This document shows positions 1-38,774 of a stretch of 38,774 nt of DNA, in pieces. The DNA is from Deltaproteobacteria bacterium (lineage in GTDB: Bacteria > Desulfobacterota > Dissulfuribacteria > Dissulfuribacterales > QOAL01): the NCBI GenBank assembly GCA_026992735.1, contig JALWYO010000114.1:1-38774 (forward strand), in the 5' to 3' direction. A program made the translations under genes and the position numbers. Position 1 is the stretch's first letter, and every line of letters begins with the position of its first letter. Under the pieces are notes generated by a model. That model did not search any database. It was not told the DNA's origin and was given only the letters and a program-made list of their open reading frames with translations.

Positions 1-299
1 GCTGAGCAACATGGCATCAAAGATGAAGGCTCTTGCCAAACAAGATAAAAGATTGCTGATAGAATCAGAGAACAGTGAAGACAATCGCCCAGCATGTAGT
101 TCTTTTTTTCATAACCTGTTCCGTTTTACCTCCAAGGTCAGCAGACAGGTGATAAGGTTTTTCAGGTATTGTTTCTTAAAAACAATGGATTACGGGCTAA
201 TAGAGGCCGAATTATGGCCAATACTAAGGCGGTATCTATGAATGTTTTCGGACACCGTTGTCCAAAATCGTTAGCCCTGATTTATTGAGAAGTTACGGA
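1..299. other. No gene recognised; small hairpin beyond prmC
   Basis: I find no convincing gene here. A 76-codon open frame (11-241, plus) has no ribosome binding site and resembles nothing I know. About 35 bases beyond the prmC stop lies an inverted repeat at roughly 244-265: GGACA, a four-base loop, TGTCC, with A/T-rich arms extending it. It has no clear T-tract on either strand, so calling it a terminator would be a guess. Confidence 0.4.
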
Positions 300-1163
300 T
301 TATACTGTAGCGGCAACTATTCTTTCATGGCCGGACAGATCCTTTCTGACAAAAACCCTACTGTAGCGTCCCGTGGCAATGACAAAATCCACTGTATTGC
401 TTGCCTGATCCCAGCCTGTTTCACAGATGACCAAGCCACCGGAAGAGAGATGCTTCCATGCCTTGGAAAAGATGGTTCTTATGGCTGCGTATCCATCGTT
501 TCTATCAAATAATGCAAGATCTGGCTCGAACCGCACAACATCCTGCGGCAACATGGACTTGTCTGCAGGGCTTATGTATGGAGGGTTGGCAGCAATCAGG
601 TCAAAGCGTGCTGTTTCAGCAAAAGCATCAAACCAGTCCGCACATAACATGCATGCCATATTCTGATTCTTCAGCATCCGCAGGACATTTACCCTGGCCA
701 CCCTCAATGCGGCCAGGGACTTGTCTGTAAGGACTACATGAGCACCAGGAAATTCCAGGGCAAAGGTGATACCGATGCATCCCGTGCCTGTGCCAAGGTC
801 CAGAATATGTGCAGGTCTTATGCTGGAATCCTGGAACCATGCAAGAGCTGTCTCGATTATCAGCTCTGTCTCAGGCCTTGGGACAAGGGTTGAACGATTG
901 CAGGCAAAGGACCTTGACCAGAACTCTTTTTCGCCAGTTATATAGGCAACAGGCTCCCGGTCATTCCTGCGCTGTACCAGGGCATCAAAAAGCCTGGCCT
1001 GGTCTGGTGTCAAGACATGCTCAGGATGGGTGAAAAGAAATGCCCTCGGCACTGACAGGCAGTGGCAGAGAAGGGCCTGCGCATCCAGTTCCGGGGTATC
1101 TGTCCCATGTTTTTTAAGGATTTCTGTGGCCCTGAAAAGGACCTGGCGTATGGTCTCAGGCAA
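300..1163 (-). CDS. prmC: Peptide chain release factor N5-glutamine methyltransferase PrmC (HemK)
   Basis: PrmC methylates the glutamine of the GGQ motif in release factors RF1 and RF2, using S-adenosylmethionine, in the cytoplasm. The SAM-binding motif [10 protein letters not shown] and the catalytic NPPY (in AANPPYISP) are present. The open frame reaches back to a TTG at 1229, but family similarity begins at [13 protein letters not shown], just after an in-frame TTG at 1163. That start gives 287 residues, the usual size, and overlaps the end of prfA by 8 bases, as expected for translational coupling. There is no ATG start in the region. Starts at 1220 or 1229 (also TTG, with GGATGAG upstream) are possible. 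The gene follows prfA, whose product is its substrate, as in many bacteria. Function is secure; the start is not. Confidence 0.93.
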
Positions 1164-2233
1164 CCTTGTCGGCCTGGGGAGATTCAGAGGCCAGCGCCTC
1201 TGCCTGGAAATGGGTTCCAAGAGGTTCAATTATCTCATCCAGATTTCCCTGCATAATATCTTCCAGGCGGTAAATGGTAAGACCTATGCGGTGATCTGTT
1301 ATTCGACCCTGGGGGAAATTGTAGGTCCTGATTCTTTCGCTCCTGTCTCCGGTACCCACGATTGTGCGGCGTTCCTGAGACTGCTGCGCCTGCTGCTCCC
1401 TCTGCTTGAGTTCCAGCAGCCAGGACCTTCATCGCCTTTGACTTGTTTTTATGTTGGCTTCTCTCGTCCTGGCACTGCACCACCAGCCCGGTTGGAACAT
1501 GCGTAATTCTGACAGCAGATTCGGTCTTGTTCACATGTTGACCTCCTGCACCAGAGGCCCTGTAAACATCTATCCTCAGATCAGATGGATTTATATCCAC
1601 ATCTACTTCATCTGCTTCAGGCAGTACGGCCACTGTAACAGCAGAGGTATGAATACGGCCCTGAGTCTCTGTCTCCGGTACTCTCTGCACCCTGTGAGTA
1701 CCGCTTTCATATTTCAGCCTACTGTAAACCTTGTCACCGCTTATAAGGGCAATTATCTCCTTGAAACCTCCAATGCCTGTCTCATGAGACGACAGGATCT
1801 CAACTTTCCAGCCCTTCTTTTCAGCATACCTGCTGTACATGCGGAAAAGATCGGCAACGAAAAGAGCGGCCTCTTCACCACCTGTACCCGCCCTGATCTC
1901 CAGGAGTATATTCCGCTCATCATTGGGGTCCTTTGGCAGAAGAAGAAGCTTCAGCCTCTCCTTCAGATCATCGGACTCCCTAGTCAGTTCATCGATTTCG
2001 TCCTTTGCAAGCTCCCTGATCTCGGGGTCCTTGTCGTTAAGCATCAGCCTGTTTTCTTCAAGCTGCTCCTCTACATGACGAAACCGCTCGTATGCCTTTA
2101 CAATTTCATCAAGGTCGGCATGTTCCTTTGCCGCATTCCTGAAGCGTTTCTGATCCTTTATAATTTCAGGATTGCTGAGTTCTTTCTCAAGGTCGTAAAA
2201 CCTTTTCTGTATACCTTCAAGCCTTTGAAACAT
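1156..2233 (-). CDS. prfA: Peptide chain release factor 1, frameshifted near the C-terminus
   Basis: RF1 recognises UAA and UAG stop codons and triggers peptidyl-tRNA hydrolysis. The codon-recognition PxT motif is PET at residues 186-188 and the catalytic GGQ is at 230-232; the N-terminal coiled coil is intact. After KAMKVL (residue 271) the original frame runs into nonsense and stops at 1235. The family C-terminus ([17 protein letters not shown], then YNFPQGR) continues in the +1 frame to a TGA at 1156. The break lies at about 1415-1422. One base separates the codons for KVL and LLELK where nine are expected, which fits an 8-base deletion. The start is an ATG at 2233. RF1 is essential, so this is either an assembly or sequencing error or a real lesion. 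The neighbours rpmE and prmC look intact. Confidence 0.93.
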
Positions 2234-2388
2234 TGGCGAATATTACCTGCATACTGACAATTCTGTTATTCTTTCCATCTCTTTTATAAAAGATATTATA
2301 AGTTTGACGCTTTTGAAAGCGCATGAAACGTCCAGCCTGCTGCTAATGTCCGGCAACGCAGAAATACTGTTCTCTGCAAACAGACAGG

Positions 2389-2607
2389 TTACTGCTTTGC
2401 GTTTTCCAGGGTGTTGCCATATTTCTTACGGAACTTCTCAACCCTGCCGGCAGTATCCACCAGCTTCTGCTTTCCTGTAAAAAATGGATGGCACTGGGAA
2501 CAGATTTCAACCTTGATATTTTTGACAGTTGAGCCTACCTGGAACTCATTTCCGCAGGCACACTTTACAGTTGCGAGATGGTACTCTGGATGTATTCCCT
2601 TTTTCAT
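2389..2607 (-). CDS. rpmE: 50S ribosomal protein L31, zinc-binding type
   Basis: This is a small ribosomal protein of 72 residues. It begins [20 protein letters not shown], the usual L31 start. The cysteines CAC and CSQC form the zinc site of the C+ (zinc-containing) L31 class. The open frame extends 16 codons further upstream, but the ATG at 2607 is preceded by GAGGAG at good spacing and matches the family start, so the longer form is rejected. It lies between rho and prfA, a conserved arrangement. A good candidate promoter sits about 100 bases upstream (2710-2739), leaving room for a leader. Confidence 0.95.
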
Positions 2608-2709
2608 AATTATTATCTCCTCTTTCTCAAAAATAAATCCTTTAAAACCCTGCACACAGAAGCCTGTTTAACATTTCATGTCAACGCATCTGTCAGGATG
2701 CGGCATCCC

Positions 2710-2739
2710 TTTATAAAAAACATGTGGCATTATAGTCAA
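2710..2739 (-). promoter_or_regulatory. Candidate sigma-70 promoter for rpmE-prfA-prmC
   Basis: On the minus strand TTGACT (2739-2734) and TATAAA (2715-2710) are separated by 18 bases, close to the sigma-70 consensus. Transcription would start near 2703, giving a leader of about 95 bases before the rpmE ATG. The leader begins with a small hairpin, GCATC, six-base loop, GATGC, at about 2686-2701. L31 leader RNAs that respond to the protein are known in other phyla; whether this is one is unproven. Confidence 0.55.
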
Positions 2740-2858
2740 GCTTTTGATGAGCAACTGCCTACACAGCAAGCAATTACACAAACTTCACTAACCCTGGAGG
2801 GATAAATTGCATTTATCTTAATACAACTGTTTGGTTTGTAGATTTATCAGGGCTGCGA

Positions 2859-4229
2859 TCACCTGTTCATTGAGGCCAGGAACTCGGCATTGTTCTCCGT
2901 GCCTTTCATCTTGTCGATGAGAAACTCCATGCTGTCAATAGGATTGAGCGGAGAAAGAAGCTTTCTGAGTATCCAGACACGGTTAAGCACCTCTGGCGGC
3001 AGAAGAAGCTCCTCCTTTCTGGTGCCGGAACGGTTGATATCCAGCGAAGGGAAGATCCTTTTTTCCGTCAGTTTTCTGTCAAGATGGATTTCCATGTTGC
3101 CGGTACCCTTGAACTCCTCGAATATGACCTCATCCATCCTGCTGCCGGTATCTATGAGCGCAGTTGCAATGATGGTCAGGCTGCCACCCTCTTCAATATT
3201 TCTGGCAGCACCAAAAAACCTTTTAGGCCTGTGCAGAGCATTGGAATCCACGCCTCCCGAGAGTATCTTGCCGCTTGGCGGGACTACAGTATTGTAAGCC
3301 CTGGCAAGCCTTGTGATACTGTCCAGCAGGATGACCACGTCCTTTTTATGCTCCACCAGGCGCTTGGCCTTTTCAATCACCATCTCCGAGACCTGAACGT
3401 GTCTCTGGGCAGGTTCGTCAAAGGTGGAACTGATAACCTCTGCCTTGACGGAGCGCTGCATGTCAGTAACCTCTTCAGGCCGTTCATCAATAAGCAACAC
3501 TATCAGGAATACTTCGGGATGATTAAATGATATGGAATTCGCAATGGACTGCAGGAGCATGGTCTTGCCTGTCCTGGGAGGTGCGACTATCAGACCTCTC
3601 TGCCCCTTTCCTATGGGTGTCATCAGGTCCATTATCCTGCCGCCAAGGTTTTCCGGAACGGTCTCGAGCCGCAGGTGCTCCTCTGGATAAAGAGGGGTAA
3701 GGTTGTCAAACAGGACCCTTTCAAATGCTCTGTCTGGCGGATCAAAGTTAAGAGACTCTACCTTTAGAAGGGCAAAATACCGCTCTCCCTCCTTCGGAGG
3801 GCGTATCTGCCCGGAGATGGTATCCCCTGTGCTCAGATTGAACCTTCTTATCTGGGACGGCGAAACATATATATCATCCGGGCCAGGCAGGTAATTATAA
3901 TCAGGGCTTCTTAAAAACCCGAAGCCATCCTGTAGTATTTCAAGAACCCCGTTGCCATAAACCCTTCCCTTCTGGTCTGCCTGGGCCTTAAGTATACTGA
4001 AGATTACATCCTGCTTTTTCCTGGCATGCGTGGCATCAATACCAAGGCCCTGGGCTACCTTGTAAAGCTCGGTTACGCTTTTCTTTTTCAGTTCATCAAG
4101 AAAAAGGGTTTGAGGGGGATTGACGTTTTCCCGGTTGTCCTTCCTGTTGAAACTGGAATTGCCGGAAGACCTGCCGGAAAATTTTTCGTCAGATGTCTCC
4201 TTTTTGTTATTTTTGATGCGCCTGGCCAT
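2859..4229 (-). CDS. rho: Transcription termination factor Rho
   Basis: Rho is the hexameric RNA-dependent ATPase and helicase that ends transcription. The 456-residue protein has a short, polar, low-complexity N-terminal extension (about residues 1-40, rich in Asn, Ser, Lys). It is followed by the Rho_N helical domain (about 43-85), the RNA-binding cold-shock-like domain with [14 protein letters not shown] (from 101), and the RecA-like ATPase domain with Walker A APPRTGKT (216-223) and the conserved [13 protein letters not shown] segment. The start is the ATG at 4229. Its GAGG ribosome binding site sits in the loop of a weak A/U-rich hairpin (TCAAAA...TTTTGA) that ends next to the start codon and could modulate initiation, an inference only. 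It is the first gene of the rho-rpmE-prfA-prmC cluster. Confidence 0.97.
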
Positions 4230-4373
4230 TCAAAATACCTCGATATTTTTTGATATATTTTTCAACTTAGGGGATAAAAAACAGAAAAAAATAGCTATTA
4301 CCGTCCTAATCAGGGATAGTCGTTCCAAGCCATACCTTTTTACTGTGTGGAAAAAGGGAAGCTCTGATGATTC

Positions 4374-4500
4374 AATAATTCATTAAGTATAATCTCTCAA
4401 AAAGTCTAACCTGGCAAAGGCTGCCGCAATAAGCAAATATTTTCGAGCAGCTATGGCTCATTTGGACAACTTTTCAAGAGAATATCACTTAATGAATATT
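4374..4500. repeat. Long imperfect inverted repeat in the panE-rho spacer
   Basis: The 374-base gap between panE and rho (4230-4603) holds no gene. Near its middle, ATTCATTAAGT (4378-4388) is exactly inverted as ACTTAATGAAT (4487-4497). The similarity extends inward through about 32 bases per arm at roughly 75% identity, with one indel. The unit of about 120 bases could fold into one long hairpin. It may be a decayed miniature transposable element. I see no clear target duplication and no second copy in the window. The rho promoter should lie in this gap, but no box pair stands out. Confidence 0.6.
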
Positions 4501-4603
4501 CGTGGAATATCTTATGTTGATAGTCTGGATTGGGTTAGTCGTTCAGACATCATTGACTATTGCCTTATATAGCCACCTGAAATGCCTGCGTCAACATCTT
4601 TTT

Positions 4604-5596
4604 TCAACCAGCGCGGGAACTGTCCACATCTTTATCAGCCAGCTCGAACAAGCCTGAAAACTGGCCCCATCCTGCACGCGAATGAAATTCAACCAGCTGT
4701 GTGAGCATCTCGTTAACAGGGGCAGACATGCCAAGTCTTAGGGCCTTTTCAGCGACTGCGCCGGTTATAAACCCTATCTCTGTAGGCCTGCCATTGAGCC
4801 TGTCCTGGAGCATTGACGATATATTTTCTCCTGTCTTTACACAGACCTCTCTAACCATCTCCAGAACCTCTGATATGTCCATACCCAGATCGATGCCTGA
4901 AGCCTTTACTATGCCAAAGGCCTCGGCCACCGCCATCTCCTGGAGCCTCCGTGTCTGTGAAAAGTCCAAGAGAGCGCCATTTCTCAAGCCAGTCAGCGCT
5001 GTCAACGGATTGATTCCCACGTTTACTAGCAACTTACGCCACAAGTAGGGATAAATATCGTTCACCACTGAAGTATTGAAACCTGCCTTGTTGAAGATCT
5101 CTGCCAGTTCATCCAGCCTATGCATAGATGAGCTGTCAGGGTGATGAGGACCTATTACAGTGGGACCACTACCGGCATGACGCACCACGCCTGGGGATAC
5201 CAAGTTTGCTCCATGCGTTGTGGTTCCAAGAAATATGTTTTCTGCAGGCACAGCTTCCCCAAGTATATCAGCAGCCCCAATCCCGTTCTGGAGGCTGAGC
5301 ACCATAGTCTCTGAAGAGCATAGTCTTCGGACCGCAGGGATGGTAGACCTTGTCTGGTGTGCCTTTACAAATACCAAGACAAAGTCCGCCGGGACAAGCG
5401 GCTCCAGCTTGGTTGCTACAGGGGGATGCGCATCAATAACCCGGTCTTTTTCGAGCAACCGGAGACCGTTAGCATTGAGAAAATGCGCACGCTCCTCCCT
5501 GTAGTCCAACAAAGAGACATCCTGTGAGGCATCATGGAGCATTACTGAAAAAAGTATGCCAAGCGCTCCAGGGCCTATTACTGTGAACCTTGCCAT
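4604..5596 (-). CDS. panE: 2-dehydropantoate 2-reductase family protein (ketopantoate reductase)
   Basis: The family reduces ketopantoate to pantoate with NADPH in pantothenate and coenzyme A synthesis. The N-terminal Rossmann fold shows GPGALG (residues 8-13). The C-terminal helical domain carries the catalytic lysine region YLWRKLLVNVGINPLTAL and the conserved RPTEIGFITG with its glutamate. At 330 residues it is slightly longer than typical (about 300). The start is the ATG at 5596, preceded by CAGG at a rather long distance. It stands alone, in the same direction as rho but separated by 374 bases, so it is probably transcribed separately. PanE-like paralogues of uncertain substrate are common, and no other pantothenate gene is nearby, so the exact substrate is inferred. 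Confidence 0.85.
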   Translation of the reverse strand: MARFTVIGPGALGILFSVMLHDASQDVSLLDYREERAHFLNANGLRLLEKDRVIDAHPPVATKLEPLVPADFVLVFVKAHQTRSTIPAVRRLCSSETMVLSLQNGIGAADILGEAVPAENIFLGTTTHGANLVSPGVVRHAGSGPTVIGPHHPDSSSMHRLDELAEIFNKAGFNTSVVNDIYPYLWRKLLVNVGINPLTALTGLRNGALLDFSQTRRLQEMAVAEAFGIVKASGIDLGMDISEVLEMVREVCVKTGENISSMLQDRLNGRPTEIGFITGAVAEKALRLGMSAPVNEMLTQLVEFHSRAGWGQFSGLFELADKDVDSSRAG

Positions 5597-5727
5597 AACA
5601 TGATTACCTGAAATTTATATACAAAAATAATCTGTTATTACAATCAGTTAAATTTACATCCCGGACAGCTCACAGGGCCTCTTCAAGACCTGACCCAGTT
5701 GCCTGCGAGAGTAACAGATTGTTTATC

Positions 5728-5756
5728 TTGACACCGCCTTATACTCCTATTACAGA
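5728..5756 (+). promoter_or_regulatory. Weak candidate promoter in the panE/CBS divergent gap
   Basis: The divergent gap 5597-5938 (342 bases) contains no gene. A perfect TTGACA (5728-5733) is followed, after 17 bases, by TACAGA, a poor -10 box. It would give a 5' leader of roughly 175 bases before the CBS-ACT gene. The region is A/T-rich further on, so other promoters are possible. Confidence 0.3.
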
Positions 5757-5938
5757 ATGCAAATCTTAATAACTTTGTTGTTAAAATACAAAATATGGGG
5801 GTTTGCCAATGGCCTTACGCGCCTGGCTCCCCAGTACATGGATCGGCAACAGGAGATCCAGTTATAAAATCATCGTATTTACAGTTTCATTAGTACCATA
5901 TAAAATAGATATCCAAAACTTTATCCAGGAGGCAATCC

Positions 5939-6622
5939 ATGCTTGTAAAGGAATGGATGGCTACAAAGCCAATTGTTGTAGATGAAAACACTTCCATCAT
6001 GAAGGCAACACAAATCATGAAGGAAAACAATATAAGGCGTATCCCAGTGGTCAGAGACGGGCACCTTATCGGCATTATCAGCGACAGGGACATTAAGGAA
6101 GCTGCCCCATCCAAGGCAACCACCTTGGACGTGCACGAACTGTACTATCTCCTTTCAGAAATAAAGGTCAAAGACATTATGACCCCGGATCCCATCACCC
6201 TGAAAGAAGATGATTCCGTTGAAAAGGCTGCTGTGATAATGCTTGAAAACCGGATTTCCGGAATGCCCATTGTTGATAATGATTATCACGTGGTCGGCAT
6301 CATTACGGAAACAGATGTTTTCAAAGTCATGGTCAGCATAACAGGGGCCTACAGGAGCCCTATACAGCTTGCCTTTGACATGGAAGATCGCCCTGGATCC
6401 CTTAACAAACTGCTCAACGCGATACGGGAACTCGGGGGCAGGATTGTCAGCGTACTGACATCACACGAGCACATGCCTGTAGGCAGGAGAGAGGTTTACA
6501 CCCGCCTGAAGGACATGCCTGATCAGGAGTTAAACAAACTCGTAGATTCCCTTAAAAAGGACTTTAAGATACTCTTCGTGATAAAGGAAGACCTTTCCAA
6601 CATCCCAAGAAAGAGAAAATAA
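5939..6622 (+). CDS. CBS-CBS-ACT domain protein (AcuB-like)
   Basis: This is a 227-residue cytoplasmic protein made of regulatory ligand-binding domains only. Two CBS repeats form a Bateman module: the first around residues 1-60 (VKEWMATKPIVVDENTSIM and GIISDRDI), the second around 76-132 (VKDIMTPDPITLKEDDSV and GIITETDVFK). An ACT-like domain follows (about 140-215, starting IQLAFDMEDRPGSLNKLL). CBS pairs usually bind adenosine nucleotides and ACT domains amino acids, so a role sensing energy or amino-acid state is likely, though the target is unknown. The architecture resembles AcuB of Bacillus. The ribosome binding site is CAGGAGG, 6-7 bases before the ATG. A MITE-like element begins about 30 bases after the stop. 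Confidence 0.88.
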   Translation: MLVKEWMATKPIVVDENTSIMKATQIMKENNIRRIPVVRDGHLIGIISDRDIKEAAPSKATTLDVHELYYLLSEIKVKDIMTPDPITLKEDDSVEKAAVIMLENRISGMPIVDNDYHVVGIITETDVFKVMVSITGAYRSPIQLAFDMEDRPGSLNKLLNAIRELGGRIVSVLTSHEHMPVGRREVYTRLKDMPDQELNKLVDSLKKDFKILFVIKEDLSNIPRKRK

Positions 6623-6652
6623 TCCCAACAAACAAAATAAAATAAACATCAT

Positions 6653-6813
6653 GGGGTAAGCGTTCACAAGGCACCGCATCTGCTGTGTTGGCGGGCGCTT
6701 GAAGTACAGGAAGTACGACTGCGCGCCCGCCGCCTTACATCTGCGGCACCCTGTAAACGCTTACAGAATGGGATTATATACACTAAAGCCCATTGGAACC
6801 TGTGATCAGTTAC
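6653..6813 (+). mobile_element. MITE-like element, copy 1 (IS66-type ends, 8-bp target duplication)
   Basis: This 161-base non-coding element contains a 109-base imperfect palindrome (6656-6764, GTAAGCG ... CGCTTAC) with a G/C-rich stem, plus a 49-base tail ending in GATCAGTTAC. It is flanked by a perfect 8-base direct repeat, AACATCAT (6645-6652 and 6814-6821). A second copy lies inverted at 16660-16816, with the same 109-base palindrome length and about 90% identity by eye. Ends reading GTAA/TTAC and 8-base target duplications are features of the IS66 family, so this is probably a non-autonomous derivative. No transposase is in the window. The rest of the gap to 7064 has no gene and no convincing promoter. 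Confidence 0.8.
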
Positions 6814-7064
6814 AACATCATAGGTCACTTGGATATTGAAAGGCCTGTCCAGCCCGATATCCGGCCCTGTTCCATTCCCGTCATTAACTCTTTCCGCGTT
6901 TCTTCATTAATATATTCTGACTGCCAAAGGATTCACCCATACCGGCAATGGCAGCGAAAGCTGGGCATTGACCTGGCCCGTTATCTCTTAAATATGCAAA
7001 TACAAATTGGCATATCTCCCTTGAATAATGTAACATTGAACAAATTCATGGGAGGTGTGGAGAC

Positions 7065-9317
7065 ATGCCAGACGGGAAAATACTGCTGCTGGGTTCAAGG
7101 ATAAAGATTACCAACCTTCCTGTCCAGGAAGTAAGCATGATTGCCCAGGGCAGTCTGCCGGCCTATGGCTACAACCCGGCGGATTTCATAGAGCTCCTGA
7201 GTGGCCGGATAAGCATTGTTGAAGGCCGCATGGAGGAATTTCTCACGTGGCTCTCTTCCTTTCTGACAACTACGGAGCTGTCACCCAGGATCGATACCAT
7301 AGCCTATGGCGATGAAAGAGAGGTTTTTCAGATATTCAACAAGCTTGGCAAGGACCAGGATGATCCCGACCATGGCTGGTTCATGGTACGCCAGATACTT
7401 CCTCCAGGAGGCCGTCCACCCAGGCCGGAAATGCTGGAGATAAACCGCCGCAACAAGGCAAAAATTACCGGCAACAATGGCATAGTAATCGTTGACGACA
7501 GTGGCAATCCACCCAGAATCGCTTCAGACCTCAGGAAAAACAACCAGGATGCATGGGCCATGGCCCTTGGCATAACACCTGCCAACTGGACCCAGTGGGC
7601 AGATGCCTTTGGCAGAAATTTCATGCTATTCTGCAGGCTGTCAGACCTTGAAACAACACGCATGGAGATGGACAGCGCAATGGTCTGGGAATCCCTGGCT
7701 GCCATGTGCATAAGGGCGCTCAAATCCGATGAAGTCGGCCTGTGGGATAGCCATGCATCCAGGTTCAAGTGCCATATTCTTGTAGAGATGTTTCCCAATG
7801 CCCTGCTCTACGCCGGGCCGTCCAGAATCATGTTCCGCCACAGGGAAGGCACCTTGCCGGAAAAAGGATCTAATAGGAAAAGTGGCTCTGTGCCCTGCTT
7901 CGATACCCTGGTTACTGCAATGCTGGCAAGAGATGCGATAAGGATCAGGCATATTCCCTCTGGCAGGGGTTTCTTCTTTGACCTCTCCAAGCGCGTTCTC
8001 ATGAACTGGGCGCTGCTCAGGGAAAAGGGCTATTACTTCAATGGATGCCTGGAATTCCCCAACCTGGATTTCTCCTCCAATTATCCATCAGGTGCATCCT
8101 GTTCGTTCATAGAGACCTGTATTGACCCTTGCTTTTTTGAGCTGCCACCTTACAACCCGGGAATGGACAAGCTGCTGGAACAGGTTTCATGCCAGAGATG
8201 GAATGAGACACGTAAGGCTGCCATACGCACATTCTTTACCAACGTGGTAAGAAATGTCAGATGCAATAGAGATGAAAAATTACAAAAACTTGGATACATA
8301 TCAATTATTCTTCAAGTATTAAATAATCTCAAGAAAGAGGTAAACAGGAAAAGCGGCTTCAAGCACCTGAGGATGTTCCAGGTTGGCAACCTGCGCACAA
8401 CTGATCCTGCCGAGATCGCCCCTGTTGTAACCTTGCAGGCGGTCATGAACAGCTATATCTCCAGGGAAGTGTGCAAACGCCCACTATGTATAGGCGTATT
8501 CGGCCCTCCAGGTTCTGGAAAATCCTTTGCCGTAAAGGAAGTGGCCGGGGTCATCTCCAGGAACCTCCCGGAAAATCCCTTTGAATTCTTCGAGTTCAAC
8601 CTTACCCAGTTTTCCGGCCCGGAGGAGATAAACGCGGCAATAGACCTGGTAAGGGCAAGTGTAGCCAAGGGAAAAGTGCCGGTAGCATTCTGGGACGAGT
8701 TTGATTGCAGGTATGACGGGCATGAATTCGGCTACCTGCGGTATTTTCTCCCGTCCATGCAGGATGGGGTCACCTACGTTCATGGCATACCACGATATAT
8801 CGGGAGAAGCGTGTTCGTATTTGCCGGAGGAGTCAAGGATTCGTATGCCAGGATGGAAGAGCTTCTTAAACTGGACGAACCGGAAGAAGCCAGGCTTGTA
8901 AAGGCCTTGAAAATCCCGGATTTCATGTCCAGGCTAAGGGTCGTTTTGGATATAGACGGCATAGACATCCCGGAACAGCTTCTGAGGGATTCAGCCACTG
9001 ATGCAGAGCTGGAAGAGCTTAGGCGTATATTGCTTAAAAGGGCCTTTGTGATAGCCCACCAGATGAACAGCCACTGGAAAAAGGCGGCCAGAAAGACCTC
9101 TGGTCTCCTCTTGCGCCTGCTAATTGCAAAATACAAGTACGGGGCCAGAAGCATAGAGGCTGTCATAGAAGCCAGCCAGGCTGCAGACCGGCTGGTTTAC
9201 GGCCTTCCCGAGCTGATCACTCCACCCAGTGCCAGGATACATGCAGAATGGAGGGTAGGCCTGGAACGGAGAGTAGATCATGCCAGAAGAGACATGGGGC
9301 TCAGGGGGATCTGGTAA
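7065..9317 (+). CDS. Large AAA+ ATPase of unknown function with a separate N-terminal domain
   Basis: The 750-residue protein has a C-terminal AAA+ domain: Walker A GPPGSGKS (480-487), Walker B VAFWDEFD (540-547), sensor 1 in VFVFAGG (583-589) and a probable sensor 2 arginine in YGARS (R695). Between Walker A and B the segment FNLTQFSGPEEINAAIDLV suggests a distinct ATPase subfamily. Residues about 135-330 form another domain (GNNGIVIVDDSGNPPRIA, then LSDLETTRMEMDSAMVWES). From memory this resembles a ribokinase-like domain joined to such ATPases in other bacteria; I cannot confirm it. There is no signal peptide or membrane segment. The ATG at 7065 has GGAGG nine bases upstream. It is a single gene whose 3' end overlaps the convergent lipoprotein gene by 17 bases. 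Its role is unknown. Confidence 0.85.
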   Translation: MPDGKILLLGSRIKITNLPVQEVSMIAQGSLPAYGYNPADFIELLSGRISIVEGRMEEFLTWLSSFLTTTELSPRIDTIAYGDEREVFQIFNKLGKDQDDPDHGWFMVRQILPPGGRPPRPEMLEINRRNKAKITGNNGIVIVDDSGNPPRIASDLRKNNQDAWAMALGITPANWTQWADAFGRNFMLFCRLSDLETTRMEMDSAMVWESLAAMCIRALKSDEVGLWDSHASRFKCHILVEMFPNALLYAGPSRIMFRHREGTLPEKGSNRKSGSVPCFDTLVTAMLARDAIRIRHIPSGRGFFFDLSKRVLMNWALLREKGYYFNGCLEFPNLDFSSNYPSGASCSFIETCIDPCFFELPPYNPGMDKLLEQVSCQRWNETRKAAIRTFFTNVVRNVRCNRDEKLQKLGYISIILQVLNNLKKEVNRKSGFKHLRMFQVGNLRTTDPAEIAPVVTLQAVMNSYISREVCKRPLCIGVFGPPGSGKSFAVKEVAGVISRNLPENPFEFFEFNLTQFSGPEEINAAIDLVRASVAKGKVPVAFWDEFDCRYDGHEFGYLRYFLPSMQDGVTYVHGIPRYIGRSVFVFAGGVKDSYARMEELLKLDEPEEARLVKALKIPDFMSRLRVVLDIDGIDIPEQLLRDSATDAELEELRRILLKRAFVIAHQMNSHWKKAARKTSGLLLRLLIAKYKYGARSIEAVIEASQAADRLVYGLPELITPPSARIHAEWRVGLERRVDHARRDMGLRGIW

Positions 9318-10047
9318 CAGCAACCAGGCGCTGGAGGTCATCCATTACGGCTTTTGAGAGCTGGCTTAAGACCTCATTCATGGCGCCTACGGTGCTGTCC
9401 ATCCCTGGCCCATGAACCATGGCGGTAAATACATCCCTCCTGCCGATCATGGATGCATTGCCGTCTGGAAAAAATATGCTCCAGCCTGCATCAAGCACAA
9501 CCTCGCCATTGCCATGCTGCTCAAAGGAATAACAGGTAATCAGGACCCTTGGCCCTGAAAGGCCTGCCTCACCAGGTGCCACCAGGGAAAAGGGCCTGGC
9601 ATTAAAACACCCGCGTGACTGCCTGGATATATCCCCGGCCACCACTCTCTCAATCCCCCTGTCCAGGGGTTCTGCCCACCTGTTGAGCTCTGAGACAGAC
9701 AGCATGCTGTCCTGAATACGCCTGACGATCTGCGGCCTGTCCAGGTAGGCGGGTATCTCCACCGGGCCGACAATAACGGGCAAAGGCACGGATGTGGCAC
9801 TGCAAGGCTCTGGCATAGACGGCATGAAAGCCGCAGTGCAGGTTGAACTGCCTGTTCCATGGGGCTGAATGCTTCCATTATCTGTTGACGTCAACAGGAA
9901 ATAGCGCGGTGCAGGCCCGGGACCTGCAAACATGGCACAGCCCGACAAAACAAATGCCAGCAATATAAAAGCTGCCGCCATACTGAAGCCTGATCCCACC
10001 TTTATCCACTCCTGCATCTCCTTCATGCCTTTACCGTTCCTGCCCAT
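9301..10047 (-). CDS. ABC-type transport auxiliary lipoprotein (PqiC/YmbA-like) of the Mla system
   Basis: This is an outer-membrane or periplasmic lipoprotein partner of an MCE lipid transporter. The N-terminus has a hydrophobic stretch ending in the lipobox LSGC (Cys37). The mature part contains PAPRYFLL and the family core VGPVEIPAYLDRPQIVRRI followed by LNRWAEPLDRGIERVVAGDI, typical of the ABC_trans_aux (DUF330) family. It is the last gene of the lipid-transport operon, overlapping the end of mlaD by 17 bases if the ATG at 10047 is used. A second ATG at 10026 would leave a 4-base gap and a more normal signal peptide. Its 3' end overlaps the convergent ATPase gene by 17 bases. It probably fills the periplasmic or outer-membrane role for which no MlaC is seen here. 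Confidence 0.85.
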   Translation of the reverse strand: MGRNGKGMKEMQEWIKVGSGFSMAAAFILLAFVLSGCAMFAGPGPAPRYFLLTSTDNGSIQPHGTGSSTCTAAFMPSMPEPCSATSVPLPVIVGPVEIPAYLDRPQIVRRIQDSMLSVSELNRWAEPLDRGIERVVAGDISRQSRGCFNARPFSLVAPGEAGLSGPRVLITCYSFEQHGNGEVVLDAGWSIFFPDGNASMIGRRDVFTAMVHGPGMDSTVGAMNEVLSQLSKAVMDDLQRLVAVTRSP

Positions 10048-11029
10048 CTTCCTGCTTCCTGCCCTTTATGATCAAGTCCGGCTGAGCAGCAATAGAATCC
10101 AGAAACACCCTCAGAGACCGGGCAGCCTTCCCCATCTCGTCCATGGTCTTTTCAAACTCGTAACGTTCCCGGGAGCCAGGTGCTGTCATGGATTCCACCT
10201 GGCCGGCAATACCGTTCAACCTGGCCACCAGGCCGTCCAGAGAGACGGACAATCTATGCAGATCTTTGGCCAGGGCCTTAAGCCTCTTATCTGCACTGCC
10301 TGACAGGTTCCGTGCAGCTTGACTGGTCTGCCTGACATCCCTCAAGGTCGCCAGCAGGGATGGAGTAAGTGCCTTCATGTCGTGTTGAAGCTGCATTATG
10401 GTGTCATTGATGGATTCCAGAGTAGCATCTATCCTGCCAGACTTCAGGAGGGCATCTAGGCCATCCATGACAGATGTTACTCTGGCAACCAGCTTGTCTA
10501 TACGCATCTCCTGGAAGGTCTTTATTATATTCTCCACAGTGGACGGGACCGTGGGTATCTCCACGTGGGTCTTGTCCAGCCCTATATAATGCACAGGGGC
10601 ATTCGGGTAAAAATCCAGGTCCACCAGCAGCTTCCCTGTAACAAGGCTTTGTACCTGAAGCTGGGCCTTGAGTCCTCGCCTGGCAATTATGTCCTTCATG
10701 GCCTGGTTTGACAGCTCACTGATACCGCCCTTGGCAGAAAAGGAAAACAGGCTGCGCGGGTTAATGGATATGTAAACCGGCATCTTGAACCCCCCGGTCT
10801 CCGGGTCAACAAGTATCTTTATCTTCTTTACCTGGCCAATAGGCACCCCCCTGAAGGTAACAGGAGAACCTACGTCCAGGCCTTTCAAAGAACTGTCGAA
10901 AAACATGACAAATGTCTGGCTGTGAGAGAAAAGAAGACCTGAGCCGAAAAACACAAGGCCACCCACAAGCAACAGGATAGCCCCTGTAACAAAGGCCCCA
11001 ATCAAAACCGGACTCGGCTTCCTAAGCAC
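10031..11029 (-). CDS. mlaD: MCE-domain lipid transport protein, MlaD-like
   Basis: This is the substrate-binding component of an Mla-type transporter, anchored in the inner membrane with its MCE domain in the periplasm. It has one N-terminal membrane segment (about residues 8-30) and one MCE domain (about 40-150, with VTFRGVPIGQVKKIKI). A long helical C-terminal part (about 165-310) carries heptad-like spacing and could form the hydrophobic tunnel seen in MCE hexamers. At 332 residues it is larger than E. coli MlaD (183), as is common in MlaD-like proteins of other phyla. It starts with GTG at 11029 and overlaps the end of mlaF by 8 bases, indicating coupling. Confidence 0.9.
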   Translation of the reverse strand: MLRKPSPVLIGAFVTGAILLLVGGLVFFGSGLLFSHSQTFVMFFDSSLKGLDVGSPVTFRGVPIGQVKKIKILVDPETGGFKMPVYISINPRSLFSFSAKGGISELSNQAMKDIIARRGLKAQLQVQSLVTGKLLVDLDFYPNAPVHYIGLDKTHVEIPTVPSTVENIIKTFQEMRIDKLVARVTSVMDGLDALLKSGRIDATLESINDTIMQLQHDMKALTPSLLATLRDVRQTSQAARNLSGSADKRLKALAKDLHRLSVSLDGLVARLNGIAGQVESMTAPGSRERYEFEKTMDEMGKAARSLRVFLDSIAAQPDLIIKGRKQEDGQER

Positions 11030-11819
11030 AGAGGGGTTCTCTCCTTCCAGTCCCTCTCGTAAGGAACTCTATCACACGCTGGTCTTGGGATGTCTTAAGC
11101 ATCTCCCTCGGATCACCTGCTGCAAGCATTGTTCTGCTCTTATTATCCAGGAAAATACCATTGTTGCCAATAGAAAATATGCTGGCCAGCTCATGCGTCA
11201 CCACCACTACAGTTGCCCCGAGGCTGTCCCTGATCTCAAGGATCAGGTCATCCAAACGCTTGGAGCTTACAGGATCAAGGCCGGCGGAAGGCTCATCAAA
11301 AAACAGGACCTCGGGGTCCAGGGCCATGGCCCTTGCCAGCCCTGCCCTCTTCCGCATGCCGCCACTGATCTGTGCAGGCAGAAAATCATCGAACCCACCA
11401 AGACCAACCAGGCGCAGTTTCAGGGATGCCAGCCTCCTTATCTGTGATGCAGAGAGCGACGTGTACTGGACCAGAGGCAGGCTGACGTTCTCACTCAATG
11501 TCATGGATGACCACAGGGCACCATCCTGGTAAGAAACCCCGCATTTCTGCATCAGCTCCCATCTGACATATTCAGGCACTGCCCAGAAATCAGTGTCTCC
11601 GAAAAACACCTTTCCTTTTGCAGGTCTCATGAGCCCTATCAAGTGTTTCAGCAGCGTGCTCTTTCCACAACCGCTTGCTCCCATGACTATGAAGATATCG
11701 CCCTTATAGATGGTAAAATTCAGATTCCGCTGGATCACAAAATCCCCATAGGCCATGGTCAGGTCCACCACCTGTATGTGCGGGGACCTGGCAGGCTGTT
11801 TCTTGTCAGTCCTGTTCAT
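11022..11819 (-). CDS. mlaF: Mla-type lipid ABC transporter, ATP-binding protein
   Basis: This is the cytoplasmic ATPase that powers the MlaE-type permease. At 265 residues it shows Walker A GASGCGKST, a signature ISGGMRKRAGLARAMA in which the usual LSGGQ is ISGGM as in other MlaF proteins, Walker B VLFFDEPSAGLDP and the switch histidine in VVVTHEL. It starts at ATG 11819, three bases after the mlaE stop, and its end overlaps mlaD. Conservation and position make the assignment firm, while direction of lipid movement and substrate are inferred from the family. Confidence 0.95.
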   Translation of the reverse strand: MNRTDKKQPARSPHIQVVDLTMAYGDFVIQRNLNFTIYKGDIFIVMGASGCGKSTLLKHLIGLMRPAKGKVFFGDTDFWAVPEYVRWELMQKCGVSYQDGALWSSMTLSENVSLPLVQYTSLSASQIRRLASLKLRLVGLGGFDDFLPAQISGGMRKRAGLARAMALDPEVLFFDEPSAGLDPVSSKRLDDLILEIRDSLGATVVVVTHELASIFSIGNNGIFLDNKSRTMLAAGDPREMLKTSQDQRVIEFLTRGTGRREPLCA

Positions 11820-11822
11820 AAC

Positions 11823-12995
11823 TCATATGCCCAAAACATAACATATCATGGTGACAATAGCGCAGGTTACAATTATCCACACAATGGAAGTAACCACGGC
11901 AGAAGTGGTAACCTGCCCAACCGCAGCAGCGCTCCTGCCGCATGAAAGACCTTTCTGACACCCGACCAATGCAACGATCAGGCCGTAAATAAATGACTTT
12001 ACCAAGCCTATGAAAAAATGCGTGAGAGAAACAGCCGCCTGCGTCTCGTTTATGTACTGATATAGAGTTATGTCACCAAAACCCGAGCCCACTACTGCCC
12101 CTCCGGCGATGCCAAGGAGGTCAGAGTACACACAGAGCAGGGACATCATGAGACCCAGCGCCAGTATCCTGGGGACCACCAAAAATTCCACCGGGCTGAT
12201 GCCCAGTGTCCTGAAGGCGTCTATCTCCTCGTTCACCTGCATGGTTCCGAGCTGGGCAGCATAAGTGGCCCCGGTCCTGCCCGCCATTATTATCCCGCAC
12301 ATCATGGCGCCCATATCCCTTGCCATTGCGATGCCCACAAGATCTGCGACATATATCTGGGCACCGAACATCCTCAATTGAACAGTGGCCACGAATGCCA
12401 GGATAAGGCCAACCAGGAAACTCACCATGCTGACGATTGGCAGGGCCATGACACCTGCCTCCTCCAGGCAGTGCAAGAAATCTTTAGGCCTGAACCTGCT
12501 CCTTGTGCCCATGAATACCCTGGCTATACCAAGCACAACAGTACCCATAAACTCATGAAATGTTCTTATTGAATCCATGAGAGCAAGGGTGTTGTTTCCC
12601 ATCCTCTCAAGGAATGAGCCTGTAGCCTGGAAATCCGGCTCCGGGATCGCATCCCGGCTCCCTGATGCCAGCTGCATCATGTGCAGCGCTCCATCAGGCA
12701 GGCTGGAGAGATCCATCTCCACTCCCTGATCCCTGAGAAAATCCTGAACACTCATCAGCACTGATATCAACAGGCTGTCCCACGAGGAAAGCCCCTGGAC
12801 ATCCACGAGGACCACGGGAGCGAATACGGAATCCGGCAATAAAATGGACCTTAATCTGTCAAGCACCTCCGAGGCATCAGGCACCTTGGCCTTAATGCTC
12901 CAGTTGCCCTTAAAGGACAGTACAAACAGCCCCTGGCCTGACTGCGCTACAGAAACATCCCCCTCCAGCCCTGATGAATGCGTATTGACATTCAT
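11823..12995 (-). CDS. mlaE: MlaE-family lipid ABC permease with N-terminal STAS-like domain
   Basis: This is the inner-membrane permease of the lipid transporter. The C-terminal 250 residues are a typical MlaE membrane domain (VGLILAFVATVQLRMFGA, IIMAGRTGATYAAQLGTM, EEIDAFRTLGISPVEFLV). The N-terminal 115 residues are soluble and look like a STAS domain (GLFVLSFKGNWSIKAKV ... VVLVDVQGLSSWDSLLIS), corresponding to the separate MlaB subunit of E. coli. No separate mlaB is present, so the fusion probably takes its place. Such fusions are known in this protein family. The ATG overlaps the stop of the acyltransferase gene (ATGA), so translation is likely coupled. Confidence 0.93.
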   Translation of the reverse strand: MNVNTHSSGLEGDVSVAQSGQGLFVLSFKGNWSIKAKVPDASEVLDRLRSILLPDSVFAPVVLVDVQGLSSWDSLLISVLMSVQDFLRDQGVEMDLSSLPDGALHMMQLASGSRDAIPEPDFQATGSFLERMGNNTLALMDSIRTFHEFMGTVVLGIARVFMGTRSRFRPKDFLHCLEEAGVMALPIVSMVSFLVGLILAFVATVQLRMFGAQIYVADLVGIAMARDMGAMMCGIIMAGRTGATYAAQLGTMQVNEEIDAFRTLGISPVEFLVVPRILALGLMMSLLCVYSDLLGIAGGAVVGSGFGDITLYQYINETQAAVSLTHFFIGLVKSFIYGLIVALVGCQKGLSCGRSAAAVGQVTTSAVVTSIVWIIVTCAIVTMICYVLGI

Positions 12996-14989
12996 TGTGC
13001 CAGCTTTTCGAAAATCTTCAGGGAGGGAAAATTGCTTTTTATCATGGCCTGTCCCACCAGCCTGGAACCCTCTATGCTCAAGTGGTCGGTGTTGTAATAC
13101 ACGGGCATGTTATCCACGTAAGGCGAACAGTATCCCTGGTGACAGAGCAATTCCCTGATGTCAAAATAGTCCACATTGTCCAGACCTGCTGCAAGCTCTC
13201 TCATGAACTGGTTTACTGCATGGTCCGGCAGATTGTTCCTGACATGCTCTCTGCAGTCCAGGCCCAGCCAGCCTGCACGGATCACCCGTCTTCCACAGTC
13301 CTTGTTGTAGTTCGGAAACACCGGCACCTTGCCAAGGATTATCACATGTCTGACCCTGCCGGCAAGATCACGTACTGTGCTTGAAAAACGCCTCCTGAAC
13401 TCTCCTTTCGGACCGGAGACATCAAGATCATTCCAGGAGCCTCCGATTATGACCGTGTCGTATTTCCATATCTCCTTCCGCAGGGATGACAGGTAAATGT
13501 TGCAGCCCTTTCTGTATTCTGCACACACCCACGGCACCGGCCCGTCAAGCAGCAGGGGACAGGAGTCCTGCGTGGCATTTCTCATGGAAAACCCGAAATG
13601 ATCTGCAAACACCATGAGCATGCCGAGATAATGGGCTGCATTGGAATCGCCTGCCAGGAGGACAGTCGGCCTGGTATGCAGCGGATAAACGCACCTGTCC
13701 TGGCCGAAGGCTGCCGGATCGAAAGTGTCGTACTGGCAATTATAACTATACATGTATGCCGGCAGCATTTCCGCCTCAAGACCCTTGTATTTTTCCCAGT
13801 CATACAGACCGGGCAGCTTGTGATTTATGGCATAGATCAGGCCGTAACATAAGGCAAGGGCCAGCGACAAGGGAATAAAAAAATACAGGACAAACACCCT
13901 GCCGGTTGACAGGTTTCTGCGCCTGAATGGCTGCTCCACCAGGAAATAGCTGACTGTAGCCATCACAAATGCCAACATGCAAGCTGCGGCCCCTGCCTTC
14001 CAGGTCACCTCCCCAAATACATAGTGCAGGAAGGAAAGCAGAGGCCAGTGCCACAGGTACAGCGAATAGGAGATAAGCCCCACGGCTACCAGGGCCCTGG
14101 TGGACAGAATCCTTCCCGCAGCAGTCACAGACGAAACCGAGGACAGGATGAGCATGCATGCCCCCATGACAGCGGGTAGCGCCCCAACCCCTGGTATATG
14201 GTCAGAGCGTGACACCATGAACATACTCAGCATGACCATGCCCAATCCAACCACCCCCATGACCTCGGCAAAGCGTCTTGGAATCCTTATTTCATGATGC
14301 ACCAGCAGGGCGCATATTCCGCCTGCCATCAGTTCCCATACGCGCGTTGGAAGCATGTAATAGGCAAATGACTGGCACCTGACACAGCTGACCTGGGCCA
14401 GAACCAGTGATGACAGGAATACAAACCCCACCATAACCATGATCCATCGCTTCCTCTTGATCAGCCTGAGCACAAGCAGCATGAAAAAGGGCCACAGAAA
14501 ATAAAACTGCTCCTCCACGCCCAGTGACCAAAGGTTCAGCAGGGGAATTTCCCTGCTGTCCGGCGCAAAATAACCTGTATCAATAGACGAGTAGAAATAT
14601 ATGTTGGCTGCGGAGAACAGGGACCAGGCCGCGCTGGTGCAGAGTGTGGCAAGATCATCCGGTGTCAGCACCATGAAGCCGGCCAGCAGGGTGCCCGCCA
14701 GGATAAAAAGCAGGGCAGGGAATATCCTTTTTATGCGGCGCTTGTAAAATTCCAGCAGGTGAAGCCGCCCGGTACCTGTAATATCCCTGGCAAGTATCAG
14801 GCTTATAAGGTACCCGGATATAACAAAAAATATGTCAACTCCCAGGAAACCGCCGGTAACAAGATCGGGCCGGACATGGAAGGCAATTACACCGAGAACG
14901 GCTATGGCCCGCATGCCGTCTATATCGGGGCGGTAATTGAGAGACCGCATATTGCTATCCTGAACAGGCATGGTCATGGATTTTCCCAC
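12992..14989 (-). CDS. AT3-SGNH membrane O-acyltransferase (OafA/YrhL-like)
   Basis: The family transfers acetyl or other acyl groups to sugars of lipopolysaccharide or other envelope glycans. Residues about 15-370 form the acyltransferase-3 membrane domain, starting NYRPDIDGMRAIAVLGVIAFH (catalytic-type histidine at its end) with FFVISGYLI, FYKRRIKRIFPALL and LGVEEQFYFLWP. The C-terminal part is an SGNH-like periplasmic domain with LLAGDSNAAHYL (about 445) and, near the end, YYNTDHLS. In that block the usual DxxH reads NTDH. The open frame begins with GTG 14989; ATGs at 14977, 14971 and 14950 are alternatives closer to the family start. It lies between the Nudix and mlaE genes in one tight run, overlapping mlaE by 4 bases. 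The acceptor is unknown. Confidence 0.9.
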   Translation of the reverse strand: MGKSMTMPVQDSNMRSLNYRPDIDGMRAIAVLGVIAFHVRPDLVTGGFLGVDIFFVISGYLISLILARDITGTGRLHLLEFYKRRIKRIFPALLFILAGTLLAGFMVLTPDDLATLCTSAAWSLFSAANIYFYSSIDTGYFAPDSREIPLLNLWSLGVEEQFYFLWPFFMLLVLRLIKRKRWIMVMVGFVFLSSLVLAQVSCVRCQSFAYYMLPTRVWELMAGGICALLVHHEIRIPRRFAEVMGVVGLGMVMLSMFMVSRSDHIPGVGALPAVMGACMLILSSVSSVTAAGRILSTRALVAVGLISYSLYLWHWPLLSFLHYVFGEVTWKAGAAACMLAFVMATVSYFLVEQPFRRRNLSTGRVFVLYFFIPLSLALALCYGLIYAINHKLPGLYDWEKYKGLEAEMLPAYMYSYNCQYDTFDPAAFGQDRCVYPLHTRPTVLLAGDSNAAHYLGMLMVFADHFGFSMRNATQDSCPLLLDGPVPWVCAEYRKGCNIYLSSLRKEIWKYDTVIIGGSWNDLDVSGPKGEFRRRFSSTVRDLAGRVRHVIILGKVPVFPNYNKDCGRRVIRAGWLGLDCREHVRNNLPDHAVNQFMRELAAGLDNVDYFDIRELLCHQGYCSPYVDNMPVYYNTDHLSIEGSRLVGQAMIKSNFPSLKIFEKLAQ

Positions 14990-15005
14990 GCGTTACTCAA
15001 GCAAC

Positions 15006-15467
15006 TCAAAAACCCTGCAGCTCCCTGACCTGTTGAAGCAGCTCGCAAGTCCGCCCCGGGGTATCAAGAGATTTTATATCTTCCAGGCTGAACCAGCCTG
15101 CTTCAGAGGCATCATCCCCGGCCTGAGGCTCACCGCTTTCCCACCTTGCCACCACGTACACTATCACGTAATGAAACCTGATTGCCCCTTCCTGATCGCG
15201 GTATATTGCATCCACCGCATTGCACACGCGCAGGGGCATACATCTTATCCTGGTCTCTTCCCAGACCTCGCGCATAGCACACTGGAACATGGTTTCACCC
15301 AGCTCGATACTCCCGCCTGGCACAGACCACAGCCCTCTGGCGGGCGGATTGCCACGCCGCACCATCAGCACTCTTCCATCAGGGCCGGGCACAACTACGC
15401 CGACTGCAGGCACAGGAACTGCCGGATACTCATTTCCCGATAACGCTTTTTTATTCTTTCCAGCCAT
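15006..15467 (-). CDS. Nudix hydrolase
   Basis: Nudix enzymes hydrolyse nucleoside diphosphates linked to another group, such as ADP-ribose or damaged nucleotides. The protein has 153 residues. The Nudix box spans GSIELGETMFQCAMREVWEE and matches the consensus, except that the glycine after EEx is arginine (EETRI). The open frame continues upstream into the divergent ddl gene, so the internal ATG at 15467 (MAGKNKKALSGNEYPAVP) is preferred, though its ribosome binding site is weak. It is the first gene of the minus-strand run leading into the acyltransferase and Mla genes, 16 bases before the acyltransferase. The sequence AVGVVVPGPDGRVLMVRRG followed by LWSVPGG resembles ADP-ribose pyrophosphatase-like members. 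The substrate cannot be told. Confidence 0.88.
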   Translation of the reverse strand: MAGKNKKALSGNEYPAVPVPAVGVVVPGPDGRVLMVRRGNPPARGLWSVPGGSIELGETMFQCAMREVWEETRIRCMPLRVCNAVDAIYRDQEGAIRFHYVIVYVVARWESGEPQAGDDASEAGWFSLEDIKSLDTPGRTCELLQQVRELQGF

Positions 15468-15521
15468 GGTAGTTAAAAGCAGTACCAGATAATACCGCTG
15501 AGGAAAACACAAACTTTCATG

Positions 15522-15540
15522 CAGCCCTGAAATCGGGCTG
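15522..15540 (+). promoter_or_regulatory. Small hairpin in the ddl leader
   Basis: CAGCCC, a seven-base loop, then GGGCTG forms a compact hairpin 25 bases before the ddl ATG, in the 97-base divergent gap between the Nudix gene and ddl. It has no T-tract. It could affect ddl translation or be incidental. Confidence 0.35.
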
Positions 15541-15564
15541 ACGGAGACTGGAGAGGTCAAAAAA

Positions 15565-16515
15565 ATGCTCAGGCTCGGATTGCTATTCGGAGGAAGATCA
15601 GCAGAACGCAAGGTTTCTCTTGCCGGGGCCATGGAAGTGGAAAAGGCCCTTGACAAGAACAGATACGAAGTTCATCGCTACGACGCGGCCACGGACATTC
15701 CCAGGCTTGTGGCTGATGCGGCCGATCTGGACTGCGTGTTCATCCTGCTGCACGGCAGGTACGGCGAAGACGGGACGGTCCAGGGAATGCTGGAACTGCT
15801 GGAACTGCCCTACCAGGGCTCAGGGGTTCTTGGCAGCGCCCTTGCCATGGATAAACACCTTTCCAAGGTGACGTACAGGGCATCAGGCATCCCCACGCCG
15901 GACTGGCTCCACGTTGACAGGGCATCCAGGCCCGCTGATGCTGAAATCGTTGAAAAAATAGGCCTGCCGTTCATCGTAAAGCCCTGCAACCAGGGGTCCA
16001 GCGTGGGCATAAAAATCATCAAGGCAAGGGAAGAGGCCAAAACCGCCATCCAGGAGGCATTCAAGTGGGACAGCGAGATCATCGCTGAAAAATTCATCAC
16101 CGGCCGGGAGATCACCGGGGGAGTCATAGGGCTGGACGACCTCAAGGCACTCCCAATAGTGGAAATAATACCAGACCCGGAGAAATACAAATTTTTTGAT
16201 TATGAAGCAAAATACAAGAAAGGGGCCACAACAGAGATATGCCCGGCAGAACTGCCAGAGGAGACAGCAAGAAAAGCTCAGAAAATTGCCATTAAGGCCC
16301 ACAGAGCACTGAAATTATCCGGCTACAGCCGCACAGACATGATTATTGACGAGTCAGGGCAGATATTTGCCATAGAAACCAACACCATTCCCGGGATGAC
16401 TCCCACAAGCCTGTTTCCCCAGGCAGCAGCGGCAGCGGGCCTTGATTTCAGCAGCCTCATAGACAGGCTTGTAGAGATGGCTATGCAGAGAAGCTGGAAG
16501 GAAGACAGAATATGA
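15565..16515 (+). CDS. ddl: D-alanine--D-alanine ligase
   Basis: Ddl joins two D-alanines with ATP for the peptidoglycan stem peptide, in the cytoplasm. The 316-residue ATP-grasp protein shows LLFGGRSAERKVSLAGA at the N-terminus, LHGRYGEDGTVQGMLELL, the ATP-grasp segment PFIVKPCNQGSSVGIKII, FDYEAKYKKG with the tyrosine typical of D-Ala-D-Ala (rather than D-lactate) ligases, and the terminal IETNTIPGMTPTSLFPQAA. The ATG at 15565 is preceded by GGAGAGG. It is divergent from the Nudix-Mla operon and is not in a mur/fts cluster, which suggests a stand-alone transcription unit. Confidence 0.96.
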   Translation: MLRLGLLFGGRSAERKVSLAGAMEVEKALDKNRYEVHRYDAATDIPRLVADAADLDCVFILLHGRYGEDGTVQGMLELLELPYQGSGVLGSALAMDKHLSKVTYRASGIPTPDWLHVDRASRPADAEIVEKIGLPFIVKPCNQGSSVGIKIIKAREEAKTAIQEAFKWDSEIIAEKFITGREITGGVIGLDDLKALPIVEIIPDPEKYKFFDYEAKYKKGATTEICPAELPEETARKAQKIAIKAHRALKLSGYSRTDMIIDESGQIFAIETNTIPGMTPTSLFPQAAAAAGLDFSSLIDRLVEMAMQRSWKEDRI

Positions 16516-16651
16516 GTAACTGTTCAGCGTATTAACGGTAATGCGGGTTCGTAAATGATCTTGTTTTCCCGTTCCGGTGAATAATTTCTTGTTTTTCTAA
16601 GTGGCACTCCAAAACAAGACCATTCACTATGCTGAATATGAATAGATACGA
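16516..16651. other. Gap after ddl with a weak inverted repeat
   Basis: The ddl-rarA convergent gap (16516-16825) contains no gene. Its first part holds an inverted pair, GATCTTGTTTT (16557-16567) and AAAACAAGACC (16611-16621), with a loop of 43 bases, too long for a classic terminator. The second part is occupied by MITE copy 2. Confidence 0.35.
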
Positions 16652-16659
16652 ATATGAGT

Positions 16660-16816
16660 GTAACTGATCACAGGCTTCAATGGGCTTTACTGTATATTTC
16701 CCTTTCTGTAAGCGCTTGCAGGGTGCCGCAGATGTAAGGCGGCGGGCGCGCAGTCGTACTCTCTGTACTTCAAACGCCCGCCAACACAGCAGATGCGGTG
16801 CCCTGCGAGCGCTTAC
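16660..16816 (-). mobile_element. MITE-like element, copy 2 (inverted relative to copy 1)
   Basis: This 157-base copy is the reverse complement of the element at 6653-6813. The 109-base palindrome is at 16708-16816 (GTAAGCGCTTGCAGGG ... CCCTGCGAGCGCTTAC) and the tail at 16660-16707 begins GTAACTGATCACAGG. It is flanked by ATATGAGT (16652-16659) and ATATGATT (16817-16824), an 8-base direct repeat with one mismatch. The outer inverted ends share GTAA. It sits just after the rarA stop codon, where its hairpin could act as a transcription barrier between convergent ddl and rarA. Differences from copy 1 are scattered substitutions and one indel in the tail. Confidence 0.8.
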
Positions 16817-16825
16817 ATATGATTC

Positions 16826-18163
16826 CTATTTTCCAGGACCAGAACGCCTCTGCGCCGCCCCCCTTCTCCTGGCAAGTATCTTTCTCCACTTGTCCAGCCT
16901 GTCCTTTATTGTGCGTTCATAGCCCCTGGTAGTAGGCTGGTAGTATATCCGGTTTCTGAGCTCAGATGGAAGGTACTCCTGTTCTACCACTGCATCAGGG
17001 TGGTCGTGTGCATACTTGTAACCCCTGCCGTATCCCAGGCCCTCCATCAGCTTGGTAGGGGCATTCCTGATGTGCAGCGGAACAGGCAGGCTCCCCAGCT
17101 TCCTTGCATCTGCCTGTGCCTGTCCAAGGGCCTTGTAAACCGCATTGCTCTTAGGGGCAGTTGCAAGGTATAAGGCTGACTGGGCCAGCGCCAGCTCTCC
17201 TTCGGGTTTCCCAAGAAAATCAAAGGCTGTCAGGGCATTAAGGGCCACTGTCAGGGCCTGTGGATCTGCATTGCCCACATCCTCGCTGGCGAACCTTACC
17301 ATTCGCCTGGCGACATAATGAGGGTCCTCTCCTGATGCCAGCATGCGGGCCAGCCAGTACAGTGCCGCATCAGGATCGCTACCTCTAAGGCTCTTGTGAA
17401 ATGCCGATATAAGATTGTAATGTTCATCCCCGTTCTTGTCATAGCGAAGGGCCTTTTGCTGAATTGCTTCTTCCACAAGCTCAATTGTGATAACACCGCC
17501 GCTGCCATCTGGCCGCCCAGACACTGCCAGCTCTGATGCCAGCTCCAGATAATTCAACAGGGTCCTGGCATCACCGTCGGCCCTGGCAATAATTACATTT
17601 CTTGCATCCTGATCTATGGTTATATCCAGCCTACCAAGGCCCCTTTCCCTGTCCTTCAGGGCCCTGTCAATCAGGGTAGAAAGGGCTGTCTTGTCAAGTG
17701 GCTTCAGGGTCAGCACCTGGCACCTGGACAGCAACGGAGATATTATCTCAAAAGATGGATTTTCAGTAGTGGCGCCAATTAGAGTTATAAGCCCGGATTC
17801 CACGTGGGGGAGGAAGGCATCCTGCTGGGCCTTGTTAAAACGGTGGATCTCGTCCACAAACAGGACCGTCCTGGCGCCACCCTGCTTGAGCCCTTCCTTT
17901 GCCTCCTGGATAATGGCCCTGAGCTCCTTTACTCCTGACAGCACGGCAGAAAAACTCACAAAATTGGCGTCCACGAGCCTTGCAAGAATACGCGCAAGCG
18001 TTGTCTTGCCGCAGCCAGGAGGCCCCCAGAGGATAATGGAGGGCAGCGTGCCCCTGGCCAGCAGGCTGTTCAATATCCTGTTCTCACCAAGAAGGTGATC
18101 CTGGCCTATGAACTCTTCAAGGGTCCTGGGCCTGAGCCTTTCAGCAAGAGGGACGTGTTTCAT
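16826..18163 (-). CDS. rarA: Replication-associated recombination protein A (RarA/MgsA AAA+ ATPase)
   Basis: RarA is a clamp-loader-like ATPase that acts at stalled replication forks. The 445-residue protein starts PLAERLRPRTLEEFIGQDHLL, with Walker A GPPGCGKT (47-54), Walker B DEIH (104-107), sensor 1 in IGATTENPSFE and sensor 2 in DGDARTLLNYLE. The C-terminal MgsA part includes YDKNGDEHYNLISAFHKSLRGSD split over two segments, and ends with GYGRGYKYAHDHPDA and the LP..L..R.YY..T..G.E motif. Its start overlaps the stop of the upstream symporter gene (ATGA), so the two are co-translated although functionally unrelated. Confidence 0.96.
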   Translation of the reverse strand: MKHVPLAERLRPRTLEEFIGQDHLLGENRILNSLLARGTLPSIILWGPPGCGKTTLARILARLVDANFVSFSAVLSGVKELRAIIQEAKEGLKQGGARTVLFVDEIHRFNKAQQDAFLPHVESGLITLIGATTENPSFEIISPLLSRCQVLTLKPLDKTALSTLIDRALKDRERGLGRLDITIDQDARNVIIARADGDARTLLNYLELASELAVSGRPDGSGGVITIELVEEAIQQKALRYDKNGDEHYNLISAFHKSLRGSDPDAALYWLARMLASGEDPHYVARRMVRFASEDVGNADPQALTVALNALTAFDFLGKPEGELALAQSALYLATAPKSNAVYKALGQAQADARKLGSLPVPLHIRNAPTKLMEGLGYGRGYKYAHDHPDAVVEQEYLPSELRNRIYYQPTTRGYERTIKDRLDKWRKILARRRGAAQRRSGPGK

Positions 18164-19659
18164 CCCTGTTTCTCCTTGAGATGCAGCATGTAATCATAGC
18201 GCCACGGCCTTTTAGTCAGCACAACCGCCACGATCAGGGTAAAGACAATCCAGTTAAGGCCTATCATTACTATGGCAAAACAGGAATACCCCCCGTAAGG
18301 CTTCTTGCAGTCAGCTATTATGTCTCCTGCCAGCATCAGGCCCAGCACAACAGGAATAAAAAAACGGATGAGATGCTCCCATATCCTGGGAAGATGGATA
18401 GAGGATACCGCGTTTATATGTAGCCTGAGCTTCTTTATGCCAAAAACCCATGCACCCAGGATACACTCAAGCAAACCTACTGTCACAAGGCCGTAATGAG
18501 TTAGCATGTGATCCACTATGTCCAGCCACAGCAGCCCGGCCCTCGTGGTAAAAACTGCTGATCCAATGAAGCCGAGGATACAAAGTGCGGTCACCACGAA
18601 CCGCCTGTTCAATGCAAACTTGTCCATTATGGCGGCGGCAAAGGCCTCTATAATAGAAATGGATGATGAAAGCCCTGCAACCACGAGGCTGGCAAAAAAG
18701 ATGATTCCGAATACCTGCCCTCCTGGCATGATACTCATGGCCTGGGGATATGCCACGAATGCCAGGCCTATGCTCTGGGAAACAACCTTGGCAACCGGGA
18801 GCCCCTTTGCATGCGCCATAAATCCAAGGACTGCAAACACCCCGAAACCTGCCATCAGCGAGAACATGCTGTTGATTACGCCGGTAAGCACCGCCCCCCT
18901 TGTCAAGTCTGCCTTGGCCGGAAGGTAGCTGGCATAGGCAACCATTATGCCGAACCCGAGGCTGAGCGTGAAAAATATCTGGCTGTACGCATCTATCCAT
19001 ACATTCAGCTTCGCAATCTTGGAAAAGTCGGGATACAGGTAGGCAGCAATGCCCTCGGATGCCCCGTCAAGGGTCAATGCCCAGATGACCAGCCCTGTTG
19101 TGATAACAAAGAGTATGGGCATGAATATCTTGTTGGCTATCTCAATGCCCCTGCCAATGCCCCTGAACACGATCAGCCAGTTCAGGAACCAGATAACAGC
19201 AGTAGAGATGAATACAGGTGCCCGGATGCCGCCCAGCTCCAGGGGGTTCTGGCTGAGCTGCAGGTACTGCTTGAAAAAAAAGTCATTGGGATCAGGCCCC
19301 CAGGCAAGACCGGCTGAATAAACGCAGTAATTCAGGCACCAGGCAATTATCACCGTGTAGTACAGCACTATGCCGAACATTACAAAGGTAACGGCCCACC
19401 AGCCCACGGCCTCGAACCTCCTGTCTATCCTGGCAAAGGCCAGAGGTGCCGATCCTCCACGCTCGTGCCCCATGGAAAATTCCAGCAGCAGCAGGGGAAT
19501 GCCCGCGGTCAGCAATGCCACAACATAGGGCACTAGAAACGCACCTCCACCGTACTGGTAAGCCATGTAACTGAAACGCCAGATATTTCCAAGGCCTATG
19601 GCCGAGCCCACTGCTGCAAGCACAAAACCGAGCTGGCTATTCCACTGTTCTCTTGCCAT
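18160..19659 (-). CDS. Sodium:neurotransmitter symporter family transporter (NSS/SNF, LeuT-like)
   Basis: This is an inner-membrane, sodium-driven importer, probably of an amino acid or related small molecule. The 499 residues form about 12 membrane helices. The N-terminus has the hallmark QLGFVLAAVGSAIGLGN followed by IWRFSYMAYQYGGGAFLVPY (TM1 unwound region and sodium site), and later LLLLEFSMGH. The ATG at 19659 has GGTGGAG upstream. It leads a two-gene unit with rarA. The 5' region contains an inverted repeat, AGGCAGG ... CCTGCCT (19725-19747), that might be a regulatory hairpin. The substrate is not evident from the sequence. Confidence 0.92.
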   Translation of the reverse strand: MAREQWNSQLGFVLAAVGSAIGLGNIWRFSYMAYQYGGGAFLVPYVVALLTAGIPLLLLEFSMGHERGGSAPLAFARIDRRFEAVGWWAVTFVMFGIVLYYTVIIAWCLNYCVYSAGLAWGPDPNDFFFKQYLQLSQNPLELGGIRAPVFISTAVIWFLNWLIVFRGIGRGIEIANKIFMPILFVITTGLVIWALTLDGASEGIAAYLYPDFSKIAKLNVWIDAYSQIFFTLSLGFGIMVAYASYLPAKADLTRGAVLTGVINSMFSLMAGFGVFAVLGFMAHAKGLPVAKVVSQSIGLAFVAYPQAMSIMPGGQVFGIIFFASLVVAGLSSSISIIEAFAAAIMDKFALNRRFVVTALCILGFIGSAVFTTRAGLLWLDIVDHMLTHYGLVTVGLLECILGAWVFGIKKLRLHINAVSSIHLPRIWEHLIRFFIPVVLGLMLAGDIIADCKKPYGGYSCFAIVMIGLNWIVFTLIVAVVLTKRPWRYDYMLHLKEKQG

Positions 19660-19992
19660 GTCTCCACCTTCCGCATCTGCCCACAGAACACCGCATTTTC
19701 TGTGCCATTGACCACTCGCATAACAGGCAGGGCCATGCCTCCTGCCTTACAGTCAAATCTCATTCAAGCAGACACAAAGTAAATGATCACGGGGCACTGC
19801 CGAGATTTGCTGTGCATTTCCCATTTTGTAAACAGGCGGTTATCTGCAAAAATAACGGCGATTACCCCGTAAGCAATTACACGATGATGGATTATTCCAC
19901 AGCCAAACCATGCTTTCAATTTAAAATTACATGCCTGATGAAATATCCGGGCCATATGAAACAACCACTTAACAGCAAATTGCCTGATGATG
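19660..19992. other. Gap upstream of the symporter gene, with one inverted repeat
   Basis: There is no gene in this stretch. A plus-strand open frame of 143 codons (19653-20084) crosses it, but it lacks a ribosome binding site, runs over the terminator and looks random. AGGCAGG (19725-19731) and CCTGCCT (19741-19747) form a hairpin about 65 bases upstream of the symporter start. I checked for glycine-riboswitch-like motifs and saw none. Confidence 0.4.
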
Positions 19993-20032
19993 AAAAAAAT
20001 ACCGCCTGCCCGTTATTTTTACAGGCAGGCGG
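19993..20032 (-). terminator. Intrinsic terminator of the cytochrome operon
   Basis: Read on the minus strand, CCGCCTGCC and GGCAGGCGG (20032-20002) form a perfect nine-base stem with a 13-base loop, followed directly by TATTTTTTTCA. It lies 33 bases after the stop of the 167-residue secreted protein gene at 20065, so it ends that operon. Confidence 0.85.
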
Positions 20033-20064
20033 CACAATTATCACCACATCCAGTCATGACCAGA

Positions 20065-20568
20065 CTAACAGCCCTCGAGTTTGACTGGTTCCTTGATCTT
20101 TATCCTTATACGCTGGTCCTTTTCCGGAGTGAAGGCCTTGTCTGGCTCAATTACTATAAGATTTGCGTTATCTTCGCCCAGCCACAGTACCACGGACTTT
20201 CTATCCTGAAACAGATCTTTCAAGGCATTCATACCGACAGGCAAATCATAGACACCGATCACCTTGCCTGTGCTCTTTCCCTGACCTGATATCTTCAGGA
20301 TTACAGAAGCACCCTCTTTTGCCGACATCTTGCCGCTGCCCTTCACTGCAACTGCAGAGAATTCGCCAGGCAGATCCTTTTGATTGCAGCTCTCCGGCTC
20401 CTTCAGGATATCCTTTAAAACAGGACAAGGGTCCTGCCCAGCCTGCACGGAGACAATTACCTGCCCCTTGCCGGAATGGGCTGCTTGCGCGGCTGGACAT
20501 AAAAACAAACTACCTGCCAGAAAGGCGAACAAAGCTGTCATGAAACATGATACAAGTCTGTTCCTCAT
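20065..20568 (-). CDS. Secreted protein of unknown function, coupled to a triheme cytochrome
   Basis: I do not recognise this 167-residue protein. It has a clear Sec signal peptide (hydrophobic stretch about residues 8-28, cleavage likely after AAQA or AQAA), so it is probably periplasmic. There is no CxxCH heme motif. Cysteines in the mature part are in DPCPV, ESCNQ and as the very last residue (LEGC). The body is rich in beta-prone segments (SVVLWLGEDNANLIVIE, QRIRIKIKEPVKL). Its ATG overlaps the stop of the cytochrome gene (ATGA) and the pair ends at an intrinsic terminator, so it probably works with the cytochrome as a partner, assembly or docking factor. That role is inference from context alone. 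Confidence 0.75.
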   Translation of the reverse strand: MRNRLVSCFMTALFAFLAGSLFLCPAAQAAHSGKGQVIVSVQAGQDPCPVLKDILKEPESCNQKDLPGEFSAVAVKGSGKMSAKEGASVILKISGQGKSTGKVIGVYDLPVGMNALKDLFQDRKSVVLWLGEDNANLIVIEPDKAFTPEKDQRIRIKIKEPVKLEGC

Positions 20569-21083
20569 TTTGCGGTCTCCTCCTTTCTGTTATGACAGCC
20601 CTTGCACGAAGTCGGTCCCGTGGGGCTGCCCTCTTTTTTCAGTTCCTTGTGACACTTGAGACACTGTCCATGAAAATGATTCTTGAGTTTTGCAGGGCCG
20701 CCTGTTGCATCCAGCTCTTTTTCCAGGAGTTTGCACTTGTCCATGCCGATGATATCCTTTTCTGTAGTGGCCCCGTTATGACAATTGGAGCATACGAAGC
20801 CGCCATCTTTTTTAAGGGCATCAATATGTGCTTTGTGTGAAAAATGCCTTACAGACTTCAGGTCTTTTTTCAGCCCTTTCATGTTGGGACACATTGCCTG
20901 AACATTTATATCCACGAATTCCGGAGGTCCATCCTTGACGCTGGTAGAGTTGCCTGCACCTGAAGCGTATGCCAGTACAGAAATACCTAATGCAATCACG
21001 GCTACCAGGCATATTCGCAATACAGATCTGGCATGAATCATTACATATCTCTTTTCATCTATTCTCTTTTCAGTTTTTTTCAT
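20565..21083 (-). CDS. Periplasmic triheme c-type cytochrome (class III / c7-like)
   Basis: This is an electron carrier in the periplasm. It has three heme-binding motifs: CSNCH (98-102), CLKCH (141-145) and CKGCH (160-164). Extra histidines in RHFSHKAH (80-86) and NHFHGQ (136-138) could be distal ligands, as in bis-histidine c3/c7 cytochromes of sulfate and metal reducers. A hydrophobic segment (about 22-40, ending VLAYASGAG) is a signal peptide or anchor with a long charged leader. The ATG at 21083 has a strong AAGGAGG nine bases upstream. An internal ATG at 21041 would give a more normal signal peptide. A further pair of cysteines (about 65 and 117) is not heme-linked. It is transcribed divergently from a membrane HTH gene. 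Confidence 0.88.
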   Translation of the reverse strand: MKKTEKRIDEKRYVMIHARSVLRICLVAVIALGISVLAYASGAGNSTSVKDGPPEFVDINVQAMCPNMKGLKKDLKSVRHFSHKAHIDALKKDGGFVCSNCHNGATTEKDIIGMDKCKLLEKELDATGGPAKLKNHFHGQCLKCHKELKKEGSPTGPTSCKGCHNRKEETAK

Positions 21084-21268
21084 CTCTTGTTCCTCCTTGA
21101 TTAATGATGTCCGTATTACAGGCTATCCACAGAATATTCTTCTCCCGGACACCACGACTGGCTGGACATTCATACACGGCGCCGTGCCGGAGTTTTCCGG
21201 CATGTATCTCATGTCCTGTCTTGACCTTATGTAACAGACATTGATAAAACAATGGACATAGGGTTAAA

Positions 21269-21301
21269 TATCTATAGATGTCTTGCTGACATAGATAGAC
21301 A
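21269..21301. promoter_or_regulatory. Operator-like inverted repeat between divergent cytochrome and HTH genes
   Basis: TATCTATAGATGTC, a five-base spacer TTGCT, and GACATAGATAGACA form a near-symmetrical inverted repeat (11 of 14 positions match). It lies in the 292-base gap between the cytochrome gene (start 21083, minus) and the HTH gene (start 21376, plus), about 75 bases before the latter. A dimeric HTH protein could bind it; the neighbouring regulator is the obvious candidate. No other gene is in this gap. Confidence 0.5.
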
Positions 21302-21375
21302 TGAATGCCGTCCTGCTGAATTTCTTTTTAATTACAGCAAACTATCACTGCATAGCTCTGAGGTAGACCGACATT

Positions 21376-22404
21376 ATGAACAATGGTGAAGATGCTCCCG
21401 GCATAGACTCCCGGCAGCTGCCAGCCACTGTAAATCTCAATGGCCAGAAGGTCAGAGAGATAAGAGAGGCAATGGGCCTGACACAGCTATATGTTGCCGT
21501 GGCTGTAGGGGTCACTTCAGATACCATTTCCAGGTGGGAAAACCGCCGCTATCCCAGCATAAAACGTGAAAACGCACTAAAGCTGGCGGAAATACTAGGG
21601 GTTGATATCTCTGAAATCCTGGAACAGGCCCCGGATAAAAAAGAAGGCCATGAGAACAATGTGCAAGAAGAGCAGGCCTGCTCATGCGGAGAAACAGGGG
21701 CAAAGGCCTCAGACGGTGGCAGCAAAGATATCCGCAGCCATCGAAACCGCATTCCCATGTTCTTCTGGGCTGCCTGTATCTTCATCGTTGTTGCCGCTGC
21801 AGCCGCTGCCTATTTACGCTTTCATCCTGTCCAGGCAAGCCTGGAGATAACGGCCAGAAGATATCTTCCAGAACATAGTGCCCCGGGCCAGATATTCCCG
21901 GTGGCCATCGACCTGTTTATCAGGCCCTCTGCGCAAAGAACCGTTTTGATCACTGACGGTGATGACATGGGAGTAAATATCCTGAAAGGCATGCCGGCCT
22001 TTACAAACCGGGACGACCTGGCAGTGAAATGGATTGCCCAGGGCAAATTTGGATACAAAAGATTCATCTACCTGGCCGCCATTGCCCAAAATGCATCAAT
22101 GAACCAGATTTCCACGTTTACCGGCACAATTACCCTGAAGGCTGGCAAGGCTACTTCTGTGCCGATTGAGGGCAACAACAGGATTATCGCAATGCCATTT
22201 TGCTGGGCTGACCTGAATGTTGACAGCATAATAAGTGACGAAGAAATACTTGATGCATACGACCTGCTATCGGGTGTAAAAGGTGCTGAAAATGTCCTGA
22301 AAGAAGTGGAGGCCTTGTGGTCTGCAGGAAGGTACAAATGGGACCAGCAGACACATTCGTTCCAGCCAGATCATCCAGATTCACAGCCTCCAGCCTCAAA
22401 ATGA
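21376..22404 (+). CDS. Membrane-anchored XRE-family HTH protein with periplasmic EF-hand-like loop
   Basis: The N-terminal XRE/Cro-type helix-turn-helix spans about residues 22-80 (VREIREAMGLTQLYVAVAVG, then TSDTISRWENRRYPSIKREN). A polar linker (85-125, with CSC) leads to one membrane helix (127-147, FFWAACIFIVVAAAAAAY). The remaining 195 residues should be periplasmic and contain a calcium-loop-like DLNVDSIISDEE (279-290), with acidic or Asn residues at positions 1, 3 and 5, Ile at 8 and Glu at 12. It thus looks like a one-component transmembrane regulator, broadly RodZ- or CadC-like in layout but not recognisably either. The ATG at 21376 has GAGGTAG upstream. It is divergent from a cytochrome operon and followed after 43 bases by a small secreted protein gene. 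Confidence 0.8.
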   Translation: MNNGEDAPGIDSRQLPATVNLNGQKVREIREAMGLTQLYVAVAVGVTSDTISRWENRRYPSIKRENALKLAEILGVDISEILEQAPDKKEGHENNVQEEQACSCGETGAKASDGGSKDIRSHRNRIPMFFWAACIFIVVAAAAAAYLRFHPVQASLEITARRYLPEHSAPGQIFPVAIDLFIRPSAQRTVLITDGDDMGVNILKGMPAFTNRDDLAVKWIAQGKFGYKRFIYLAAIAQNASMNQISTFTGTITLKAGKATSVPIEGNNRIIAMPFCWADLNVDSIISDEEILDAYDLLSGVKGAENVLKEVEALWSAGRYKWDQQTHSFQPDHPDSQPPASK

Positions 22405-22447
22405 TAAATTTCCGCAGTATCTGCATGAAAAATCCGGGAGAACAAAG

Positions 22448-22864
22448 ATGGAAATGGCAAATACAATACTAACAGAAGCAAGACCAGTCCTTTGCCTGAT
22501 GATATGCCTTGCCGTTTTCTGCCTGTTGCCTGAAGGCGCAGGGGCAGCACAGGTGAATGGAAAGATCAAGATGTCCAGAAATACGGCCAGGCTTCTGATA
22601 GATATAGTAGCACCGGCCCCAAAGACCATTATACTTACACTACACCTGCCTGAAGGCACAAAGGTCAGAAGCTGTAAACCAGCATTTACAAAGGCCGACC
22701 CCAAAAACAATGGGATCAACTGGCTCCTGACTGATGTCAGCCCAGGGAAACTAAAGATATCCTGCAAGTTGAACAGAAGAACAAAGGCATCCAGTCTAAG
22801 CGCCACGGCAAGATACAAGAACCCATCCAATGGAAACATGGAAGAAGTTTATCTGGAAAACTGA
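22448..22864 (+). CDS. Small secreted protein of unknown function
   Basis: I do not recognise this 138-residue protein. The N-terminus has a signal peptide (hydrophobic LCLMICLAVFCLLPEGAGAA, cleavage likely near residue 34). The mature part of about 100 residues is rich in lysine and beta-prone, with two cysteines (RSCKPAF, KISCKL) that could form a disulfide. Segments such as TIILTLHLPEGTKVRSCKPA and PGKLKISCKLNRR hint at an immunoglobulin-like or cohesin-like fold, which would fit an EF-hand/dockerin-type partner, but this is speculation. GGGAGAACAAAG precedes the ATG. It probably forms an operon with the membrane HTH gene. Confidence 0.65.
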   Translation: MEMANTILTEARPVLCLMICLAVFCLLPEGAGAAQVNGKIKMSRNTARLLIDIVAPAPKTIILTLHLPEGTKVRSCKPAFTKADPKNNGINWLLTDVSPGKLKISCKLNRRTKASSLSATARYKNPSNGNMEEVYLEN

Positions 22865-22905
22865 CCCGCCAGATTATCTCAATAATAGATATTTCAATAT
22901 ATGTA

Positions 22906-22926
22906 ATGCCGGCATATCCCCGGCAT
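22906..22926. promoter_or_regulatory. Palindromic hairpin upstream of the DUF47-PiT genes
   Basis: ATGCCGG and CCGGCAT form a seven-base stem around a seven-base loop in the 100-base gap after the small secreted protein. The left arm runs into a second overlap, so that ATGCCGGCAT is itself a 10-base palindrome. There is no T-tract, so it may be an operator or a processing hairpin rather than a terminator. Confidence 0.35.
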
Positions 22927-22964
22927 GAAAGATCGAGCAGCAACCTTTACGATGGAGGCGTAGC

Positions 22965-23636
22965 ATGAGCATAATTTCTGAACTTTTTGGCAAATCACCT
23001 TTTGGACCTCTGGTAGAACATACCAAGAAGGTACATGAATGTGTTGAATTGATAAAACCTCTGATGGAGGCCCTGAGCCATGAAAACTACATTGAGATCC
23101 GGGAACTGCACAACCGTGTCTCCAAACTGGAATACGAGGCGGATAAGATAAAACACGATGTGCGCGGCCAGCTGCCAAGACGGCTGTTTCTGCCCGTGGA
23201 CAGGATAGACCTGGAAAATTTTCTCCGCTGTCAGGACAAGATAGCAGACTATACTGAAGATTTTTCTGTCATCCTTACTATCAGAAACACCAAAATACAC
23301 CCTAATCTGATAGACAAATTCTTCAAACTGGTGGATCAAATCTTCCAGGTAACAGGCACCCTCCTGACAGCAGCGGTAGAACTCCAGAACCTAGCAGAGG
23401 TTTCATTCAGCGGGGCTGAAGCCAGGCGGATACTGAAATGGCTGGATGGCCTTGGCGAAGAGGAGTGGAAGGCAGACCGCATAGCCAGGGACCTCTCCAG
23501 AGATATCTACAAGCTGGAGCATGAGGTCGACACCCTTACCATCATCTTTTACGAGAAGATGATCCGTACCCTTGGACAGATTGCCAATGAAGCAGAGAAT
23601 GCCGGAGACATGCTGCGGGGCATGCTTGTCAGGTAA
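22965..23636 (+). CDS. DUF47 / PhoU-like protein (TIGR00153 family)
   Basis: This 223-residue all-helical cytoplasmic protein belongs to the PhoU-related DUF47 family that accompanies PiT phosphate transporters. Recognisable parts are the start SIISELFGKSPFGPLVEHTKKV, the helix pair with EYEADKIKHDVRGQLP and the C-terminal KLEHEVDTLTIIFYEKM. It likely regulates or assembles with the transporter encoded 85 bases downstream, a known genetic pairing in many bacteria. Metal binding by the acidic E/D-rich helices is a family feature. The start ATG at 22965 has GGAGG upstream (in GATGGAGGCGTAGC). Confidence 0.92.
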   Translation: MSIISELFGKSPFGPLVEHTKKVHECVELIKPLMEALSHENYIEIRELHNRVSKLEYEADKIKHDVRGQLPRRLFLPVDRIDLENFLRCQDKIADYTEDFSVILTIRNTKIHPNLIDKFFKLVDQIFQVTGTLLTAAVELQNLAEVSFSGAEARRILKWLDGLGEEEWKADRIARDLSRDIYKLEHEVDTLTIIFYEKMIRTLGQIANEAENAGDMLRGMLVR

Positions 23637-23721
23637 CTGCCAGGCCATGCTCCCTTCTGACATACAACTGCAGTCTGTGCCCTGGAGGCCTGGAACTGCA
23701 CAGATCAAAGAGAATATGTAA

Positions 23722-25029
23722 ATGGAAACATTTGTCATCGAGATAGCGGCCCTTCTCGGGCTTTACATGGCGTGGAATATTGGTGCCAACGATGTTGCCA
23801 ACTCCATGGCAGATGCGGTTGGATCAAAATCCATCTCAGTAACCCAGGCAGTAGTTCTGGCAGGCATCTGTGAATTTGCAGGAGCAGTTCTGGCAGGCGC
23901 ACCTGTTACAGACACTGTGCGCAAGGGCATCGTTGACCCCAATACCTTCCTGACCTTGACAGGACTGACTCATCCCCAGGCTGCCGCCCTCTTCGTCATA
24001 GGAATGACATCTGCCCTGCTGGCTGCCGCCATATGGCTGAATGTTGCATCCATCATGGGGATGCCCGTGTCCACGACACATTCCATTGTTGGAGCTGTAG
24101 CAGGATTCGGGATAGTAGCAGCAGGATGGCAGTCAGTACAGTGGCACAAGATGGCCATGATCGTTGCGAGCTGGTTCGTCTCTCCCATTGCCGGCGGCTT
24201 CATGGCATACCTACTCTTCAAATTCATCAACCACTCCATTCTCGGCAGGGACCGGCCGACCAGGGCAGCTATAAAATATGCTCCATATCTTGTAAGCGCT
24301 GTAACCGCCACAGTGGTTCTGGCCACAATTTACAAGGGCCTGAAACATATCATAGGCAATGTAAAGTGGTTCACGCCTGAAGTCTCAGTCATCATCACCG
24401 TGGCGCTCAGCATTGCAACCGGGATGATGTCGCGGTTTCTAATCAGGCGCCGCCTTGAAGGCAAGGATACTCTTCCTGTAGGCGAACAGCTTGAAATGGT
24501 GGAGCAGGTCTTCGTGCCCATTGTCATCATCACCTCCTGCTCTGTAGCATTCGCCCATGGAGCAAACGACGTGGCAAATGCCATTGGCCCTCTGGCCGGC
24601 ATAGTCAAGGTCATACAGAGCGGCACGGTAGTACACAAGGTAGGTGTGCCATTCTGGGTGCTGGCACTGGGCGGTGCTGGTATAGTCATGGGGCTTGCAA
24701 CCTTTGGCTACAAGGTTATGCAGACCGTGGGCACAGACATTACCGAGATCACTCCGTCCCGCGGTGTCGCAGCTGACCTGGCAGCTACTGCCACAGTACT
24801 GATATGCACAAGGCTAAAACTTCCGATATCCACTACTCACACCCTTGTTGGAGCCATACTTGGCATCGGCCTGGCCAGGGGGCTTGGCGGTATCAACAAA
24901 TCTGTTACCAACAAGATATTCGGCGCCTGGTTCATAACAGTGCCTGTTGCTGCAGTGCTCTGCATGTTCCTGTTTCTGACAGGCAAGATGTATTTCTTTG
25001 ACTATCTGACAGCTATCTGCACAAAATGA
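23722..25029 (+). CDS. pit: PiT-family inorganic phosphate transporter
   Basis: This is an inner-membrane, low-affinity phosphate importer that carries metal-phosphate or uses cations. The 435-residue protein has the two inverted-repeat signatures of the family: GANDVANSMADAVGSKS near the N-terminus and AHGANDVANAIGPLAGI in the second half. The motifs MGMPVSTTHSIVGAVAG and LKLPISTTHTLVGAILG mark the two equivalent halves. About 10 membrane helices are expected. It follows the DUF47 gene and probably shares its transcript. The start ATG at 23722 follows AAAGAGAATATGTAA, a modest ribosome binding site. Confidence 0.95.
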   Translation: METFVIEIAALLGLYMAWNIGANDVANSMADAVGSKSISVTQAVVLAGICEFAGAVLAGAPVTDTVRKGIVDPNTFLTLTGLTHPQAAALFVIGMTSALLAAAIWLNVASIMGMPVSTTHSIVGAVAGFGIVAAGWQSVQWHKMAMIVASWFVSPIAGGFMAYLLFKFINHSILGRDRPTRAAIKYAPYLVSAVTATVVLATIYKGLKHIIGNVKWFTPEVSVIITVALSIATGMMSRFLIRRRLEGKDTLPVGEQLEMVEQVFVPIVIITSCSVAFAHGANDVANAIGPLAGIVKVIQSGTVVHKVGVPFWVLALGGAGIVMGLATFGYKVMQTVGTDITEITPSRGVAADLAATATVLICTRLKLPISTTHTLVGAILGIGLARGLGGINKSVTNKIFGAWFITVPVAAVLCMFLFLTGKMYFFDYLTAICTK

Positions 25030-25038
25030 CTCAACTCA

Positions 25039-25053
25039 ATGCCCTCAGGGCAT
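25039..25053 (+). terminator. Possible terminator hairpin after pit
   Basis: ATGCCC, a three-base loop TCA, and GGGCAT form a tight hairpin 10 bases after the pit stop codon. A run of five T lies 13 bases further on, too distant for a standard intrinsic terminator, so it may be an attenuating structure between pit and the peptidase gene. Confidence 0.35.
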
Positions 25054-25118
25054 CACACCTACTGTTTTTCTTAACGAAATAGGCATGGGACAGTAAAAAA
25101 AACCAGGGAGAACAAGAT

Positions 25119-26918
25119 ATGGCCACCACAGAAGATATAAACACCGCTCTCGGCACTGCCGGGGTGATCTGGAAAATAAAGGACCTCTACGACAGCATAC
25201 AGGACAAAAAGATCAAGGAAGATATGGACTGGTGCCGCAGGGAGGCAGAGACAATTCGTGACAGCTTTGCCGGCAGGATAGCCAGCCTTAGTGCGGAGAA
25301 ACTGTTTCAACTGGTCAAACGCCTGGAAGAGCTCTCCGAGGTCATGGGCAGAATAGGAACATTTGCCTATCTTAACTTTTCCACAAAGGTCAATGATCCT
25401 GAAGCCGGGGCATTTCTTCAGCAGGTCCGGGAATTTTCCAGCCAGGTGGAAAAGGAAATAGTGTTCTTTGAGCTAGAATGGGCAAAACTGCCTGACGAAC
25501 AGGCTGGCCCTCTGCTGAAAGATCCTGTGCTGAGCCATTACCGCCACTACCTTGAGGCTGCAAGGCGCTACAAATCCCATCTGCTTTCAGAAACAGAAGA
25601 GAGGCTCCTCATAGAGACAAGCCCTGCCGGACGTTCAAGCTGGATAAGCCTGTTCGACAAGGTCCTAGCATTTCAACGCTATGGCGAGGACAAGCGGACC
25701 CAGGAAGAAGTGCTAACAGACCTTTATTCCCAGGACAGGCAAACCAGAAAAACAGCGGCACAAGACCTTACCGAAGGCTTGAAAAAGGAGATCCACATCC
25801 TGAGCCACACGTTCAATACCGTGTTATGCGACAAGATGATCAGCGACAGGCTCAGAAAATATCCTTCGTGGATAAGCTCCATGAATCTCTCCAATGAGTT
25901 GGATGATTCTACTGTAGATGCACTTATAAACTCTGTCACAGACAGATACGGAATCGTTGAGGACTACTACAACATAAAGAAGGCCATCCTCAACCTAGAT
26001 GAGCTATGCGATTATGACCGCTATGCCCCGCTGCCCTGGCTGCCTGACAGGAAGGTGTCATGGGATGAAGCGAAACAGATTGTGCTCGGGTCATTTGAGA
26101 AATTCTCGCCAGATATGGCTGCCATTGCATCCGACTTCTTTGATAAAGGCTGGATTCATGCCCCGGTAATCCACGGAAAGACCAGTGGTGCCTTTGCCCA
26201 TCCTGCAACACCATCTGTGCACCCCTTTGTCCTGGTAAACTTTACCGGGACCCTCAGGGATGTGGAGACCCTTGCCCACGAACTTGGGCACGGAGTACAT
26301 CAGGTCCTGGCAGCAGGCAAAGGCTACTTCAACAGTGAAACCCCACTTACCCTGGCAGAAACAGCATCTGTATTCGGAGAAATGCTGGTATTCTCTGACA
26401 TCCTGGAGCAAATAGAAACCCCTGAGGAAAAACTCGGATTTTATGCAGCCAAGATCGAATCCATATTCGCCACAGTCTTCAGACAGGTTGCCATGAACCG
26501 CTTTGAAAACGGAATACATAATCACAGGCGCCAAAAAGGTGAGCTATCCCAGGAGGAATTCTCTGATCTCTGGATGGATACCCAGTCTGCCATGTTTAAA
26601 AACAGCGTCACGCTCACAGATAACTACAGGGTCTGGTGGTCATACATATCCCATTTTATCCATGTTCCGGGATATGTTTATTCATATGCCTTTGGAGAGC
26701 TGCTGGTCCTGTCTCTCTACAGCCTATACCTTGAACAGGGGCAAAAATTCAGGGATAAGTACATGAAACTCCTGGAGGCAGGTGGGAGTGATACTCCCTA
26801 CCGGCTCCTGGAACCGTTTGGCATAAATCTGAGGGACAATGCTTTCTGGGACAAGGGCCTCTCTATTATCGCCAATATGGTAAAAGAAGCGGAAGGGCTG
26901 GCGCAGCAGGTTTCATGA
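25119..26918 (+). CDS. pepF: M3 family oligoendopeptidase (PepF-like)
   Basis: This is a cytoplasmic zinc metallopeptidase that degrades short peptides. The 599-residue protein has the catalytic HELGH at 387-391 and the third zinc ligand in LAETASVFGEM about 25 residues further on, as in M3 peptidases. The C-terminal sequence WSYISHFIHVPGYVYSYAFG is typical for the M3B (oligoendopeptidase F) branch. There is no signal peptide. GGGAGAACAAGAT precedes the ATG. Its stop overlaps the start of the trmH gene (ATGA), which points to co-translation. Confidence 0.94.
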   Translation: MATTEDINTALGTAGVIWKIKDLYDSIQDKKIKEDMDWCRREAETIRDSFAGRIASLSAEKLFQLVKRLEELSEVMGRIGTFAYLNFSTKVNDPEAGAFLQQVREFSSQVEKEIVFFELEWAKLPDEQAGPLLKDPVLSHYRHYLEAARRYKSHLLSETEERLLIETSPAGRSSWISLFDKVLAFQRYGEDKRTQEEVLTDLYSQDRQTRKTAAQDLTEGLKKEIHILSHTFNTVLCDKMISDRLRKYPSWISSMNLSNELDDSTVDALINSVTDRYGIVEDYYNIKKAILNLDELCDYDRYAPLPWLPDRKVSWDEAKQIVLGSFEKFSPDMAAIASDFFDKGWIHAPVIHGKTSGAFAHPATPSVHPFVLVNFTGTLRDVETLAHELGHGVHQVLAAGKGYFNSETPLTLAETASVFGEMLVFSDILEQIETPEEKLGFYAAKIESIFATVFRQVAMNRFENGIHNHRRQKGELSQEEFSDLWMDTQSAMFKNSVTLTDNYRVWWSYISHFIHVPGYVYSYAFGELLVLSLYSLYLEQGQKFRDKYMKLLEAGGSDTPYRLLEPFGINLRDNAFWDKGLSIIANMVKEAEGLAQQVS

Positions 26919-27598
26919 CAAACCAGGGAGCAAGCGTCCTGCTGAAAAACATGCTGACAGATGGCCGCAGGAAACGCATAGAACAGGTACTGGCCCTGCG
27001 GACACGCCATATAACCGTAGTAGTAGATAACCTGTACCATCCTCACAACATAAGCGCAGTTGTCAGATCCTGCGAGGCATTCGGCATCCAGGACATCCAT
27101 GCCATAGAAGACGAAAACCGCTTTGAGCCGAGCCATGGTATTGCCATGGGGGCTGAACGCTGGATAACCTTATACAGGCATTCTTCTCCACAGGCATGTA
27201 TCAGATGGCTAAGGGATCACGGTTACCTAGTCCTGGCAGCAGATCCTCCAGGCAAGGCCGAAAAGACCCGGGGCAAAGAGGCCTTCCTTATAGAAGATGT
27301 ACCTTTAGACAGGAAGCCTGTTGCCCTGGTATTTGGCAGGGAGCTGGATGGCCTCCATCAGGGGCTCAGGCAGCTGTGTGACGGTACGGCATTCATTCCC
27401 ATGAAGGGATTTATCGAGAGCCTCAATGTCTCGGTAACCGCTGCCATCTGCCTATACGAGCTCAGGAAGAAGCTGGACATCATGGATAGGGACGCCTGGT
27501 GCTTGTCAGAGGAAGAAAAGGCCCAGTTAAGAGACGACTGGTACGTGAAATCAGTCAGGCATGGCCCCCAGGTCCTGGCAGCGCTGAGCAGGAAATGA
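26915..27598 (+). CDS. trmH: tRNA 2'-O-methyltransferase, TrmH-like (SPOUT family)
   Basis: The family methylates the 2'-OH of G18 in tRNA with SAM. Of 227 residues, motif 1 is VVDNLYHPHNISAVVRSCEAF with the catalytic arginine, motif 2 VALVFGRELDGL and motif 3 IPMKGFIESLNVSVTAAICLY split over the trefoil knot. The N-terminal helices RRKRIEQVLALRTRHITVV match TrmH better than other SpoU members. It overlaps the peptidase stop by four bases. 23S rRNA methylation (RlmB-type) is less likely because the N-terminal extension of RlmB is absent. Confidence 0.88.
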   Translation: MTNQGASVLLKNMLTDGRRKRIEQVLALRTRHITVVVDNLYHPHNISAVVRSCEAFGIQDIHAIEDENRFEPSHGIAMGAERWITLYRHSSPQACIRWLRDHGYLVLAADPPGKAEKTRGKEAFLIEDVPLDRKPVALVFGRELDGLHQGLRQLCDGTAFIPMKGFIESLNVSVTAAICLYELRKKLDIMDRDAWCLSEEEKAQLRDDWYVKSVRHGPQVLAALSRK

Positions 27599-27623
27599 AA
27601 ACCATGCACGTGAATTTAAGCCA

Positions 27624-29054
27624 ATGATCCATGGTATCCTCAAGGGCCGCACTCTGCTGTCTATATCCATACTCATGGTCCTGTCAGGCTGTGCAGGCTA
27701 CCATCCTGCCATGGAAAGTCCTCCGGTAGAGATACCTTCCGAGTTTTCCATAAGCGGCAACATGACTGCACCTGTCCTCTGGTGGCAGGCATTCAAGGAC
27801 AGGCAGCTCATGGAGCTGGAATGCAGGGCACTTACTGCCAACATGGATGTCCTCTCAGCCTGGACCAGGATAGAGCAGGCAGAGGCTGCAGCCAGAAAGG
27901 CAGGTGCAGAGCTGTATCCCTGGATAGATGTCTCAGCAGGGGCATCTCACCAGACCAGCAGAAATGGAAACCGCTACGAAAATACAGACACCCTATCCCT
28001 TGGAGCAGTGGCAAGTTATGAGCTGGACCTCTGGGGCAGGATAAGAAAAGGACGAGAAGCTGCTGAAATGAATGTACTGGCAGCAGAGGCTGATCTTGAC
28101 ACTGCGCGCATCACGCTTTCCGCCGAGCTTGCCCTGGCATATTTCGAGCTGCAGGGCACTGCCATGCAGTTGCATGTAATCCAGCGCCAGATCAAGGAAA
28201 ACCTGGCATCTTTGGACATCATATCGGCCATGTATGAATACGGTCAGACAGACATCATTGACACGCTTCAGCAGAAACAGGCCGTGGAATCCACTAAAGC
28301 GCAGGAGATAGAGAAAAAAAAGTCCATAGACCTATTGAAAAACCAGCTGGCTGTGCTGCTCGGCTGCTCTCCAGGGACAATCCATATCCGCCAGGACGCA
28401 GGGCTGCCATCTATCCCTCCCCTGCCTGACACCGGGGTACCCTTGGATATCGTCAACAGGCGTCCGGATTGCCGCAGCGCATTTTTCCGCCTGAAGGCAG
28501 CCAACGCCAGGCTGGCCCAGGCAGTTGCCGAACAGTATCCCAGGATATCACTCTCGGCCTCTGCTGATACATCTGCCTCCAGTACCGGTGATCTGTTTGA
28601 AAACTGGCTGGCAACCCTTGCAGCCAACATCCTGACCCCGGTATTCGAAGGCGGACGGCTGAAGGCAGGAGTAGAACAGGCACAGGCAGAGGCCAGGCAG
28701 GCCCTCTATGACTATGGTAGCACCGTACTCACTGCCATCAGGGAAGTTGAAGATGCCCTGGCCAGAGAGGCGAGGCAAAGAGAGATACTTGACAACATGG
28801 AGAAAAGACTGGAACTTTCCAGGCGTTCCATGGAACAGATAACGGAACAGTACAAGGCCGGAACAGTTGAATTCCTCAGATTCCTTGCCACAGAACTGAG
28901 CACGGACACATTGGAAACCAAGGTAATCACAGAAAAACTGAAACTTGTCGAGGCGCGTATTGCCCTTTACAGGGCCATGGCAGGGCCAATCACCGTTCCA
29001 TCTCCTGCGAGCCAGGATCAAGGCATCAGGTCAAATCAGGAGTCTCAGGAATAA
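27624..29054 (+). CDS. Outer-membrane efflux lipoprotein (NodT/OprM-type TolC-like)
   Basis: This is the outer-membrane channel of a tripartite exporter. The 476-residue protein begins with a lipoprotein signal, lipobox LSGC with Cys23, then the usual PVEIPSEFS and WWQAFKDRQLMELECRAL. Two repeats of the OEP (TolC) fold follow, with SYELDLWGRIRKGREAAEMN and the second-half VNRRPDCRSAFFRLKAANAR. Long helices at about 175-240 and 380-450 are periplasmic coiled coils. The ATG at 27624 has only a weak ribosome binding site, so it may rely on coupling to the upstream trmH gene 25 bases away. It is followed by adaptor, ATPase and permease genes with overlaps or gaps of a few bases. Confidence 0.93.
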   Translation: MIHGILKGRTLLSISILMVLSGCAGYHPAMESPPVEIPSEFSISGNMTAPVLWWQAFKDRQLMELECRALTANMDVLSAWTRIEQAEAAARKAGAELYPWIDVSAGASHQTSRNGNRYENTDTLSLGAVASYELDLWGRIRKGREAAEMNVLAAEADLDTARITLSAELALAYFELQGTAMQLHVIQRQIKENLASLDIISAMYEYGQTDIIDTLQQKQAVESTKAQEIEKKKSIDLLKNQLAVLLGCSPGTIHIRQDAGLPSIPPLPDTGVPLDIVNRRPDCRSAFFRLKAANARLAQAVAEQYPRISLSASADTSASSTGDLFENWLATLAANILTPVFEGGRLKAGVEQAQAEARQALYDYGSTVLTAIREVEDALAREARQREILDNMEKRLELSRRSMEQITEQYKAGTVEFLRFLATELSTDTLETKVITEKLKLVEARIALYRAMAGPITVPSPASQDQGIRSNQESQE

Positions 29055-30301
29055 TGCAAAAAAAACGACTCATAATTATTGCGTTACTCGCTGTACTTGC
29101 AACTGGGGCATTCTTGCTTTTTCACAAGGGAAAACAGCATGAACACGAGCCTGGCATGAAACAATTTGTCGTTAGAAAGGCCGATATCCATGAGTCCATC
29201 CAGGCAACCGGCGAGATAAAACCCTGCGTAGGGGCTGAGATTACGCTTGCATCCAGGGTCACCGGCGAGGTCGTAAAGGAACCTGTCAGGATAGGCGACC
29301 GGGTGGAAAAAGGCGATCTCGTTGCAATTATAGACACACGCGCATTGAAAGAACAGGTTGACGGCGCTCAGGCCGCACTGGACAAGGTAAAGGCACAATA
29401 CAGCAATTCCATCAGGGAACAGGAACTTGAGGTCAAAAGGCAGAAGCTCCTGGAAAAAAACGCCAGGCAGGAACTGGAGGCATCAAGGCAGGAACTTGCA
29501 TTCTCCGAATGGGACTTCAGGAGCCAGAAGACCCTCTTTGACAGGTCCATCCATTCCACGTCTGAAAAGACGTTCAGAAAGGCAAAGGCCGCACTGGCCA
29601 GGAGCCGGGCCAGTTTCAATCAGGCCCAAAACAGCCTGAAGGCTGCAACCCTCAAACTCATGGAAGCCGAGACCAAACTCAAAAGGCTGCAGGAAGAATA
29701 TGTCCATGCCTTGAAAATAGCAGAGACGGACCTGAACAGGGCGAAGATAAGGATATCGTATTCCACGCTCAGGGCGCCTTTCTCCGGGGTGATCTCCTAC
29801 ATATCCACATTGGAAGGCGAAACGGTTGTCGCAGGCCTGAATGCGCCTAAATTTGTGAAAATCCTGGATGATACCAAGACAGAAAACCGGGTATATGTAG
29901 ATGAGACTGAAATAGGAAAGATCAAGATGGGAATGAAGGTGAATTTCAAGGTGGATGCCTACGTGGATCATACCTATGAGGGCAAGATAAGCCAGATATA
30001 TCCTGCACCTGTCCTGCAAAACAACGTGGTGTACTACATAGCAGTAGTCACCGGGTTTGAAAACATGCCGAAGCTGAGAGTGCAGATGACCACACACAAC
30101 AACATCCAGACAAGGACTGTCAAGGACGTGATAGTGGTGCCGAACAGTGCGGTAAGATTCCGCAACGGGCAGTATGTGGTAAGCCTGGTGGAAAATGGAA
30201 AAGAAAAGACGGTCCCGGTGAAAACAGGGGCCAGCGACAGCCGATTCACAGAAATAAAGACCGGCCTTGAACCTGGATGGAAGGTCCTCTACAGGGATTA
30301 A
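29054..30301 (+). CDS. Periplasmic adaptor of tripartite ABC exporter (MacA-like, HlyD family)
   Basis: The 415-residue membrane-fusion protein has an N-terminal anchor (about 6-22, IIIALLAVLATGAFLLF) and a biotinyl-lipoyl half-motif SRVTGEVVKEPVRIGDRVEKGDL. An alpha-helical hairpin follows (about 100-225, rich in Ala, Glu, Lys; longer than in MacA of E. coli), then the second lipoyl half STLRAPFSGVISY, and beta-barrel domains with VYVDETEIGKIKMGMKVNF. Its ATG overlaps the last base of the channel gene (TAATG), a coupling arrangement. It links the ABC permeases to the outer-membrane channel. MacA-type adaptors serve macrolide, toxin, lipid or peptide export; the cargo here is unknown. Confidence 0.92.
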   Translation: MQKKRLIIIALLAVLATGAFLLFHKGKQHEHEPGMKQFVVRKADIHESIQATGEIKPCVGAEITLASRVTGEVVKEPVRIGDRVEKGDLVAIIDTRALKEQVDGAQAALDKVKAQYSNSIREQELEVKRQKLLEKNARQELEASRQELAFSEWDFRSQKTLFDRSIHSTSEKTFRKAKAALARSRASFNQAQNSLKAATLKLMEAETKLKRLQEEYVHALKIAETDLNRAKIRISYSTLRAPFSGVISYISTLEGETVVAGLNAPKFVKILDDTKTENRVYVDETEIGKIKMGMKVNFKVDAYVDHTYEGKISQIYPAPVLQNNVVYYIAVVTGFENMPKLRVQMTTHNNIQTRTVKDVIVVPNSAVRFRNGQYVVSLVENGKEKTVPVKTGASDSRFTEIKTGLEPGWKVLYRD

Positions 30302-30304
30302 GAA

Positions 30305-30973
30305 TTGGCACTCATCAGTCTCAAGGGCATAGAGCGGATATTTCACCAGGGCGAGCTGGAAATAGAAATCCTCAAGGGCATAGATATCGAGATAGAAAAA
30401 GGTGAATTCATTGCAATAATGGGGGCCAGCGGCAGTGGCAAATCCACGCTCATGTACATCATTGGCTGCCTCGACAGCCCCACATCAGGCAGCTATCTGC
30501 TGGATGGCAGAGACGTGTCCTCCCTGGATGACGATGAACTCTCCAGGTTGCGGAATCAGCGTCTTGGCTTTATTTTCCAATCCTTTTATCTCATTCCCTA
30601 CTTGAATGTACTTGAAAACGTGCTTATTCCCACTCTCTACAGCCCTGAAACAGGAAATTTCAAGGACAGGGCAGGAGCACTCCTGAAGGAAGTGGATCTT
30701 GGAGAGCGCATGCAATTTCTGCCATCGGAGCTGTCTGGGGGGCAAAAGCAGAGAGTGGCCATAGTCAGAAGCCTGATAAATGATCCGGAGATAGTGCTGG
30801 CAGACGAGCCAACAGGCCAGCTTGACTCGAAAAGCTCCAGGCAGGTAATGGAAATCCTGTCCAGGCTGAACAGGCAGGGAAAGACCATTATCCTGGTCAC
30901 ACATGATCCAGAGACCGCCAGCTTTGCCAACAGGAGGATCTTTCTACAGGATGGACGCATTACTGCTCAATAG
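30305..30973 (+). CDS. ABC transporter ATP-binding protein (MacB/LolD-like)
   Basis: This 222-residue ATPase shows Walker A GASGSGKST (40-48), Q-loop in LGFIFQSFYLIPYLNVLENV, signature LSGGQKQRVAIVRSL, Walker B IVLADEPTGQLDS and the switch histidine in ILVTHDPE. In MacB of E. coli this domain is fused to the permease; here it is separate, as in LolD. The frame starts with TTG at 30305, four bases after the adaptor stop, with AGGG upstream. There is no ATG that would keep the conserved N-terminal strand ISLKGIERIF. It overlaps the first permease gene by 23 bases. Confidence 0.93.
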   Translation: MALISLKGIERIFHQGELEIEILKGIDIEIEKGEFIAIMGASGSGKSTLMYIIGCLDSPTSGSYLLDGRDVSSLDDDELSRLRNQRLGFIFQSFYLIPYLNVLENVLIPTLYSPETGNFKDRAGALLKEVDLGERMQFLPSELSGGQKQRVAIVRSLINDPEIVLADEPTGQLDSKSSRQVMEILSRLNRQGKTIILVTHDPETASFANRRIFLQDGRITAQ

Positions 30974-32162
30974 AGAGCTCTTCATAGTCTCTGTGGTAAA
31001 GGCGCTGTGGCAAAATCCTGCCAGGACCCTGTTCGCCCTAAGCGCCATCAGCCTCGGCATAGCATCCCTGGTATTCATAGTAGCGGCCATCCAGGGCAGC
31101 AACAGGCAGGCCCAGAGCATTATTCAGCTGCTTGGGCCAAACAGCATATTTGTGCGCTCAGGCTTTGGGGACAAATCCAGTGTCAGGAGGCTCACATACA
31201 GGATAGACTTGAAAGATCTTGAGAATCTGAAGCATATTTACGGTATCAGGGCGGCAAGTTACCTGCTGCTTAAGCAGAAACGTATCTCCGTGGAATCAGA
31301 AGCGCGCAATGCCTATGCAGTGGCAGCGGCCAGAAACTTTCTAGACGTATTCGATTACAGGCCCTACAAAGGACGTTTTTTCTATCCCAGGGAGTATTCA
31401 TCGTTTCCCAAGATATGCATAATAGGCACTGAGCTTGCCAAATATTTTTTCGGTTCGAGCAATCCCCTGGGACGTAAAATCAAGGTATCAAGGACTACCT
31501 TTACCATCGTGGGAGTATTTGCCCCTAAAGGCAAGCTGCCCAGCGGAAAGAGCCTGGACGACCGCCTGATAATCCCCATAAAGTCCTATAGAAAATTTGT
31601 AGAGCCGGAATACAGGCGTATCTTTGCCATAAAACTGAAATTAGAGCCATATGCAGACTATGACCATGTGGTGAGCATGGTGAAACAGGTCATGGCAAAG
31701 AGGCATTCCAAGGACGATTTCGTTGTGATCACCCCTGAGACAGTCCGCAAATTTCTGAATATCTTTAACTGGACGCTGTCTCTTTACCTTGGCCTTGCAA
31801 GTCTTGTGGCCCTATTCATAAGCGGTTTCGTCATGTCCAATATCTTCTTCATCAACGTTAAGGTAAGGGCCTGGGAAATAGGCATAAGGCGAGCGATAGG
31901 TGCCACCAGACAGGCCATAATCTGGCAATTCGTGGCCGAGGCCCTGACTGTCTCCATTGCAGGCGCGGCGGCAGGCAGCATCATTGGATTCATGTCTATA
32001 AAATGGATCACACCCATGCTGGGCATACCAACTGTCTATCCAATGAAATCCCTGGTTCTGGCAATAGCCTTTTCCTCTGTCACCGGACTCCTGTCAGTGC
32101 TGATGCCGGCACGGGCGGCCTCGCGCCTGAATATGGTCAGCGCCCTTAAATCCAGGCTGTGA
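30951..32162 (+). CDS. ABC transporter permease 1 (MacB/FtsX family)
   Basis: This 403-residue inner-membrane permease has the MacB layout: one N-terminal helix (about 28-48), a large periplasmic MacB_PCD domain and three C-terminal helices with IGIRRAIGATRQAIIWQFVAEAL, a hallmark of the family. The frame is open from 30903, but the ATG at 30951 (MDALLLNRELF) is preferred; it has AGGAGG 13 bases upstream. It overlaps the ATPase gene by 23 bases and the second permease by 4 (GTGA). As the family works as a dimer, permeases 1 and 2 may form a heterodimer. Confidence 0.9.
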   Translation: MDALLLNRELFIVSVVKALWQNPARTLFALSAISLGIASLVFIVAAIQGSNRQAQSIIQLLGPNSIFVRSGFGDKSSVRRLTYRIDLKDLENLKHIYGIRAASYLLLKQKRISVESEARNAYAVAAARNFLDVFDYRPYKGRFFYPREYSSFPKICIIGTELAKYFFGSSNPLGRKIKVSRTTFTIVGVFAPKGKLPSGKSLDDRLIIPIKSYRKFVEPEYRRIFAIKLKLEPYADYDHVVSMVKQVMAKRHSKDDFVVITPETVRKFLNIFNWTLSLYLGLASLVALFISGFVMSNIFFINVKVRAWEIGIRRAIGATRQAIIWQFVAEALTVSIAGAAAGSIIGFMSIKWITPMLGIPTVYPMKSLVLAIAFSSVTGLLSVLMPARAASRLNMVSALKSRL

Positions 32163-33361
32163 AACTCCAGGCGCTCCAGGAACTCATCGCCTATTTCAGG
32201 CATGAGAAAAAGAGAATAATCATTGCCATGTTGGGCATTGCAATCGGTGTCCTGTCACTGGTATTGATGGACAGCATAAGCGGCGCCATGAGAAAGAGGA
32301 TAGAGATGGAATTAGGGCGCATGGGCGGCAGGCTCATCATGATCCTTCCAGGGGAGATACGATCCGTAGGGCACCGGAGGATAAGGCTCTCAAGATATAC
32401 AACTCTCAAGCCTGGAGACATAGCGGCCATAAAGCAGATCACCCTTGTAAGATCTGCCAGCGCCTTCAAGCAAAAGGGCTTGTCAATACAAACAAAGGCA
32501 AATGCTTCCCATCTCAAGGTCAAGGGAGTTGATCCCGCTTACAGCGCAATGCTCGACTACACGATCAGTGAAGGCCGTCCTCTGATGAAAAACGACATAC
32601 AGCACCTTGCCAAGGCTGCACTGATAGGATCAAAGATTGCCACGGACTTTTTCCGTTCCGATCCGGTCGGAAAGACTATCTATCTTAATGGCCTGCCCTT
32701 CAGGGTAGTCGGTGTAATGGCGCCAAGGGGCAGTTTCAGCAACGAAGATTTTGACGAGGCAATCCTTGTACCTCTTACCACGTACATGAGAGTGCTTGAA
32801 AATGTTGATTACATAGATGGCGCAGTGGTCCTGGCAACAGACAGGGGCTCGCTGAAAAAGGCCATAGAGCAGATAGAATACGTGCTGAAAAAAAGGCATA
32901 GGAAAAAGGACTTCACGGTAAGCACCTACCAGGAACTCCAGAGCACCACCTCCAGAACATTGCACCTGTTTTCGGTTCTTAGCCGTGTGGTTGCATCCAT
33001 TGCGTTCAGCGTCGGGACCTTGGGCATACTTGCCATAATGGCGCTTTCAATATATGAACGCATTTTAGAAATCGCCATAAAGAGGGTATGCGGGGCCAGG
33101 AAACGGGATATCTTCATACAGTTCCTGACAGAATCAATGGTGCTCAGCCTGGCAGGATCTATTGCCGGCATCTGCATCTCCATAATAATTGCCCTGACGG
33201 TCCAGCTCCTGGCAGGATGGCCTGTTTACCTGCCCTGGAAGACAGCCATGGTTTCAGTACTGTTGTCCATGTTCATAGGCGTATTGTCAGGCGTTTATCC
33301 AGCCTCCAAAGCACTGGAATTCGAGCCCAAGGCCATCCTGCACATGTTCGAGGAAGGATGA
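32159..33361 (+). CDS. ABC transporter permease 2 (MacB/FtsX family)
   Basis: This 400-residue protein is a second MacB-type permease with the same layout: N-terminal helix (about 20-38, IIIAMLGIAIGVLSLVLM), periplasmic domain with EGRPLMKNDIQHLAKAALIG and C-terminal helices with ILEIAIKRVCGARKRDIFIQFLTES. It starts with GTG inside the stop of permease 1 (GTGA overlap), so their synthesis is coupled, favouring a one-to-one complex. The two permeases are clearly related in plan but quite different in sequence, so an ancient duplication is likely. The next gene, a glycosyltransferase, starts 6 bases later. Confidence 0.9.
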   Translation: MKLQALQELIAYFRHEKKRIIIAMLGIAIGVLSLVLMDSISGAMRKRIEMELGRMGGRLIMILPGEIRSVGHRRIRLSRYTTLKPGDIAAIKQITLVRSASAFKQKGLSIQTKANASHLKVKGVDPAYSAMLDYTISEGRPLMKNDIQHLAKAALIGSKIATDFFRSDPVGKTIYLNGLPFRVVGVMAPRGSFSNEDFDEAILVPLTTYMRVLENVDYIDGAVVLATDRGSLKKAIEQIEYVLKKRHRKKDFTVSTYQELQSTTSRTLHLFSVLSRVVASIAFSVGTLGILAIMALSIYERILEIAIKRVCGARKRDIFIQFLTESMVLSLAGSIAGICISIIIALTVQLLAGWPVYLPWKTAMVSVLLSMFIGVLSGVYPASKALEFEPKAILHMFEEG

Positions 33362-33367
33362 AAAAGC

Positions 33368-35146
33368 ATGGGGGAAGACGTGCCGGAGCTGAAACAGCAT
33401 ACTGAGACCTATTCGGCAGCCTGGACAAACAGGTATTGCCTCCTGCTCTTATGCTGCACAGGGCTGATCCTGTCAATGAGCATCTACCTGGCATGCACCA
33501 GGGGGCTTACCGAGACCCTTGAGGCAGAATCCGCCGAGATTGCCAGGGAATTCACCGAAGGGGCCTCTCTGCTCATCAACCATCTTAACGGCAGGGAAGA
33601 CCTGGATAAGCCGCCGCTGTTCTACTGGGCCATAGCACTGTTTTCATACATCACGCCCAGCTGGAAACTGGCAGCAAGACTCCCGTCCCTGTTGTCAGCC
33701 CTGCTGATCCTGTTCCTGTTCTACCGCATCTTCAGGTCTTCCTGTAGCTATCAACCATTGCAGGATATCGGGATGCAAGCCCATCCAATGGCACCTGTAC
33801 TTGCAGGCTTTATATTTATATCCTCTCCCAAGGTGTTCTGGATGTCGCAGGTGGCACGGATGGACATGAGCCTGACTGCAGCCTGTTTCCTGGCTATCTG
33901 CTCATTTTACAAATACGTTGGCACCAAGGGACAGGAGGCTGGGCACAGAGACCCGCCGTTTACGTTCTTCATTGCTGCCGCATGTTCAGTAATGATAAAA
34001 GGGCCGGTGGGCGCAATACTCATCTTTATCCCTGCTGCCATCTATCTTGCTTTAGAACAGGAATGGCCCCTGATCAGGAAGATATTCCTCGGAAAGGGCA
34101 TGGTCCTCTTCCTGATCCTTACGGTTCCATGGTTTGTAACAGCAACATTGTCTACTGATTTCAGGTTTTTCCACAGATTCATACTTGAAGAAAATATCTC
34201 AAGATTCACCAGCCTCATTCCAAAGGCTTCCTGCAAGGAGTTCAATTATTCGCCAATTTACCTGTACCCGGTATATTTCCTTACCGGCTTCTTCCCGTGG
34301 AGCCTGGCTGCACCCGTCTGGACATACAGCATCATTAAAAGCTGGAAGGAGCAGGACCATCTTTCAAAGCTGCTTCTGATTTACAGCCTTTTCATATTCA
34401 TATTTTTTTCCATAGCAATGGGTAAACGCAGCGACTACATCCTGCCCCTCTATCCAGCAGCTGCCTTCCTGACAGCCAGATATCTAATGCATGGCGTCAA
34501 TGCATGGAAAATCATGAAATTTTTGTCTGTGCTGACATTTGTGCTGCTGTCCTCAGCAGGTGCAGCTGCTGCCTGCCTGTGTTACGCAATAAAATACGCC
34601 CGGCCCGAGACACTGTCTTCCATATTCCCGGCCATGGCAGGCTCTGCATCAGGCACATGGCTCATGCAGACAGCACCTTCATTTCTTCCAGGCCTTGTAG
34701 TTCTTGCAGTAATAGCATCTTCAGGGGCATGGATCAGCCTGAGACATGATGAAAGGACAGGCCTGGAATACCAGCTCGTAAGTCATGCGCTGCATATAAC
34801 AGCTGTCTTTATTCTGGCTGGGATAGTCATCCTGCCGCCAATCTACAGGCAGAAAGACGCCTCACATTTCTGCATGGACATATCGGGCATAACTGCAGGA
34901 GAACCACTTTACTACTATGGATTCTGGGATGAACAATGCACCTTTTATCTGCACAGGCAGATAGACAAACTGCCCCGCAGTGAACTTCAGAAGATGCTAA
35001 GGAATGAAGAAAAAGCATGTATTATCATGCAGGAAAAAAAATTCAAAAAGCTGAAGCAGGACGGAATAAGCTTTCCGTTCTCATTCACTGGCCACTCACC
35101 TGCCTTGACTCCCCTGGTGCTGGTATGCACGAAACAGATAAAATAA
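33368..35146 (+). CDS. ArnT/PMT-like membrane glycosyltransferase (GT-C fold)
   Basis: This 592-residue inner-membrane protein has about 12 helices and resembles ArnT or dolichyl-phosphate-mannose mannosyltransferases, which transfer a sugar from a polyprenyl carrier to lipid A, proteins or other envelope targets. Supporting segments are AEIAREFTEG, LDKPPLFYWAIALFSYITP, PVLAGFIFISSPKVFWMSQ, ARMDMSLTAACFLAIC, MIKGPVGAILIFIPA and GKRSDYILPLYPA. The usual first-loop DEARYAEIARE reads LEAESAEIARE, so the expected catalytic aspartate is missing or shifted. It starts 6 bases after the second permease, with AAGGATG as a ribosome binding site, so it probably belongs to the exporter operon. A role in modifying the exported molecule or lipid A is inference. 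Confidence 0.85.
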   Translation: MGEDVPELKQHTETYSAAWTNRYCLLLLCCTGLILSMSIYLACTRGLTETLEAESAEIAREFTEGASLLINHLNGREDLDKPPLFYWAIALFSYITPSWKLAARLPSLLSALLILFLFYRIFRSSCSYQPLQDIGMQAHPMAPVLAGFIFISSPKVFWMSQVARMDMSLTAACFLAICSFYKYVGTKGQEAGHRDPPFTFFIAAACSVMIKGPVGAILIFIPAAIYLALEQEWPLIRKIFLGKGMVLFLILTVPWFVTATLSTDFRFFHRFILEENISRFTSLIPKASCKEFNYSPIYLYPVYFLTGFFPWSLAAPVWTYSIIKSWKEQDHLSKLLLIYSLFIFIFFSIAMGKRSDYILPLYPAAAFLTARYLMHGVNAWKIMKFLSVLTFVLLSSAGAAAACLCYAIKYARPETLSSIFPAMAGSASGTWLMQTAPSFLPGLVVLAVIASSGAWISLRHDERTGLEYQLVSHALHITAVFILAGIVILPPIYRQKDASHFCMDISGITAGEPLYYYGFWDEQCTFYLHRQIDKLPRSELQKMLRNEEKACIIMQEKKFKKLKQDGISFPFSFTGHSPALTPLVLVCTKQIK

Positions 35147-35193
35147 GCCTGCAAGCGGCAGGCCCCTGTGGCCGAAACACTTCACATATTTTT

Positions 35194-35270
35194 GGACACA
35201 GATGAACACAGAAACACCGAGATTTTCTTTGTCTTTTATCTGCGTACGAAGTCTGTGTTTATCTGCGTCC
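35194..35270. repeat. Interspersed inverted repeat, GGACACAGATGAACACAG type
   Basis: GGACACAGATGAACACAG (35194-35211) is inverted as CTGTGTTTATCTGCGTCC (35253-35270) with 16 of 18 matches and a 41-base loop. Within it TTTATCTGCGT occurs twice about 23 bases apart. Sequences of this ATCTGTGT/ACACAGAT type are found between genes in many unrelated bacteria, from memory. It sits in the 240-base convergent gap between the glycosyltransferase and marR genes. A short hairpin (GCCTGC ... GCAGGC) right after the glycosyltransferase stop could be part of a terminator. Confidence 0.65.
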
Positions 35271-35386
35271 TCAGTCTTGCATCTGCACCTACCTGTAAGC
35301 AGATACAGAAAGATTTGCACGAACTTATTGAGAAGTTATTTGTGGATGAGTTACACAATTGAGATTAATTGCACATCTGTGGATTT

Positions 35387-35866
35387 CTACTTGGCAAGCT
35401 CTTCTGCTCCTTCTTCCAAGTTGTGCCAGAGAAGAAACAGCATATCCTTCATCATCTTGACCTGATCTTTTGTCATGCCCTTAACCGCCAGCTCATGCAC
35501 CTCTTGGCCCTTTATCATGAGCTCGGGTTTCATGGACCTGCCCCTCTCGGTCAGGAAGATGTGAAAGGCTCTGCGGTCTGTGGGTACACGCCGTCTCTCA
35601 ATCAGGTCTGCCTCTTCGAGCCTGTCCAAGGTCCTGACCAATGTTGGGCTCTCAATATATAACCTGTGAGCCAGTTCAGTCTGGGTCAGCCCTTCTTCTT
35701 CGAAAAGCTTTGTCAACACACAAAACTGCGCACCTGTCAAATTATAGTCTGCCAGATAATGATCCAATACCTTTAAGAAAGACTTGACCAACCTGTTGGC
35801 TATAAATCCCAGGCAATTATCAACTGTAAATGTGAATTCTTTCTTAGTTTGTTTAACTTTTGCCAC
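35387..35866 (-). CDS. MarR-family transcriptional regulator
   Basis: This 159-residue protein is a dimeric winged-helix regulator. The fold is visible as the N-terminal dimerisation helices (LGFIANRLVKSFLKVLDHYL), the helix-turn-helix LTQTELAHRLYIESPTLVRT, then LDRLEEADLIERRRVPTDRR with the wing, and the C-terminal helices. It starts with GTG at 35866, with GAGGAAAAAA upstream, inside the end of cmk (14-base overlap), so it is probably co-transcribed with cmk. MarR proteins often control efflux genes; the convergent exporter operon is a candidate target but there is no shared promoter. Confidence 0.93.
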   Translation of the reverse strand: MAKVKQTKKEFTFTVDNCLGFIANRLVKSFLKVLDHYLADYNLTGAQFCVLTKLFEEEGLTQTELAHRLYIESPTLVRTLDRLEEADLIERRRVPTDRRAFHIFLTERGRSMKPELMIKGQEVHELAVKGMTKDQVKMMKDMLFLLWHNLEEGAEELAK

Positions 35867-36518
35867 TTTTTTCCTCTTTTCTTATTATATTAAGTATTTT
35901 TTGTAATACTTCACCAAAGGACATGTCCGAAGAATCTATAATTATGGCATCATCCGCTGGAATCAGCGGAGCTATGGCCCTACTGGAATCAGATTTATCA
36001 CGATTCTTAATTTGTTGCAATATAGTTTCAAACCTGACAATATCTTTTTTGTCATATCCCATCTGGGCAAGACGTCTCCTGGCACGTTCTTCAGCAGAAG
36101 CAGTTAGAAAGAATTTGTAATCTGCGTCAGGAAAGACCACTGTACCCATATCCCTGCCTTCTGCAACAATATTTCCATGTTCTTGCATCTTTTGTTGCAG
36201 CCTTGTCAGCCACTTTCTTACAGCAGGGATCCTTGACACAGCCGAAGAGGCACTATCTACCTCAGGAGTTCTGATAAGACCTGAAACGTCTTCAGAGTTC
36301 AAGAATATATGAGCGTTTCTAAAGGATATATCCACTGCCTTTAGATATGGCAGCACCTGCTCCTGGTCTCCCGGGTCAATGCCTCTCTGCAGCAGGTAAA
36401 GGGCCAGCGCCCTGTACATGGCCCCGCTGTCGAGATATGTAAAACCTAATTTCTCTGCCAGGGCCTTGCTTATGGAGCTCTTCCCTGCCCCGGCAGGCCC
36501 GTCAATAGTAATTATCAC
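35853..36518 (-). CDS. cmk: Cytidylate kinase
   Basis: Cmk phosphorylates CMP and dCMP with ATP. The 221-residue protein has the P-loop GPAGAGKSS near the N-terminus, LDSGAMYRALALYLL, the VAEGRDMGTVVFPDADYKFF segment and RARRRLAQMGYDKKD of the lid, followed by RDKSDSSRAIAPLIPADDA. The start is GTG at 36518 (VIITIDGPAG as usual). It overlaps the marR gene by 14 bases at its end. Upstream lie 233 bases before serS, with the serS terminator and presumably the cmk promoter. Confidence 0.95.
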   Translation of the reverse strand: MIITIDGPAGAGKSSISKALAEKLGFTYLDSGAMYRALALYLLQRGIDPGDQEQVLPYLKAVDISFRNAHIFLNSEDVSGLIRTPEVDSASSAVSRIPAVRKWLTRLQQKMQEHGNIVAEGRDMGTVVFPDADYKFFLTASAEERARRRLAQMGYDKKDIVRFETILQQIKNRDKSDSSRAIAPLIPADDAIIIDSSDMSFGEVLQKILNIIRKEEKSGKS

Positions 36519-36687
36519 TTAATATTCCCAAATCTGTAAAAAATACTTACGGCATGGATGGACAACAACCTGGACATCGCAGCCTGCCAGCCATGCTGCC
36601 GCATTCACAGCCGTTCAGATCTTAATACAAGCGCGATAAACTATACACTGTTTTTAATTTAGCACAAGAATACTTCAATATGATATT

Positions 36688-36716
36688 TAAAAAAATCCTG
36701 CAAAAGTTTTCGCAAG
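36688..36716 (-). terminator. Probable intrinsic terminator after serS
   Basis: On the minus strand CTTGCGAAAACTTTTGCAGG folds into a short stem with one bulge (TTGC paired with GCAG and neighbouring A/T pairs), followed by ATTTTTTTAA. It lies 36 bases after the serS stop. The stem is short and A/U-rich, so termination may be partial. Confidence 0.5.
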
Positions 36717-36751
36717 CTCATTTTTCAGGTAAGGCATTGTTACATTTTGCA

Positions 36752-38035
<1,284 letters not shown>

Positions 38036-38213
38036 CTACTCCTTTTCATTTAAATTAACACAGGTCTTTTCTTATAATGACCTACTTTTCAAGTAATAAT
38101 TCCATGCAACTACCCCGGCAATGAGGTATTCACCCACAGGACATAATCCGGGATAATGTCTTTTTGCACCTTAAGCAAACTTGTGGGCTGCATATGGATT
38201 AAAAAACGCACTG

Positions 38214-38774
38214 TTATTCCCTGGACTTTATCTTTTCCCACAAGGCATCCATTTCCAACGGAGATAACTCTGACAAATCCCTGCCCCCAGATGCTGCCAT
38301 GTCTTCAAGTTCCTGAAACCTGGACTGGAATTTGTCCAGGGCCTTTTTCAAGGCGTCCTCAGGGTTCACACCCAGCTTCCTGGACAAGTTTGCTGCAGTG
38401 AAGAGGAGATCTCCCATCTCTTCTTCCACCTTTGCGGCATCTTCCAGGGCAGATGCATCCTCAAGCTCCCGGATCTCCTCGTTGAGTTTTGCGATCACGC
38501 CCTGCCAGTCCTGCCAGTCAAATCCCACCCTTGAGGCCCGCTCCCCCATCCTGAAGGCCCGCTGCAGGGATGGAAGTGACCGGGGCAAATGGCCCAGGGC
38601 GCTCTTTTTCTCCCCCTTGCTCTCTGCCTCCTGGCCCTTGATGGCCTGCCAGTTGGCAATAACGTCATCAGAGCCATTGATCTTTACATCCCCGAAAATA
38701 TGGGGATGGCGCCTTATCATCTTCTCCCTGACCTTTTCCATGGCGTCATCAAGGGTAAAGGCACCCTGTTCCTC
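38214..38774 (-). CDS. mazG: Nucleoside triphosphate pyrophosphohydrolase MazG, C-terminal part (runs off the window)
   Basis: MazG hydrolyses nucleoside triphosphates to monophosphates, helping to clean the nucleotide pool and lower (p)ppGpp. The frame is open through the right end of the window (EEQGAFTLDDAMEKVREK...), so the N-terminal part is missing. Visible are HPHIFGD, NWQAIKGQEAESKGEKKSAL, LPSLQRAFRMGERASRVGFD and the second MazG domain with EEIRELEDA and EEEMGDLLFTAANLSRK, which carry the metal-binding glutamates and aspartate. The internal ATG at 38741 is not the start. It is upstream of serS with 184 bases between. Confidence 0.93.
   Translation of the reverse strand, partial: EEQGAFTLDDAMEKVREKMIRRHPHIFGDVKINGSDDVIANWQAIKGQEAESKGEKKSALGHLPRSLPSLQRAFRMGERASRVGFDWQDWQGVIAKLNEEIRELEDASALEDAAKVEEEMGDLLFTAANLSRKLGVNPEDALKKALDKFQSRFQELEDMAASGGRDLSELSPLEMDALWEKIKSRE

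Follow-up and report, generated by a model that had tools for sequence, protein, structure and literature searches.

Bacterial MITEs are usually decayed-looking remnants restricted to a narrow lineage. ERIC and RU-1 are palindromic MITEs of enterobacteria, ERIC reportedly duplicating TA, and RUP and Correia are foldback-type MITEs that are short and palindromic, with IS-like ends and an RNA that could form long hairpins. In transposition by Y1 enzymes, neither target duplications of constant length nor fixed GTAA/TTAC ends are expected. The Chunjie MITE of Geobacter uraniireducens, of 235 bp and with about 38 copies, carries terminal repeats and direct repeats (PMC10969869), and the ends of ISPsko1 begin with GTAAGCG (PMC12888890).

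Here we analyzed a short element present in two copies in the window, that is, the whole stretch of 38,774 nucleotides of DNA under study, and followed it through the host genome, its order and its phylum. Taken as a whole, it is very probably a MITE family moved in trans, the arms of its hairpin being kept complementary and its inner hairpins being swapped between families.

The two window copies and their family in the host genome

As the first-pass annotation had described, each window copy was found to consist of a 109-bp palindrome and a tail of 48-49 bp, with 8-bp direct repeats at the borders (Table 1). The arms of the two copies were 92% alike. RNA folding of copy 1 with its flanks gave a z of -6.1 relative to shuffles on the minus strand, and another genomic copy reached -8.1 when folded as DNA and -8.5 as RNA, also relative to shuffles.

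Table 1. Coordinates of the two copies and of other short elements in the window
Feature	Position	Strand	Remarks
Copy 1, left target-site duplication	6645-6652	.	AACATCAT; followed by 3 extra G at 6653-6655
Copy 1, whole element	6656-6813	+	palindrome and tail
Copy 1, 109-bp palindrome	6656-6764	+	each outer arm begins as GTAAGCG terminal repeat; loop GTAC-AGGAA-GTAC
Copy 1, one-sided 49-nt tail (type A)	6765-6813	+	terminates in CCTGTGATCAGTTAC, a third terminal-repeat-like end
Copy 1, right target-site duplication	6814-6821	.	AACATCAT
Separate 134-bp element	16516-16649	.	ends GTAACTG...GATAC; perfect GAATATGA duplications at 16508-16515 and 16650-16657; inner inverted repeat
Copy 2, target-site duplication	16652-16659	.	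ATATGAGT
Copy 2, whole element	16660-16816	-	flanking 8-mers ATATGAGT and ATATGATT, 7/8 alike
Copy 2, 48-nt tail	16660-16707	-	
Copy 2, 109-bp palindrome	16708-16816	-	
Copy 2, target-site duplication	16817-16824	.	ATATGATT (7/8)
Probable decayed remnant of second subfamily	35236-35339	+	GTATCTG palindrome arm and tail ending TTGAGAAGTTAT; weak model match, E 0.23

The 134-bp element, located at the ddl stop codon, is unrelated to copies 1 and 2 but has the same kind of ends; it lies directly beside copy 2, so that the two insertions fall no more than about 10 bp apart. A 102-bp segment of the window (19779-19880) that runs from GTAA to TTAC matches the hairpin model weakly (E 0.015); its flanking 8-mers do not match each other, and it is possibly a decayed element.

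A BLAST search of the host genome (2.31 Mb, 137 contigs, 98.85% complete) with the palindrome returned 40 matches, two of which were halves of a single copy, giving about 39 copies. These halves (L036, at the end of G000:C7, and L039, at the start of C2) mark a site at which the assembly was broken inside a hairpin copy because of the palindrome, the contig folding back on itself. The bare 109-bp palindrome was rejected as a unit, its apparent case being this folded-back contig end. The element is non-coding, measures 158-160 bp and has the ends GTAAGCGCTCACAGG / GTAACTGATCACAGG, and thus agrees with a MITE in size, copy number and terminal inverted repeats. Two tail types were present, A (AGAATGGGAATATATACAGTAAAGCCCATTGGAACCTGTGATCAGTTAC) and B (AGAATGGGGAAGGTGTGCAACAAAACTCGACATAACCCTGTGATCAGTTAC). 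In all type B copies except three, the internal end of the palindrome reads CGCTTAT, and therefore the terminal GTAA is broken there.

Among the 36 copies having both ends, duplications at the exact ends were identical at 8/8 positions in 21 and at 7/8 in seven (28/36 in total), whereas none was found in 1260 mismatched (random) end pairings. Two more copies (copy 1 and L019) carried an 8/8 duplication with 1-3 extra bases alongside, three showed only a shifted 7/8 match, and three had no duplication. The 8-mer was different at each insertion site, as it is for target duplications of MITEs, and no common flanking DNA was found among the loci of the host genome. The loci retrieved from relatives contained no flanks homologous to those of the host copies at which an empty site could be seen. 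The number of palindrome matches together with the excess of duplications over random pairing excludes a chance origin and, because the flanks are also unrelated, the copies represent a real MITE family. The genome search and flank alignment thus bear out the proposal of a non-autonomous mobile element with GTAA ends, present in many copies that each have an 8-bp duplication of their own, as well as the independent insertion of both window copies rather than a duplication of the region. Of the two observations that had been named as speaking against this proposal, conserved flanks did not appear, but three copies without a duplication did, and three others had only a shifted 7/8 match.

About 20 truncated copies in the same genome (e.g., L041-L053 and L057-L059) had kept the outer end of the tail but neither the hairpin nor the left end, and had no target duplication; remnants with the left end only were far rarer. 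Hairpin-triggered deletion is a possible cause of these tail-end copies. A second subfamily of about 142 bp (L064, L065, L066, L078, L079) combines a GTATCTG palindrome with the tail GTAACTTCTCAATAAGTCCGTGCAA and shows 8-bp duplications, and in L040 a tail of this second subfamily is joined to a palindrome of the first.

Origin of the ends and the mobilising transposase

The copies had also been proposed to be IS66 derivatives. If so, their ends would descend from IS66 and would have been moved by an IS66 TnpC/TnpB since lost from the host genome. Both the GTAA ends and the 8-bp target duplication are those of an IS66-derived MITE, and the outer 9-10 bp of the element (GTAAGCGCT) match the IS66 ends of its relatives, which read GTAAGCGCTTCATTAAACCCC or GTAAGCGCTTATTTAACCCC. 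An intact IS66 of 2448 bp in G007 is flanked by an 8-bp duplication, TATTTTAC, and the GTAAGCG start of ISPsko1 (PMC12888890) points in the same direction. However, neither TnpC (PF03050) nor TnpB (PF05717) was detected in the 137 contigs of the host assembly, nor was TnpC in three genomes of the same genus. The proposed comparison of ends with the inverted repeats of an IS66 in the same genome found no IS66 there and hence no full terminal repeats to match, and the IS66 of relatives showed no sequence likeness to the element beyond its outer 9-10 bp. Within the order, the presence of IS66 was not associated with that of the element (7/32 v 1/14, p = 0.40). Moreover, some related subfamilies have GTAT ends, and the ends of some that share the architecture and the 8-bp duplication are GTATTTG or GTAACTATCC. 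The IS66 origin therefore stood as far as ends and duplication length are concerned but not in the enzyme, in the inner sequence or in co-occurrence, and we hold it to be possible, at slightly less than an even chance. IS66 is the only named family that we could tie to this end type and is a plausible guess for the mobiliser.

No autonomous partner, i.e., a long terminal-repeat pair around a gene, was found among the end-pattern matches of the host genome, whose 137-contig assembly could miss one, or among 192 sequences. Such partners are known for many MITEs, but not every MITE needs to have one. Two candidates were discarded. A 203-bp MITE with GTAACCGTTCACGGGG ends from G039, taken as the query in a search for a longer parent, matched only itself. 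A 722-bp end pair in G035 was not flanked by duplications that match and probably arose by chance. G035 and G039 also contain short elements with GTAACCGTTCACGGG-type ends that measure 201-214 bp (L137-L141, L145, L147), several with exact 8-bp duplications and some being long hairpins of unrelated sequence.

Distribution, paired changes and exchange of the hairpin

By DNA search, 24 of 60 related genomes carry the element. With a covariance model, the hairpin was detected in 32 of 46 genomes belonging to the order and, in a sample of 297 genomes from the phylum, in 28 (E <= 1e-5). Copy counts from the model were inflated because both strands of the palindrome get reported, and its results were taken for presence only. 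Since the palindromes, when scored on their opposite strand, also reached as much as 54 bits, weaker matches in distant genomes (to about 55 bits) were left out of the evidence and do not prove common descent. Neither the element nor its core was found in plasmids, E. coli genomes or viral contigs. Throughout the order, and in further orders, the same plan was seen again: a terminal repeat followed by the hairpin, an internal terminal repeat, the tail and a third terminal repeat. Exact 8-bp duplications surround palindrome plus tail within the order (G022) and in other orders (G234, G277, G248, G147, G186), and every intact copy examined had used its two outermost ends. The tails in these genomes are lineage-specific, 24-51 nt long and nearly all end in TTAC (the family f2 tail reads, for example, AGTTCGGTGGGTTGCGGTAAACGGGCGTTGTAACCCCGTGAACGGTTAC), and most palindromes there measure 109 nt.

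Paired changes in the stem exceeded every shuffle at all three levels analyzed. In the host genome, they occupied 32 cells compared to 11.7 in shuffles. Across the order, both sides had changed in 22/40 pairs (9.9 in shuffles) and in 71 cells (21.7), and in the wider set, drawn from several orders of the phylum, in 26/35 pairs (15.7) and 116 cells (35.0). Controls with a slid structure gave far lower values (8-20 cells in the wider set). Private substitutions mirrored in single copies (e.g., L005, L012, L014, L036) are the signature expected of template switching between arms, which two papers describe as a way in which arms become homogenised (PMC8604942, PMC8794818). Such switching alone, without any function, could account for arm complementarity. 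The unpaired CATCTGC segments on either side of the stem, however, were not homogenised and are conserved; given that template switching would erase them, they suggest a constraint beyond it. In L086 (G040), the hairpin loop is inverted relative to the tail and a 27-nt tail lies on the opposite side, an arrangement that template switching between arms would give.

The strong compensatory change and the conserved loops would also suit a hairpin that transposition has spread but that acts mainly as RNA, be it a terminator, an mRNA stabiliser or a regulatory RNA, as would its location near gene 3' ends (median of 26 nt to the 3' end of the neighbouring gene; 12 copies in convergent and 2 in divergent gaps, as called by a simple heuristic ORF caller). 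This context also fits plain promoter avoidance, being the usual footprint of promoter-excluded elements; a terminator role is possible, but the stem has no T-run beside it. Rfam models gave no match to the hairpin, and wobble-type mismatches counted by strand (94 v 61 and 47 v 68) showed no one-strand bias and hence no sign of selection on the RNA of one strand. We consider a primarily RNA-based role unlikely. A REP/ERIC-like palindromic repeat moved by a Y1/RAYT-type enzyme would likewise be palindromic, intergenic and abundant and would have no partner in cis, but instead of the GTAG-type tag and missing target duplication of REP/RAYT repeats the element shows constant 8-bp duplications and fixed GTAA/TTAC ends, which makes this origin very improbable. 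Segmental duplication of a larger locus, with nothing in its favour, is refuted by the unrelated flanks and the site-specific 8-mers.

In G004, G006 and G027, repeats of a family that ends differently (CATTTGAAGCCGCAAGGGGCTCGC...) have an inner hairpin with 83-86% identity to the one in an f2 copy of the element; in the best case, identity between the f2 copy and this family of unrelated ends was 86% (59/69). The copy compared from G234, in turn, had kept the outer arms (17/18 and 16-17/18) with only 68-69% identity in the inner hairpin. Since inner hairpins and outer arms disagree in this manner, ends and hairpins have partly separate histories. From these alignments, hairpin and ends appear to be exchangeable modules, and one clear case supports a swap between families. 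In other orders, additional repeat families (L173-L177 in G147, L179-L180 in G126) combine unrelated ends with similar inner hairpins, which does not imply common origin; L172, also in G147, has the usual GTAA ends. It is doubtful, though conceivable, that the inner hairpin is more than an inverted-repeat accident, namely a conserved folded module, kept by paired mutations phylum-wide and traded between unrelated mobile-element families, whose structure would be read by a host factor or a transposase.

For the MITE family moved in trans, we propose that a trans-acting DDE-type transposase, with an IS66-like enzyme as the best guess, would cut at the terminal GTAA and join the element to target cuts staggered by 8 bp, yielding the 8-bp duplications observed. 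Template switching on the folded strand would transfer mutations from one arm to the other, so that the arms stay complementary; the folded shape probably aids movement or persistence of the element, and inner hairpins appear to be swapped between element families that differ in their ends. What is new here is the conservation of a plan that includes a third, internal end, together with the long-term covariation in the hairpin and what appears to be its exchange between families. Across families and orders of one phylum, ends and tails vary, but the plan, a 109-bp hairpin with covarying stems and a short tail bearing a third end, is kept. Owing to this constancy, two questions can be put to the test: can a hairpin serve as a functional component of a DDE transposon, and are its arms matched through selection or through template switching?

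Comparison with known systems

Like ERIC and RU-1, the element is an intergenic imperfect palindrome of about 100-170 bp with many copies in many genera and no known transposase, but it duplicates 8 bp of the target instead of the TA of ERIC and carries a one-sided tail with a third end. It shares with RUP and Correia the short palindromic form, the IS-like ends and the potential for long RNA hairpins, whereas the ends and target duplications of those elements differ from its own, and we know of no internal third terminal repeat in either of them. With the IS66 family it has in common the outermost GTAAGCG bases and the 8-bp target duplication, the latter seen in a relative's intact copy. In contrast to IS66, it is non-coding and possesses a hairpin and tail, and its inner terminal repeat reads TCACAGGG where that of IS66 reads TTATTTAACCCC. 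Compared by description only, the Chunjie MITE, although longer (235 bp compared to 158-160 bp), is alike in belonging to a bacterium of a related lineage, in its roughly 38 copies and in its terminal and direct repeats (PMC10969869).
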